Source: Candidatus Omnitrophota bacterium
GTDB taxonomy: Bacteria > Hinthialibacterota > Hinthialibacteria > Hinthialibacterales > Hinthialibacteraceae
Length of the DNA stretch: 64,000 nt
Reading direction: 5' to 3'
Assembly: GCA_013177805.1 (NCBI GenBank)
Contig: JABLXU010000016.1
Coordinates: 62,001 to 126,000 of the forward strand
The position numbers and the translations under genes were made by a program. The notes below the pieces were generated by a model. The model was not told the DNA's origin and ran no database searches. It was given only the letters and a program-made list of their open reading frames with translations. Below, in pieces: positions 1 to 64,000 of this stretch (within the stretch, counting starts at the first letter, position 1; each line of letters begins with the position of its first letter).

Positions 1-1
1 G

Positions 2-1282
2 GTGTATCGCTGGATGGTATTCGTATTGTTGGCCGCGGGGTACATCCTGGTCAACTTCCACCGCCTATGTCCCGCGGTGGTAGCGTTGGATTTGATGCGC
101 GATCTCCAAGCGGGCGGCAGCCTGGTGGGCATCCTGGCGTCGGCGTATTTTTATCCTTACGCGTTCATGCAGATCCCCTCCGGCTTGCTCGCCGATTCGT
201 GGGGGCCACGGAAGACCATCACGAGTTTTTTCCTCCTGGCGGGGATGGCATCGATCGGCTTTGGCTTGGCCACCACGGCGGGCGCGGCCATCGGCGCGCG
301 GGTATTGGTCGGCATCGGAGTCTCCATGTATTTCGTGCCGGTGATGAAGGTCCTGACGCGCTGGTTCACGGTCTCCGAGTTTTCGTTCATGACCGGCTGG
401 ATGATCGCCGCCGGCGGCTTGGGGGCGTTAACGGCCGCCACGCCGCTTGCCTATCTCAGCGCGCGGCTTGGGTGGCGCGGATGTTTTATACTGATCGGCG
501 TGGTGACACTCGCCACGGCAGGGGCTATCTGGATCCTGGTGCGCAATCACCCGGAGGAAATGGGATACTCTGCCCCGGCTGCCGCTTTCCCGCCCTCCGG
601 CCGTGATGATCCGGACACCAATCTTTGGAATGCCATGTGTTCCGTGGTGACCTCGTTTCGTTTTTGGCCGCTGGCACTGTGGTATTTTTTTAATTTCGGG
701 ATTTTTTATAGTTTCGGCGGACTGTGGGGCGGTCCGTTTTTGATGGAGATCCACCAATTGAGCAAATCCCGCGCCGGGGCCATCCTGAGCATGATCGCGC
801 TGGGTATGATGATCGGCAGTCCCTTTTGCGGTTACGTGTCCGATCACGTCTTGCGGTCGCGGAAAAAAGTTTTGGTTCTGGCCGCGTTCTGCACATTCCT
901 GTTATCCCTGGCGTTGTGGTCTCACGGTGGCCGGTTTACGGTGTTCTGGCTGTATGTATGGTGTTTTCTCATGGGCTTGTTCAGCTGTTCAGCCGCCGTA
1001 GTGGGTTTCGCCGCCGTGAAGGAATCGTTCCCTGTCCAAATTACGGGAACCGCCATGGGCCTGGTCAATGTGTTTCCTTTTCTGGGGGGCGCGCTGATGC
1101 AACCTGTCGTGGGATTAATCCTCGACTGGTACGGTCAAGGTCCGGCAGGTTATCCGCTTCAAGCGTATCGCAGCGCTTTTGGGCTCTACCTGGTTTGCGC
1201 CCTGACCGCCCTGGTGAGCACATGTTTCGTCCATGAGTCCTATCATGTCTCGCAAGGGAAATCCATGGATTCCGGGTCTTGA
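2..1282 (+). CDS. MFS transporter (possibly 5' truncated at window edge)
   Basis: 426-aa hydrophobic ORF with multiple TM segments; MFS-like motif 'GLLADSWGPRKTI'; GTG at the window edge. Confidence 0.8.
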   Translation: MYRWMVFVLLAAGYILVNFHRLCPAVVALDLMRDLQAGGSLVGILASAYFYPYAFMQIPSGLLADSWGPRKTITSFFLLAGMASIGFGLATTAGAAIGARVLVGIGVSMYFVPVMKVLTRWFTVSEFSFMTGWMIAAGGLGALTAATPLAYLSARLGWRGCFILIGVVTLATAGAIWILVRNHPEEMGYSAPAAAFPPSGRDDPDTNLWNAMCSVVTSFRFWPLALWYFFNFGIFYSFGGLWGGPFLMEIHQLSKSRAGAILSMIALGMMIGSPFCGYVSDHVLRSRKKVLVLAAFCTFLLSLALWSHGGRFTVFWLYVWCFLMGLFSCSAAVVGFAAVKESFPVQITGTAMGLVNVFPFLGGALMQPVVGLILDWYGQGPAGYPLQAYRSAFGLYLVCALTALVSTCFVHESYHVSQGKSMDSGS

Positions 1283-1433
1283 TGGTCATCGCGGAGAGAG
1301 ATTCCGGCTTATCCCCATAGGCATGGAACATGATTTGGTCTTACCATGGACCGGCGCTCCGGATCATGCGGCGGGATATGGTCCCCGCGCCGGTCATGCA
1401 TTTATGGCTTTTCAGAAAGGGAGTATCAATCCA

Positions 1434-2390
1434 ATGAGATCTTCAAGGTGGACACTGATCGTATTCTTGGCGGGATGGACATGGACAATGCCAACCGTCC
1501 AGGGAGAAGATTACGCGGAATTCCGCACGCGCGAACTACGTTGCATCATCGGCAACAACGCGGCCCAGGGAGATCACCGGGCGGGATACAATGGGATCTT
1601 TCATCTCTCATCCGTGCATCAACCTGAACCGGTGTTTGTGCCGGCTTACGCGGGTTTAAACCTGGAACATGTATTCGACGGCTCCGCCCGGTTCGTGGAC
1701 CGGAATATTCTTTTCGAACCCCGCAACGCCCACATGTCTTTCAAAAAGGTGGATGAGCGGACGGCGGAATTGCATCAACCCCCCACGCCGGTCATGCGCA
1801 TGCAGAGCGTCATCCGCTTCAGGTTAGTGGATCCCTACTCCATTGATATGGAGTTCCGTTGCGTTCCCCATGAAGATGTGTTTGAAGGCGGAGCGTTCGG
1901 GATCTTCTTCGCGAGCTACATTAACTCCCCCCTGAACAAAAGCATGTACTACTTGACGGAAGGAGGAAACGGCCCGGTATGGCAACAGTTCTGCACCCAA
2001 TTCCACAATCATGACAGCACAGTGAAGCATGTCCGGGATAAATTCGACTGGACCTTCACGCCAGGTGCTCCCACTTTTCTGTTCACGAACATTTCCCCGG
2101 TCCGGTACACGGAACCATTTTTCTACGGCCGTTTCAAGAATATGGTTCTGATCGTGATGTTCGCCTCTCCGGAAGGAATCCGTTTCGCCCATTCCCCGTC
2201 GGGAGGAGGGCTCAACGCGGCCAAGGACGATACCAATCCAGCGTGGGATTTTCAATATATCGTGCCGAACTGCCAGATCGGAAAGGAATACGGTTTTTGT
2301 TGCCGCGTGGTGTATAAATTGTGGGAAGGCCGGGAAGACGTGCTGAAGGAATACGCAGCGTACAAGAATACGGTCCAGTCGATCAAATAA
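1434..2390 (+). CDS. Hypothetical secreted protein
   Basis: ORF with N-terminal signal peptide (MRSSRWTLIVFLAGWTWTMPTVQG). Confidence 0.65.
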   Translation: MRSSRWTLIVFLAGWTWTMPTVQGEDYAEFRTRELRCIIGNNAAQGDHRAGYNGIFHLSSVHQPEPVFVPAYAGLNLEHVFDGSARFVDRNILFEPRNAHMSFKKVDERTAELHQPPTPVMRMQSVIRFRLVDPYSIDMEFRCVPHEDVFEGGAFGIFFASYINSPLNKSMYYLTEGGNGPVWQQFCTQFHNHDSTVKHVRDKFDWTFTPGAPTFLFTNISPVRYTEPFFYGRFKNMVLIVMFASPEGIRFAHSPSGGGLNAAKDDTNPAWDFQYIVPNCQIGKEYGFCCRVVYKLWEGREDVLKEYAAYKNTVQSIK

Positions 2391-2692
2391 GATTTCCCCG
2401 GCGTTGCGATTGATTTGATTGCAGAGGACGAGTGAATCGTTTCGTGTTCCTAACCGGGCTCATACGCCGAATATGGTAGTGAGTTAACCATTCGGGTAAA
2501 TAATCACCTTGTATTCAACTTTGCCACCCGCAAATAAAGATAAAAATTTCGGGAAAAAACTTCAATACGAATAAACAGAGGAGTAAAACCCCAGCTCATT
2601 TCTCCCGAAAGCCGGGGATGTGATATGATCAGGCGGGGATGTGATCAAGGGAATTGATCCTATCCAAGACATGGATTGGCGAGGTCGAAACC

Positions 2693-4426
2693 ATGCGTAT
2701 GCGATTTTTGCTTCCACTCTCGATAATCCTGATGACCGGCGGGACCGCAACGGTTGCTTCAGAAACCGCCGACTTGCTTTTGGTCCATGGGAAAATCATC
2801 ACCGTGGATGAAGCCTTCAGCATCCAGAGCGGTATGGCCATCAAGGGAGATCGGATTCTGGCCCTGGGAACCGAGTCCAGCCTGCAGCCCTACCGTGACG
2901 GGAATACCCAAGTGATCGATCTCCACGGAAAAGCGGTCATGCCGGGGCTGATCGATTCGCACGGGCATCCCGCCGCGGCGGCGGTCACGGAATTCGACCA
3001 TCCCATCCCCACGATGGAGACGATCCCGGACGTGCTGAATTATATCCGTTCGCGCGCGGCGGTGCTGGCAGAGGGGCAATGGATCTGGGTCAGCCAAGTG
3101 TTCCTCACCCGCTTGAAGGAAGAGCGTTATCCCACGCGCGCCGAGCTGGATGCGGCGGCCCCCAAAAACCCGGCTGTTTTCCAAACCGGCCCGGATGCCA
3201 GCGTGAATACCTTGGCCCTGCAAGCCAGCGGTATCGGCAAGGGGTGGAAAGTTGATGATGGGGGACCGGGATACGCGGAAACCGATCCCAACACCGGCGA
3301 GCCGACTGGTATCCTCCGCAGTTGTACGCGGTATTTGAAATATGAATCGCCATTGAAAAGACCATCCGAGGAGGAGCATCTCGCCAAACTCCGGGAATTG
3401 TTTGCCGACTATAACCGCGTGGGGATCACGGGCGTCAGCGAGCGGGACGCGGACGAAAGCGAGGTCACGCTTTATCAAAAACTCCACCAGCGGAATCAGT
3501 TGACCGTGCGGGCGTACCTCTCCCGGCACGTGGACACCATTCAGCCGGTCGAGAAAATCCGCGAGGCCGTGGCCGCCGTGGCCCAATCGCCTTTGTATAA
3601 AGGAGACGATTGGTTGCGCATGGGAGCCATCAAGGTGTACATGGACGGGGGCATGTTGACCGGCAGCGCCTTTATGCGCGAACCGTGGGGTATCAGCCAA
3701 TTGTATAACATTTCGGATCCGCAATACCGCGGTCTGCGGTTCATCCCGGAAGAGAAATTCCTGCCGCTGGTGGAAGCCTGTCTCGAAAATCGGGTGCAGT
3801 TCACCGCCCATTCGGTGGGAGACGGCGCGGTGCACGCGATCATCGACGGTTTTGCGGCGTTCCGGAACCGCTTCGATATCCGCGGCCAGCGGCCTGTGAT
3901 CTGCCATTCGAATTTCATGAGCGCGGAAGCAGTCCGGCACGCGGCGGAGTTGGGAATCTGCATGGACATTCAACCTGCCTGGTTGTACTTGGACGGCCGG
4001 ACGTTGACAAACCATTTCGGTTACGAACGGCTGGCCTGGTTCCAACCCCTGCGCTCCTTGTTTGCCGCGGGGGCCATGGCGGGCGGCGGTTCGGACCACA
4101 TGCAGAAAATCGGTTCGATGAAATCGAACAACTTCTATGATCCCTGGATGGGCATGTACGTTGCCATGACCCGCCAGGCCCGCTGGATGGAAAAACCGCT
4201 CCATCCGGAGCAAGCCCTGACGCGGGTGGAAGCGATCCGGTTCTACACGATTAACAATGCCTATCTGCTCTTCGCCGAAAAAGACCGTGGATCTTTGGAA
4301 GCCGGGAAACTGGCGGATTTCATCATTCTGGACAACGATCCCCTCACCTGCCCGATCGAGGAATTCAAGGACATCAAGGTGCTGGCGGCCTATGTGGGCG
4401 GCAAGCCAGTGTACTCCCAATCATGA
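2693..4426 (+). CDS. Secreted amidohydrolase, YtcJ-like
   Basis: Signal peptide, then 'VIDLHGKAVMPGLIDSHGHPAA' and C-terminal 'GSLEAGKLADFIILDNDPL'. Confidence 0.88.
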   Translation: MRMRFLLPLSIILMTGGTATVASETADLLLVHGKIITVDEAFSIQSGMAIKGDRILALGTESSLQPYRDGNTQVIDLHGKAVMPGLIDSHGHPAAAAVTEFDHPIPTMETIPDVLNYIRSRAAVLAEGQWIWVSQVFLTRLKEERYPTRAELDAAAPKNPAVFQTGPDASVNTLALQASGIGKGWKVDDGGPGYAETDPNTGEPTGILRSCTRYLKYESPLKRPSEEEHLAKLRELFADYNRVGITGVSERDADESEVTLYQKLHQRNQLTVRAYLSRHVDTIQPVEKIREAVAAVAQSPLYKGDDWLRMGAIKVYMDGGMLTGSAFMREPWGISQLYNISDPQYRGLRFIPEEKFLPLVEACLENRVQFTAHSVGDGAVHAIIDGFAAFRNRFDIRGQRPVICHSNFMSAEAVRHAAELGICMDIQPAWLYLDGRTLTNHFGYERLAWFQPLRSLFAAGAMAGGGSDHMQKIGSMKSNNFYDPWMGMYVAMTRQARWMEKPLHPEQALTRVEAIRFYTINNAYLLFAEKDRGSLEAGKLADFIILDNDPLTCPIEEFKDIKVLAAYVGGKPVYSQS

Positions 4427-5015
4427 CTCGGAGGATTTGGGAAACGCTCAACCGGGAGGAAATGTGGAATTTTTCCGTTCGGGCTTCAAATTAGTGGCTT
4501 GCTAAGAGGAGAGCCATTCACTCTCTCAAGGACTGTTCTCCCCCGATCCTCTCCCCGTGGAAGATGGAGAGGTTTTAATACTTTCCCACGCGCATCCCAC
4601 GAATCAATCCCGGACAAAGTTATGCGTTCTCGAAATCAGTAACCCAACTCTACGCGTTGCCATATCCTGATCATGTAAGGTTTTCCCTTACATGATAATG
4701 AGTATAATTCTTGCAGAAAAAAGAGAATTTCCCCGATAGATAAACAGCCCGGATCGGTTAAATTAATATCCATACACGGAGAAAGATCAACCCAATGGGT
4801 TGAGGGGGTTGGAAGCCCGCTTTCTTCGTGTTTTTTGTTTTGTGTGGGAGAATTTTTCGTTTTGCACGCCCGTTTCTCCATTTTTCCCCACAAACCACGC
4901 CCTAGCCACGGAGATCTTCCGCGCCGGATTCAACTTGCCCTCGAGGGACCGAATACCGTACAATAGGTCCTTTCAGACTGTGCGACTAGACTTTGATAGA
5001 ACCAGGAGATCGAGA

Positions 5016-6398
5016 ATGAAACATAAAATAAGAGCATTGATCCTAGGATGGATGAGCGTGGCGTGGCTGTTCTTGACAACTGCCGGCGCGTTTCCGGTGC
5101 AGGCCGATTACGCCTGGAAGGCCGGCATGGCGAAAGTAGTGATCACGCCCGGATTCAATATGTGGATGTCGGGTTACGCGGCCCGGAACAAGCCCTCCGA
5201 AGGCACGGTCCAAGACCTGTTTGCCAAGGCGCTGGCCCTGGAAGACGCGGAAGGCCGCCGGGCGGTGATCCTGACCACCGACCTGATCGGTCTGCCGGGC
5301 GTGTTGAGCGAACGGGTGGCCAAGAAAGTCACCGAGGACACCGGTATACCCCGCGCCGCCCTGATGCTGACCTCGTCGCACACACACAGCGGGCCGGTGT
5401 TGCGGGGCAATCTGGAAACCATGTACGCGCTGTCCAAGGAGGAATGGGCCAAGGTCACGCAATACACCGCTGAACTGGAACAGAAATTGGTCCAGGTGAT
5501 CGAAGACGCGGTCCGGAACCTGGAACCCGCCCGGATTTCCCGGGGCGTAGGTACGGCAGGATTCGCCATCAACCGGCGGCAGTACAATCTGAATGGGATT
5601 AGTATCGGCCATAATCCCATTGGGCCGGTGGACCACGATGTGCCGGTCCTGAAAGTCACGGATTCCGAAGGGAAATTGGCAGCCGTATTGTTCGGGTATG
5701 CCTGCCATAATACCACATTGGATTTTTACCAGTTCTGCGGGGATTACGCGGGTTACGCGCAGGAATACGTGGAGAAAGAAAATCCCGAAGCGGTGGCGAT
5801 GTTCTTCAGCGGCTGCGGCGCCGACGCGAATCCCAATCCCCGCCGCGAATTGGATCACGCCAAGGCACACGGGCAGGAATTGGGCCAGGCAGTGCAAAAA
5901 GTTTTGTCCCAGTCCATGCAAGAGGTGACCGGCCCATTGCGGACCACGCAAGAAGTGATCAACTTGCCGTTTTCCTCTCCGCCTTCCCGCGAGCAAATCG
6001 AGGCGCAGTTGAAGGATCCCGATGTCTATGTCCAACGCCGTGCGCAAAGTTTGCTGAAACAATTGGATGAACAGGGCCAGCTGCCGGAGACTTACCCGTA
6101 TATCATTCAAGTCTGGTCGTTCGGGAAGGATTTCATCTTCACCGCGCTGGCAGGCGAAGTGGTGGTGGATTATTCACTGAGGTTGAAGCACGAGCTGGGT
6201 GAAAACAAGGTCTGGGTAGCCGCCTATGCCAACGATGTCTGCGCGTATATTCCCTCACTGCGGGTGTTACGGGAAGGCGGCTATGAAGCCAACGATTCGA
6301 TGATCTATTACGGATTCCATGGCCCCTGGGCGCCTCCGGTCGAGGAGATGATCATCTCCACCATCCACAAATTGGTCAAGCAAAACGACGAGGGGTAA
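5016..6398 (+). CDS. Neutral/alkaline non-lysosomal ceramidase N-terminal domain-like protein
   Basis: 'AGMAKVVITPGFNMWMSGYAARNKPSEGTVQDLFAKALALED', 'LTSSHTHSGPVL'; signal peptide. Confidence 0.8.
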   Translation: MKHKIRALILGWMSVAWLFLTTAGAFPVQADYAWKAGMAKVVITPGFNMWMSGYAARNKPSEGTVQDLFAKALALEDAEGRRAVILTTDLIGLPGVLSERVAKKVTEDTGIPRAALMLTSSHTHSGPVLRGNLETMYALSKEEWAKVTQYTAELEQKLVQVIEDAVRNLEPARISRGVGTAGFAINRRQYNLNGISIGHNPIGPVDHDVPVLKVTDSEGKLAAVLFGYACHNTTLDFYQFCGDYAGYAQEYVEKENPEAVAMFFSGCGADANPNPRRELDHAKAHGQELGQAVQKVLSQSMQEVTGPLRTTQEVINLPFSSPPSREQIEAQLKDPDVYVQRRAQSLLKQLDEQGQLPETYPYIIQVWSFGKDFIFTALAGEVVVDYSLRLKHELGENKVWVAAYANDVCAYIPSLRVLREGGYEANDSMIYYGFHGPWAPPVEEMIISTIHKLVKQNDEG

Positions 6399-6400
6399 TC

Positions 6401-7735
6401 ATGATGAAAAAAATAACCATACGGGTCTGCGTTGCCGCGGTTTGTTTTTTCAGAATCCTCACTGTACCGGGCGCGGAAGAGCGCGTCGATTATTCGCCCA
6501 AGGCGGATGAACAGCAGATCCCCAGAGCGATGCATTCGGCGATGACGGAATTGCCGCGGATCACGGTGGGATTGTCTAACGCCGATTTTACCGGGACTGA
6601 CAACCGGGTATTACAGGCGGCGGTGGATTTCATCGCCGGACTGGGCGGCGGCGTGGTGGATATCGGCGAAGGGGAATACATCATGCATGATTCCCTGCAC
6701 CTGCGGCCTTTCGTGACCGTACGGGGAGTCCCGGGGAAAACGATCCTGCGCAAGGCGGATGGCGTGGTCTCACCGTTGGCGCTGGATGGCGATTACGGAG
6801 AAGAACAAATCACCCTGGTAGACCCAACCGGTTTCCGGCCTGGCTACGGCGTCGCCATCTGGGACTCGCGGGCCGGCGGTTTTCATGTCACCGTGGCGCG
6901 AATCACCGGGCGGAAAGGAAACACGATTTCGATTGATACGCCCTGCATGGCCGACTACATGGTCGAAAACCAGGCCCAAGCGGCCACCGTGTTTCCCGTG
7001 ATCAGCGGATACAACCTGGAAGGGGCGCGGATCAAGGATCTGGTAATCGAAGGCAATAAAGAGAACAACGTACCCCTCAATGGGTGCCGGGGCGCGGGGA
7101 TCTTTTTGTACCGGGGTTTCGGAACCGTAATCGAGAACTGCGTGGCGCGCAACTACAACGGGGATGGCATCAGTTTTCAGCAATCAAACGATGTTCAGGT
7201 GCTCGATTGCGTGAGCGAAAACAACGCCGTGCTGGGGATTCATCCTGGCAGCGGCTCGCAACGTCCCTTGGTGCGGGGCTGCGTGGCCCGGAAGAACGGA
7301 TCGGACGGCTTATTCCTGTGCTGGCGTGTACGGCATGGCGTGTTCGAGGAAAATGTGTTGGAAGAGAACGGGCAGTTCGGCATTTCCATCGGCCACAAGG
7401 ACAGCGACAACTTGCTGCGCAAGAACGTCGTGCGGTTTAACCAGCGGGACGGAATCTTTTTCCGGAACGAATCGCTGGGCATGGCCGGGCACCGCAACCG
7501 GCTGGAAGAGAATCTCATCGAAAACAACGGGACGAAGGAAGGCGGCGCGGGCATCCGTATCCGGGGTGAGACCAACGGCCTCGTGTTCGTGAAAAACATC
7601 ATTCGGGACACGCGCCCCATCAGCGAACAAACTCAAACCACCGGCATCAAGATCGAGGAAAGAGCCGGGGATATCGAAATCCGGGAGAACACGATCGAAG
7701 CCCAGGAACCCCTGGTCGATTTGCGGCCGAAGTGA
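6401..7735 (+). CDS. Right-handed parallel beta-helix repeat protein
   Basis: Pectate-lyase-like repeats: 'GDGISFQQSNDVQVLDCVSENNAVLGIHPGSGSQRPLVRGCVARKNGSDGLFLC'. Confidence 0.8.
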   Translation: MMKKITIRVCVAAVCFFRILTVPGAEERVDYSPKADEQQIPRAMHSAMTELPRITVGLSNADFTGTDNRVLQAAVDFIAGLGGGVVDIGEGEYIMHDSLHLRPFVTVRGVPGKTILRKADGVVSPLALDGDYGEEQITLVDPTGFRPGYGVAIWDSRAGGFHVTVARITGRKGNTISIDTPCMADYMVENQAQAATVFPVISGYNLEGARIKDLVIEGNKENNVPLNGCRGAGIFLYRGFGTVIENCVARNYNGDGISFQQSNDVQVLDCVSENNAVLGIHPGSGSQRPLVRGCVARKNGSDGLFLCWRVRHGVFEENVLEENGQFGISIGHKDSDNLLRKNVVRFNQRDGIFFRNESLGMAGHRNRLEENLIENNGTKEGGAGIRIRGETNGLVFVKNIIRDTRPISEQTQTTGIKIEERAGDIEIRENTIEAQEPLVDLRPK

Positions 7736-7811
7736 AGCGGATGGCGCGGGAATCCCCTGGTTTCTTCTCCCTGTCCACAATCAATCAAATACCCAATCAA
7801 ATACCGAATCA

Positions 7812-7841
7812 CGGAGGGGCACGTTGCAACGTGCCCCTCCG
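7812..7841. terminator. Perfect 30-bp palindrome between convergent genes; likely bidirectional terminator
   Basis: CGGAGGGGCACGTTGCAACGTGCCCCTCCG followed by TTTT, between stops at 7735(+) and 7856(-). Confidence 0.75.
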
Positions 7842-7855
7842 TTTTCAATCCTCTC

Positions 7856-9625
7856 TCACTTCAGTTCCACCACTCCCCACAATCCCAAATTCTCCAGCGT
7901 AAGCGTATATGCATCACCTTCCCGCTTCCGCTCGATGGTCCGGCTTTCGGCTTTCGGGACATGCAGGATAACGGAATGAAGCGCTCTCCCGCCCGCGGCT
8001 TTTTTGAATAAATCCTCGCGCAAGGCCAGTTGAATCGTGACCGGTTCCACGGCGTCTTTCTGGACATCGTAATTTTGATTCAGAATGTGGCATACGATAG
8101 GCGCGTCCTTTTGACCGGGTTTGTACCGCAGCGAAACGGCGATCCGCTCCGCACCCGTGACCAATACATATCGTTTCAGTTCGTCGGGACATTCGGACAA
8201 GCCGTTCCAGGCGATATAGTGGACTTTCTCCAGTTTCGGGAGATTATCGCTTTGGGCCGTAATGATCTCATCATATTGGGACAACCGGCGAATCAATTCG
8301 CCTTGATTCTCTTGCGTATTCGAGACATAGATCAGATCGTGCGGAATATTGGCCTGGGTGAGTTCGCCGGAGGCATCCTCCATGGCGTTGAAACCGGAGT
8401 CCACGCACAAAACAGCCGTATTCGCCAAGGATTTATAGCCATCCAACAAGGCGCGGTTTTCGCGGACGAATTGATACAGATCGGCGAAATCTTCCGGTTT
8501 TCCGTTCCACCAGTGGGTGCCTAATTCTTGTGTGTAGCACCACTGGCGATGCGGGACCATAAAAACGCTGCCATAGGCGTAGGCCTGGGCAATCCAGGTG
8601 CGGACCAGACCCGGTTTGTCATGGGCCTTGATCCAGGCCCAATCCTGGCCGGAAGCGGTGGCGGTTTGGCGGCGGCCAACCGCTTCGACTAACCGGTACA
8701 CGAACACGGGGCCGCGCGCCACTTGTTCCGAAGCGGCTTGGTGAGACACCTCACCGCAAAAATAATCGATGATGGGCGCGGGCAGCAAGGTCCGGGGCGA
8801 TCCGGCATGGGAGTTGACGCTGCGCAGCAACGGCCGGCCTCGCAGCTTCTCGGCGTATTCAAACGTGGCGCGGATGCGTTCTTTCATGCACTCGTTTTGA
8901 TAGTGCTGGAACTCGGTTGTTAAAGGGCATTGCCAATGCTGCTTGCGGTATTGTTCATTGGTGACGCCCTTGGATTTCAAAAAGGTTTGATAATCGAATG
9001 TATCGATATCGCTGATTCCTTTCTCTTTCAACTCTTCGCTGGAAAAATGTTTTTTTAAGTAACTACGGAATCCCTCCATGCACACCTTGCAGAAACAGCC
9101 TCCGTTGTAATCAGAACAGGCCGATGTGCCGCTGTAGTCGTCAATGTGTAAACCATCGATCGGGGCCAGGCAGGCGCGTTCCACCTGGTCGCGGATATAG
9201 GCCTGATGATCGGGATGGTTGGTGCAGAACCAATACGCGGGATGACCCTGGTGTGTATGATCCCACAACCAGGGCACGCGCAAGGGATTGCCGTCCAGGC
9301 CGCGGCAGACGGCATCCATGAAATGATCGGGATTGAAGTCGATGAATCCGCCAAAATCGACGAGGTAATCCACGCTGCCGCAGTATTTCATCCCGTGCTG
9401 GTGGGCTTCCTCCACCCGCTTGCGAAAGTTTTCCACGTCCTTCGCATCCCGGGTACGGGGCCGGCCGCCCCACCCGGTGATGGTGCCTTGATAAATATCG
9501 TACTGGCCGGGATCGTTCGGCACATACATGAAAACCACATCGCTGGCTTGAATCACCGGCCGTTCCTGGGCCAAACCCAACGGCGCAGCCAAACAAAACC
9601 AAAGGCTGACTAGATAAAAGCGCAT
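7856..9625 (-). CDS. Secreted putative glycoside hydrolase-like (TIM-barrel) protein
   Basis: Signal peptide MRFYLVSLWFCLAAPLGLA; 'DGLHIDDYSGTSACSDYNGGCFCKVCMEGF' resembles GH-type barrel motifs. Confidence 0.6.
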   Translation of the reverse strand: MRFYLVSLWFCLAAPLGLAQERPVIQASDVVFMYVPNDPGQYDIYQGTITGWGGRPRTRDAKDVENFRKRVEEAHQHGMKYCGSVDYLVDFGGFIDFNPDHFMDAVCRGLDGNPLRVPWLWDHTHQGHPAYWFCTNHPDHQAYIRDQVERACLAPIDGLHIDDYSGTSACSDYNGGCFCKVCMEGFRSYLKKHFSSEELKEKGISDIDTFDYQTFLKSKGVTNEQYRKQHWQCPLTTEFQHYQNECMKERIRATFEYAEKLRGRPLLRSVNSHAGSPRTLLPAPIIDYFCGEVSHQAASEQVARGPVFVYRLVEAVGRRQTATASGQDWAWIKAHDKPGLVRTWIAQAYAYGSVFMVPHRQWCYTQELGTHWWNGKPEDFADLYQFVRENRALLDGYKSLANTAVLCVDSGFNAMEDASGELTQANIPHDLIYVSNTQENQGELIRRLSQYDEIITAQSDNLPKLEKVHYIAWNGLSECPDELKRYVLVTGAERIAVSLRYKPGQKDAPIVCHILNQNYDVQKDAVEPVTIQLALREDLFKKAAGGRALHSVILHVPKAESRTIERKREGDAYTLTLENLGLWGVVELK

Positions 9626-9865
9626 AAGAAAAACTCCTTTCTTCCTAGTCAATTATCGCCTGACCATGATATTAATGGCTCATCCGGCGTGGGCGTAAAT
9701 ATTTCAGATTACCGGGTCACATCGCGTCAAAAAACCAATACACCCCAAAAATCCCCTCCCTCTGGAGGAGGATTAAAGTGAAGGCATTTTTATAAAAAAC
9801 AGACCTGGTTGACCGCCCTCCAGCTATCCATCGAGGCGTATCCCTGAGGGGGGCCGTATGAAAAA

Positions 9866-9890
9866 CAGCCCAGGATTTTAACCTGGGCTG
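9866..9890 (-). terminator. Rho-independent terminator downstream of the minus-strand gene
   Basis: CAGCCCAGG-ATTTTAA-CCTGGGCTG; on the minus strand followed by TTTTT. Confidence 0.7.
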
Positions 9891-9924
9891 CTCCTGTACC
9901 ATACCCCTGGCGTATCAATGAGGG

Positions 9925-11379
9925 CTATACGCTCAACGGCGTGATTTCGATCCGTTGTTTACGCTTTATCGATTCCTGACCGGCGAAGCAGGCGAGGGCG
10001 GCCTGCATGCCCTTGATCCCGTCGCACAAGTTGGGCGCGCCAGCGCGGATGGTGTGCGCGAAACCCTGCAGCTCGAAGCGGTAAGGATCGGTGGGCGCCA
10101 TGCCGCTCGCTCCGCCCTTGCCCGTGGCTTCCTGGGAAACATGGGCCGCAAAGGCCGATTGGCCGGCGTCTTCCTTGACCACGTCCACCTGCGTCGATTT
10201 CTCTTCCTTGACCGCCTTCTGGGCCGATTCCTCGTTCCAGCCCGGTTCCCAGAAGAGGTAGGATTCGTTTTCGTTGGAGAGAATGAGACTGCCGCGCGTG
10301 CCCATGATGTGCTCGTAGTACTGGTCCACGCTGTTGCTCTGGATGCACGAGTAGGTCACTGTGCGGTGGCCCGGATATTCGAAGATGGCGAAGATGTGGT
10401 CCTCGATGTCGCGGTCGTCCCGGCTGTAGCCCTTAAGCCGTTCGCGGTAGGCATCGAAATCAACCGCGTCGGTATCGCTGTATTTCTTCTTGGTCTGGAA
10501 TTCGCTCAGATACTCCAGGTACAGTTCATTCTGGGTCTCCTCGCTCTTGAATTTTCCTCCTGTGGCGTAGACCGCCGTTGGGATCGATCCCAAAAACCAG
10601 TTGGCTACCGCGATCTGATGGCTGCAGAGCTCGGTCCACAGCCCCCGCGAATAGGCTTCGTACCACCGCCAATTGACAAGATGCTGCAGATCAGGATACC
10701 CGTAGCGGGTGGGATCCATGGCCCGCAGAGGCGCTTGCAGTTCCGCGGGGACCATTTTCCGGAAATAGGTCCAGTAGTTCCAATCCGTGCTGCGGTGCCA
10801 CAGGGCGCGGATGTGGTGAATCTCGCCCAGCAGTCCTTCCTGGATCATACGGTGCGCGTCCCAGTACAAGGGATTGTAGAAACGCTGATGTCCCACCTGC
10901 AGATTGAGCCCCTTGGTCTTGGCCAGGCGGGTCATCTCCCGGCATTCGCCGATCGTGTAGGCCATGGTCTTTTCGACGAACACGTGCTTGCCGGCCTGGA
11001 GGGCCTGGAGGGCCATGGGTCCGTGCAGGAAGAAGGGCGTGGCGATGATCACCGCCTCGAGTTCGGAATCGTTCAGCATGTCGTCGTATTTTTCGTACAC
11101 GCGGGGATTGGGATTGTGTCCCAACTCCGGTTTTTTCAGCATCTCCAGCCCGAGCGCCCGGTTGTCGGGCCGGATGTCGCACAGCGCCGTCAGATAGACG
11201 AACTTGGGATCGCAAAGGCTGATCAGGATGCGCCCCTCCATACCCGTTCCGACGATGCCCGTTTTCACCGGCCCGATCCCCTGCGCCTTGTAACTTACCG
11301 CGCCAAGCGCGGGCAATACGGCCGCCGCCTTCAGAAAATTCCGCCTGCCGATCAGTTTCTTTTCCGCGTCGGGTTTCAT
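9925..11379 (-). CDS. Gfo/Idh/MocA family oxidoreductase with Tat-like signal
   Basis: 'GRRNFLKAAAVLPALGAVSY' twin-arginine signal; 'VKTGIVGTGMEGR', 'GKHVFVEKTMAYTIGECREM'. Confidence 0.88.
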   Translation of the reverse strand: MKPDAEKKLIGRRNFLKAAAVLPALGAVSYKAQGIGPVKTGIVGTGMEGRILISLCDPKFVYLTALCDIRPDNRALGLEMLKKPELGHNPNPRVYEKYDDMLNDSELEAVIIATPFFLHGPMALQALQAGKHVFVEKTMAYTIGECREMTRLAKTKGLNLQVGHQRFYNPLYWDAHRMIQEGLLGEIHHIRALWHRSTDWNYWTYFRKMVPAELQAPLRAMDPTRYGYPDLQHLVNWRWYEAYSRGLWTELCSHQIAVANWFLGSIPTAVYATGGKFKSEETQNELYLEYLSEFQTKKKYSDTDAVDFDAYRERLKGYSRDDRDIEDHIFAIFEYPGHRTVTYSCIQSNSVDQYYEHIMGTRGSLILSNENESYLFWEPGWNEESAQKAVKEEKSTQVDVVKEDAGQSAFAAHVSQEATGKGGASGMAPTDPYRFELQGFAHTIRAGAPNLCDGIKGMQAALACFAGQESIKRKQRIEITPLSV

Positions 11380-11412
11380 GATGGTGTCCTTTCTGGATTC
11401 TATGAATTTTTT

Positions 11413-11444
11413 GGTAGGGGCGGACCTAGGTGTCCGCCCGTACC
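11413..11444. repeat. Hairpin-forming GC-rich intergenic element
   Basis: GGTAGGGGCGGACCTAGGTGTCCGCCCGTACC; arms GGGCGGAC/GTCCGCCC. Confidence 0.6.
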
Positions 11445-11466
11445 ATCTTTTGGGTGGATTGCCCAC

Positions 11467-12171
11467 TCAACCCACCCTGCCGCTAACCGGCGCTCCATAG
11501 TTCGGAGCGGCGGGCCGAGGCTCCTCGGCCTCTGCCGCCGTCGGCGCGCCTTTCTCTCCAAACTGAGCCAAAACATTGTCCAGCCCGTACAGTTTGCTTC
11601 CATTCATCGTCAACAGGGCGGCTAAAGCCATCAGTTCCACCAGGTTTTTGTTCACCAAGTAATAGTTGCCTTCCGAACCAACCATGCTCCGGCCCGCCCA
11701 TTGCGCGTAATTCAGGTCCGCGTAAAACACCGTCCAATCCGCTTCCGCCCCTTGCGGCAGCAGATCGACCGGCGGGGCGGCAGCAATGAACAACACCAAC
11801 AGGCCGATCGCCAGCCACGCGGCGAGGGTTGTGAACAATCCCGCCATCAGCCCCAGGCCGGCCAACACCAGCGCCCAGGGAATGAAATAATCGGTGAGGC
11901 CGAGTATCCAGCAGGTTTCCCTCATCGACTCGGGCAGGATCCAATTCAGCAGAAATGTGTCTTGCACTTGCAGCGCCGCCATCCCTTGAAACAAAGGCGC
12001 CAGAGGCCCCCATGAATTGACCAGGTAGCCCTCGGCGCTCCAAGCGGGATGCGCCAATTTGATCAATCCTTCAAACAAAAAATGCCAGCCGATCACCACG
12101 CGCAGCGCGGTAAACCAGAATATCCGCCAATCGTTTTCATTGGGTTTTATACTCTCGTTCATCATGGCCAT
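11467..12171 (-). CDS. DoxX family membrane protein
   Basis: 'RVVIGWHFLFEGLIKLAHPAWSAEGYL' and several TM helices. Confidence 0.7.
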   Translation of the reverse strand: MAMMNESIKPNENDWRIFWFTALRVVIGWHFLFEGLIKLAHPAWSAEGYLVNSWGPLAPLFQGMAALQVQDTFLLNWILPESMRETCWILGLTDYFIPWALVLAGLGLMAGLFTTLAAWLAIGLLVLFIAAAPPVDLLPQGAEADWTVFYADLNYAQWAGRSMVGSEGNYYLVNKNLVELMALAALLTMNGSKLYGLDNVLAQFGEKGAPTAAEAEEPRPAAPNYGAPVSGRVG

Positions 12172-12375
12172 GTCCTCCTCTCTGGGGAGCGCGAACATTC
12201 ATTCATGTCCGGGTGATTTTTGTTTCCACTTGAAAGGGTAGGCGGAATGATGGGCGGGAACCATTCGGGAAATTACGGATTTTGGGATTGCGGATTCCGA
12301 AACGGGAAGGCAGGCGATATTACGTCTGAATACCGTCGGAGCGCTTCATGAGCGCCCGGGATGACAATCGTTATT

Positions 12376-13539
12376 TCAAACCTCGGTATTCCGGCGAAAC
12401 GCGCGTTGCGGGTGGCTTCGATCGTGCACAGAAACGTGGGAGGAGAACCGGCGCCGCGGGGTGGAGCGGAGAGTATCCGCGGGGGTGGAAGTATCAGAAT
12501 TGGTGATGAGCGCGTCCTGTTTTGGTGGTTGACTGAAAACCCGGCCGGTATCGTGATAGATCCCCGCGGGAATCCCCACCGCGACATCTTTGAATGGGAC
12601 ATCAAAAACCAATTTCCGGAGTGGATATAAAACACGCTCCACGCCACGAGACACGGGTTCGTTTCGAGGCCGGAAAAATCCTAATGTCAACCCACTGGCC
12701 AAATCACCGAAAATCGAACCGAGATTTTGGAAGAATCCCTTTCGTTCCGGATTTTGGTCTTCCTGCCGTGGAGATTGAATTGATTGTTCCCGCGTAGTGT
12801 CTTTCTCAACTAGATTTCCGGATGGAAATGGAAATTGGGTGGAGTTGCTATCGGGCAATGTCCACTTTGAAGGCCCGTGTGCCTTGGCGCCAGTGTTGGA
12901 GTTCATGGTTGCCGGTGTGGAATCATTTGGACCGCTCAGGCCGGAAGTTAATTCATTTTCATAGGGCAGAGAATCCAATGGCTGAGTGGAATCCGACCTT
13001 ATCCCCGCTTCGAGTCCCAACGGATAGGATGTTCCCGGTTTTGATTCCGGCTGGGCGGTATGGCTCAATCTTGCCGCTTTGCTTTCCTGATATTCCCGCA
13101 TGTTGCGCAGCATCAAGTCAGCCAGTTGTTCCCCTTGGGGATAGTTCAGCGGCATGTTTTGTAACAACTGGTTGGTTTCAGAATAGGTCCTGGCGTCCAC
13201 AGGGAGGTTTCCGGCGGCTGGAGCCGTCAATTGCTGGTTAAAATCCGATTGCCTGGCGGGCACTACCGTCCAACCTTCCTGGATCGCAGTCTGGACGTTA
13301 AACGGTGTGCCGGAGGCGGTTGTAGAGGAGATATTTGTATTTCCACTGCCCGTTGAAAGATTTTCATTCACGGGAGTGATTTTTGCCGGGGTTTTTTCCA
13401 TCACTTCATGGAACGAGAGAGAGTTGGATTCTCCGGATATGCGGGTCGCGTACGTGGAAGGAATCCGTCCCTGGTTTATACGGACTGTACCGGGCACAAA
13501 TTGCCCGATGGGCATGAATCGCTCGGCCATTTTTTCCAT
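12376..13539 (-). CDS. Hypothetical Ser/Thr/Pro/Asn-rich protein
   Basis: 387-aa low-complexity ORF; no recognised domain. Confidence 0.5.
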   Translation of the reverse strand: MEKMAERFMPIGQFVPGTVRINQGRIPSTYATRISGESNSLSFHEVMEKTPAKITPVNENLSTGSGNTNISSTTASGTPFNVQTAIQEGWTVVPARQSDFNQQLTAPAAGNLPVDARTYSETNQLLQNMPLNYPQGEQLADLMLRNMREYQESKAARLSHTAQPESKPGTSYPLGLEAGIRSDSTQPLDSLPYENELTSGLSGPNDSTPATMNSNTGAKAHGPSKWTLPDSNSTQFPFPSGNLVEKDTTREQSIQSPRQEDQNPERKGFFQNLGSIFGDLASGLTLGFFRPRNEPVSRGVERVLYPLRKLVFDVPFKDVAVGIPAGIYHDTGRVFSQPPKQDALITNSDTSTPADTLRSTPRRRFSSHVSVHDRSHPQRAFRRNTEV

Positions 13540-13702
13540 TTCCTGCCGTCACTTCGGGTACTGCGATTGCCTAGTGCAGGGATCATGCCAATAGGGAATA
13601 GGAGTCTTCTTTTCCATAATTTGGCGGTCAATGGGTGTTTTTTTCTAAAGTTTATTTCTATTTGACCAATGATAAGGGGCCGTTAGGCTTCCGCTACTGC
13701 GG

Positions 13703-15814
<2,112 letters not shown>

Positions 15815-16464
15815 TCACAGGGCAAAGGACGGTATAGGGGTTCACCGCACGGGTACGGTTTTACCGCCTGCTTGGCCATGAGTGGATACGTTAATGTAAC
15901 TACCTTATATTATTTATGATGCACGATTGATCTTAAAGCAATAAATCAGTTATTTTATTTCCGGAGGCATAATTTTCTGAGGCTCGATCTCCGGCTTGGA
16001 TTTGGTCCAAACCGCAATAGGATCCCCATACCATAATGGCGAGGGAGCTGGCGAAACGTGACCACAATTTCTGATATTCCGTGTAACAAATTGAGAAAAA
16101 CTGTATAAATATATAATTTTATATTATTAAAATTAGATTTCATCATGTAACTATTAATTACATATTTAACTATTATGATTCAAATTTGTAAAGGTAATTT
16201 AAAATAAATCAAAAAAACGATTGATTTTTGGATTCTGTCAGTCTATAATATGATTGAATTACATAGATTTTAAGTAAAACTATTATGGCTCTTCCAGGAA
16301 GTGCGCACCTAGTGAGTCGAATTGGTCTTACGTACTCCGGTATTAGTGCGGACATCAAGGTCCACCCCGCCAGAATTACCTTTACCTTGTCCTTCTCCCA
16401 GAGGGAGAGGGAATTCTAGTGGTGATTTGTATGGATCAGAGTGAAAAATTCAGTATCGGAGTAT

Positions 16465-16488
16465 CTAAAAAAAGTACCCACTTGCCGG
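16465..16488 (+). repeat. 24-bp dispersed repeat, copy 1
   Basis: CTAAAAAAAGTACCCACTTGCCGG; copy 2 at 29216-29239 with two mismatches. Confidence 0.6.
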
Positions 16489-16709
16489 TTGAGTCACAAA
16501 TATGAGCTAGCCGTTCGAAATGGGTAAGGTAAAGGTGGCAATCCGCGCAGCCCCAAAATCGACCGAAAATAATTCCCTGGAATTTCTACGGATGAATATT
16601 GGCATTTGATAAATAATCTGTATAGTTGAACCGGTTCCACGCCGGGCTTGATTTTTTCTTTTGGGAACATACGCAAGGTTTTACCCTTGCGAAAAAGGAG
16701 GGGGCAATC

Positions 16710-17162
16710 ATGGCCTTTTCACCTTGGATTCTCGAAAACGAATGGCTTCCACGGGTCGATGTGCGGGCACCAGCCACAATCTATGTTAATGGACGGCAAG
16801 TTCCCCCCATTGAAGGAACCGGGGAGATCCTCTGTTTTACCTTGGGGAGTATTCAGATCGTCAGCGAATGCAAAATCCCCATCCCTTCGGCTGGTAAAAT
16901 CCGTTTTTCGATTGGATTAGGAGAGGAAGAAGTCGAGTTGATTGTCGATTTTGTCCAGCGCATCGAACTGACCCGGCATTTTCTGAACTGGAAGGAGAAG
17001 CCCCGTTTCCGGATGGTGGCTGCTATCGGTATAAACCAGCGGGATGTTTTAGATAAGTATCAATTCTTCCTCCACCGCCAGTTGTTTGGCAAGGGATTCA
17101 ATGGAGTTTCGGTCTTGATTCGGAAAGAAATGGTCAGATCGTCGAATTATATTGAAAATTAA
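16710..17162 (+). CDS. Hypothetical protein, possibly PilZ-like
   Basis: RBS AAGGAGGGGG; beta-rich 'PRVDVRAPATIYVNGRQV...'. Confidence 0.45.
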   Translation: MAFSPWILENEWLPRVDVRAPATIYVNGRQVPPIEGTGEILCFTLGSIQIVSECKIPIPSAGKIRFSIGLGEEEVELIVDFVQRIELTRHFLNWKEKPRFRMVAAIGINQRDVLDKYQFFLHRQLFGKGFNGVSVLIRKEMVRSSNYIEN

Positions 17163-17193
17163 TGGTTTAGATTGGATGACCTTCGATCGGTTG

Positions 17194-18009
17194 TTAGGTT
17201 TGGCAACCGGGGCAATAGTGCGTGCTTCGTCCATTAAGCACCAATTTCTCAATTTTCCGATGGCAAATGGGACAAGGCAAACCCACGCGCCGGTAAACCC
17301 GATGCTTGTGTTGAAAAAGGCCTAATGTACCATCCAGGCGTTGATAATCGTTGGTTGATGAACCACCCGCCACGATCGATTCTCTCAATACGGTCCGAAT
17401 GCATTGCAGCAAACGCCCGGCCTCGGCTGAAGAAATTTGCCCTGTCGGCCGCACAGGATGAATTCCGGCCCGAAATAAAGCCTCATCAGTATAGATATTC
17501 CCGAGTCCGGCGATCCGCCGTTGATCCAACAGAAACGATTTGACCGCTTGCTTCCGGCCGGCCATCAGGGCATAAAACCGCGGTGCCCGCAACCGGAAAG
17601 GATCGGCGCCCAAATGGCTCCATGACACAAATGTTTTCAACTCAACACTGGGAAGAATGGCGGCAAATCCAAAACGCCGGGGATCCCGCTGACGCAATTC
17701 AACTGACCCATCATCCAAGAGAATCCGAAGGTGAGTATGTTTTTCGAGCGGATCGCTTCCCGGCTGGAGCAACAACCGCCCGCTCATCCCCAGATGATGA
17801 AGCAACGAGAAATTGTTGGACAAATGAATCGCGATGTATTTTCCCCGGCGCTCCACCTCCTGAATAACCGAATTCGTCACTTTTTTCCTATGTTCCAATC
17901 CTTGGTGGATGTAATCATTTCGTAAAGGGTGGTATTTCAAAATCCGCCGGCCGGCCGTCAATTTTCGTAAGGACCGCACGATGGTTTCGACCTCGGGCAA
18001 TTCAGGCAT
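17194..18009 (-). CDS. mutM: Formamidopyrimidine-DNA glycosylase
   Basis: N-terminal 'MPELPEVETIVRSL', C-terminal zinc finger 'CPICHRKIEKLVLNGRSTHYCPGCQ'. Confidence 0.97.
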   Translation of the reverse strand: MPELPEVETIVRSLRKLTAGRRILKYHPLRNDYIHQGLEHRKKVTNSVIQEVERRGKYIAIHLSNNFSLLHHLGMSGRLLLQPGSDPLEKHTHLRILLDDGSVELRQRDPRRFGFAAILPSVELKTFVSWSHLGADPFRLRAPRFYALMAGRKQAVKSFLLDQRRIAGLGNIYTDEALFRAGIHPVRPTGQISSAEAGRLLQCIRTVLRESIVAGGSSTNDYQRLDGTLGLFQHKHRVYRRVGLPCPICHRKIEKLVLNGRSTHYCPGCQT

Positions 18010-18022
18010 GGCGTATGGATCC

Positions 18023-19255
18023 TCAATCCCACCGTAACGGGATAAATTCCAGAATCCCGAATTCAGCCACAGTACTCACGTCCGCGGGAATCACGGCAAA
18101 ACCCTCCGCCCCCCGCAGCGATGACAACATTCCTGATCCTTGCGGCCCCGTGGGAATGGCGATGGGCAGACCCGATGGGCTATGGGACAAACGGCAGCGG
18201 ACGAAATGGGTCCGGCCGCCCGGATTGTCCATCGGTGTGGCAAGGCGGACATACCAGACCGGATTTTTCCATGGATCGCGCCCCACTAAACGCCGCAAGG
18301 CCGGTTTGACAAATAAATGAAACGTGGTTAATACCGACACCACGTTTCCCGGCAAAGCGAACACGTACCGGCCGTTCCACACTGCGAACAGAACCGGCTT
18401 TCCGGGTTTGATAGCCACCTTGTGAAAAACGATTTCCACTCCCATTTCTTGTAGAATCCGGGGTAAAAAATCCTTTTCTCCCGCGGAAATACCTCCTGAG
18501 GTGATCATCATCCCGGCTTCCTGGAATCCCTTCTCCAACATGCCCCGGATCACCGCCGGATCATCTTTCGCGATCCCCAAATCGATCACCGGACACCCCC
18601 AGGCTTTCAATTCCGCCGAAAGGGTATACGTGTTCGCGTTCCGGACTTGTCCGCCCAGGGGTTTCTCTTCCGGATGGATCAATTCATCCCCAGAAGTCAT
18701 CAAAGCCACCCGGGGATTTTGCCGGACCAGGATTTCCCGGATACCGTGCAATGCCAACAATCCAATCTCCGCGCTGCCTATCTTGATCCCCGCAGGAAGC
18801 AATGAATCGCCTTTTTTTAACTCACTGCCCCGTGCCCGGATATTTTGACCCGGCCGCGCGGATGAAAAAATGGACACTTGCCCGTCGTCTTCTTTCGTTT
18901 CTTCCACCATGACCACGGCATCCGCCCCGGGAGGAATAGGCGCGCCGGTCATGATTTTAGCCGCTTCTCCGGGATGTATTTCCCTCCGGGGCAGGAAAGG
19001 TCCGGCGAAGATCTCTTCGACCACCCGCAACTCCGCGGGCTTGCCGGGTATCACTTTGTCTAGATCTTCGGATCGGACGGCATACCCATCCATGGCGGAG
19101 TTGTCGAAAGGAGGCGAATCCTCTCGCGCGATGATATCTTCGGCCAGTGTAGTCCCCTGGGAATCCCTCCAGGGAATACGGCGGGGAGCCACAGGGGCAA
19201 TGCACGTTTGAATGAACTCCATTGCTTCGGAATAGTTAATAAGCCGTCGCGTCAT
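18023..19255 (-). CDS. moeA: Molybdopterin molybdenumtransferase
   Basis: 'DSPPFDNSAMDGYAVRSEDL', 'IMTGAPIPPGADAVVMVEET', 'GGISAGEKDF'. Confidence 0.96.
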   Translation of the reverse strand: MTRRLINYSEAMEFIQTCIAPVAPRRIPWRDSQGTTLAEDIIAREDSPPFDNSAMDGYAVRSEDLDKVIPGKPAELRVVEEIFAGPFLPRREIHPGEAAKIMTGAPIPPGADAVVMVEETKEDDGQVSIFSSARPGQNIRARGSELKKGDSLLPAGIKIGSAEIGLLALHGIREILVRQNPRVALMTSGDELIHPEEKPLGGQVRNANTYTLSAELKAWGCPVIDLGIAKDDPAVIRGMLEKGFQEAGMMITSGGISAGEKDFLPRILQEMGVEIVFHKVAIKPGKPVLFAVWNGRYVFALPGNVVSVLTTFHLFVKPALRRLVGRDPWKNPVWYVRLATPMDNPGGRTHFVRCRLSHSPSGLPIAIPTGPQGSGMLSSLRGAEGFAVIPADVSTVAEFGILEFIPLRWD

Positions 19256-19768
19256 GCGTATCCAACCTGAATGATTGTAGGATATCAACACAATGTCAAG
19301 TAATTTTACCTTACAACTGATCGGCGAAGGATTGAATGCTTAAGGATTCTTCCGGCAAAGACATACTTTCTTTTCCCTCACACATGAGATCTGTATCAAC
19401 GACCCCTGTTTGGAGCGATTCATCCTTCATCCCCTCCTTATCGAGGAAAAGCAGGAATGAGAGAATTGCAGGGATAGCAGACTTGGAGACTGCCTGGGCT
19501 TTCGAGAGGATAAGAATGCCCTTTTCACCTTGTTCTCCGCCCTGACCGGAGGAATCGCGTTTTTAACCTTGAGTCTGTTGTGATCTATTCGATTGTTGCT
19601 AGAATCAACCTACGGTACAAGGGCGTTGAATGTTGCCTTGACTGTCAATAGAAATAATTCAGAATTATTTGGATATGATTCGATATTCCTGTATGACATT
19701 TCGGCAACAATCCCCGTGATTCCTCCGAAGGGATGGGGTTTCGGAAATACGCTAGATAAGGGCGCTTC

Positions 19769-20863
19769 ATGAATTCTATTTCTTCCGCCTTAACGGATGA
19801 GCAGTCTGCCTCTAGTAACATAAAAATAACCACTATTTTAAAACCGGTCCGCGGCCAACTCGCGCAAACCCAGCAACTCTATCAGGAAACAGTCCTTCAA
19901 ACCGAAGAACGGGCTTATTTGCATAAACTTGTCAATGGAGAGACCGGTTTCTGGGTTCCCGAAGAATTCCGCGTGCCAGTGGTGGATACGATTTCCAACC
20001 ACATCCTGCAAAGCGAGGGGAAATGGATACGCGCCGCCTTGGTCCTTCTGGCCGCGAATGCCTGCGGGGTGGCCAATCCGGCCGTCCAGCAAGTAGCCGT
20101 GGCGGTGGAATTGATCCATCTCGCCACCCTGGTGCATGACGACATCGTGGATGAAGCCCCGATCCGCCGGGGAATCTCATCGGTACCGGGCAACTGGGGA
20201 AATTCGGTATCCGTCCTCCTGGGTGATTTTTTGTTATCCAAGTCGTTCAAATTGCTCCTCGCCAGCGGCTCCATTCCGGCGCAGAACCTGTTGAGCAAGG
20301 CCACCGGACAAATGTGCCTGGGCGAAATCAAGCAACTGACCTGCTCCTACGACACGATCCTGACCGAGCAGGAATATTTGGAAATGATTGAATATAAAAC
20401 CGCTTCGCTCATGGCCGCGGCCTCTGCTTCAGGGGGGTATTTCGGGGGGTTGTCCGAAAAAGCCATCGAACGCCTGCACGCTTACGGCCATGCGCTGGGC
20501 ATGGCATTTCAGATCACCGATGATGTTCTGGATTACACCTCATCCACGGCCATTCTGGGCAAACAGCAAGGCGGCGATCTGCGCAATGGGAAAGCGACCT
20601 TACCGCTGATCCATTTATTTCAGAGCCATGAAAAACAGGCCCGCCTGATTCTCGACAGTTCCGCTCCCATGGAACAAAAAACCCTGGAGTTGGCTGCCCT
20701 CATGCGGCGGATGGGTTCCATCGACTACGCATATAAAGTCGCCAGGCGCTTTGGAGAAATCGCCAAGGAAAGCCTGAAGGAAATCGAACCAGAAACCGGT
20801 TCGTCCGATTCTCTCAATTCTCTTTACCAGCTGGCTGACTTTGTCCTAGCCCGGAATAGTTGA
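19769..20863 (+). CDS. Polyprenyl synthetase (trans-isoprenyl diphosphate synthase)
   Basis: FARM-type 'LVHDDIVDEAPIRRG' and SARM-type 'QITDDVLDYT'. Confidence 0.95.
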   Translation: MNSISSALTDEQSASSNIKITTILKPVRGQLAQTQQLYQETVLQTEERAYLHKLVNGETGFWVPEEFRVPVVDTISNHILQSEGKWIRAALVLLAANACGVANPAVQQVAVAVELIHLATLVHDDIVDEAPIRRGISSVPGNWGNSVSVLLGDFLLSKSFKLLLASGSIPAQNLLSKATGQMCLGEIKQLTCSYDTILTEQEYLEMIEYKTASLMAAASASGGYFGGLSEKAIERLHAYGHALGMAFQITDDVLDYTSSTAILGKQQGGDLRNGKATLPLIHLFQSHEKQARLILDSSAPMEQKTLELAALMRRMGSIDYAYKVARRFGEIAKESLKEIEPETGSSDSLNSLYQLADFVLARNS

Positions 20864-20924
20864 CCGGATTATCCCTCTCCTTTCTCGATTGGAAAAGGAT
20901 TTCGCGTCCATCCATCTATACCAG

Positions 20925-20966
20925 AAAAATTCCAAGACAAACTATAAAAATTCCAAGACAAACTAT
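20925..20966. repeat. 21-bp perfect tandem duplication (2 units)
   Basis: AAAAATTCCAAGACAAACTAT repeated twice head-to-tail. Confidence 0.9.
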
Positions 20967-21065
20967 TTCCAATATTTTTTTAAAAAAGAAAGATCTATTG
21001 ATTTTTGAGATAATATAATAGTTAGTAGCGATACAGATTATGCCAAAAAATAAGCTATCTGCAAA

Positions 21066-22424
21066 ATGTTATTATATGATCTATTCTGGGATATCCGTTC
21101 TTTCGCCAACCTGGCTATGTTTTCTGGAGCCGATCGCTCTCCGGCCTCGCCATGGTGGACCCAGGGTTCTGTGATTCAGATCACGCAGCTGATCCTTCTC
21201 ATCACGGCAATCGTTTTCTTGTTTTTCTTCCGTTCCCAAATGGCCCGTTCCAAAGAACGCAACCGTGAATTGGAAGAACAGGTATCGAAACTGAACAAGG
21301 AACTGCGTATGAACCGGTACGAGTTCGAGCGGCGGGTAGACGACCGCACGGCCGAACTCTCCCGTTCCACGCTTCTTCTAAAACTAGAAAATACGGAACG
21401 CCAATGGGCGCAAGAAGCCTTGGCGCGGTCCGAATTCCGCACCCGCGCCCTGCTAAGCGCCATCCCCGATGTCATTTTCCGTATGGATCAAAACGGTTTG
21501 CTGTTGGATTTCCACGCGGGGAAAGGATTTACGCCATGGGAGAAACTCGAGGAGAAAATTGGCCGGCCGATCTCTCAAGTGCTTCCCGCGGACGCCGCCG
21601 AAAATACGGTGATGTGCATCCAAGAAGCACTGCGCACCCAGGAAGTGCAACGCATGGAGTTTTGTATCCCCTACGGCCAAGAGGTCTTTGTGTTCGAATC
21701 GCGGATTGTGGCGGGAGGCGATCAGGAAGCACTGGCCATTCTCCGGGATATGACGGAATTGAGACGCTTGGAAAATGAAATCCTTGACATCAGCAGCCGG
21801 GAACAAACCCGTTTGGGTCAAGACTTGCATGACGGCCTCGGTCAGCATTTGACAGGGATTTCCTTCTTCAGCCGCAGTCTGTATCAAAAATTGGAAGCCA
21901 AGGGGATCGAAGAGGCGCGGGATGCCTTGGAAATCACCGACTTAGTCAAGCAAGCCATCCAACAAATCAAGGGAATCACGCGGGGACTGCTGCCGATGAT
22001 GGTCGAGGAGGAGGGATTGGAGTCGGCCCTGTACGAGTTGGCCTCAACCACCAAGCGCACGTATGGCATTTCCTGCGATTTCACTTGCGAAAGTCCGTTG
22101 GGAGCCATCAATGTTTCGCTGGCCAACCACCTATACCGCATTGCCCAGGAAGCGGTGAATAACGCGGCCAAACACGCGAATCCCACGCGGATCAGCATCG
22201 CGTTGCGAATCAACGAAGCGGGGATGACTTTGATCGTGGAAAACGATGGCCAGGGATTTCCCGAAGGGTGGGAACAACGGGGCGGGATGGGATTGCGGAT
22301 TATGCGGTACCGGGCCGGCGTCATTGGCGCGCAATTGGTTTTTCGGCGGGATGAGGATCACCAGACCCGTGTAATCTGTACGATTCCAAAGGCATCTTTC
22401 TGCACGATTCCAAAGACATCTTGA
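21066..22424 (+). CDS. Sensor histidine kinase (NarX/HisKA_3 type, PAS domain)
   Basis: N-terminal TM, coiled coil, PAS-like region, 'RLGQDLHDGLGQHLTGI' H-box, 'EAVNNAAKHA' N-box. Confidence 0.92.
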   Translation: MLLYDLFWDIRSFANLAMFSGADRSPASPWWTQGSVIQITQLILLITAIVFLFFFRSQMARSKERNRELEEQVSKLNKELRMNRYEFERRVDDRTAELSRSTLLLKLENTERQWAQEALARSEFRTRALLSAIPDVIFRMDQNGLLLDFHAGKGFTPWEKLEEKIGRPISQVLPADAAENTVMCIQEALRTQEVQRMEFCIPYGQEVFVFESRIVAGGDQEALAILRDMTELRRLENEILDISSREQTRLGQDLHDGLGQHLTGISFFSRSLYQKLEAKGIEEARDALEITDLVKQAIQQIKGITRGLLPMMVEEEGLESALYELASTTKRTYGISCDFTCESPLGAINVSLANHLYRIAQEAVNNAAKHANPTRISIALRINEAGMTLIVENDGQGFPEGWEQRGGMGLRIMRYRAGVIGAQLVFRRDEDHQTRVICTIPKASFCTIPKTS

Positions 22425-22436
22425 TGGGATTCAACT

Positions 22437-23105
22437 ATGGATACACCGGCGGTCTCATCTTCCAAGACGAAAATTCTGATCGTGGACGATCACCCGATCG
22501 TCCGGCGGGGATTTCTGGAACTGATCAATCAGGAACCGGACCTCGAAGTGGGTGGAGAAGCCGAGACGGTGAACGATGCCTACTCCTTGATTTCCCAGGT
22601 GAAACCTGACCTCATCATCCTGGATATTTCTCTCAAAGAAGGTAATGGACTCGATCTGCTGAAACGAATCGCCTCCGACTTTCCCTCCTTGCCCGTGCTG
22701 GTGGTATCCATGCATGATGAATCCCTCTATGCCGAACGGGTAATCCGTTTGGGGGCCCGCGGTTATGTCATGAAGGAAGAAGCCGAGGCCACCGTCATTT
22801 CAGCCATCCGCCATGTATTGAGAGGCCAAATTTACCTGAGTGGACCGGCCCAGGAACGGTTGGTCCGGACTTTCTCCAACCGGAATCCCGACACGAGTGA
22901 ATCACTGATCCATGGTTTGAGTAACCGGGAATTGGAAATCTTCCGCCTCATCGGCGAGGGCCAGGGAACCCGCCAAATCGCCGAGCGTTTGGGAATCAGT
23001 CAAAAAACGGTGGAATCCTTCCGGGCGCGTATCAAGCAAAAATTGCGCTTGACTTCCGGCCTTGAACTCGTTCAGCAAGCCATCCTCTGGACACAAAACC
23101 GGTAA
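22437..23105 (+). CDS. NarL/LuxR-family response regulator
   Basis: 'KILIVDDHPIVRRGF' receiver and 'LSNRELEIFRLIGEGQGTRQIAERLGISQKTVESFRARIKQKL' HTH. Confidence 0.95.
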   Translation: MDTPAVSSSKTKILIVDDHPIVRRGFLELINQEPDLEVGGEAETVNDAYSLISQVKPDLIILDISLKEGNGLDLLKRIASDFPSLPVLVVSMHDESLYAERVIRLGARGYVMKEEAEATVISAIRHVLRGQIYLSGPAQERLVRTFSNRNPDTSESLIHGLSNRELEIFRLIGEGQGTRQIAERLGISQKTVESFRARIKQKLRLTSGLELVQQAILWTQNR

Positions 23106-23137
23106 CACTGGGAACAAGCTGCTAGAAAATATCCTAT

Positions 23138-24964
23138 TTACCCTTTTTCGCTTTTCCGGACCAGCACTACCCAGTCCTGCCCCCGGTTTTCGGGTGCTTC
23201 GCCCACGGACGGATTTCCTGGACCGTTCACCATGTTCACAGTTCCCTCCTGTAATCCGCCTCCCTGACGGGGATCATACCAATGAACAGAATACGTCCCA
23301 CCGATCAGGGTTAGCGCTGTGCTGCCTCCATGGGGCAGATAGATGGCATACACTTCCCCTTCCTTCGCAAAGCAAAAATCGTCTGGCGCGGAAGTCAACT
23401 CATCATGATGCCTCATTTCAGGGAAGGGAAGATATTTCTGGAAAAATTCCAGGGCGTATCGCGTGTAATCCCAAAGCCGGTCCCGGGAACGCCAATCCTC
23501 GCAGTTCAAATCATTGTGGGCGAAGCGGTACCCGAAATACCATTCCACGCCCGCGCCCCCAGCCATCAGGTTGCCCCATAGCGCGTGATGGCGGACCTCC
23601 TTGTGTTCCGGATCATCCGCGTCCGGCTTGACTCCGGTATGCGCGGGGCCGATCTCATCCAAAAACACGGCCCAGGGATAGCCGGCCTCTTGAGACCGCT
23701 CGATCCAGTGGATGGTCTCCGCGTGTGTTTGCTTCATGTCTCCCATTTGCAGGGAAGGACCGGTGAAACCCGGGAATCCCAACAGGGGAGCATAGGCCTC
23801 CTCATACCGGCCTGGATATGTGTGAAGAACGATCGGATGGCCGTAAGGATCTAACGCCTTGATGTATTGAATAAAATCCTTCCGTTGGGCGTCCGTATTG
23901 GTGTTTTCTTCACCTAGGTTCCACACCACCCCCAGATGATGGCCGAACCGGGCGATCAATTCCCGGTAATACAACCGGCGTTCCCGGCCTAAATCGCCTC
24001 CATCCAGCAATTGATCATTCTCCGTCTCCTGCGTGATGACATGCAGCATCAGCCCCAGCCGGTCCATGTGGGAGAAGACGATTTCCCATTGATCCAGTTT
24101 GCTGCAGTCAAACCGGAAGCGTTCATCCAGGCGGATCCAGGGCCAGACATCGTTGCCGTCTCCCTGTACGTTCATGGTGAGGAAATAAACCGAGTTCATG
24201 CCTTTGCCGGCCAGGTAGTTCAACGCGCCAATGATGTTCTTACCTTTCCCGCCCCGCCATGTGGGATCTCCGGGCCACCAGTCGCCGGCATGGGATTCAT
24301 AACGGTGCAATCCGGCGGGTTTCGCCTCGCCTTCCCGGGCTTCGGCGGTCAGATCTCCGGCCCGCCGTGTCTGGTCGAAATCTTCATAGGCCAAAAAGTT
24401 TTCCGGGCTGTCCGCGCCACCTTTAATGAAATATTCGCCATCTTCCGCGAAGCGCAGGTAATGCCCTCCTTCATGCCGCAAGAAACCTTTCGCGCGGAAA
24501 TCGCGGCCGGATTTATCCGCCGGGAGCACATCGAACGCCCCCCAGGCCCCATTGAATGAAAACGGCTCGCCTTTCACCTCAAGGGGCTGAATCGCAATAT
24601 CTTTTCCCGTCACGAATTCCGCCGTGTATTGCCATCTCCCTGGCGCTACGGGCACGAAATGGACACGCCATTGATTGCCGCGGGTGGCGCCGCTTTCCCC
24701 CGCTTGCCCATCGGCGGCGAAATAACCGGGAATCCGGTAGATTTTATTACCTTGCGTAAACCGGACGGTCAGCCGGTAATCGAGAAACGGATTGGGATCT
24801 TCTTGTTCATCCCCTTCCGGCCCCGTGAAGGTGATGGTAATAGCGTGCCCTTGTATCAATTCCCCGGTGATTTCGACTTTGGAATTGGATGTCCCCTCTA
24901 CCGCGGGAAAAAGCGGAGGAATGCCGATGGCCGCTATCCCCATCAGGATCACCAGCCGGTTCAT
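23138..24964 (-). CDS. DUF5060-containing putative glycoside hydrolase
   Basis: Signal peptide; 'PFLDYRLTVRFTQGNKIYRIPGYFAADG...WRVHFVPVAPGRWQYTAEF' DUF5060-like; barrel follows. Confidence 0.75.
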   Translation of the reverse strand: MNRLVILMGIAAIGIPPLFPAVEGTSNSKVEITGELIQGHAITITFTGPEGDEQEDPNPFLDYRLTVRFTQGNKIYRIPGYFAADGQAGESGATRGNQWRVHFVPVAPGRWQYTAEFVTGKDIAIQPLEVKGEPFSFNGAWGAFDVLPADKSGRDFRAKGFLRHEGGHYLRFAEDGEYFIKGGADSPENFLAYEDFDQTRRAGDLTAEAREGEAKPAGLHRYESHAGDWWPGDPTWRGGKGKNIIGALNYLAGKGMNSVYFLTMNVQGDGNDVWPWIRLDERFRFDCSKLDQWEIVFSHMDRLGLMLHVITQETENDQLLDGGDLGRERRLYYRELIARFGHHLGVVWNLGEENTNTDAQRKDFIQYIKALDPYGHPIVLHTYPGRYEEAYAPLLGFPGFTGPSLQMGDMKQTHAETIHWIERSQEAGYPWAVFLDEIGPAHTGVKPDADDPEHKEVRHHALWGNLMAGGAGVEWYFGYRFAHNDLNCEDWRSRDRLWDYTRYALEFFQKYLPFPEMRHHDELTSAPDDFCFAKEGEVYAIYLPHGGSTALTLIGGTYSVHWYDPRQGGGLQEGTVNMVNGPGNPSVGEAPENRGQDWVVLVRKSEKG

Positions 24965-25213
24965 GAAATGCCTGCCCGAGGGAATCCGTTTTTTAGGACT
25001 CAAAAATACATAATACATGGTTGAATTCCTTGTTGGTGATGGGTGGAATGAACCTGTCCATATTCATTCATTTCTAAAAGAATGTGAACCCTTGTGATTT
25101 CCCTCCATTTTCTTTACCGAGACGTTGGAATGTCCGATCCATGCGCGGCACCGTCTATTCCAGCCATCCTCGCTTGATCTTCGGTGACGCATTAAGGACA
25201 ATGGAAAATCTCA

Positions 25214-26173
25214 ATGGCAACTGAAAGGAGTAAAACGATGCGCGCGAAAAAATCTCTCCACCTATCTCCACACCCTGAATTTCCAGCCCTTCTCGTCCTG
25301 GTTTTGGGGATGCTCATCGTGGCCCCTGGGTATGTGGCCACAGCCGCTGATTCATCGAACGAACTGCGGATCATTGTGTTCGGGGCGCACCCGGATGATT
25401 GCGAAATCAAGGCAGGCGGTTGCGCCATCCTGTGGTCCCGGCAAGGGCACAAGGTCAAGTTCGTCTCCACCACCAACGGCGATATCGGTCATTCGGTCAT
25501 GGCCGGCGGACCGCTGGCCCTCCGGCGGACGCAAGAAGCCCAGGCCGCGGCCAAGATCCTGGGCATCGATACCCAGGTGCTCGACATCCATGACGGCGAA
25601 CTCATGCCCACCCTGGAAAACCGCAAGACCATCATCCGCCTGATCCGCGAATGGAACGCCGACATCGTCATCACCCACCGCCCCAATGATTACCACCCTG
25701 ATCACCGGTACACTTCCATCCTGGTGCAGGACGCGGCCTATATGGTGACAGTACCCTTCATCTGTCCGGATGTTCCGCCCTTGCAGAAAAATCCCGTGTT
25801 CTTGTACGGTTCGGATAATTTCCAGAAGCCGTATCCTTTCCAGGCCGATATTGTGATCTCCATCGATGAGGTAGTGGACCAAAAAATGCAAGCCTTGGCC
25901 TGCCTGGTATCCCAGTTCCAGGAATACGGCGCCAACGGCCCCGGCGATCCGGCCAAGTTCTTCAAGGGCAATGAACAAGAAGAACTCGATTTCATCCGGA
26001 AACGCTTTCTCCCCCGTCACCAGGTCCGGGATTCCTGGCGTCCCATCCTGGAAAAATACTACGGAGCGGAAAACGCGAAGACCATTCAACATGTTGAGGC
26101 ATTCGAAATCTGCGAATACGGGCGCCGGCCGTCCATGGAAGAAATTAAGGTGCTATTCCCGTTCTTCCAATGA
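25214..26173 (+). CDS. PIG-L family deacetylase
   Basis: 'IIVFGAHPDDCEIKAGGCAILWSRQGHKVKFVSTTNGDIGH', 'VITHRPNDYHPDHRYTS'. Confidence 0.93.
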   Translation: MATERSKTMRAKKSLHLSPHPEFPALLVLVLGMLIVAPGYVATAADSSNELRIIVFGAHPDDCEIKAGGCAILWSRQGHKVKFVSTTNGDIGHSVMAGGPLALRRTQEAQAAAKILGIDTQVLDIHDGELMPTLENRKTIIRLIREWNADIVITHRPNDYHPDHRYTSILVQDAAYMVTVPFICPDVPPLQKNPVFLYGSDNFQKPYPFQADIVISIDEVVDQKMQALACLVSQFQEYGANGPGDPAKFFKGNEQEELDFIRKRFLPRHQVRDSWRPILEKYYGAENAKTIQHVEAFEICEYGRRPSMEEIKVLFPFFQ

Positions 26174-26187
26174 TCAACAGAAAAACA

Positions 26188-26209
26188 GGGGTGCGTGGCT
26201 GCGCACCCC
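26188..26209. terminator. Terminator-like hairpin between convergent genes
   Basis: GGGGTGCG-TGGCTG-CGCACCCC between 26173(+) and 26290(-). Confidence 0.6.
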
Positions 26210-26289
26210 GATGTGATTTTGTCTCTTGAATCATTCCCGGGCCGTGACTCTTGGGATTGGGATTTCCGCCAAGCCGCCCTATCTTTACC

Positions 26290-27486
26290 TTACACCGGCA
26301 TTTCGATGCGGAAATTGGAATCCCAGAGAATGTCCCATCTCACCTTCGCGCGGCGGATGGCGGCTTCCCGGCCGAGCACGCACATGAACGTGCTGGTGGA
26401 CACGTAATCGCTGTTGTTGATGTACGGCCCTTCGCCCAAAACGCTGGCCACGAAATGCTGCATCTCCACCTGCGTGGAATCACGCATCCCCCCGTGGGTA
26501 ACCGGCTCCTCGCCTTTCCGCACCAGGCCTTTGCGTTCGTCGTAATAGCCTTCCGTGCCGATGATCTGTTTTTCCGAGCCTTGATAGCCCGGGTCGATTT
26601 GGGTTCCCGTGTGGGTCAGGCTGAATCCATTAGGATATTCGTACAAGACCTGGATGTGATCGAAGATATCGCCCACATCCAACCGGACATCCCGGCCGCC
26701 CGTGCCCGTGGCGCTGACCGGCAGCATCCCGGTAAACCAGTTGAATACGTCCAGGTTGTGGATGTGCATTTCGACGATGAAATCGCCCGATGCCCATTTG
26801 TAATAAAGCCAATGCTGGATCTGGAAATCCCGCTCGGTGAAATGCGCCGGCCGCGGTTTGCGCCACAAATCGCCGCCCATGCGGGTGGAATGCCCCACCA
26901 GCGGTTTGCCGATAGCCCCTTCCCGAATCAATTGAGCGATCTTTTGCCGGCCTTCGTCGTAGCGGGATTGCAAGCCCGCGCCCACGGTCAATTTTTTCTC
27001 CGCCGCCTTTTGTCCGGCTTCCATAAATTTCCGGCATCCCCAGGCGTCCACGGCGACCGGCTTTTCCGCGAAGACATGTTTGCCCGCCGCAATGGCTGCC
27101 TCGAACTGCATGGGGCGGAAATACGGCGCGGCGGTCAACAGCACGGCATCGACATCTTCAAGGGCCAGTAATTCCTTGTACCCGTCAATGCCGGCGAAAC
27201 ACCGTTCCGGCTTGACGTCGAACTGGATCGCCGGTTCTTTCATCTGAAAATCGAAATAATCCGCCAGCGCCACCACTTTCACCTTGTTGGTTTGCACCAG
27301 GTTCCGGCCGTCAAAACTGCCGCGGCCTCCTGTCCCGATGATGCCCATGTGAATCATCGAGTTGGCCTCGGCCGCGAAGACCTGCTGCGGTTTGAGAATC
27401 GTGAAGGCCGATGCACCCACCGCGGCCGTGGTGGTTTCTTTCAAAAAAATCCGCCGGGATACGGGAGGATGATTGTGTTGGTTCAT
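26290..27486 (-). CDS. Gfo/Idh/MocA family oxidoreductase with Tat-like signal
   Basis: 'SRRIFLKETTTAAVGASAF'; 'IHMGIIGTGGRGSFDGRNL', 'GKHVFAEKPVAVD'. Confidence 0.9.
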   Translation of the reverse strand: MNQHNHPPVSRRIFLKETTTAAVGASAFTILKPQQVFAAEANSMIHMGIIGTGGRGSFDGRNLVQTNKVKVVALADYFDFQMKEPAIQFDVKPERCFAGIDGYKELLALEDVDAVLLTAAPYFRPMQFEAAIAAGKHVFAEKPVAVDAWGCRKFMEAGQKAAEKKLTVGAGLQSRYDEGRQKIAQLIREGAIGKPLVGHSTRMGGDLWRKPRPAHFTERDFQIQHWLYYKWASGDFIVEMHIHNLDVFNWFTGMLPVSATGTGGRDVRLDVGDIFDHIQVLYEYPNGFSLTHTGTQIDPGYQGSEKQIIGTEGYYDERKGLVRKGEEPVTHGGMRDSTQVEMQHFVASVLGEGPYINNSDYVSTSTFMCVLGREAAIRRAKVRWDILWDSNFRIEMPV

Positions 27487-27583
27487 GATTGGTCTCCTGT
27501 CGATACATGAATGATGTAAGGTGCGTTCGGGAATAATTTGCCAATCCCCTCTCTCAAGGGAAGAAAAAAACGAGGCGATCATT

Positions 27584-28963
27584 TCAAACCAGCGTCAGCG
27601 TGGATTCCCCCTTGGGCAAATCAAAGCACACCAGGACCTCATTTTCCCGCCGGGTCCAGGTGGATCGCGTCAACCGCAGTGCGTGGGATGCCTCTTTTAA
27701 CTCGACCGGTTGTTTCTGGATATGGAGTTGGGGAACCTGGGGGGACGATATTGTTACCGCCACTGTGAATTCCGGACACGCGTAAGGGGCCTGAAAATGG
27801 ATTTCGTTTCCGTTGCGCGTGATCCGGGTTAGTTCCTTGGCGGCCCAGTAGCGCGCGATCTCGCTCAGTTTCATCCACACGAGATTGTCATAGGCTTCAT
27901 GCAGGCGTTTCACGGCTTCCTTGAGGATGTTGAATCCAATCTCCAATCCGTTGAAATAAATCCCCGGCCAATGGCAGACCATGATGGCCGGCTCGCCCCG
28001 GCGGATCACTTCCGGCATGCGGCCGCCTTCCAGATCCCGGGTGATGAGCAGATCCACCGATCCGGGCGTGAGGCCGTCCCACCCGCCGAACCAATCGCCT
28101 GTGCAGCCGATGATGGACACCACGCATTTCGGATCCGGGCCGTCCAGGCCGGAGGCGTATTCGACCCGCGGGGCAACGGATGTTTCATCCGTGAACAGGT
28201 CCCGGAAATAATGAGGGATTTCCGTTTGGAACACATCGCGGCAGGCTTCGAGCGTGGCCTGCGCCAATTCGGGCCGCGCCCGGCTTCCGAATCCGCCCGG
28301 GGTGGTGATACCCTCGCAGGGAATATCCACGTTCTTCAGGATCCGCAGGGCGTAGGCCAGGTAGTCAGCCAATTGGTCAACCGATTTCCCCGCCGACCAG
28401 CCCCAGTTCTCCATGAAATTTTCAGTCCGGTCGGGATACGAACGGCCGGTTTTTGTGTCGATGACCCACGTATGGCTGACCATTTCAGGATGAAAATCCC
28501 AGTGGGAGGGCAATTCAGTGCGGACCAGGTGAAGGCTGTCCAGCAGTTCCCGTTTCGACCAACCCGGCAGGTCACGGTCCAGCCAGCCGACACAGGCAGG
28601 GTAAGGAACCACGCTGAATTTGCCTTTTACTCCCGCGTCCCGGCACCAATCGGCGAATTTCCGCACGAACGCGTCGGGAATCTCCCGCGGAAGCGATTTC
28701 CATGGTTGTTTATATTGATCCGGGAACACTTCGGCGAATTGCGGGATAGCGAAATGCGCCAGGTTCACCAGGCAGGTCGAGTCATCGATGATAAAGCTGA
28801 GGGGAACGCGGGCGCGGGGATTGATGACTTTTACGCTGTTCACCGGCTCCGGCCGTTCGCCGGGAATCTGCGCCAGCACGGGCTGGTTGGCAAGGCTCCA
28901 TCCGGCAGCCACTATTCCCGTGGTGGCCGTTTTTATAAAATGACGGCGGGTTGGGGTGATCAT
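27584..28963 (-). CDS. Hypothetical polysaccharide-deacetylase-like protein
   Basis: 'RRHFIKTATTGIVAAGWSLA' signal; 'VPLSFIIDDSTCLVNLAHFA' NodB-like start. Confidence 0.5.
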   Translation of the reverse strand: MITPTRRHFIKTATTGIVAAGWSLANQPVLAQIPGERPEPVNSVKVINPRARVPLSFIIDDSTCLVNLAHFAIPQFAEVFPDQYKQPWKSLPREIPDAFVRKFADWCRDAGVKGKFSVVPYPACVGWLDRDLPGWSKRELLDSLHLVRTELPSHWDFHPEMVSHTWVIDTKTGRSYPDRTENFMENWGWSAGKSVDQLADYLAYALRILKNVDIPCEGITTPGGFGSRARPELAQATLEACRDVFQTEIPHYFRDLFTDETSVAPRVEYASGLDGPDPKCVVSIIGCTGDWFGGWDGLTPGSVDLLITRDLEGGRMPEVIRRGEPAIMVCHWPGIYFNGLEIGFNILKEAVKRLHEAYDNLVWMKLSEIARYWAAKELTRITRNGNEIHFQAPYACPEFTVAVTISSPQVPQLHIQKQPVELKEASHALRLTRSTWTRRENEVLVCFDLPKGESTLTLV

Positions 28964-29215
28964 GTGTTTACCTCCCTGGTTCCTTTCCGGAATGGTTCCC
29001 ACTGTACCACACCGCCAGGGACATGACTAGAAAGCATAGAATTCTTCTCCTAGAACTGTTTACCTGAATTTAGTACTTTCTCTCTCCACGATTTGTGATA
29101 GAAGGATTATGGGTAACGCGAAACCGTTCCTTACTCCTACTGGGAGAGGGGATTGTGGGGGGTTGTTTTTATCGATCATACCAAGAATCATATCAAGAAG
29201 ATATAAGCCGGTGGA

Positions 29216-29239
29216 CTAAAAAAAGCACCCATTTGCCGG
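29216..29239 (+). repeat. 24-bp dispersed repeat, copy 2
   Basis: CTAAAAAAAGCACCCATTTGCCGG. Confidence 0.6.
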
Positions 29240-29264
29240 ATAAGATCAAAGGAGATCGAATCTT

Positions 29265-29516
29265 ATGCCCACCTGGTGCGACATGGAATGCCCGGACGCG
29301 GCCTGGCCGGAAGAAGAGGGGTTGGACGGATCGGGATCGTGCCGGACTTTTCTGGCCGTGTACTGTCAAAAACACAAGCAATGGAACAAAAAAAACGCCT
29401 TGTGTCTGGACAATAATCCAAGGATCTCCAGGAAAAAATTCTCTAGGAAAAAATCTGCCCCGCCCTTGAAAATCGTGTCCCGTAACGCCTCAAAGGGATT
29501 GAGGATCAAACGGTGA
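29265..29516 (+). CDS. Small Cys-rich protein, possible metal-binding knuckle
   Basis: RBS AAAGGAG upstream of ATG; 'MPTWCDMECPDAAWPEEEGLDGSGSCRTFLAVYCQKHKQWNKKNALC'. Confidence 0.55.
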   Translation: MPTWCDMECPDAAWPEEEGLDGSGSCRTFLAVYCQKHKQWNKKNALCLDNNPRISRKKFSRKKSAPPLKIVSRNASKGLRIKR

Positions 29517-29733
29517 ACCACAGGGGGCAGACACAAAAGCACGCGTGGGCTGGGTAGCGTGACGCCATCCATCGTGGTGGAAGCATAGGAGGGATTCGTC
29601 GCCTCCCCAATCGGCACGCCTCCGGTCGGCCACGTTCGCCCGGCTTTCCCTTCCGCTTCGTCTTTCCCAAACGCCCCTCATGGAGTAGCATCGTTCCATA
29701 CTCGATGCTTATCGAACCGAAAGGAATTTAATC

Positions 29734-30432
29734 ATGAAGCAAGCTGGGATTCGGAGTCTCGCGTTGGTTCTCTTCGCGGCGCTGGTATTGAGCGTCCCCG
29801 CGGCGGAAGTTCCCTCCCTCACTAAAGCCCCCACGGGCAGCGAATGGATCTCCCTGTTCAACGGGAAGAACCTGGAAGGCTGGCATTACCGCGGCGAACC
29901 CAACGATAGCCATCTGGCCAGTTGGTGCGCCCTCAACGGCGTGCTGGTCAATGTTCCCCCCGACCAAGAGGGACAGCACGGGATCGATCTCATCAGCGAC
30001 ACCGTTCTGGGCAGCCATGAGTTGTATATCGAATTCATGGTTCCCCAAGGCAGCAACAGTGGGGTTTACCTGATCGGCCAATATGAAATTCAGGTCTTTG
30101 ACAGTTACGGCAAAGAAAAACTCACCAACCAAGATTGCGGCGCGATCTACGGCAAAGTGGCGCCATCCGCCAACGCCTGCAAGCCCGCCGGCGCTTGGCA
30201 GTGTTTTCATGCCATCTATCACAAAGCCAAGGTGGAAAACGGCAAGGTAGTTCAGAAGCCCCGCATCACCGTGTTCCAGAACGGTGTCAAGATTCTCAAC
30301 AATGTAGAGATTGAGGGTGTCACCGGAGCCGCCTTGAATAATAACGTGATCGAAGAAGGCCCCCTTTATCTCCAGGGCGACCATGGCTTAGTACTGTACC
30401 GCAATATCTATTACAAGCCGATCACGGAGTAG
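29734..30432 (+). CDS. DUF1080 (3-keto-disaccharide hydrolase-like) protein
   Basis: 'EWISLFNGKNLEGWHYRGEPND', 'SNSGVYLIGQYEIQVFDSYGK', 'LYLQGDHGLVLYRNIYYKPI'. Confidence 0.9.
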   Translation: MKQAGIRSLALVLFAALVLSVPAAEVPSLTKAPTGSEWISLFNGKNLEGWHYRGEPNDSHLASWCALNGVLVNVPPDQEGQHGIDLISDTVLGSHELYIEFMVPQGSNSGVYLIGQYEIQVFDSYGKEKLTNQDCGAIYGKVAPSANACKPAGAWQCFHAIYHKAKVENGKVVQKPRITVFQNGVKILNNVEIEGVTGAALNNNVIEEGPLYLQGDHGLVLYRNIYYKPITE

Positions 30433-30618
30433 GAGAAGTTGGATGGCGCACGCGTCATTCATTCATCCTGCAACCGGACTTTTCACCTCCTCACTCCCCT
30501 TGAAGTGGAGAGGCCGGGGGTGAGGGCATGTGCGGCTTAGTCCATCAGAAAGCGATAAGTTCGGTGGATTTGGCCGCGTGTAACCTGCTACACCTTCTTA
30601 TTGAGAAAGGAATATGTC

Positions 30619-31564
30619 ATGCAACGCCGGGATCTGCTGAAAACCTTGGCGGCGGGGGGGATTCTCACGGCAGTGGCGCCGCCATCCCGAAGCACGGCCG
30701 GAAAACCGTGGAAAACCGCCATCGGCCTGAATGGATTCGCTTCGGTGGCGGGAAAATATAACCAACTCCATCCGCTGTGGGAGATTTTGGATTTCGCTTC
30801 CAACGCCGGTTTCGACGGGGTGGAGCTGGTCGAGGATTGGCCCATGGGCGGGTATCCCGCAGCCGAAGAGACAGACCGGATTCGCGCGCTGCGCCGGTTA
30901 TACGACGGCTTTGGACTGCAAATCTTCTCGATTCAAAACAGTGTGGCCGCAGCCTTCGATCCCGATCCCGCCGTCCGGAAAACCTGGCTGAAGCAATTCG
31001 AAAACCGCGCGCGGTTTGCCCGGGCCGTGGGGTGCGAGTGCCTGGGGATGTGGCCGGGGGGCGGATTGCGGTGGCAAACGATCGAAGAAGCCCCTCAGCC
31101 GGCTTGCCGAATCGTTTCACGCCGCGGCCGACATCGCCGCCGGCCACGATCTTATCCCCGCGTTCGAAATCGAGCCGCCTTTCGTTTTCAACACCGAGGC
31201 GCACATGCGGGCCATCTTGGAAAAAGCCAATCATCCCGCGCTCAAGGTGATCTACGATCCCAGCCATTTCGATCTGATGAACAATTCATTAGGAAAACCG
31301 CATGAAATGCTGTTGCGGATTGGGGTGGAAAACGTCGGCTATCTGCATCTCACCGATACCGATGGCACCCTGCGCGACGGCGGAACCTCTAAGCACGTGC
31401 CCTGCGGCGACGGCCATGCCCAGATCGATGTTTCACTCCAAATCCTCCGGGAGCATGGTTTTAAGGGCTGGATCATGATCGACGGTTGGGAAATCCCCGA
31501 TCAATACGACGCCGCCCTCAAAGGAAAAAAGGCTATTGACCGTTTCAATCAATTGGTGGGATAA
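30619..31564 (+). pseudogene. Sugar phosphate isomerase/epimerase, interrupted by a 1-nt frameshift
   Basis: Frame 1 (TIM-barrel N-term) joins frame 2 ('LSRLAESFHAAADIAAGHDLIPAFEIEPPF...') at CCCC 31091-31094; removing one C gives ...EEALSRLAES... Confidence 0.8.
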
Positions 31565-31598
31565 AGAATTATAGAAAGAAATCAAGAGGAAAAATGGC

Positions 31599-31671
31599 TG
31601 GGGAGGCAGGAGTCGAACCTGCAAACTCCAGTTCCAAAGACTGGTGACTTTACCAATTCGTCTACTCCCCA
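31599..31671 (-). tRNA. tRNA-Gln(TTG)
   Basis: Minus strand TGGGGAGTAGACGAATTGGTAAAGTCACCAGTCTTTGGAACTGGAGTTTGCAGGTTCGAACCTGCCTCCCCA; cloverleaf, anticodon TTG. Confidence 0.95.
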
Positions 31672-31831
31672 ACAAACGTACAGGCAGGATTCTATTCGCG
31701 AACCGCTGATTGTCAATCCCTTTTGCTAATCCCTTCAGTAAGAATAACTAACTTGATTTTAAAGAGATAGAAATGACTCGGTCTTCCTCTCGTGAATGAT
31801 TTTTCCGGACACACGGCCCACTGGTTCTCTC

Positions 31832-32308
31832 TCAGCGCGCCCGGCGGAGGGCGGACCGCGTGATCTTCCACGACCGTCCTTCTTTAACCAGATTGAGATG
31901 TACGGTTTGTTTCTCCCGGCCGGTTAGATCCAACCACTCCTGGGGAATGGCCGGCGATAACTGACTTTGAGCTGAAAACCAGAAGGTGACTTCAGAATCG
32001 GCCCGGTTTTTTTCGACTTTCACGAGGCAACGCAACACGTGGACACGCCGGTTGCGGGTGTTTTCGAACAAGCTTCGCAGAGCGCCAAGCACCTCCGCTT
32101 TCCCAAGGCCGCCTTCGTGCTGGTAATCCGCGGCCAGCAGATTGCTCAGGACGAAAAGTGAGCCGCTTTCCACGCCCCGGCTGCCCTGTTCGATCAACCG
32201 CTGAATCCGTTCCTCATCGGAGATGAGCCCATACGTCAAAAGACACCAAACTAAAAACGATACGGCCACCATACCGCCCACAAAAACCCAGAAGGCTTTC
32301 ATGCTCAC
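31832..32308 (-). CDS. Hypothetical membrane-anchored protein (nuclear-transport-factor-2-like?)
   Basis: N-terminal TM 'AFWVFVGGMVAVSFLVWCLLTYG'. Confidence 0.55.
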   Translation of the reverse strand: MSMKAFWVFVGGMVAVSFLVWCLLTYGLISDEERIQRLIEQGSRGVESGSLFVLSNLLAADYQHEGGLGKAEVLGALRSLFENTRNRRVHVLRCLVKVEKNRADSEVTFWFSAQSQLSPAIPQEWLDLTGREKQTVHLNLVKEGRSWKITRSALRRAR

Positions 32309-32343
32309 GCTCCACAGCCGCAGACTTCAGAGGCAAAATGGTC

Positions 32344-33261
32344 TTATTTTTTAAGAAGGGATATGACATTGGGGACCGCGCGTTCCTTGCCCGGGAATCC
32401 GGGAAGGGCCATGTCGGAAGGACGGCTGATCACCTGGTTCTGGACGACCATGATCGATGATCCCCCACCGTCCAGGTTCAGCGCGTCTTCTACGCCGCGG
32501 GTCAGGAAAAATTCGGTCAATTCTTCCAAGGTCATCCCCGCGCTCCAATCCGGCTGCCGGCCGTCAATGACCACCATCAGCACGCGGCCATCGGGGAGTT
32601 TGGCGATCGCCGTGCGGGGCGCCGTCTGAGTTTTATTGAATCCTTCCAGGGAGGAATCCATCCGGGATTGGCCTTTTTTGACGAGAATGGGGCCGGCCCC
32701 TAGCGCGGCATAACACTGGTTCCACTCTTCTTTTCCGGATTGAAAGCGGTTGTTATGGATGTCGTCCATGGTGATCCAATCAATCAGAATCCCATTGGGC
32801 AGGAATCCCACCGCCCCGCGCTGTTGGCTGCCGGCATGCGGGGGGTACAAAATGCGGTTGTGCGCGGCCACGAGACCCAAGGCACGATTGGGATGAACCG
32901 AGAAGTATCCCCCGTTGATGACGGCGACCGCTCCGCTGTATTTGGCGAATTCGCTTGGGGGGAACAACACACCGAAACTTCCCAACACCCCAAACTGATA
33001 CAAACTCCCCGTGCCGGTAACGCTTAAAATATGGGCACGGACCGGTTCGTTCGTAACCCGCTGCAAGAGGATCCGTTCATACACCACCCCGGTGTCGATT
33101 TGCCGGGTTTCCTCTACCTTTTCCAGCGACCACCAGGGAGCGCCCTGTACGGGTATGGCGATGACAAGCCATAGCAGGCCAATGACAAGCCACCCGATTT
33201 TCGAGGGAGGCACGCGGTGAAATCGGATTGGTCCCATGATCCCGATTCGCAAATCACGCAT
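32344..33261 (-). CDS. Phosphodiester glycosidase family protein
   Basis: 'AVINGGYFSV', 'PRTAIAKLPDGRVLMVVIDGRQPDWSAGMTLEELTEFFLTRGVEDALNLDGGGSSIMVV'. Confidence 0.9.
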   Translation of the reverse strand: MRDLRIGIMGPIRFHRVPPSKIGWLVIGLLWLVIAIPVQGAPWWSLEKVEETRQIDTGVVYERILLQRVTNEPVRAHILSVTGTGSLYQFGVLGSFGVLFPPSEFAKYSGAVAVINGGYFSVHPNRALGLVAAHNRILYPPHAGSQQRGAVGFLPNGILIDWITMDDIHNNRFQSGKEEWNQCYAALGAGPILVKKGQSRMDSSLEGFNKTQTAPRTAIAKLPDGRVLMVVIDGRQPDWSAGMTLEELTEFFLTRGVEDALNLDGGGSSIMVVQNQVISRPSDMALPGFPGKERAVPNVISLLKK

Positions 33262-33496
33262 TTTGCATTCAATCCTGTCGAATACGAATTGGCATCCCCG
33301 AATCGTTTTTGATTCTGGGCCAGATCGGCACCGGATTCCGGATCCGGCACCTGGTTCCGGCCCGGCGGGGAAATCGGGAAAAAGAATCTCATGGATTTAG
33401 CCCGCGGCCGGAACGGATTATGATAAGAGAAAACCGGTCTTTGGGGAGTAAAACGGACCGGTCCGGATGATCATAACGCGCCAGGAGATACCGCTG

Positions 33497-34867
33497 ATGG
33501 CCGAATCCCAGTCCGTTCGATATTATCAACAATGCATTGCGTGTTCAACCAAGTATCCCACTGACCGGTTCACCTACACGTGCACCCGGCCGGGTTGTGG
33601 CGGTTTGTTGCTGGTGGAACGCGACGAGGAGTATATCCGCCGCGTGATCGGCACCGGAGAAACGGCGCGGCGCTATTTTGACCAGATCCGCTGGAGTGAA
33701 AAGGCCCGCCATTATCCGGCCGGTTCCGGTGTATTTGAATGGAAGGATTTGATCCTTCCTGGATTTCCGGACGAAGCCTGCATGGCCATGCTGGAAGGCT
33801 GCACGGATCTCTTTGAGTTACCGCGCTGGCTCCGCCGGGAATTAGGCCTGGGGCCTACGTATCTGAAACTCGAAGGCCAAAATCCCAGCGGCAGTTTCAA
33901 AGATCGCGGGATGTCCGTGGCCATCAGCGAAATTCTCCGCTTGCAGATGAGTTATCCGGCCTTGGGCATCCGGGGCGTCTGCTGCGCCAGTACCGGCGAT
34001 ACCTCCGCCGCCGCCGCTGCTTACGCCGCCTACGCCCGGGACCGTCTCGAATGCGTCATCCTGGTGCCCCATAATGAAATCTCTCCCGCTCAGCTCAATC
34101 AAGCCATGCAATTCGGAGCGAAGGTCATCGCCGTGGACCACCCCGATGGATTCGACGGCTGCATGCGCATCATTCAGCAATTCAGCCAAGTCCACCCGGA
34201 ATTGGTGCTGGTCAACTCCAAAAACGCTTTCCGGGTTGTGGGCCAGGAAACCATTGTGTTGGAAATTTGCCAGGATATGCGCTGGAACGCCCCCGATTGG
34301 GTGGTGATCCCCGTTGGCAATGCCGGCAATCTCACAGCCCTGCTGATCGGCCTCCTCCGGGCCCGGGAGCATGGATTGATCGGCCAGTTGCCCGGCATCC
34401 TCGTCGGCCAGGCAGCGGTTTGCGACACGCTGGTGCGGTGGGACGAGAACGGCCGGGTGCCGGAGGCCTACAAACCCGGCAAACATTATCCCAGCGTGGC
34501 CTCGGCGGCCAACATCAGCGATCCGGTTTCCTTCCCGCGTGTCAATCAATTGATCCGGTCTTTCGACGCCCACTTTTACCGTTGCTCGGAAGACGAGATC
34601 CAAGACGCGCAAATGGCAGTCACCCGCGGCGGGGTAGATATCTGTCCGCAAACCGGTATCGGCCTCTCCGCTCTCCTTCAGGCCCGCGCGGACGGCACAG
34701 TGAAGGAAACCGACACAGTGGCCGTGATCAGCACCGCCACCGGCCTGAAATTCGCCGAATCCAGCGTGAATTATCATGTGCGGAAGGAAAATGCCCGGTA
34801 CGCCAACCGCTACCGCGTCGCCGGGGGAAGCGTCGAGGCCGTGGAAACAACGCTGCGGGAATGGTGA
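33497..34867 (+). CDS. thrC: Threonine synthase-like PLP enzyme
   Basis: 'PTYLKLEGQNPSGSFKDRGM' PLP Lys motif, 'VIPVGNAGNLTALLIG', N-terminal CxxC...C. Confidence 0.9.
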   Translation: MAESQSVRYYQQCIACSTKYPTDRFTYTCTRPGCGGLLLVERDEEYIRRVIGTGETARRYFDQIRWSEKARHYPAGSGVFEWKDLILPGFPDEACMAMLEGCTDLFELPRWLRRELGLGPTYLKLEGQNPSGSFKDRGMSVAISEILRLQMSYPALGIRGVCCASTGDTSAAAAAYAAYARDRLECVILVPHNEISPAQLNQAMQFGAKVIAVDHPDGFDGCMRIIQQFSQVHPELVLVNSKNAFRVVGQETIVLEICQDMRWNAPDWVVIPVGNAGNLTALLIGLLRAREHGLIGQLPGILVGQAAVCDTLVRWDENGRVPEAYKPGKHYPSVASAANISDPVSFPRVNQLIRSFDAHFYRCSEDEIQDAQMAVTRGGVDICPQTGIGLSALLQARADGTVKETDTVAVISTATGLKFAESSVNYHVRKENARYANRYRVAGGSVEAVETTLREW

Positions 34868-34970
34868 ATGGAGCCGGATTACCCTCTTGGGGAAAAGAAA
34901 TAGGATGCCGGAAACGTTCATCCCCGGCTGCCCTCCCCCTGGCTTTTCGGGGAGCAGGCTGGGATGCCCC

Positions 34971-35381
34971 TCATTCGACGGGGATGGGCTTGTAATTCAA
35001 ACTCCAGTCGTTGGTCATGCGGACGTGGGTGGGTTCGATCAACAGGAGAATGAAATTGGGGTCTTCGAGCATCGGCATGTATTGCGCCTGGATAGGAAGA
35101 TCCGCCCAGGCCTTTTCATCATCAAACATGGTGACCTTTCCAGTGATGCGCAGGAGGCGGTTGTTGGTGTCGAGGAAGCAGAGTTCCGCCATGTTATTCG
35201 CTTTCAGTTGTTCGATCTTCGCGGTGTCCTTGTGAGAGCAGGTCCAAATCTTGAATCCGTCCGCGTGCAGGCAGGTCATGGGCCGCACCCGGGGGATGCC
35301 GTTGTCGATCGTGGCCATAAAGAAAATCGAGCGATTTTGGATGATCGTCAAGGCTTCGTTTCTTAGATCGTTCGAACTCAT
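34971..35381 (-). CDS. Pyridoxamine 5'-phosphate oxidase family protein
   Basis: 'IIQNRSIFFMATIDNGIPRVRPMTCLHADGFKIWTCSHKDTAKIEQLKAN'. Confidence 0.85.
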   Translation of the reverse strand: MSSNDLRNEALTIIQNRSIFFMATIDNGIPRVRPMTCLHADGFKIWTCSHKDTAKIEQLKANNMAELCFLDTNNRLLRITGKVTMFDDEKAWADLPIQAQYMPMLEDPNFILLLIEPTHVRMTNDWSLNYKPIPVE

Positions 35382-35926
35382 TGTGACGTACCCCTGTGTG
35401 TGCGTTATCGTTTCCCCGGCTGCCAGGACCCTTCGGCAACCGGTTGCATCTTACCACCAAACGCTCTTCCTTTGGAGCCATGGTGGACAGATTCCCGGAT
35501 TTTTCCCCCGCGGTTCTCCGCCGGCGTGATCCTCCCAGTCAAAAGAGAAAAAGTATGGCCCGGATGGAAATCTTGGAGTTTAAGACGACTCACCCTGCGG
35601 GATTAGCCGTCGCGCCTATCCGCGCCTTGGGCCGGCCCAGCGGTCCAGGATGCTCATCAGATTCTGGCAGAAAAAAACTGTCCGAACTCGATTGCCCACC
35701 CCTCTTTTCCCCAGACGAAGAAGAAAGAGGAGGGATTCACCCGGAGCGGATGACCGAGGATCTGGCCATTTCCTGGAGACAAGGAAAGTCCATGCCGGTA
35801 GTGCCATGTTTTTCCAGATCATGTAAAAGCAGACTTTCATAGACTGGCCGGAGCAAAAGTGTGATAAAATGGAGTAGAGATTTGAAAAACCGGTATTTCA
35901 TCATTGGAAATAAAGGAGAAAGCATC

Positions 35927-36670
35927 ATGCCGGATATCCATCACATCGTCAGCCGCCAGGTCAGGCGCTGGATGCAAGACCGGGAATTTCAGGAACGGGC
36001 GCTGCGGGAACATCGGGAAACCCTGCGGCTATGCGAAGCCAAACCAGTCGTCACGGTCTCCCGGCAGCGGGGCTCCCGCGGGCATGAGTTGGCCAAACTA
36101 TTGGCGCATGAATTGAATTACGGTTTATTCGATCATACCATTGTAAATTACATCGCCGATCATATCGGTGTGCGCAGCGAACTTATTGAATCCTTGGATG
36201 AACGCAACCGCTCGGAGTTGGAATTGTGGATCCAGGGGATGCTGTCCGGAAAGATCTTCAGCCACGACAATTACATTCACGCGCTGATCGAGGTGATCAA
36301 GACCGTATTCTTGCAAGGAGGCGTCGTGATCGTAGGGCGCGGAGCGAACTACATTCTGGCGGGAACCCACGCGTTTCACCTGCGGGTCATCGCTCCGGAA
36401 AAGGAGCGCATCCGGAATTTGGTCGAACTCGAGGGCATGACGGAATCCCAGGCGGTTGCGGAAATCAAACGCGTGGACCCCGAACGGGCCGATTTCGTCA
36501 AGCGCTATTTCCATGCCGACATCAACGATCCCCTGCATTACGACCTGGTCATCAACATGGCCCGCACCAGTCTTGACGCCGCCGTGAAAACCGTGCTGAC
36601 CGCCCTTCGCGCGCGGGGATGGAAGATGGAGTTGACCGGAGGAGACAAACGCGCCAAGGTGACAACTTGA
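35927..36670 (+). CDS. Cytidylate kinase-like family protein
   Basis: RBS AAAGGAG; 'VVTVSRQRGSRGHELAKLLAHELNYGLFDHTIVNYIA'. Confidence 0.85.
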   Translation: MPDIHHIVSRQVRRWMQDREFQERALREHRETLRLCEAKPVVTVSRQRGSRGHELAKLLAHELNYGLFDHTIVNYIADHIGVRSELIESLDERNRSELELWIQGMLSGKIFSHDNYIHALIEVIKTVFLQGGVVIVGRGANYILAGTHAFHLRVIAPEKERIRNLVELEGMTESQAVAEIKRVDPERADFVKRYFHADINDPLHYDLVINMARTSLDAAVKTVLTALRARGWKMELTGGDKRAKVTT

Positions 36671-36827
36671 AAGCCTTTCACAAAAATCCCCGGTTCAATC
36701 CGGCCGGTTAGTTCCACCGGCTGTGGATTTGTTAGAAATAAGGGAGAGGAAATCAACAGGATAAGAAGTTATGAGTCGTACATGTCCCGCCAGTCCCGGT
36801 ATACAGAAACAACAGGAGTGAAGTAGG

Positions 36828-37277
36828 ATGAATGGGGCGGAATTCGTGGTGGAATTCACCAAGGCGTACGCCACCCTGCTCAGTTACATGTGGTGGCCGC
36901 TGGTCTTTTTGATCATTTTTTTCAGCCTGTTGTTCTATGTCGACCGGACTTTCGGCGCCTGGGGCCGCCGCCGCCGGTTCGCCATACCCTGGTCCAGCCT
37001 GAAAAAGGCATTCATTCAACTCGAACGTCATCATCTCCCCAACTTATCTCAAGGCAGGAAACAAAACGAACGGATTATGCTCGTTCAAGACCAGTTGGAA
37101 CGGATTAAACAAGGCATCGAGCGCCGGGATGAAAATGAAGTGATGAAGGCGATCCTCATGCTGTCCTACCTGGCGCAGGAGAGCGATCAGCAACTGGCCA
37201 AGCGATCTTTTCCCGATGAGTTGAAATCCACGGACGCGGAAAAACCGGAACTGGTTTCACCCGCCCGTAAAAAGTGA
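36828..37277 (+). CDS. Hypothetical membrane protein
   Basis: TM segment 'LLSYMWWPLVFLIIFFSLLFYV'. Confidence 0.6.
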   Translation: MNGAEFVVEFTKAYATLLSYMWWPLVFLIIFFSLLFYVDRTFGAWGRRRRFAIPWSSLKKAFIQLERHHLPNLSQGRKQNERIMLVQDQLERIKQGIERRDENEVMKAILMLSYLAQESDQQLAKRSFPDELKSTDAEKPELVSPARKK

Positions 37278-38413
37278 TTCCCCTCTTCCCTTCCCCCGCG
37301 GATTTGCCGCAGCGCCATTTCAATTTCGCCGCGGACATACGCATCCTTTTCCGCGCGTAAGCCTTCATTCAGTTCGCGAAGCGCCTCTTCACCCCCGATT
37401 TCGCCCAATGCCCAGGCGGCGTGTCCCCGCACCAACGGCTCCATATCCCGCAGTGCCTTACATAAAACCGGCACGGCCTGGGCCTCCCGCGTATTCCCCA
37501 GCGCCACGGCGACGTTCCGCAGAAATCCCCGGCGCTTGACCCGCCGCACGGGACTGTCATGGAAACACGCGCGGAACTCCTCCGGGGTAAGTGTCATCCA
37601 TTCCAGCAAGGTCGTAGTCAATAACCTGGAACGCGGATAAAAGCCCGCTTCGGACGAAGGCGTGGCAAACCGGTTCCATGGGCAAACCGCGAGACAATCA
37701 TCGCAGCCGAAGATCCGTTGTCCGATGAGGCGGCGGAGGCTGTAGGGTATAGGGCCTTTGAGTTCAATGGTGAGATACGAAATGCACCGTCGGGCATCGA
37801 GCACATAGGGACTGAGAAACGCCTGCGTGGGGCACGCGGCCAGACACCGGGCGCACGATCCGCAATGGGCTTTCACGGGGTGGTCCGGTTCGAGTTCCAG
37901 CGAGGTGAGGATCACACCTAGAAAAAGCCAATTCCCTTGCCGCCGGTTGAGCAGATTGGTGTGTTTGCCGATCCATCCGATGCCCGCCTGCGCCGCGAAA
38001 TCCCGCTCCAGCACCGGTGCGGTATCCACGGCGATCCGCGTTTGGTGAATGCCTCCGGTACGCTCATGAATGAAGGCCACCACCCTCTCCAGATCCTTGC
38101 GCAAGAGGTCATGATAATCCTGCCCCCAGGCATACCGCGAAATCACGGCCTGAAATGGATTAGAGGGAGTCAATTTAAGAGGATCGACACTGCGATAGGA
38201 TTTGGCGAATACCAGCACACTGCGGACCGGGGGAAACAGCAACGCCGGATTTTGGCGGAGTACGGCCTGCCGTTGCAGGTATTCCATTTCTCCCTGCAGA
38301 CCTTGCGCCAGCCATTGGCCGTACGCCTCACCAGTCCGGGGCGTGGGACGTGCGACGCCTGCCGCCTCCAATCCTATCTGGAGAGCGAACGCCTTGAGTT
38401 CTTCCTTGGTCAT
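37187..38413 (-). CDS. queG: Epoxyqueuosine reductase
   Basis: 4Fe-4S motifs 'CGSCARCLAACPTQAF' and 'GCDDCLAVCPWNRFA', C-terminal HEAT repeat. Confidence 0.95.
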   Translation of the reverse strand: MTKEELKAFALQIGLEAAGVARPTPRTGEAYGQWLAQGLQGEMEYLQRQAVLRQNPALLFPPVRSVLVFAKSYRSVDPLKLTPSNPFQAVISRYAWGQDYHDLLRKDLERVVAFIHERTGGIHQTRIAVDTAPVLERDFAAQAGIGWIGKHTNLLNRRQGNWLFLGVILTSLELEPDHPVKAHCGSCARCLAACPTQAFLSPYVLDARRCISYLTIELKGPIPYSLRRLIGQRIFGCDDCLAVCPWNRFATPSSEAGFYPRSRLLTTTLLEWMTLTPEEFRACFHDSPVRRVKRRGFLRNVAVALGNTREAQAVPVLCKALRDMEPLVRGHAAWALGEIGGEEALRELNEGLRAEKDAYVRGEIEMALRQIRGGREEGNHFLRAGETSSGFSASVDFNSSGKDRLASC

Positions 38414-38434
38414 GCGCAAAGCGTAACTGGTTTT

Positions 38435-39403
38435 TTATACGAACGCCATCCCCGCCGCCCCCACCAGGCCGGCTTCTTCACCCAACTGTGCCTGCACGAT
38501 GGGTGTGGGATAATGCGAATGGAAGAAAACGCGCCGCTTCGCCTCATGCCGTGCGTGATCAAGCAGGAGATCCCCCATGTTCGAGGCCCCGCCGCCGATG
38601 CAAACAATCTCGGGATTGAAGGAAACGATCAAACTGGCGATACCGATCCCCAGGTATTTCCCGGCCCGGGCAACGACTTCCAGCGCGATCTCATCACCTT
38701 GTAGCGCGGCTTCGTACACCATCTTGGACGTGACCACGCCGCCGTTGTTCTTCGCCATGTCGCGCAACAATGTCGGGACATGTTCCACGCGAACCCATTC
38801 TTGACCGTGCCGCCCGATGGCGCTGGCGGCCGCGTAGGTTTCCAGGCAACCCGTGTTACCGCAGCCGCATACCGGGCCGTCCGGATTCACCATTATATGC
38901 CCCAACTCGCCACCGAATCCCGCCGCGCCATGGTATACTTTACCGTCGACAATGATTCCGCCCCCCACCCCGGTCCCCAATGTGAGGACAAGAACCACTT
39001 TTTTCCCTTTCCCCCGGCCGAACAACGCTTCGCCCAAGGCGCAGACATTGGCGTCATTATCCACCCAGGTGAAGAGGCCAAACCGTTCTTGAAATATCTC
39101 CCGTACATTAATCCAATAATCCCAATCCGATATATTCACAGGGCGGGTAATGGCCCCTTTCGCGTGGTCGATCAGGCCCGGGCTGCCGATGCCAATGCCC
39201 ACCAACTGCTCCCGGCGGCCCCGTAGGGCATCCGAATCCAGAATCTCTTGGATGAGATCCCCGATCCGGTCCACAACCTTGCGCCCCCCCAGATGGCCCA
39301 TCGTCGCTTTTTTATATGATTCTACAATTTTTCCATCTTCTGAAACCAAGCCAGCCTTGATGTCCGTGCCACCCAAATCGATTCCAATCGCCACCCGGGA
39401 CAT
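38435..39403 (-). CDS. ROK family sugar kinase
   Basis: 'AIGIDLGGTDIKAGLV', 'LTLGTGVGGGIIVDG', 'GELGHIMVNPDGPVCGCGNTGCLETYA'. Confidence 0.95.
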   Translation of the reverse strand: MSRVAIGIDLGGTDIKAGLVSEDGKIVESYKKATMGHLGGRKVVDRIGDLIQEILDSDALRGRREQLVGIGIGSPGLIDHAKGAITRPVNISDWDYWINVREIFQERFGLFTWVDNDANVCALGEALFGRGKGKKVVLVLTLGTGVGGGIIVDGKVYHGAAGFGGELGHIMVNPDGPVCGCGNTGCLETYAAASAIGRHGQEWVRVEHVPTLLRDMAKNNGGVVTSKMVYEAALQGDEIALEVVARAGKYLGIGIASLIVSFNPEIVCIGGGASNMGDLLLDHARHEAKRRVFFHSHYPTPIVQAQLGEEAGLVGAAGMAFV

Positions 39404-39711
39404 GCCAAGAGTCCTCCTCGTTTGTTATAATCCTCGCAGCGATGACGGTCTCCAATTCCCTGGCCTGGATTCTAAAGAGAAAGCCAAAGCAAGGGACCGC
39501 TCAGCCCGGGTATCAAAATCCTTCCCCGGACCGGCGGCTTCCATAGTCAACCCGGATTGACTGCATCGCGCCTTATATTGGAAAAAATCATTCTGCTTCA
39601 AACGGTCCGTTTCTTCAAGCACCACAAAGGCCACGGCCGCCGGATCTCATTCCCCCCTCCCGGCGAAACGGGTATAATACCCCCATCTCCGCGGGAAAAG
39701 GAACCGTACGT

Positions 39712-40383
39712 ATGCTGCAAATTATTCTCAACAATCCCCAAGTGGGGATTGCCATGTTCGCCATGTTGATTTTGGCGATCTCGGTGCATGAAATGGCCCA
39801 TGCCTGGATGGCTTACCGTTGCGGTGACGATACCGCGGCCCGCCTGGGACGGATGACGCTCAACCCGGTGGTCCACTTCGATCCTATGGGATTCCTGTTC
39901 ATCCTGATGGCACCGATCGGCTGGGGCAAACCGGTCCCCTTCAATCCGCTGAATCTGCGGGACGTGCAACGCGATTCGATGCTGATCGCCCTGGCGGGGC
40001 CGGTCAGCAACCTGATCCAAGCGGTAGCGCTGGCGGGGGTTTTCCGGCTCTTTTTGTATGAACCGGTTGCCGATCTCATTTTGCGTCTGCCGAGCGGCGA
40101 ATCGATCTTCAAGGCGGGCATTCTCGTGAGCAGCTACGGCGTCTTGATCAATCTGGCGTTGGCCTTTTTCAATCTGATTCCCCTGTTCCCCCTGGATGGC
40201 GAGAAAATCCTGGCCGGCATTCTGCCCCGGGAACAGGCGTATAAGTTGGAAGAATTCCGGCAATATTCGGTGATGATTTTCTTCACACTGATTGGCATTA
40301 GTTTTGTGTTCAACGTACCGATCTTCGGATATTACTTGCAGGTGGTTGTGGATCCGATCCGCAAGTTGCTGATCGGAATGTAA
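39712..40383 (+). CDS. Site-2 protease family (M50) membrane protein
   Basis: 'ISVHEMAHAWMAYRCGDDTA' HExxH, 'NLIPLFPLDGEKI'. Confidence 0.93.
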   Translation: MLQIILNNPQVGIAMFAMLILAISVHEMAHAWMAYRCGDDTAARLGRMTLNPVVHFDPMGFLFILMAPIGWGKPVPFNPLNLRDVQRDSMLIALAGPVSNLIQAVALAGVFRLFLYEPVADLILRLPSGESIFKAGILVSSYGVLINLALAFFNLIPLFPLDGEKILAGILPREQAYKLEEFRQYSVMIFFTLIGISFVFNVPIFGYYLQVVVDPIRKLLIGM

Positions 40384-40564
40384 TCCCCTCTTCGGGTCCG
40401 CCGTAACGATCCGCTTGACAGCCCCCCAAAGAAAGACATAATTTTCCGATTGCTGGATCATTATTCCCGCATGGGAAAACCGCATGGGAAAGTTGAAATT
40501 CCCAAGAAGAAATTCCCAAGAAGTGGTACCGAATGGTCCAGTGATTGTGTTGGACAGAAATCCC

Positions 40565-40638
40565 GCGGGAGTAGCTCAATTGGCCAGAGCATCAGCCTTC
40601 CAAGCTGAGGGTTACGGGTTCGAGCCCCGCCTCCCGCT
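40565..40638 (+). tRNA. tRNA-Gly(TCC)
   Basis: GCGGGAG...CTCCCGC acceptor, TCAGC-CTTCCAA-GCTGA anticodon arm, GGTTCGAGCCCC T-arm. Confidence 0.95.
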
Positions 40639-40825
40639 TTCCCAAATTTCCCCTAAATTCCCTCATATATAAGCACTTAGGAAATATGCTGTTTCCTGGC
40701 TTTTCCCCCGATTCCCTCGATTTTCGCGGTTTTCATGCGTATCAACCTGGGTATTTCCAGGATTTAAGTCAAGATTTGATTTTCTTGGTCTTTCTTACCC
40801 GGAAATCACTCACGTACCGATGGCG

Positions 40826-40849
40826 CTGTACACAAATTGTTGTGTACAG
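40826..40849. promoter_or_regulatory. 24-bp inverted repeat immediately upstream of integrase; putative operator or RBS-occluding hairpin
   Basis: CTGTACACAA-ATTG-TTGTGTACAG; perfect 10-bp arms abutting GGGGGAGAG and ATG 40864. Confidence 0.75.
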
Positions 40850-40863
40850 GGGGAGAGAAACTC

Positions 40864-41910
40864 ATGGCGAGTCTGGTAAAACGTCCGGGCAGCACTATCT
40901 GGTATATTCAGTATCAGTCCCAAGGCAAGTGGAAGCGGGTTTCCACCAAGACCGACAAAAAGAAAATCGCCCAGGAAGTCCTGAACCATTACAAGGTGGA
41001 AGAGGCCAAGGAATTCAACGACCTCCCCACCAAACACAAACGGCGCACCTTGGGCGAACTGGTGGACCGATACCTGGACCATTGCGCGGCCACCATGGCC
41101 CCGCAGTGGGTCCACAACAAACGCTTGCTGCTAGACAAGTACCTGCTGCCGTTTTTGGGTGAATCCACACCGATCAAGCAAATCACGGCCGCCCGGATCG
41201 AGGCCTATCAGCGGGAACGCCTGCAAACGGTTAAGCCCCGGACCGTGAATATCGAAACCCATCATGTCCTGTTGGCCATGCTGCGCAAAGCCGCGGATTG
41301 GGGCATGATTCCGGAGACCGCCATCCCCAAAGTAAAAAAACTCCGGGAAGAGGAAGGCCGGTTGCGCTTCTTGTCGACGGAGGAAATCGTCCAACTCCGG
41401 GAAACTGCGGCGCAACTCTCCCCCGCGGTCGAAACCTTCGTCATGCTCGGATTGTTTGCGGGCTTGAGAGCCGGCGAGGCCTTGGCGCTCCGTTGGCAGG
41501 ACGTGAACTTCGACCAACGCTTCCTCACGATCGCCCCGCGGCACGATTGGACCACAAAGACCCGCCGCACGCGTGTAGTGCCGCTCAATGATGAATTGTT
41601 CACCTACTTGAAGCGGCGGAGAGAATCCAATCCCGAGACCGAACGAGTGATCGAGGTCTCCTATGAAGGCATGAAAAAGCGCTTCCAAAGACTCGTGAAA
41701 CTGGCGGGACTTCCGACCGCCGGGGAGGAAAAGGTCACGGCGCACACGCTGCGGCATACCTTCGCCTCCCACTTGGTGATGGCCGGGACACCTCTCTACA
41801 CCGTGGCGGCCCTCCTGGGGCACAGCAACACCGAAACCACGCGCCTCTACAGCCACCTGGCGCCCAGTCACCTGCAGGAGGCGGTGAATGGGTTGAAATA
41901 TGGGGGATAA
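40864..41910 (+). CDS. Tyrosine recombinase / phage-type integrase
   Basis: 'GLFAGLRAGEALALRWQDV', 'HTLRHTFASHLVMAGTPLYTVAALLGHSNTETTRLYSHL'; directly downstream of tRNA-Gly. Confidence 0.96.
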   Translation: MASLVKRPGSTIWYIQYQSQGKWKRVSTKTDKKKIAQEVLNHYKVEEAKEFNDLPTKHKRRTLGELVDRYLDHCAATMAPQWVHNKRLLLDKYLLPFLGESTPIKQITAARIEAYQRERLQTVKPRTVNIETHHVLLAMLRKAADWGMIPETAIPKVKKLREEEGRLRFLSTEEIVQLRETAAQLSPAVETFVMLGLFAGLRAGEALALRWQDVNFDQRFLTIAPRHDWTTKTRRTRVVPLNDELFTYLKRRRESNPETERVIEVSYEGMKKRFQRLVKLAGLPTAGEEKVTAHTLRHTFASHLVMAGTPLYTVAALLGHSNTETTRLYSHLAPSHLQEAVNGLKYGG

Positions 41911-41912
41911 CC

Positions 41913-42554
41913 ATGACCGATGGAGAATTGGAAAAAATCAAGCAACAGATCCCAGATATTCTTGAAGAACGCGCACGATTCGGAAACATCGGAGTATACC
42001 CTGGCCACAAGCCCTATCCCCAAGTGCTTCTCCTCAAAGACTTGCTTGAATTCAGTCATGATTCTGAATCATTCCAAGAAACGATACGTGAAGTCGAGGC
42101 ATATCTTGATGGTTTGAATGATCCCCTCTCACGGGAATGGGAATATGCGGCCTTACAACCGATCATGGAGGAGGTCAAAAAATTTCCAGAGTTACAGGAA
42201 AAAGTATTGTTCATGCGTGCCGCCTACCGAAAATGGATTCAATTGTGCAAACGGAGACAATTCTCGAAAAATGAGGCGGGGGATTTCACCCGGGATTTGA
42301 AAGCGGAATGGCAGCAATTGGAGGAGGAATGGCAACAACAAGAGTTTCCATCCCGAGGAAAGAAAGCACAAGCAATAAAAAATAAACCGATTTTCCCACT
42401 TCATGACGAACCTTGGGAAAACCTCACAATAACGTTCATCCTGATTAACGATAACGAAACCAAGGTGGAGTACAAATTGAAGAATGGGCGGTGCAAGGTC
42501 TTATCCAAGGAAGAGTCCGGATTGATCGTTCAAAAGGTGGAGAAAAAATCATAA
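41913..42554 (+). CDS. Hypothetical protein
   Basis: 213-aa ORF two bases after integrase stop. Confidence 0.6.
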   Translation: MTDGELEKIKQQIPDILEERARFGNIGVYPGHKPYPQVLLLKDLLEFSHDSESFQETIREVEAYLDGLNDPLSREWEYAALQPIMEEVKKFPELQEKVLFMRAAYRKWIQLCKRRQFSKNEAGDFTRDLKAEWQQLEEEWQQQEFPSRGKKAQAIKNKPIFPLHDEPWENLTITFILINDNETKVEYKLKNGRCKVLSKEESGLIVQKVEKKS

Positions 42555-42835
42555 TGACATTGATCAGTCATTGTGAACAGGATAAATCTCCTAAACCGCA
42601 TTTTACGTTGAAAAGTACCGGATCCAGAGACAGAGCGGGGATGAGATCGCTGATCGGCAAAATTAATACATCATTAATAAGGATTACAGGCAAAAAAGAT
42701 TCGGCATTTAGGTTTGTAGATAAATCCACAGGAGCGAGAGAAATTTTATGCTCTTTGAAACTGAAGACAGAAGACTATTTGCCACATGATGACGCTTTAA
42801 GCCCATTTCATCGAAGTGAATGGGAAATTCAGTAA
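42554..42835 (+). CDS. Hypothetical small protein
   Basis: ORF starting at the stop of the preceding gene. Confidence 0.3.
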   Translation: MTLISHCEQDKSPKPHFTLKSTGSRDRAGMRSLIGKINTSLIRITGKKDSAFRFVDKSTGAREILCSLKLKTEDYLPHDDALSPFHRSEWEIQ

Positions 42836-43111
42836 TACACCTTCAAATTGAACCGCTTTCGATAGATCCGATCTCGTTATTTCCCCTATCCCTTTCTGAT
42901 AATTTTTCCCCGCCAGTTTCCAGGGAAAAATCCTTAACCGTATCCGGGTACGATTTGGTTACAGTCGTTCCTGATTTATTCCAAATTTTTTCTAAAATTC
43001 TAATTCCCTCATTCTTAAAGACTTAAGCCATCCTTCAACCTTTAATTAGCCCTCAATACCAGTTACCCAGTAAAAATAGAAAGGCGATTATTCCAAAGAA
43101 GGAGAGCAAGT

Positions 43112-43309
43112 ATGAGCGACAACCGAAAAAATCAAAGGCGATCGATGACCGTAAAAGAGATCGCTGAATACTTGGGATTGACCACCAAGGCGATCTACAA
43201 CCGCGTCCACATGCGCCGGATCCCCTATTCGAAACTGGGCAGCAGTTTGCGGTTTGACAAGGAAGCCATTGATAATTGGCTGAGCAAAAACACCGTACTG
43301 CCTGAGTGA
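43112..43309 (+). CDS. Excisionase-family helix-turn-helix protein
   Basis: 'MTVKEIAEYLGLTTKAIYNRVHMRRIPYSKLGSSLRFDKEAIDNWL'; RBS GAAGGAGAG. Confidence 0.9.
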   Translation: MSDNRKNQRRSMTVKEIAEYLGLTTKAIYNRVHMRRIPYSKLGSSLRFDKEAIDNWLSKNTVLPE

Positions 43310-43485
43310 TTTATTCCTGGTTTCCATGTTGAGGAGATTTTCCCATGCCGTACCATCCACTGAACGCCACCCTCCAACAAAACCGGGAGCGGCAAGGTAA
43401 CCGGCCGGCAGTCGGCGTGGAAGATAGTTTCAAGTCAGGGTCAATCCGACAAGCGTAACCTCGGGTCAAAGCAATCCTGCTGGGG

Positions 43486-45756
43486 ATGATCTGTAATATC
43501 CCCCGGCAGGCAAGAGTATTCGATATGAATAGTTTACCAATAAACAATAAATCTGGCCAGTTTCCAAAACTGGACCTCGACAAGGTTGTCCAAGCCACCG
43601 GGGCAATTAAGCAAACTAACAGCGGCAAACCGTATTTCATGGGGCATTGTCCTGTCCACGAGGATAAAAACCCGTCTCTCAAAATCTTCGGCGAATCCCA
43701 TGACGCGAGGGTTCATTGTTTTGCGGGATGCTCTTGGGAAGCGGTACGCGAGGCCTTGATCACGCGTGGTTGCTCGGTTTTTCCCGGAAATGACCAGGGA
43801 ACCCCGGCGCGAGACTCATCAAAAAAATCCCACCATAAGGATGACCACTTGGAATTGGTTTCACCTATCCCCGATGGCGCTCCGCCACCATTCACGCAGT
43901 TCAAGAATTATTCCTCCCCCTCCACGGTGTGGAAGTATTTCAACGCGGAAGGTCTGCCAGTCTTTTATCCTGTATGGTTTGACCGGCCCGATGGCGGGAA
44001 AGAGGTAGTCCCGCAAACGTTGTGGCGCAATCCCACAACCGGCGAGCTGCAATAGCGGTGGAAGGCGCATCCCGAACCCTGGCCCTTATACAACCGGCAT
44101 TGGCTCAAGGCGTATCCAGACCGGCCTGTTGTTGTCGTAGAAGGCGAAAAGGCAGCGGACGCGGCGGCGGCGTTATTCCCGGATCACATCATCACGACCA
44201 GCTTCGGCGGTTGTCTAGCGGCAGGGAAAACCGATTGGACACCTCTCACGGGAAGGGATTTGACCATCTGGCCGGATGCCGATGATTCCGGGGTGAAATA
44301 TGCTCAGGACGTGGCCCGGCGGGCTCATGAGGCGGGAGCGGCTTCCATAAAAATCCTTCCCATTCTGGACGGCAAGCCTTCGGGCTGGGATGCGGCGGAT
44401 GCCCTGGCGGAAGGCTGGACGCCAGAACAAGCGGGAGACTATCTGGCCGCCGCGCGGCCCTGGTTCCCCCTGCCGGGGAATAACCCGGCTGGCGCGGGAA
44501 CAGCCCAGGCAGACTCCGATGAGGACCTTGCACCCAACTCAGATCCCTGGCCCGCTCCCCTGGACGAGGCGGCATTCCAGGGCCTGGCCGGGGAGTTTGT
44601 CCGCATGGTGGGACCCCATACCGAATCCGATCCGGCAGCCTTGTTGATCCAATTTCTCGTTTGCTTCGGAAATGTCGCCGGACGCAATCCCCATTGGATT
44701 GTCAATGCCACGAAACACCACATGAACATGTTCGTCAATCTGGTAGGTCGCACGGCGCGAAGCCGGAAGGGGACCTCCCTGGACATCGTTCTGAACTTGT
44801 TCGCCCGCATTGACCCCGACTGGCAAAAGAAATGCGTAACCAACGGTCTTTCATCCGGCGAAGGTCTCAAATTCTCGGTTCGGGATGACACCATAGTGAA
44901 AGGTGAATTGGTAGAGGGGGTTTGTGACAAACGGCTCCTGGTCCTGGAATCCGAATTCGCCAACGTCCTCAAGGTTATCAACCGGGAAGGAAATACGTTA
45001 TCTCCCACCATCCGGCAGGCTTGGGACACGGGAAACCTCCGGAACCTTACGAAACGTGATCCCATCACGGCCACCGGCGCGCATATTTCCATCATCGGGC
45101 ACATCACGCGGGATGAACTACTCAAGCGGATGAGGGAAACCGAATCGGCCAACGGCTTCGCCAACCGGTTCCTCTGGTTCGCGTTACGGCGATCCAAACT
45201 TCTCCCGCGTGGCGGAAGTGGCCTGAATCAATCAGCGCTGAACTCTATCGTGATGAGGCTTCACGAAGCTTTGGAAGCAGCCCACAACGTAGGCGAAATG
45301 GATATGACCGAAGCGGCCTGGACGATTTGGGAAAACGGGATTTATCAGATTCTATCCCGGGATATTCCTGGCCTGTTTGGAATGGTTACCGCCCGCGCTG
45401 AAGCCCAGGTTCGGCGGTTGGCCTGCCTCTATGCCCTGCTCGATCATTCCGGTACGGTCGATGTTCCCCACTTGGAATCAGCGCTGGCGGTTTGGCGGTA
45501 CGCGGAAGATTCTGCCCGTTACATCTTCGGTGACGCCACCAATAACCGCGCGGCCGACACCATCATGGCGCACCTTCGGCAAGCTCCAGACGGTCTCACT
45601 CGGAAAGAAATTATCGAGAATGTATTCCAACGGAACAAATCGAGTGAGGAAATTGCTCAGGCCCTTCACCTGCTGGAAGAGGCTGGAATGGCCCGGAAGG
45701 AAAAAATCCTAACCGGCGGGAAACCCGCGGAAAAATGGTACGAGGTACGAGCATAA
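43486..45756 (+). pseudogene. CHC2 zinc finger / toprim / DUF3987 primase-type protein split by an in-frame TAG (44053-44055)
   Basis: 'GHCPVHEDKNPSLKIFGESHDARVHCFAGCSWEAV'; after TAG the same frame reads 'RWKAHPEPW...PVVVVEGEKAADAAAALFPDHIITTSFGG...LTIWPDADDSG' into the DUF3987-like part. Confidence 0.8.
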
Positions 45757-45843
45757 CGAGTTTTACGGGCAATCCTCCGCATCCTGATAATCACTATCCT
45801 CGTATTACTCGTTAAACTCGTACGCCGGCAAAGAGGTAATACT

Positions 45844-46428
45844 ATGGTTGACTACTTGAAAATCGTTGCCGCGATCAAAGCTACGCTGGAGACGCAATCC
45901 ACCCCACTTCCGGCGGTCCCCTTGGAATCCACCGCCCACGGCCCTGTGGATCAGGATACCATGCGGGGGATCATCGAACGGGAAATGTCCCTCTGGACAG
46001 AGGAACGCCGGCAGAACCTCACGGATGAACTGAAATCCATCGAGACATACCGGAGCACGCGTCACCCCTCTCCTCCGGGACCTTCGCCGGGAATCAACCG
46101 CAGCGAAGCCTTCGCGGCGATCGGCGCGGTAATGGACCGGCTCGGGAAAATCTGGCCCCGTGACTTGGAACCCGATCCCCATTGGCAGGTGAAGGTATGG
46201 GAAGTGGAACAGATTGGCGGCTGGGAAGCGTTCCTTGGCCTCCTCAAGGATTGGGAAGTATCCGAGACCCGGCGCGTCGAAGCCCATATGGATGAAATCC
46301 GGCAGACCGGACCCCTACAGGCGCCGGTTTACTCTACTGGCACGGGTATAAATGAATCCCGACCAGGGTTTCGGAATCCGGGTGCGGCCCCGCTTCCGCG
46401 TGGAAGCCATCCACAAAGCCTTTCATGA
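45844..46428 (+). CDS. Hypothetical protein (replication-module position)
   Basis: 194-aa ORF, 'FAAIGAVMDRLGKIWPRDLEPDPHWQVKVWEVEQIGGWEAF'. Confidence 0.5.
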   Translation: MVDYLKIVAAIKATLETQSTPLPAVPLESTAHGPVDQDTMRGIIEREMSLWTEERRQNLTDELKSIETYRSTRHPSPPGPSPGINRSEAFAAIGAVMDRLGKIWPRDLEPDPHWQVKVWEVEQIGGWEAFLGLLKDWEVSETRRVEAHMDEIRQTGPLQAPVYSTGTGINESRPGFRNPGAAPLPRGSHPQSLS

Positions 46429-46484
46429 GCTGGAACCGATAGTGAGACAAGAAATGTGGACACAACAAACCGGGAGGTAATACC

Positions 46485-46808
46485 ATGTATCCGAACGACT
46501 CGAACTATTCTAACGACATTCCCTACGTCGAAATCGAACGAACGCCCACACAGATCGTCCGCATCAACCTCAACACGTACAAGGGCCGGAACATCCTGAA
46601 TATCCGCGTCTGGGTGTTGAAGGACGGAAAATGGATTCCCACCAAACGGGGCATCAACCTCTATTCCCACGAAATTCCCGCCTTAGAGGAAGCCATCCAA
46701 TACGCCAAGGAAGACCTGGAACTGGAGGACCCTGACGAAATGCTGGAACAGACCGGTCCCGGCACTACCGCTCCGGCCGGTCCACACGATCCTCTCGTTC
46801 CTTCCTGA
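46485..46808 (+). CDS. PC4/YdbC-like ssDNA-binding protein
   Basis: 'RINLNTYKGRNILNIRVWVLKDGKWIPTKRGINLYSHEIPALEEAIQYAKE' matches the PC4 pattern. Confidence 0.7.
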   Translation: MYPNDSNYSNDIPYVEIERTPTQIVRINLNTYKGRNILNIRVWVLKDGKWIPTKRGINLYSHEIPALEEAIQYAKEDLELEDPDEMLEQTGPGTTAPAGPHDPLVPS

Positions 46809-46900
46809 TCCATCCAATTTACTTCATTACATTCTTCCATTCCTTCGGATCTGGTTGATCAGTCGAATCCGGCTCATCCCTCCCCTATTGGCGAAACATC

Positions 46901-47212
46901 GTGACTGACGCGCGAATAACGCCAATATTCGCGCGAGAGGATGTTTTACCTGAAGCCGGACGAAAAGATATCCCCGCCTCTCTCGCCAACGAGGTTGTCT
47001 TCCGGTCAGATTATACCTGTTGTATCGGTCGAACACGCCCCAAGGAGGTTCAAATCCATCTCATCGACGGTAACTCGAAGAACAATTCATTTGCTAATCT
47101 TGCCATCATTTGCCTGGATTGCCATAGCGAAGTCACCGGCTCGCGTGGTTTAGGACGCGGTTACTCGATCGGGGAGGTTCGGCGAAACAAGTCTCCTGGA
47201 AAGCGGAGGTGA
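46901..47212 (+). CDS. HNH-type endonuclease-like protein
   Basis: 'SDYTCCIGRTRPKEVQIHLIDGNSKNNSFANLAIICLDCHSEV'; GTG start. Confidence 0.6.
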   Translation: MTDARITPIFAREDVLPEAGRKDIPASLANEVVFRSDYTCCIGRTRPKEVQIHLIDGNSKNNSFANLAIICLDCHSEVTGSRGLGRGYSIGEVRRNKSPGKRR

Positions 47213-47496
47213 GAAAGATTCGAGGTGTTCACCGGCCAGCAGTCGTTTATCAAAAGGAACTGATCAGCCAAATTGATCTGATCGTGTGTGATGTCATCGC
47301 CCGACGGTCCGACCGAAAACGTGCCCTCGAACTGTTGGACTTGCTCTTCCAACTTCATCTTTGGCGATGGAGCAGAACGTTAGACGCTAGGATCGTGGAA
47401 GGGCTTGATCACCTCGCGCTAATGGCTGGGATCAGTGAAAATCAACTCTCGCCTCGTATCAGATTTTCACCTCGACCCAATTTGCTAACTCAATGA
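47209..47496 (+). CDS. Hypothetical protein overlapping the HNH gene
   Basis: GTG start overlapping HNH stop. Confidence 0.4.
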   Translation: MRKIRGVHRPAVVYQKELISQIDLIVCDVIARRSDRKRALELLDLLFQLHLWRWSRTLDARIVEGLDHLALMAGISENQLSPRIRFSPRPNLLTQ

Positions 47497-47584
47497 AAAT
47501 TAAGTATTTACGTTAATTTTGTCCCGTATATGTAGTCACGAATATTTTTATAAGAGTTTTTAATATGATATTTAACAGTGCATA

Positions 47585-48189
47585 ATGGTATTCATGTATA
47601 TCACCAAGCTCATGCGCATGTCCAAGAACGGCAAGACCTATAAGAATGTCCTCTTGCGCGAATCCTACCGCGAAGGGGGAAAGGTCAAGAACTGGACTAT
47701 CGTCCATCTGACCCATTGCAAGCCGGAGAAAATTGCCACCCTCGAATTTGTCCTTCGGCGCATGGGCGATCTGCCCGCCCTCACGGCGGGGGCCTCCTCC
47801 CTCGAATTTCAGGAGGGCCGCTCGGTGGGAGCGGTGGGGACTATTCATCACGTGGCCAAGCGCCTGGGCCTTGAGAAGGCCTTAGGCACTGGCTGGCAAA
47901 TCCCGCCGCCGCGGAGTTACTGGTTGTGATGCTGGCGTATCTGGTGGTGCGCGCCTTACGGCAAGCCTGGGCGGCCTATGAGCTCACTATGGAGGAAGGG
48001 TGCAGCAATTGGCCACCCTGAACACGAAGGAGATCCACAGGCCGGGCCGTCTGCCAGAAGATCCCTACGCCGCGGGAGGAATCGCAGCGCTTGCTCCAGG
48101 GGCTGGATATCCGCCTGCCGGAGGTCCTGCTGTGGAGAAACGTCCGGTCACTCATGAAGAAAAAACGGTTCAAACAGCGCAAAACTGAA
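47585..48189 (+). mobile_element. Decayed IS1634-type transposase remnant with internal deletion and frameshifts
   Basis: N-term 'MYITKLMRMSKNGKTYKNVLLRESYREGGKVKNWTIVHLTHCKPEKI'; then 'AAELLVVMLAYLVVRALRQAWAAYELTMEEG' and 'LQGLDIRLPEVLLWRNVRSLMKKKRFKQRKTE' in different frames. Confidence 0.7.
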
Positions 48190-48560
48190 TAAAATGAATT
48201 GGATACAACCTTTTCTCGATTTGGCGTTAGGGGTAAAAATGCGTCGAAGAATTTCGAATTACGCCATTTTTCGCGAGACACGACCGTAGTACCACAATGG
48301 CTTGCATCCCCGCCCGATTTCGGCTGGGATTTTATACATTTCATCCTACAATAGATTCACAATCCTCCTCAGATTAAAGATCAGCCAGAATGTCATTTCA
48401 TGAGAAAAATCCGTTTGTATTTTTCTCCGGAATATGTTATATGTAGTTATTGCTTATTGATTATATATAAGAATTAAAATAATAAATTAATAACAAATAT
48501 TTGATTTGTAGATGATAACGTTTCTTATAGGGAACCTGATTTCTGTTAGGAACTAATACC

Positions 48561-51500
48561 ATGCGATCGCTTGCCCCCGGCGCCCGGCGCCTCTCCTTGC
48601 ACCATATCACCATCCGCGTTCCTTGGCATGACGGCGGGTGGAGTGGATCGGTCTGCGCCCGCCCCTCCGATAATACGAGTTGCCTTATTCTGAAGCGGAT
48701 CGGTGAGGAAAAAAGTGACGAGGCGGAAGCCCGTTGCGCCGGCCAGCGGTTTGATCAGCTTGACGTCAGGGATTTCCCGCCCTGTGTGGAAGAACGGGTG
48801 TCGTTCATGGCGCCTTTCGAACTGCGCCTCAAAAAGACTCATCCCTACACCGAGATCTATCCGGAAACGCACGGACATTTCGCTCCTACAAGCTTTCCCC
48901 ATCCGCCTTATTCAGCTGCCTGCGTGCCTTTTCGGTGGATGCTGCGGAAAGCGGTCGAGGGAAATCCGGACAACGGCGAGATGGGTCTTGCGGAACGGTT
49001 AAAACTCGGATGGATTCCGGACCTCGAACCGGATATTCGTAACCGAAGGGGCAATGACGTGGATACTGCGTGGATACAGGAACGCGAAAACCAGCTGACG
49101 CTGCTTGATACCTTTTTCAGTGCTATCCAGCCAGAAAAATCACTCTGCTTTTTCTACGCCAAGCGGACGCCCCTTTCCGATCAATCCCGCCGCGTGATCA
49201 TCGGAGTGGGCCGGGTGCTCTCAATCGGGAATGCGGCCGAGTACGCCTACAGGGTAAAGAATCCCCCGCTTCGTTGTGTGCTTTGGGAGCGGAACGTGGG
49301 CCATTCCATCCGCCCGGATTTCACGGATGGATTTTTGTTTCCATATGCGGCCATCCTTGCTCAGGCCGCAGAAGAGGGATTCGATCCCGAGGAGTTCGTA
49401 GCCTTTGCCCCGCTCGAATATTTCGACGCGTTCTCGTACGGCTCGGAACTGCTGACGCACGACGGCGCGGTGGCTTCGCTGATCGCTTGCGCCGCCGCGT
49501 TGCATCGCATCCGGGGACGATTCGAAGGGCCATGGGATCAGGTTCTGGCGTGGATCGATGCGCAGCTCAACCGGCTTTGGCAGGCCCGGGGCGCGTTTCC
49601 GGGACTGGGCTCGGCGCTCTCGGCCTTCGGGTATGAATGGGGTTTCCAACATGGGAGCCTGCTCGCTTATGAGATCGAACTGTGGCGGGAACGGGAAGGC
49701 AGCAATCCCTGGGAAATGGTCGATACCGTAATGGAGGAACCTTCCAAACTCAACAGCCCTGTCGCAAATCTACTCACGGCGGGATTACGCAAAGGCTGGA
49801 AACGTCTCGCGGCCGAACGGCGCGCGCTGCTGGAACTGCTCAGCCGGTGCGCCATTTCCGCGGAACAAGCGCTGCGGATCTATGACCGGACAATCAGAGA
49901 GAGAGCGGGTATCACAATATCCGATGCAGACTTCCTGGCCAATCCCTATCTGCTTTTCGAGTGTGACCGCCAGGCGCTCATTCCCATCCCGTATGGGGTG
50001 GTGGATCGCGGCCTTTTCCCCGATAAGGCCGTCCGTGAGTCCTTCCCGGTGCCCGAACCCAGCCGCGTCGATGATCCAGCCGATCTGCGGCGCGTGCGGG
50101 CGTTAGTCGTGGATATCCTGGAGGAGGCCGCCCAGGACGGCCATACCTTACTCCCCCGGAGTTGGATTATCCAACGGGCCCGGAATCGTTCGCTGCAGCC
50201 GCCTTGTCCCTTAGGGGAAAACGTGCTGGAAGCCTTGGAGGAGAATCTCGTTCCTATTATCGAACGCGTGACCACGCGCAGTGATGAGCCTGCGTATCAA
50301 GTGGACCGCCTCGCGGAGTGTCGGACAATCATCCGCCAGGAGGTGCAAAAACGCCAGAAAGGAAAATCCCATGCTGCCAGCCACCCGTGGCGCGATCTCG
50401 TGGACCAGGTTCTGGACCGGGAGACAGCCCAGAACCACAGCCGTTCGCGGGATCCAGCCGAGCGGGAAATCGAGGAACGGGCCCGCGCGGAGAAGGCCGC
50501 CGCGCTCGAGCAGCTGTTCCGTTCGCGCCTCTCTGTCCTGATCGGCCCGGCGGGAACCGGTAAGACCACGCTCCTTCGCATGCTTTGCGGGATTAGAGAG
50601 GTCGCGACCAAGGGTCTCCTGCTCCTCGCCCCGACCGGCAAAGCACGGGTTCGGCTGGAAGAACGGACGGGTTTGCGCGGGTTGGGCTATACCCTCGCCC
50701 AGTTCTTGATCCGCTACAAACGATACAACGGTGAAACCGGTGAGTATTACTCGAATCGCAAGGCGCCTCGGTGCAACGAATATCGAACCGTAATCATGGA
50801 CGAATGCTCCATGCTGACCGAGGAGCAACTCGCGGCCTTGATCGACTCCCTCGCGAATGTGGAACGGCTCATCCTTGTGGGCGATCCGCGGCAGCTGCCT
50901 CCCATCGGGGCGGGACGACCCTTTGTGGATATCGTGAACTATCTGAAGCCCGCGAATGTTGAAACCATGTTCCCCCGATGTGGACCGGGGTATGCGGAAC
51001 TCACCATCCCGCGCAGGCAACAAGGTGAGGGGCGCGAGGATGTGCTGCTGGCAGCCCACTTCAGCAGACAGCCGCTCGATCCTGGTGCCGATGCCGTGTG
51101 GAACCTGCTCATGTCCGAAAGCCACGGCCGCATATGGCTCGTGCAGTGGAATCATCCCCAAGAGTTACATGAAAAGATCCTCGCCGAACTGGTGCGGGCA
51201 TTGAGTCTCGCGGGACCGGAGGACGAGTTGGGATTCGAAATGTCGCTCGGGGGCACACCGTATGAGAACATCTCTCGGGCCTTCTTTTGGCCCCAAAACG
51301 AAACCCGGGAAGGGGCTGCGGCAAAAGCCGAAGCCTGGCAGATTTTGTCACCGGTCCGGGCGGGATTAGCCGGCGTGGATGCCCTGAACCGCATGATCCA
51401 GGACCGCTTCCGCCGGCAGACGCGGGAATTAGCCGAAGCGGAGGGCTTTCGGCGCAAGGTCCCCCGGCCCATAGGCCCACAAATGCTTCTCTACGGTGAC

Positions 51501-52391
51501 AAGGTCATCAATGTCATCAATCAACACCGCCGGGACGTGTACCCCACACCCGAAGGGGAAGCCTATATCGCGAACGGAGATATCGGAATTGTCGTCGGCC
51601 AATACAAGACGCAAAAAATGAAAAGCCTTCCTAGGAAACTGGAAGTGGAATTCGCCACCCAGCCAGGGTATAAGTACGTTTTCCATACCAGCGAGTTCGG
51701 TGACGAAGGTGCCAATCCACTGGAACTCGCCTACTGCCTCACCGTGCATAAGACCCAAGGGAGTGAGTTCGGCCTCACTTTCGTTGTGTTGACCAATCCC
51801 TGCTGGCTGCTTTCCCGCGAGCTGCTGTACACCGCGCTCACGCGCCACCAGGAACGGCTGGTGATTCTCCACCAAGGGCCGCTCGCCGAATATCGCCGCT
51901 ATTCCGGGGATGAATACTCCGAAATCGCGCGGCGCATGACCAATCTCTTTGCCGATCCTCTGCCTTGCGAGGTCACGGCCGGGGCGCAATCGCGTTTCCT
52001 GGAAGCAGGCCTGATCCATCGAACGGAACGCGGGGAACTCGTCCGATCGAAGTCGGAGTTGGTCATTGCCAACATGCTGTTTGCCCGGGGGATCGATTAC
52101 GCGTATGAGCAGCCTCTGGTCTTGCCCTCGGGGCGCACGCTGTATCCCGATTTCACGATCGCCGATTCAGCGCGCGGCGTAACGTACTATTGGGAGCATC
52201 TCGGCATGCTCGACGATCCCGCGTACCGCGCGCGGTGGGAGCGTAAACGGCAGGAGTACGCCGATGCCGGTATTCTCCCCTGGCCCGAGGGAGGTGGGGA
52301 GGAAGGAACCCTGATCGAAACCGGGGACGAACCCGGCGGCGCCTTGGACGCTGAGCGCATCGCTAGAGTGATCGAGGGAATGATGGCCTGA
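48561..52391 (+). CDS. RecD-like superfamily 1 helicase with putative C-terminal PD-(D/E)xK-type nuclease domain
   Basis: 'GPAGTGKTTLL', 'VIMDECSML', 'LVGDPRQLPPIGAG', 'LTVHKTQGSEF', 'LLYTALTRHQERLVIL'; C-term 'RSKSELVIANMLFARGIDYAYEQPLVLPSGRTLYPDFTIADSARGVTYYWEHLGML'. Confidence 0.88.
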   Translation: MRSLAPGARRLSLHHITIRVPWHDGGWSGSVCARPSDNTSCLILKRIGEEKSDEAEARCAGQRFDQLDVRDFPPCVEERVSFMAPFELRLKKTHPYTEIYPETHGHFAPTSFPHPPYSAACVPFRWMLRKAVEGNPDNGEMGLAERLKLGWIPDLEPDIRNRRGNDVDTAWIQERENQLTLLDTFFSAIQPEKSLCFFYAKRTPLSDQSRRVIIGVGRVLSIGNAAEYAYRVKNPPLRCVLWERNVGHSIRPDFTDGFLFPYAAILAQAAEEGFDPEEFVAFAPLEYFDAFSYGSELLTHDGAVASLIACAAALHRIRGRFEGPWDQVLAWIDAQLNRLWQARGAFPGLGSALSAFGYEWGFQHGSLLAYEIELWREREGSNPWEMVDTVMEEPSKLNSPVANLLTAGLRKGWKRLAAERRALLELLSRCAISAEQALRIYDRTIRERAGITISDADFLANPYLLFECDRQALIPIPYGVVDRGLFPDKAVRESFPVPEPSRVDDPADLRRVRALVVDILEEAAQDGHTLLPRSWIIQRARNRSLQPPCPLGENVLEALEENLVPIIERVTTRSDEPAYQVDRLAECRTIIRQEVQKRQKGKSHAASHPWRDLVDQVLDRETAQNHSRSRDPAEREIEERARAEKAAALEQLFRSRLSVLIGPAGTGKTTLLRMLCGIREVATKGLLLLAPTGKARVRLEERTGLRGLGYTLAQFLIRYKRYNGETGEYYSNRKAPRCNEYRTVIMDECSMLTEEQLAALIDSLANVERLILVGDPRQLPPIGAGRPFVDIVNYLKPANVETMFPRCGPGYAELTIPRRQQGEGREDVLLAAHFSRQPLDPGADAVWNLLMSESHGRIWLVQWNHPQELHEKILAELVRALSLAGPEDELGFEMSLGGTPYENISRAFFWPQNETREGAAAKAEAWQILSPVRAGLAGVDALNRMIQDRFRRQTRELAEAEGFRRKVPRPIGPQMLLYGDKVINVINQHRRDVYPTPEGEAYIANGDIGIVVGQYKTQKMKSLPRKLEVEFATQPGYKYVFHTSEFGDEGANPLELAYCLTVHKTQGSEFGLTFVVLTNPCWLLSRELLYTALTRHQERLVILHQGPLAEYRRYSGDEYSEIARRMTNLFADPLPCEVTAGAQSRFLEAGLIHRTERGELVRSKSELVIANMLFARGIDYAYEQPLVLPSGRTLYPDFTIADSARGVTYYWEHLGMLDDPAYRARWERKRQEYADAGILPWPEGGGEEGTLIETGDEPGGALDAERIARVIEGMMA

Positions 52392-52574
52392 TGGGATTTA
52401 AGAATATAAGAGGGAATCATTGATTTGAATCAGCATAAATAATTGGAAAGGGACAGGTCACAACTTGAAGAAAAACCTGCTCTTCCCCATCGATTTTCTG
52501 TTTGCATATCGTTAACTCTAAAGAAATAAATTAAATTATCATTAAAAATAATAAGTTTCGAAATTTAATTAAAT

Positions 52575-52793
52575 ATGGATAAGAATCGATCCACAATTGT
52601 CACGCAAATTCTACGTAAATTGCTCTTCTCCGGCCCCGTGCCGGGGGAAGAGAAAGCTCATCTCTTCGTCGAACAAATCCTGACCGACGGCGAGGAAGCA
52701 CTCGTCTTGCTTTTCCTGAAAATCGTCCTGCGTGTATACGTCCATACGGGGCATTTGCCACCTTTCCTGCCGGGTATTATTTCAGAAAGATGA
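52575..52793 (+). CDS. Hypothetical 72-aa protein
   Basis: Small ORF in an AT-rich gap between helicase and cas10. Confidence 0.35.
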   Translation: MDKNRSTIVTQILRKLLFSGPVPGEEKAHLFVEQILTDGEEALVLLFLKIVLRVYVHTGHLPPFLPGIISER

Positions 52794-52866
52794 CTTGAAA
52801 GAAAAATTAAAATAATGCTATTTTAAGTTATATTATTTTATTATGCCTTTCACAAAGTAGGTAACC

Positions 52867-54564
52867 ATGTTCAAGGTTCATATCGAATTGCACGGCATGC
52901 AGGCGTTTTTGTTTTCCGTGCCGCGCCTGCGTTCCATGATCGGGGCCAATGTGCTGCTGGGGGAAACCGTCCGCTGTAGGATGAGGGAAAAGGCAAAATC
53001 TGGTTGTGTTTCGCTGGCAGGGGACGAGTACAAGGAGATCGCCCAGCTACACCCCGAACACGATCCCGATGATCCGCTTTCGTCCTCCGAGGGCGTCGAT
53101 GATCCCCGCGCGCTCTTTCTCGAGGGAATTCTGGCCCGTGACGGCGGCCATTTCGCCGCCGTGTTCAAATCCAAGGATGAAATCGCCCGTTTTCAGAAGG
53201 AGATCGAGCCCCTGATCGCTTCTGAACTGCCAGGGGTAACGATCGACTGGAAGATCACCGACTTAAGCAAGCCGCCTAAAGAGAACCAAGTCGATCTGTC
53301 CAAAATACCCCAACGCGGGATCGAACTTGTCCACCTGCCGTGGTTCCAAGTATGCCAGGAAACCGGCCATGACCCCGCAGTGGAGGTCATCACGTATCCT
53401 CGTGAGGAAATACGTTTTGTTTCCCAGACGGCAGCCAAAACTCATCATAAAGGAGATGCATTTTTCAGAAACCAGGGAAAGGACATCATCAGCCTGTTGA
53501 AGGACCAACTGCCGCTCAAGGATCTCCAGGCGCCCGTAACGGTTCAGGATCTTTGTGCCGGAGGATACCTGGCCGTTATTCACGCTGACGGGAATGGCGT
53601 GGGTAAGCGGTTTAAGGACTGGCAAAAGCGATGCGAAAAGGAGATAAACGACCGCTTTGCCAATGAGCCGATGGTGAAGCAAAACCTGGCCCGGGAAGCC
53701 TACGGGGAACGATTCTATCACGGGATGCGCGTCGCGGTGCGGCAAGCGGTCATCGAGGCCTTGAAGAGCACTTTCCATGAGTACGAAGGCAAATACCAGC
53801 CGTATCAGCTGCTGATGCTGGGGGGCGACGACCTCCTGATGATCTGCCAGGCCAAGTATGCGCTGGCGTTCATTGTGGATTACGCCCGCGCCTTAAGTAC
53901 CCGGCCTTTGGCGGACGGGCAACCGCTCACTATCGGCGCGGGGGTGGTGATCAGCAAGCCCAATTTGCCCTTCCACCGTCTGCAAGACGTGGCGGATGAA
54001 CTAGCCTCCAGCGCAAAGCAACGGTTCCGGAATTCCGCCGTACCCGCGTCCGTCGTGGATTGGATGGTAGTTACGCAATCCGAGACGGAAAGCCCTGAGG
54101 CCGCCCGCCGCCGGGACCAGTGGATCTGCTACAAAGTCAACGATCAAATCGAAGAGTTAGCGCTTAGCGTCCACCCCTGCCTGGTTCTTGGGGAGCAGCC
54201 GGATTCTCTCGAGTTCCTGTTGAAAAAGGCGGAGGCGCTGCGGGCCGGGATTGGGAAAACCAAGGAGGAGGATCCCTTGGGCAAACAAGGCCGGGCCGCG
54301 CGCTCCCAGTTGCGCTATCTGGCCAGCATCCTGAACCAAGGCCGCCGTTTCGCAGATTTGGCTTGGTTGGATCTCCCCGACGCCACCCGCGAGACTTTGG
54401 CAGAAGCCTTGGGAATTCCTCCCAACGGACCTGACGGGGTTGGCTCGCTTTGGCAACGCGTACCGGAATCCGGAAACCGGTGGAAGACCTCCTTGGCAGA
54501 TTTGGTGGAACTCTACGAGATTTCTGCGCTGGGTGGAAAGGGAGATAACGGCCATGACCAGTAA
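52867..54564 (+). CDS. cas10: Cas10-like palm-domain protein lacking an N-terminal HD domain (type III-D-like)
   Basis: 'YLAVIHADGNGVGKRFKDW' and 'YQLLMLGGDDLLMIC' palm motifs; starts directly at 'FKVHIELHGMQAFLFSVPRLRSMIGANVLLGE'; first gene of a RAMP operon. Confidence 0.88.
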   Translation: MFKVHIELHGMQAFLFSVPRLRSMIGANVLLGETVRCRMREKAKSGCVSLAGDEYKEIAQLHPEHDPDDPLSSSEGVDDPRALFLEGILARDGGHFAAVFKSKDEIARFQKEIEPLIASELPGVTIDWKITDLSKPPKENQVDLSKIPQRGIELVHLPWFQVCQETGHDPAVEVITYPREEIRFVSQTAAKTHHKGDAFFRNQGKDIISLLKDQLPLKDLQAPVTVQDLCAGGYLAVIHADGNGVGKRFKDWQKRCEKEINDRFANEPMVKQNLAREAYGERFYHGMRVAVRQAVIEALKSTFHEYEGKYQPYQLLMLGGDDLLMICQAKYALAFIVDYARALSTRPLADGQPLTIGAGVVISKPNLPFHRLQDVADELASSAKQRFRNSAVPASVVDWMVVTQSETESPEAARRRDQWICYKVNDQIEELALSVHPCLVLGEQPDSLEFLLKKAEALRAGIGKTKEEDPLGKQGRAARSQLRYLASILNQGRRFADLAWLDLPDATRETLAEALGIPPNGPDGVGSLWQRVPESGNRWKTSLADLVELYEISALGGKGDNGHDQ

Positions 54565-56314
54565 ACGCTTTCGGGTGACCATCACCTTGCAGGAAGATAT
54601 GCACAGCGGAACCGGCATGGGCGGATCGGTCATCGACGCCTGCCAGTTCCGGGACCGTGAGGGCAAACCCAGGATCCGCCGGACGCACCTCAAAGGCTTG
54701 CTGCGGGATGCGGCGGAGGAATTGGTGGAACGCCATCCGGGAACGCGGAATGAGCTGCGTGAGAAAGTGGATCAACTTTTCGGTACCGCCGGGAAATCCG
54801 TATCCCCCCAATTGCTCTTCCATTCACTGCGGCTGGAAAATGGGGATAAATCTTTGCTCTGGAGTTCGGCGTCCCGCCAGCCCTACAGCCGCATGCCCCA
54901 GGAGGATTTCTTGCGCACCATCGAATTCGTGGGCGCAGGTGCTGTCTTCAGCGGTGTACTCGAGCTGCGGGATTCCACATTGGAAGATCTGCTCCGGCGT
55001 TGTTTCCAGCACGTGGACCGGATTGGCAGCCGCCGGCAGCGCGGAAACGGTCTGGTGACCATCGCTCTCGAGCCTGTGGATGAACAGAACGCACTCCCAG
55101 TCAACAGGCCGGATGAAACCCGCAAACGGCTCCGGCTCCGGCTGCGCAATCTCGATCCGCTGGTCCTGCCCGCGACCGGCCAGCCGGGCAATATCATCCC
55201 CACTGAATGCTATATCCGGGGAGGGCAGTTGCTGGGCGCCTTTGTGGCTTGGCAGATTCAGTTTCAACAAAACGATGCGTGGCTGCATGATCCCAGCGTC
55301 TCATTCAGCAACGCCTATCCCTTGCCCTACCAATATATACTCGATGCCACACGTTTCGAGGCTTGCGAAGTCGTCCCTATCCCCTTGAACCTGGGAATTC
55401 AACAACAACCTTCTCCTCATCCCGAACCCGACTGGCCGCATTGGGCGAAATCCGACCATCCCTGGCGTACCTTCAATAATACCGATATCGACTTGATGGA
55501 ATCCCATGATGATGACGAGGTGAATGAACAACCTTCCGATCCGAAACCACCCCAAAAAGGCAAGCGGAAAAAACCCCACGACTGGGAATTCCTGTTCCGG
55601 GAAGGCAGCAACGGCTGGATCCGTTACAAACCCGGCATTGGTTTGTACATGCGCAATGATGCCGGATCTTTCCGGAGACGGCAAAGGACAGAATCGGACG
55701 CGACATCTAATCTCTTTTCGGTAGAAGGCATCATGGAAGATACCCGGTTTCAGGCTGATTTGGATTTCGCCACGGTGGAAGACGCGCTCCGTTTTCAAAG
55801 CGATTTCGCCCCCGTCTTGCGGGGTGAATCCTGGCTGATTCTCGGGCGCGGGGGATGTCCCGTGGAAGTGGAGGCTGGCCAATGGATCGCGGAGCCACCG
55901 GTTCCCTCCAACGGAGCGGACTTAGCGGATTCGTTGATCCTTTTCTTGGAGAGTGATCTCTTGGCGCGGTCGGAAACGCTGGGATTTCCAGACCGGCTCA
56001 CTCCGGACGTGATAGGGCGATTGGTGGAACAAAAAGAAGAGGCCGGCCGGGAAGGGCTTTCAATTCAGGTCGAGAAAGACTTCACCCGCACACAGCTCGT
56101 CCACGGTTTCAACGCCGCGTCCGGCTTGCCGCGCGCGCCCGTGCAGGTGTTCCGGCGGGGATCCATCCTGCGTCTGACGGGAGCGGGTGTGGCCACGCTG
56201 CGCGAGGCTTTGAGGAAGAAACGTGCGTTGGGGGAACGGACCAGGGATGGATTCGGCCGGTTCCGGCTGGATTTTGCTCCGCTCAAAGACCAACCGCTTC
56301 CGAAGGAGGAATAA
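54554..56314 (+). CDS. RAMP protein: N-terminal Cas7-like plus Csx10/Cas5-like domains
   Basis: 'VTITLQEDMHSGTGMGGSVIDACQFRDREGKPRIRRTHLKGLLRDAAEEL' and C-terminal 'LGERTRDGFGRFRLDF' glycine-rich loop; ATG overlaps cas10 stop. Confidence 0.8.
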   Translation: MTSKRFRVTITLQEDMHSGTGMGGSVIDACQFRDREGKPRIRRTHLKGLLRDAAEELVERHPGTRNELREKVDQLFGTAGKSVSPQLLFHSLRLENGDKSLLWSSASRQPYSRMPQEDFLRTIEFVGAGAVFSGVLELRDSTLEDLLRRCFQHVDRIGSRRQRGNGLVTIALEPVDEQNALPVNRPDETRKRLRLRLRNLDPLVLPATGQPGNIIPTECYIRGGQLLGAFVAWQIQFQQNDAWLHDPSVSFSNAYPLPYQYILDATRFEACEVVPIPLNLGIQQQPSPHPEPDWPHWAKSDHPWRTFNNTDIDLMESHDDDEVNEQPSDPKPPQKGKRKKPHDWEFLFREGSNGWIRYKPGIGLYMRNDAGSFRRRQRTESDATSNLFSVEGIMEDTRFQADLDFATVEDALRFQSDFAPVLRGESWLILGRGGCPVEVEAGQWIAEPPVPSNGADLADSLILFLESDLLARSETLGFPDRLTPDVIGRLVEQKEEAGREGLSIQVEKDFTRTQLVHGFNAASGLPRAPVQVFRRGSILRLTGAGVATLREALRKKRALGERTRDGFGRFRLDFAPLKDQPLPKEE

Positions 56315-56383
56315 AACAATGATAAACCTCCCGCGAATATCCGGCTCAGTCGCGCCGAGACAATCTACGAAACCGCCAAGCAA

Positions 56384-56713
56384 ATGGCCGGAAAATTGCC
56401 GAAGGGGAATCAGGGGCCAAGTATCTCGCAATGGCAAGACGCCTTGAATCACATCCGGCAGTGCCGTACCTATGAGGAAATCAAGGAATACACGAAAGGG
56501 CTGAAAACCACGGAAAAACTAGGCGGTTTGAAATGGAAAAACGTGCGGTGGGACGAATTGGAACAAGCCATCGAGACGCTGCTCCATCGTTCGTTATTCG
56601 CCACGAAACCGGATCAGTCCGATGCGGAGAAGGCCGCATGGGGCCAAGAGTATTATACGTATCTGATCCGCCGCCATGTACTCTCGCTGAAAAAGGAAAG
56701 GAAACCGTCATGA
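56384..56713 (+). CDS. Small helical Cas11-like subunit (true start uncertain; in frame with upstream gene after TAA 56312-56314)
   Basis: 109-aa charged helical ORF between RAMP genes; open reading continues upstream to 56315 as NNDKPPANIRLSRAETIYETAKQ-M. Confidence 0.6.
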   Translation: MAGKLPKGNQGPSISQWQDALNHIRQCRTYEEIKEYTKGLKTTEKLGGLKWKNVRWDELEQAIETLLHRSLFATKPDQSDAEKAAWGQEYYTYLIRRHVLSLKKERKPS

Positions 56714-58266
56714 GCCAGGGCACCCCCTATCGTACGTTGTTTCTCGGTGAATTGGCGCAGGAATCGGCCTTAAGCCTTGGCGGAACGGCCGGCGAAGCCT
56801 TCGGCGTGGACGAGGCCTTCTGCCGGGATGGATTGGATCGGCCCACCTTGCGGGGAGAAGCCTTGGCGGGGGCGCTGATCGCCACGGCGCGGACCCTGTT
56901 TGATCCAAATAAATTACCGGAATCCATTTCGGCGGGATTCCGCGGCAAGGGCAGCGGGCATCCGCCGGAATCGCTGTGGCGGCTCTTCAGTTCGCATCCG
57001 CGTTCGGTTCCCGCCAGCGAACCGCGCTCCGGCGTGGGCTTGCGGCAGGAGACCGCCGCACCGGCCGCCGGGGTCCTGTTCGATGTGGAAACGCTTCCGC
57101 CCGGCACCGTCTGGCCGTTTTGTCTCGAGGTCAATACGTTCCGGGATCCTGACGGGATCGCGGAAAAAATCGCCGCGTGGTCCTTGTTGGAATGGACCCG
57201 CGGACGTTTGTGGATCGGGCGCAGTCCGGCGCGGGGCTTGGGCTGGATGACCTTGAAAAATCTGCAATGTTTCCGCCTGACCGGCGAGGAACACCACGAT
57301 GAGCTTTGGCCTGACAGCCGCTTTCCCATTCAAGACGTACTGGAACGCATCCGGCAACAGGTCACGCCCATTGATGCTAAGGATTTTCAGGCGGTTCTGG
57401 ATCTGGATTCCTGTCCTCTCCTCCCTCCAGAAGAACGGACCCAGTATCTTGAAATCACGGGAACGGTGGAATGCGGATTTCATGAAGACGGGTACGGCTG
57501 GGACGCGCTTTCCCTGGGCGGGCATGAGACCAATCGGTCGCTCATGCCCTGGAATGCGGCCCATTTATGCCTGCCCGAAGGCCGGGATCTTCAATGGATC
57601 AGGTCCGGCGATGAAGGAAAGGCAGAACCCGATTCGTGCATTGTGTACACGCAACGAAGCGGCTCCCCGCCGGAACCGTTCGTGCCAGGCTCCAGCATCC
57701 GGGGTACGATGCGCCATGCCCTCTCCCGCATGAAGCGGGAACAAATGACAACGGTTTGGGATCCCAACGCCAATCCCCGGCCGAAGAACCAGGATCCCGA
57801 TCCGGTCGAGGAAACCTTCGGCGGCCTGGATGGGAGTTCTCTCATTCTGGTACAGGACGCCTATCTCGCCGATGCTCATTACCTCTTGGCCTGGCTGCAG
57901 CATCACGCCGAGGATGAATTCACTCAGGGGGCTTATGAGTCGGCCAAGTTCGACAGCGTGGCCCTGCTGCAAGGAAAATTCCACTGGAAAATCGTGGCAC
58001 AGATTCATGCCTGGAAGCCCGATATGACTCCGAATGACAATATGAAAATATTGGTGAACCAATGCCGGGAACAGCTCCAATCCGTCTTACGCCTGGCCTG
58101 CCACGGTCATCTGCCCCTGGGCGGAAAGCAGTGGAGCGGGATGGGCTGGCCGAAATGGACCGTCACCTCGGCGAAGAAATTCACCGCGGGTGATAATCAT
58201 GGAGATGAGTTAAGCGAATTCTTGCGTCTCATGCCGGGGGAGGATCCGAATCATGTCCAACCATGA
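56710..58266 (+). CDS. Tandem RAMP protein, Cas7-2x-like
   Basis: Two RAMP-like units: 'FGVDEAFCRDGLDRPTLRGEALAGALIATARTLF' and 'PFVPGSSIRGTMRHALSRM'; ATGA overlap. Confidence 0.75.
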   Translation: MSQGTPYRTLFLGELAQESALSLGGTAGEAFGVDEAFCRDGLDRPTLRGEALAGALIATARTLFDPNKLPESISAGFRGKGSGHPPESLWRLFSSHPRSVPASEPRSGVGLRQETAAPAAGVLFDVETLPPGTVWPFCLEVNTFRDPDGIAEKIAAWSLLEWTRGRLWIGRSPARGLGWMTLKNLQCFRLTGEEHHDELWPDSRFPIQDVLERIRQQVTPIDAKDFQAVLDLDSCPLLPPEERTQYLEITGTVECGFHEDGYGWDALSLGGHETNRSLMPWNAAHLCLPEGRDLQWIRSGDEGKAEPDSCIVYTQRSGSPPEPFVPGSSIRGTMRHALSRMKREQMTTVWDPNANPRPKNQDPDPVEETFGGLDGSSLILVQDAYLADAHYLLAWLQHHAEDEFTQGAYESAKFDSVALLQGKFHWKIVAQIHAWKPDMTPNDNMKILVNQCREQLQSVLRLACHGHLPLGGKQWSGMGWPKWTVTSAKKFTAGDNHGDELSEFLRLMPGEDPNHVQP

Positions 58267-58813
58267 CCAGGGAAATCACAATCAACTATCTGTCACTCTC
58301 TATCAACGCTGGGGGCGCAGCAAACAAACGTTGGATGAGTTTGTCCTGGAATATCTGAATCGGCATCCGGAAGCGTATCAATTCTGGGCGGAACCGCGGC
58401 CGGGAAGAAATCAGGTCACGCAACAATTTGAACGGGTGCGGGACTATCCCTTTCTGGGAAGCCGGTTTAATCCCACGCATCCCGTGGAGGAAATCCGACT
58501 CTTTTTCGCCACGAAAATGTTGCACGTCCTGAGAGATGAAGCGGGCGGCTGCCGCTGGTTTGAATGCTCGGAAGATCCCTTGGCGGATGACCATCTGGGA
58601 ACGGAGAATTCCAAGGGTAAGTTCGATTGCCACGATCATGCCATGTATACCTTGCAGGACCGGGCCCGCTTTTTTGGAAAGCCCAATCCAGACGGCGCAG
58701 TAGGGGATGGGTACGGCGATCGGGTGACCATCCGCGAATACCGCTACCCGGGCACTGGAAAGACCTTCACCTGGCGCATCATGCCAAAAGTTACCGGAGG
58801 GGATCAATCATGA
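58253..58813 (+). CDS. Type III-D accessory protein, Csx19 position
   Basis: 186-aa ORF overlapping both neighbours; order (Cas7-2x - this - Cas7-insertion) matches the III-Dv operon; family not recognised by motif. Confidence 0.45.
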   Translation: MSNHDQGNHNQLSVTLYQRWGRSKQTLDEFVLEYLNRHPEAYQFWAEPRPGRNQVTQQFERVRDYPFLGSRFNPTHPVEEIRLFFATKMLHVLRDEAGGCRWFECSEDPLADDHLGTENSKGKFDCHDHAMYTLQDRARFFGKPNPDGAVGDGYGDRVTIREYRYPGTGKTFTWRIMPKVTGGDQS

Positions 58814-61191
58814 AAAAGGGCAGAATTCTTAAAAGAGATAATCTCGGTTTATTGATCGAATCCGAAAAACAAAAATATCGCGCCGAAATGTCAAAGGCCG
58901 AGGCCGCAGCTTATAAGGAAGGCATGCCAGTTGCCTTCGACCTCGCCACCAACGAGAAAGGCAAGGAGGTGGCGGTCAATGTGCAAACCGTTGCGCAACC
59001 CGAACCACACCAGACAACCGCTCCCGCCATGTCCAATCCAGACGTCTACAACCATCAGGCAAAGAAAGATGTGATTCGCCCTCCCTACCACTTTGTTCCC
59101 ATTCCTACGAAGGGCGGTCAGGTCGTGGGCGTGACCGATACTCCGGTTTTTCATGACGGCGCGCAAGCCGGGAAGGGAAATCTATGGTCCGGGGAACTGC
59201 GCTGCGCGATGACAGCCTTGACCCCCCTGCTCGCCGCCAACGACGAGTACGAGGCCCGGCATGTCAAAGGCGCGGTCCAAAAAGAAGAGAGCGAGAAAAT
59301 CCAATTGCCGGAATCGTGGGGCATCCAAACCCCGGTGGATCCCGACAAAAAAGTGCTGGAGCCGTTGCGGTTGCCGGACGGCCCGGATGGTGTCTTAGGC
59401 CGCGTGCTGATTTCCGGACGGTCGCTCAAAGGCATGCTGCGCCACAGCCTGGGCGCGCTGTTGGCCGCCCCCATGGAGCGGGTGCGGGAACACACGTTTT
59501 CGTACCGGCCCAGTTTGATCATATCCGATAGAAATTGGGATAAATGGGAAACTCTACCCGCCATCGTCACGAAAATCACTTCGGGGAAAGCACATCTTTG
59601 GATACTCAAAAAGTTAATCCATCTCAAGTACAAGAAAGAACAAGCACCCGGCGGCTTGGAATTCATCCACCATACAGGAATCGATGGCGACTGTATTCTC
59701 GGAAAATTGCATGAAAAAAAGGAACTGGCTTCCGCGGATCGAAAAAGAAAAATCAGTCCTGTTCGTAATTACACGAGAGTCTATGTTACACAAAGAGATT
59801 ATGGACAGGGCTTTCAGGGGGAAATCTACCTAAATGATGAATCCTACCAAAAAACGTTGGATCATCTCGGTGATGATAAGGATGGCCATCTGAGAAAGGA
59901 ACATCCGTTGTATGACAAAACAAAGTTCGAGGAAATAAAAAAACGCATTCAGAATATGAAGAAAACCCCCTTTCAGGCAGAGCAGGTCATTTTCGTTGAA
60001 ATCTCAAAAAGCAAAGGTTCACGAAGAATCGCCTCCTGGGGGAATCATGTATACTACCGTTGGCGTTATGCAGGGACTGTACGCCGTAAAAATGGGGAAG
60101 AACGGCTCGTTCTCCTTCCCATGCCGAAGGAGAAAATCCAGCCATCCAATCACTCCAACCACATTCCTCCCCAGGAACTCAGCGCTGCCCGTCTGCTCTT
60201 TGGCTATGTCTCCGATGACAAGAATCCTGGAACCAAGAACATCGGGCAGGGGGATTTTCAAAAATTATCCGGGCGGCTGGCTTTCAATATGGCCGTGGAA
60301 CAAATCCAGGACCCGGATCCGGGAAAGCGGTTCGTGAATCACGACAGCGAATGCGTGGTCCCCCTGAAAATCCTCGGACGGCCCCGGCCCAGCGCGGCGG
60401 AATTCTATCTGCGGCAGGATGAAAAAGAAATCAAAAAACGCCATGATGGCGGCGTGATGGTCACGTATGGCGACCTGGCCGGCGATGATCCCGTGGGCGA
60501 ACTGAACGGCCGCAAGTTCTATTTGCACCAGCCTGATGCCGCCAAGGATCCCTCGTGCTACATGGACAAATCCGAGGAAACCGTCACGGGCAATCAGGCG
60601 GCCCTGGGCCGGTACGTGTCTCAGCCTGGTTCCACCTTCCGCTTCACGTTGCGTTTCCGTTACCTGCGTCCCTGGGAACTGGGCGCCTTGCTGTTTGCCC
60701 TGGAACCCGAACGCTGGATCGATCGGCTGCTCGCGCGCCTTCCAGACTGGAAGTCCATTCCCTCCTACGTGGAATCCATCCGCGCCGCCGCCGGCCGGCA
60801 GCCTCTTTTCTCGCTGAAACTGGGCCATGGCCGTCCCCTGGGCCTGGGCAGCATCCAGATTCACGCCGACCGCACGCTGTTCCTGGGAACGGACCAACCG
60901 TTTTTCGAGGATGACGCCCGTCTGGAACAGGCCATTCAATCTTTCGCGCAAAAACTAGGCGAGGCCCCGGAACGGGAAGAGGTGCTGTTGCAATGGTTAA
61001 AAATCCACCGCTATGCCGGCCGCGCCCGCGCGGACTATCCACGAGTATATAAAGACAATAAAAGAAAAACCTTGAAACCGGGAGAGCAAATCTTCACCTA
61101 TCACCAAAAACTCCGCCAGCGACACGCCCGGGGCCGCCGTTGCCAAGGCCCGGGCAACCCAGATCCGGATTTGTTGCAGCCCTTGGATTGA
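58810..61191 (+). CDS. TIGR03986-like RAMP protein (Cas7-insertion-like)
   Basis: 'VLISGRSLKGMLRHSLGALL', 'YLRPWELGALLFALEP', 'FSLKLGHGRPLGLGSIQI'; ATGA overlap. Confidence 0.82.
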   Translation: MKKGRILKRDNLGLLIESEKQKYRAEMSKAEAAAYKEGMPVAFDLATNEKGKEVAVNVQTVAQPEPHQTTAPAMSNPDVYNHQAKKDVIRPPYHFVPIPTKGGQVVGVTDTPVFHDGAQAGKGNLWSGELRCAMTALTPLLAANDEYEARHVKGAVQKEESEKIQLPESWGIQTPVDPDKKVLEPLRLPDGPDGVLGRVLISGRSLKGMLRHSLGALLAAPMERVREHTFSYRPSLIISDRNWDKWETLPAIVTKITSGKAHLWILKKLIHLKYKKEQAPGGLEFIHHTGIDGDCILGKLHEKKELASADRKRKISPVRNYTRVYVTQRDYGQGFQGEIYLNDESYQKTLDHLGDDKDGHLRKEHPLYDKTKFEEIKKRIQNMKKTPFQAEQVIFVEISKSKGSRRIASWGNHVYYRWRYAGTVRRKNGEERLVLLPMPKEKIQPSNHSNHIPPQELSAARLLFGYVSDDKNPGTKNIGQGDFQKLSGRLAFNMAVEQIQDPDPGKRFVNHDSECVVPLKILGRPRPSAAEFYLRQDEKEIKKRHDGGVMVTYGDLAGDDPVGELNGRKFYLHQPDAAKDPSCYMDKSEETVTGNQAALGRYVSQPGSTFRFTLRFRYLRPWELGALLFALEPERWIDRLLARLPDWKSIPSYVESIRAAAGRQPLFSLKLGHGRPLGLGSIQIHADRTLFLGTDQPFFEDDARLEQAIQSFAQKLGEAPEREEVLLQWLKIHRYAGRARADYPRVYKDNKRKTLKPGEQIFTYHQKLRQRHARGRRCQGPGNPDPDLLQPLD

Positions 61192-61425
61192 TGGAGGATG
61201 ACAGAAAAAAATCGTTTCTCATCTATCACTCTAAAATTACATTATGGGATGGTAGTTAAAATAAATAAACTTTCCATCCCCAATATTACTCGTGTTGACT
61301 GCCTTCTGATATTTTGGCATTTATATTAACTTCTTTCAGATTATATGCTTTATCAGATGAAAGATCATCGATCTTGAAAAATTAGACTGTGTTAATTTTT
61401 TTTATCTCGTAAATCCAGGAGGTGA

Positions 61426-63033
61426 GTGATGATCTGTGGTATTGTGTTGTTAACCGCTGTGGGGAAAACGGATTTGAAAATTCTAATACGAAAAGAGGAT
61501 CAATTGGCCTGCGCCGAAGTGGATGGGGGGATACGTGAACTTCATGAACAATTGCTCAACGGAGATGTGCAATGTCTTTTGCAGGTTACGGCTTCATTAC
61601 CTCTTGAAGAATCCTATAAATACAAGGTTGATTGGAAAGAGGGTTCGTTTCATAACTTGCCATCGGGATATGACATAGTGCGGGAAGACAACCGGTATGT
61701 TTTCATTCCAGTGAAACTGGCGTCGGTGGTCCGTTCTCTTCGTGAAAAGAACAAATCGGTTGTGGCGTGTGTTGTTTTCGCGACGCATCGTAATGATCCT
61801 TCCAAATTTAAAAATGAACCTGTTTCTGCGGGAATGTTAATTGCCCGCTGGCTGGCAGAAGAATTCCGGTTGGAACCCGGCAGATCGCCTGAGGATATCG
61901 GCATTGGGAAAAGCGGATGGATTAATTACCTGGATGGCGATATGCTGGCTTGCGGGAAGGGGCGTGATTATCCCGTGAACCGGGAAGGCGTATGCCGCAT
62001 CGATAGGGCCATCAAAACCTTAGCCCGTCCGGAGTATTGGGCGTGTTTGTCCGTTGGTGGAGGTTTGCCGGAGATGAAAGAGCCCATCAAGGCGTGCGCC
62101 CAATTTCATTTCCGAAACCGCGTTCATATATGGCAAGACCCAGAATTCAAGGAAGATAAAGACTGGATACTGCCAACCCACATCCCACCTTCGCCTACTG
62201 AATCTTTCCGAATCCGCCATTATGCCCTCGAGATGATCCGCCGGGGCGACTTCACCGGCGCTTACGCGCTGGCCTCTCCCTTGGAAAATGATCCAATGGA
62301 ATGGCAATGGGTGAGAAAAATAAAATCCGCACATAAATATCTGACTGGAATTTTAACCGCTTCTTCTGGTTTACCTTTTTCTTTAAGCCGATTGATAGAA
62401 CCGTCTAATCCGCGCTGCCTGTCATGTGCCTTGCGAGTTGAATCCTCTTTGCAAACCGGGCGGATTCCTGAAGCAATCTCCTGGACCTGTACTTTTTTTG
62501 ATGCTGCATTAATTGATTTTATAGTAAAAACACTCAAGCCAGATAGTATCGATGATCTGCGTAAAGTAATCACCATTGCCGCCGGTGTGCGGCTTGATAA
62601 ACGGCTTATTGAAAAAATAGACAATTCCATATATGGTTGCCTGAATCGTATCCGAGAGAGGCAATATGAATATCGGATCGGTGGGAATTACACTAGAAGG
62701 TGGTTGGAAGTAATTCAATCAAAATCGCTTACGCAATTTCGGAAAGCAATCGATCCATATAAAGGTAAACAAGTCCACATGTCTCCACTCAAATTACGAA
62801 ATATTTTAATGCATAGCCGAGTGACACAAGAATACATGGCTGAAGCCAAAAGTGTTTTTATTAGCCAAGGCCTTTGGGCGAGCAAGGAAAAAACTATGAA
62901 TGGATTCAAATTTTTGAAACAAATTTTGGTGCAGAATTTGTTCACTGAGTTAGGAATCGATCATGTTGAGAATTATTGGAACACTTTCATTGAGGACCTA
63001 TCCAATGAACTCAAAAATTACACGATTCAGTAA
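61426..63033 (+). CDS. CARF-HEPN-like protein, putative Csm6/Csx1-type cyclic-oligonucleotide-activated RNase
   Basis: N-term 'GIVLLTAVGKTDLKILI' and 'YWACLSVGGGLPEMKEPI' CARF-like; C-term 'SPLKLRNILMHSRVT' fits HEPN R-x4-H. Confidence 0.6.
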   Translation: MMICGIVLLTAVGKTDLKILIRKEDQLACAEVDGGIRELHEQLLNGDVQCLLQVTASLPLEESYKYKVDWKEGSFHNLPSGYDIVREDNRYVFIPVKLASVVRSLREKNKSVVACVVFATHRNDPSKFKNEPVSAGMLIARWLAEEFRLEPGRSPEDIGIGKSGWINYLDGDMLACGKGRDYPVNREGVCRIDRAIKTLARPEYWACLSVGGGLPEMKEPIKACAQFHFRNRVHIWQDPEFKEDKDWILPTHIPPSPTESFRIRHYALEMIRRGDFTGAYALASPLENDPMEWQWVRKIKSAHKYLTGILTASSGLPFSLSRLIEPSNPRCLSCALRVESSLQTGRIPEAISWTCTFFDAALIDFIVKTLKPDSIDDLRKVITIAAGVRLDKRLIEKIDNSIYGCLNRIRERQYEYRIGGNYTRRWLEVIQSKSLTQFRKAIDPYKGKQVHMSPLKLRNILMHSRVTQEYMAEAKSVFISQGLWASKEKTMNGFKFLKQILVQNLFTELGIDHVENYWNTFIEDLSNELKNYTIQ

Positions 63034-63045
63034 GGAGTGGTTGCC

Positions 63046-64000
63046 ATGGTTCAACGGATTCAACGGATCTTGATCAGTTGGGTAGGCAATACGGATCTAA
63101 AAGCATCGGAAAAGATCTCTCCTCAAACCGCGGTTAAATACGATGAGATCGGCCCGATTGCGCGCATCTTGTTGCATGAAGACGAATATGGATTCGATCG
63201 AGTGATTTTAATTAGTGATCACAAGTCTGACACGATTGACCGATATCAAAACTGGTTATCCGAATTGAAATTGCAAAAAAAACCCCAATGTCTAGTTCAT
63301 TCTGTAAAGCTCCATTCGCCAACGGATCTTGATGCAGTCATGACGCATGTCCTGAATGTGCTTGATATTTATTTGCCTAATGAAGACAGTCAGGATATCG
63401 ATTTGTTCTTTAATATCAGTTCAGGAACCCCGGCCATGTACGCCACCTGGTTGTTTCTGGCACAGAAAGCATACCCTGCTGTGCTTCTGGAAAGCTATTT
63501 TAAAAATGGCCAAAGTCACGTCATAAAAAAATTCGTTTCTCCAGAATTACTAACCCGACCATCCCGGATTCCTGCATTCGCTGAACTTTCCCAGGAGATC
63601 CCTCCAGAACATCGCAAGCGAATCGAAAAAGCCTTCGCGTCTATTATTGGAGAATCTCCGGCTATGAAAGCATGCCTTCGGAAGGCGAAATTTATTGCTT
63701 ACCTATTATCCCTGGAGAAACAACCAAAAAATGTGTTACTGTTGGGCGAAAGTGGTACCGGTAAGGATTTGTTGGCGAAGGCCATTCATGAATCATCGCG
63801 TCCCGGCAAACCGTTCATTTCTCAAAATTGTTCTGCCATTCCTTCGGAATTATTTGAGTCCGAGTTGTTTGGGCATGTGAAAGGCAGTTTTACCGGCGCG
63901 ATACAGGATAAAGAAGGACTCTTGGAACGAGCGCGGGGAGGCACAATCTTCCTAAACGAGATTGGAGATATCGATCCCCGCCATCAGGCCAAGTTATTGC
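63046..64000 (+). CDS. Sigma-54-dependent activator with N-terminal RtcR/CARF-like domain (3' truncated by window end; not in the ORF track)
   Basis: My translation: '[17 protein letters not shown]...[22 protein letters not shown]...', then '[23 protein letters not shown]', '[13 protein letters not shown]', '[12 protein letters not shown]'. Confidence 0.88.

Follow-up and report, generated by a model that had tools for sequence, protein, structure and literature searches.

Type III-D CRISPR systems have been discussed as intermediates between many-subunit and single-protein effectors, and the III-Dv effector assembles on a 37-nt crRNA. The III-Dv effector of Synechocystis PCC 6803 (PDB 8s9t, 8s9u, 8s9v and 8s9x) was described as containing one copy of each subunit, with the Cas7, Cas5 and Cas11 domains of its fused Cas7-Cas5-Cas11 protein joined by flexible linkers some 20 residues long, and III-D1 as the multi-gene, unfused form with the same operon order (PMC11026444). 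The window, the whole stretch of 64,000 nucleotides analysed here, comes from a metagenome assembly of a Candidatus Omnitrophota bacterium (93 contigs, 98.3% complete, 5.2% contamination) and was found to contain a III-Dv-like type III CRISPR effector operon. The gene order, cas10, cas7-cas5 followed by cas11, cas7-2x, csx19 and cas7-insertion, is shared with Synechocystis and is followed at the locus by genes for CARF-HEPN, cas2, a reverse transcriptase and cas1 and by a CRISPR array. The overall sequence similarity to the Synechocystis system was low, and the window differs from it in a TAA within the linker that severs the Cas11 domain.

The effector genes were found on the forward strand. 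The cas10 gene (52867-54564, 565 aa) was matched by PADLOC Cas10 (E 7e-78) and contained GGDD, followed by the Cas7-Cas5 part (54554-56314, 586 aa, TAA at 56312-56314), which was matched by PADLOC Cas5_IIId and Cas7_IIId and by NCBIfam Csx10; the Csx10 match (TIGR02674, E 6e-13) was under the NCBI cut-off and the Cas5_IIId match had an E of 3e-27. The double Cas7 gene cas7-2x (56710-58266) contained two RAMP regions (RAMPs, Csx7, Cas7_IIId), followed by csx19 (58253-58813, PADLOC Csx19 E 1e-11), cas7-insertion (58810-61191, TIGR03986 E 2e-58, above the cut-off) and a predicted CARF-HEPN accessory nuclease (61426-63033, PADLOC CARF_HEPN E 2e-98) with an R-x4-H motif. The Cas10 large subunit together with Cas7/Cas5 RAMP subunits places the system in type III, and the Csx10-type Cas5 and Csx19, in which it resembles III-D1, place it in subtype III-D. 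Unlike III-D1, the window keeps Cas7 and Cas5 fused, and cas7-2x and the insertion-bearing cas7 are III-Dv traits. The single Cas7-Cas5-Cas11 polypeptide of III-Dv, present in four homologues, is interrupted here by the TAA in the linker. No damage was visible elsewhere in the system, namely in the Cas10 cyclase motif, the Cas7 subunits, Csx19, CARF-HEPN, the adaptation genes and the identical repeats.

The Cas7-Cas5 ORF ends with GAG GAA TAA, and its frame was found to stay free of stops from 56315 through the Cas11-like domain to the TGA at 56711-56713, both as given in the preliminary description. Past the TAA, this frame reads NNDKPPANIRLSRAETIYETAKQ-M(56384)AGKL... and remains open until that TGA. 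Its first part (56315-56383, forward strand) is a start-less stretch that contains the linker and helix 1 of Cas11, followed by the rest of the Cas11 domain (56384-56713, forward strand; 109 aa from the first in-frame ATG), which has no Shine-Dalgarno sequence. No ATG, GTG or TTG was found in the Cas11 frame from 56315 up to 56384, the only near-cognate codons there being ATC at 56339 and 56363, and no in-frame start with a ribosome site was found upstream of 56384. A Shine-Dalgarno sequence, AAGGAGG (56303-56309, forward strand), overlaps the last Cas7-Cas5 codons (KEE) and serves an ATG at 56319, 9 nt after it. This ATG was indeed, as previously noted, out of frame with Cas11 and opens only 42 codons (56319-56447, forward strand), the product of which had no similarity to Cas11 (shuffle p 0.62). 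The GGAGG of the Shine-Dalgarno sequence can pair with a CCTCC 17 bases later (56305-56331), with the stop and the ATG looped out. The junction DNA had no match in viral_contigs.

The codon-usage score of 56315-56383 was +6.9 bits in the Cas11 frame vs -15.2 and -20.8 in the other two frames, and the encoded peptide resembled the helix 1 region of the homologues (combined shuffle p 0.005, mainly from Marinomonas, p 0.002). From this coding composition and resemblance it follows that the 23 codons before the ATG were translated until recently, or still are. A Shine-Dalgarno match of at least 7 bases before an ATG was found at 11 of 460,020 coding-interior positions vs 11 of 370 long-ORF starts (3%); as such pairs are rare inside genes, the ATG at 56319 looks like a real start, though its frame is off by one base.

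The 132-aa open stretch had no match in the Pfam, NCBIfam or PADLOC libraries, and a phmmer search of the PDB gave no informative match. By tblastn it matched the C-terminus of the fused homologue of a second genome of the same family (27% identity, E 3e-6; target L010). A model built from a four-sequence alignment contained five helices (pLDDT 74), and the top three Foldseek matches in the PDB were the III-Dv Cas7-Cas5-Cas11 chains 8s9x, 8s9v and 8s9u, with a probability of 0.98-0.99 but an E of just 0.06-0.13, followed by a 121-residue chain of a III-A Csm complex. The modelled stretch is a predicted helical bundle matching known Cas11 small subunits. The joined subunit matched 8s9t_A with an E of 7e-17 over 863 columns; the full-length fold was of low confidence (pLDDT 46) and was used solely for secondary structure and this fold match. 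The library searches would suit a chance neighbour that is not Cas11 and shares the frame by accident, but the tblastn match, the Foldseek matches and the gene order conserved across all relatives make such a neighbour extremely improbable. The assignment of the three domains to the III-Dv Cas7-Cas5-Cas11 subunit, proposed earlier, is thus upheld by the fusions of the homologues and by the Foldseek matches of the Cas11 part and of the joined subunit. A search of the genome for a second cas11 found none.

In the joined numbering of 719 residues, the TAA stands at residue 587, within a predicted coil (573-593) that lies between the last predicted Cas5 strand, ending at 572, and the predicted helix 1 of Cas11 (594-612). 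The break lies at a domain seam: Cas7-Cas5 is complete, and the Cas11 coding sequence is preserved, helix 1 included. Helix 1 is predicted at residues 7-25 of the 132-residue open stretch, in which the first in-frame ATG (56384) encodes Met 24; a start there, inside helix 1, would delete all but the end of the helix.

The four close full-length homologues of Cas7-Cas5 were all found to be unbroken Cas7-Cas5-Cas11 fusions of 754-788 aa. The Omnitrophota SURF_12 metagenome-assembled genome of the same family (QZKN01000011.1) contained a syntenic operon with all subunits at 27-41% identity, in which the single, unbroken gene (754 aa) was 37% identical in Cas7-Cas5 and 27% in Cas11. The same operon and domain order were found on pTs485 of Ca. 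Thiodictyon syntrophicum (unbroken fusion, 765 aa) and in the two Riflebacteria L017 (unbroken, 763 aa) and G203 (unbroken, 788 aa). In a more distant genome of the window's family (G004) the gene was a single long ORF, and Marinomonas contained a separate Cas7 and a joined Cas5-Cas11; the gene order was common to all relatives. In a tree of seven subunits, the window grouped with the four fused genes (100/100), with the branching inside that clade left unresolved. No split homologue was found in about 1,000 genomes, which yielded just two additional full-length relatives, and no relatives were recovered by a single-sequence scan of genome_contigs, by an alignment scan of viral_contigs or in phages. 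The distribution among relatives makes it very likely that the gene was fused ancestrally and split later; the derived break of a fused gene suggested at the outset agrees with the four closest homologues being unbroken, one of them in the same family.

The comparison covered 448 long, non-overlapping ORFs from a 786-kb sample of the same assembly; same-frame coding after the stop without a start codon at the junction was found once, in Cas7-Cas5 itself; frame agreement alone has a chance of 1 in 3. Seven other break candidates were rejected as ordinary overlapping genes, the starts of which precede the stop. A single break among 448 ORFs speaks against a high assembly error rate and is still compatible with one single error.

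A single lesion at the Cas5-Cas11 linker, due to a recent mutation or to an error in the consensus of the metagenome assembly, is somewhat favoured as the explanation. The ancestral subunit would have been fused as one protein and would now be broken in the flexible linker, and the sequence as written would make Cas7-Cas5 yet no full-length Cas11. The lesion may have arisen by two routes, to which this estimate applies jointly: a one-base indel just after the ATG at 56319 of a cas11 gene already split, or a nonsense change in a gene that was still fused, in which the Shine-Dalgarno sequence and ATG would be present by coincidence. The first route draws on the rarity of Shine-Dalgarno matches of at least 7 bases before an ATG inside genes, since such a start would agree with a frame off by one base if a single base had been gained or lost just downstream of that ATG, whether in the cell or only in the consensus. 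In a rough weighing the two routes come close together and both fit. A lesion accords with the unbroken fusions of the relatives, with the position of the TAA in the predicted coil, with the lack of a standard start that would give helix 1, with the Cas11-frame coding of the stretch before the ATG, with the single such break among the 448 ORFs and with the intact adaptation genes and identical repeats. Against it, the cut lies exactly where it is harmless to folding, in a linker of about 20 of 719 residues that a random change would hit with a chance of about 3%, and the lack of another break in the sampled genome indicates low rates of error and decay. Where made, Cas11 would be expected, by analogy with Synechocystis III-Dv, to sit on the Cas7 backbone and to bring arginines close to the sites of RNA cleavage.

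The fission may instead be a working one, with Cas7-Cas5 and Cas11 assembling on the crRNA as two proteins, as in III-D1, and Cas11 starting at ATG 56384, perhaps coupled to upstream translation via the GGAGG/CCTCC hairpin; this is held to be a minority possibility. The split lies exactly at the linker, III-D1 is a multi-gene form with the same operon order (PMC11026444), and starts without a Shine-Dalgarno sequence of at least 4 bases were found in 88 of the 370 long ORFs. The start at 56384, itself of this kind, would however discard a stretch that keeps coding composition and similarity to homologues, and with it all but the end of the predicted helix 1, so that the earlier idea of reinitiation at a downstream start, applied to this ATG, may hold at the price of that helix; a split relative was never found. 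The hairpin is predicted around the junction but was rejected as evidence, being no better than shuffles, and a CCTCC in the equivalent position follows 2.5% of all GGAGG in the genome. Programmed recoding, by which readthrough of the TAA or a -1 frameshift from ATG 56319 would yield the fusion or full-length Cas11 in controlled amounts, is quite improbable. The frame is preserved across the stop, the Cas11 frame continues open past the TAA and an excellent Shine-Dalgarno sequence serves the out-of-frame ATG, but the features of a recoding site were lacking: among the TAA contexts of the genome, in which TAA terminates 150 of 441 genes, TAAA is the most frequent, no in-frame slippery heptamer was found and the downstream RNA structure (z-score +0.68) was no better than shuffles. 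The programmed readthrough put forward in the preliminary description is therefore unsupported. The arrangement was absent in the relatives found, no literature on recoding in cas genes applicable to this junction was found, and with one copy per subunit in III-Dv (PMC11026444) a low yield would starve the complex. That the III-Dv subunit has come apart naturally and still works, with Cas7-Cas5 and Cas11 as separate proteins and Cas11 made through coupled initiation or recoding across the out-of-frame start in the linker, is regarded as unlikely. A plain lesion or consensus error, omitted from the explanations first proposed, although a missing base was named there among the points for checking, is in our opinion likelier than a working fission.

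The break marks a genuine domain boundary in a fused protein that is already known, and the finding is modest. If it were a true un-fusion at the linker, it would show that the path to single-protein effectors can reverse, and a lineage with a split subunit would test the need for the covalent Cas11 fusion. Should a lesion be all there is, the case shows why reads need checking before evolution is drawn from one stop codon.

Past the window end, on the same contig (G000 contig C8, L042), the consecutive genes cas2, reverse transcriptase and cas1 (L042:14994-17229) adjoin the array. All three were intact, and the reverse transcriptase contained YADD (RVT_1 E 5e-36), an arrangement of reverse transcriptase-linked spacer acquisition with a III-Dv-like effector. 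The CRISPR array (L042:17526-18143) contained at least 9 repeats, identical over 36 bases (GTGGCATACCATTCCTGGTGATGACAGGATAGAAAC), and reaches the contig end. The type III effector genes are immediately followed by a gene (window 63037-64000 and L042:10038-11612) for an RtcR_PspF2-type CARF-sigma54-AAA regulator, possibly a cyclic-nucleotide-sensing transcription activator. The genes after it (L042:12214-14871), which may form its target operon, encode a vWA protein and, by weak matches, a NYN-domain protein and a PARP-like ADP-ribosyltransferase. Just upstream of the effector operon, the window (48561-52391) contained a 1276-aa RecD2/UvrD-like helicase with long extra N- and C-terminal regions.
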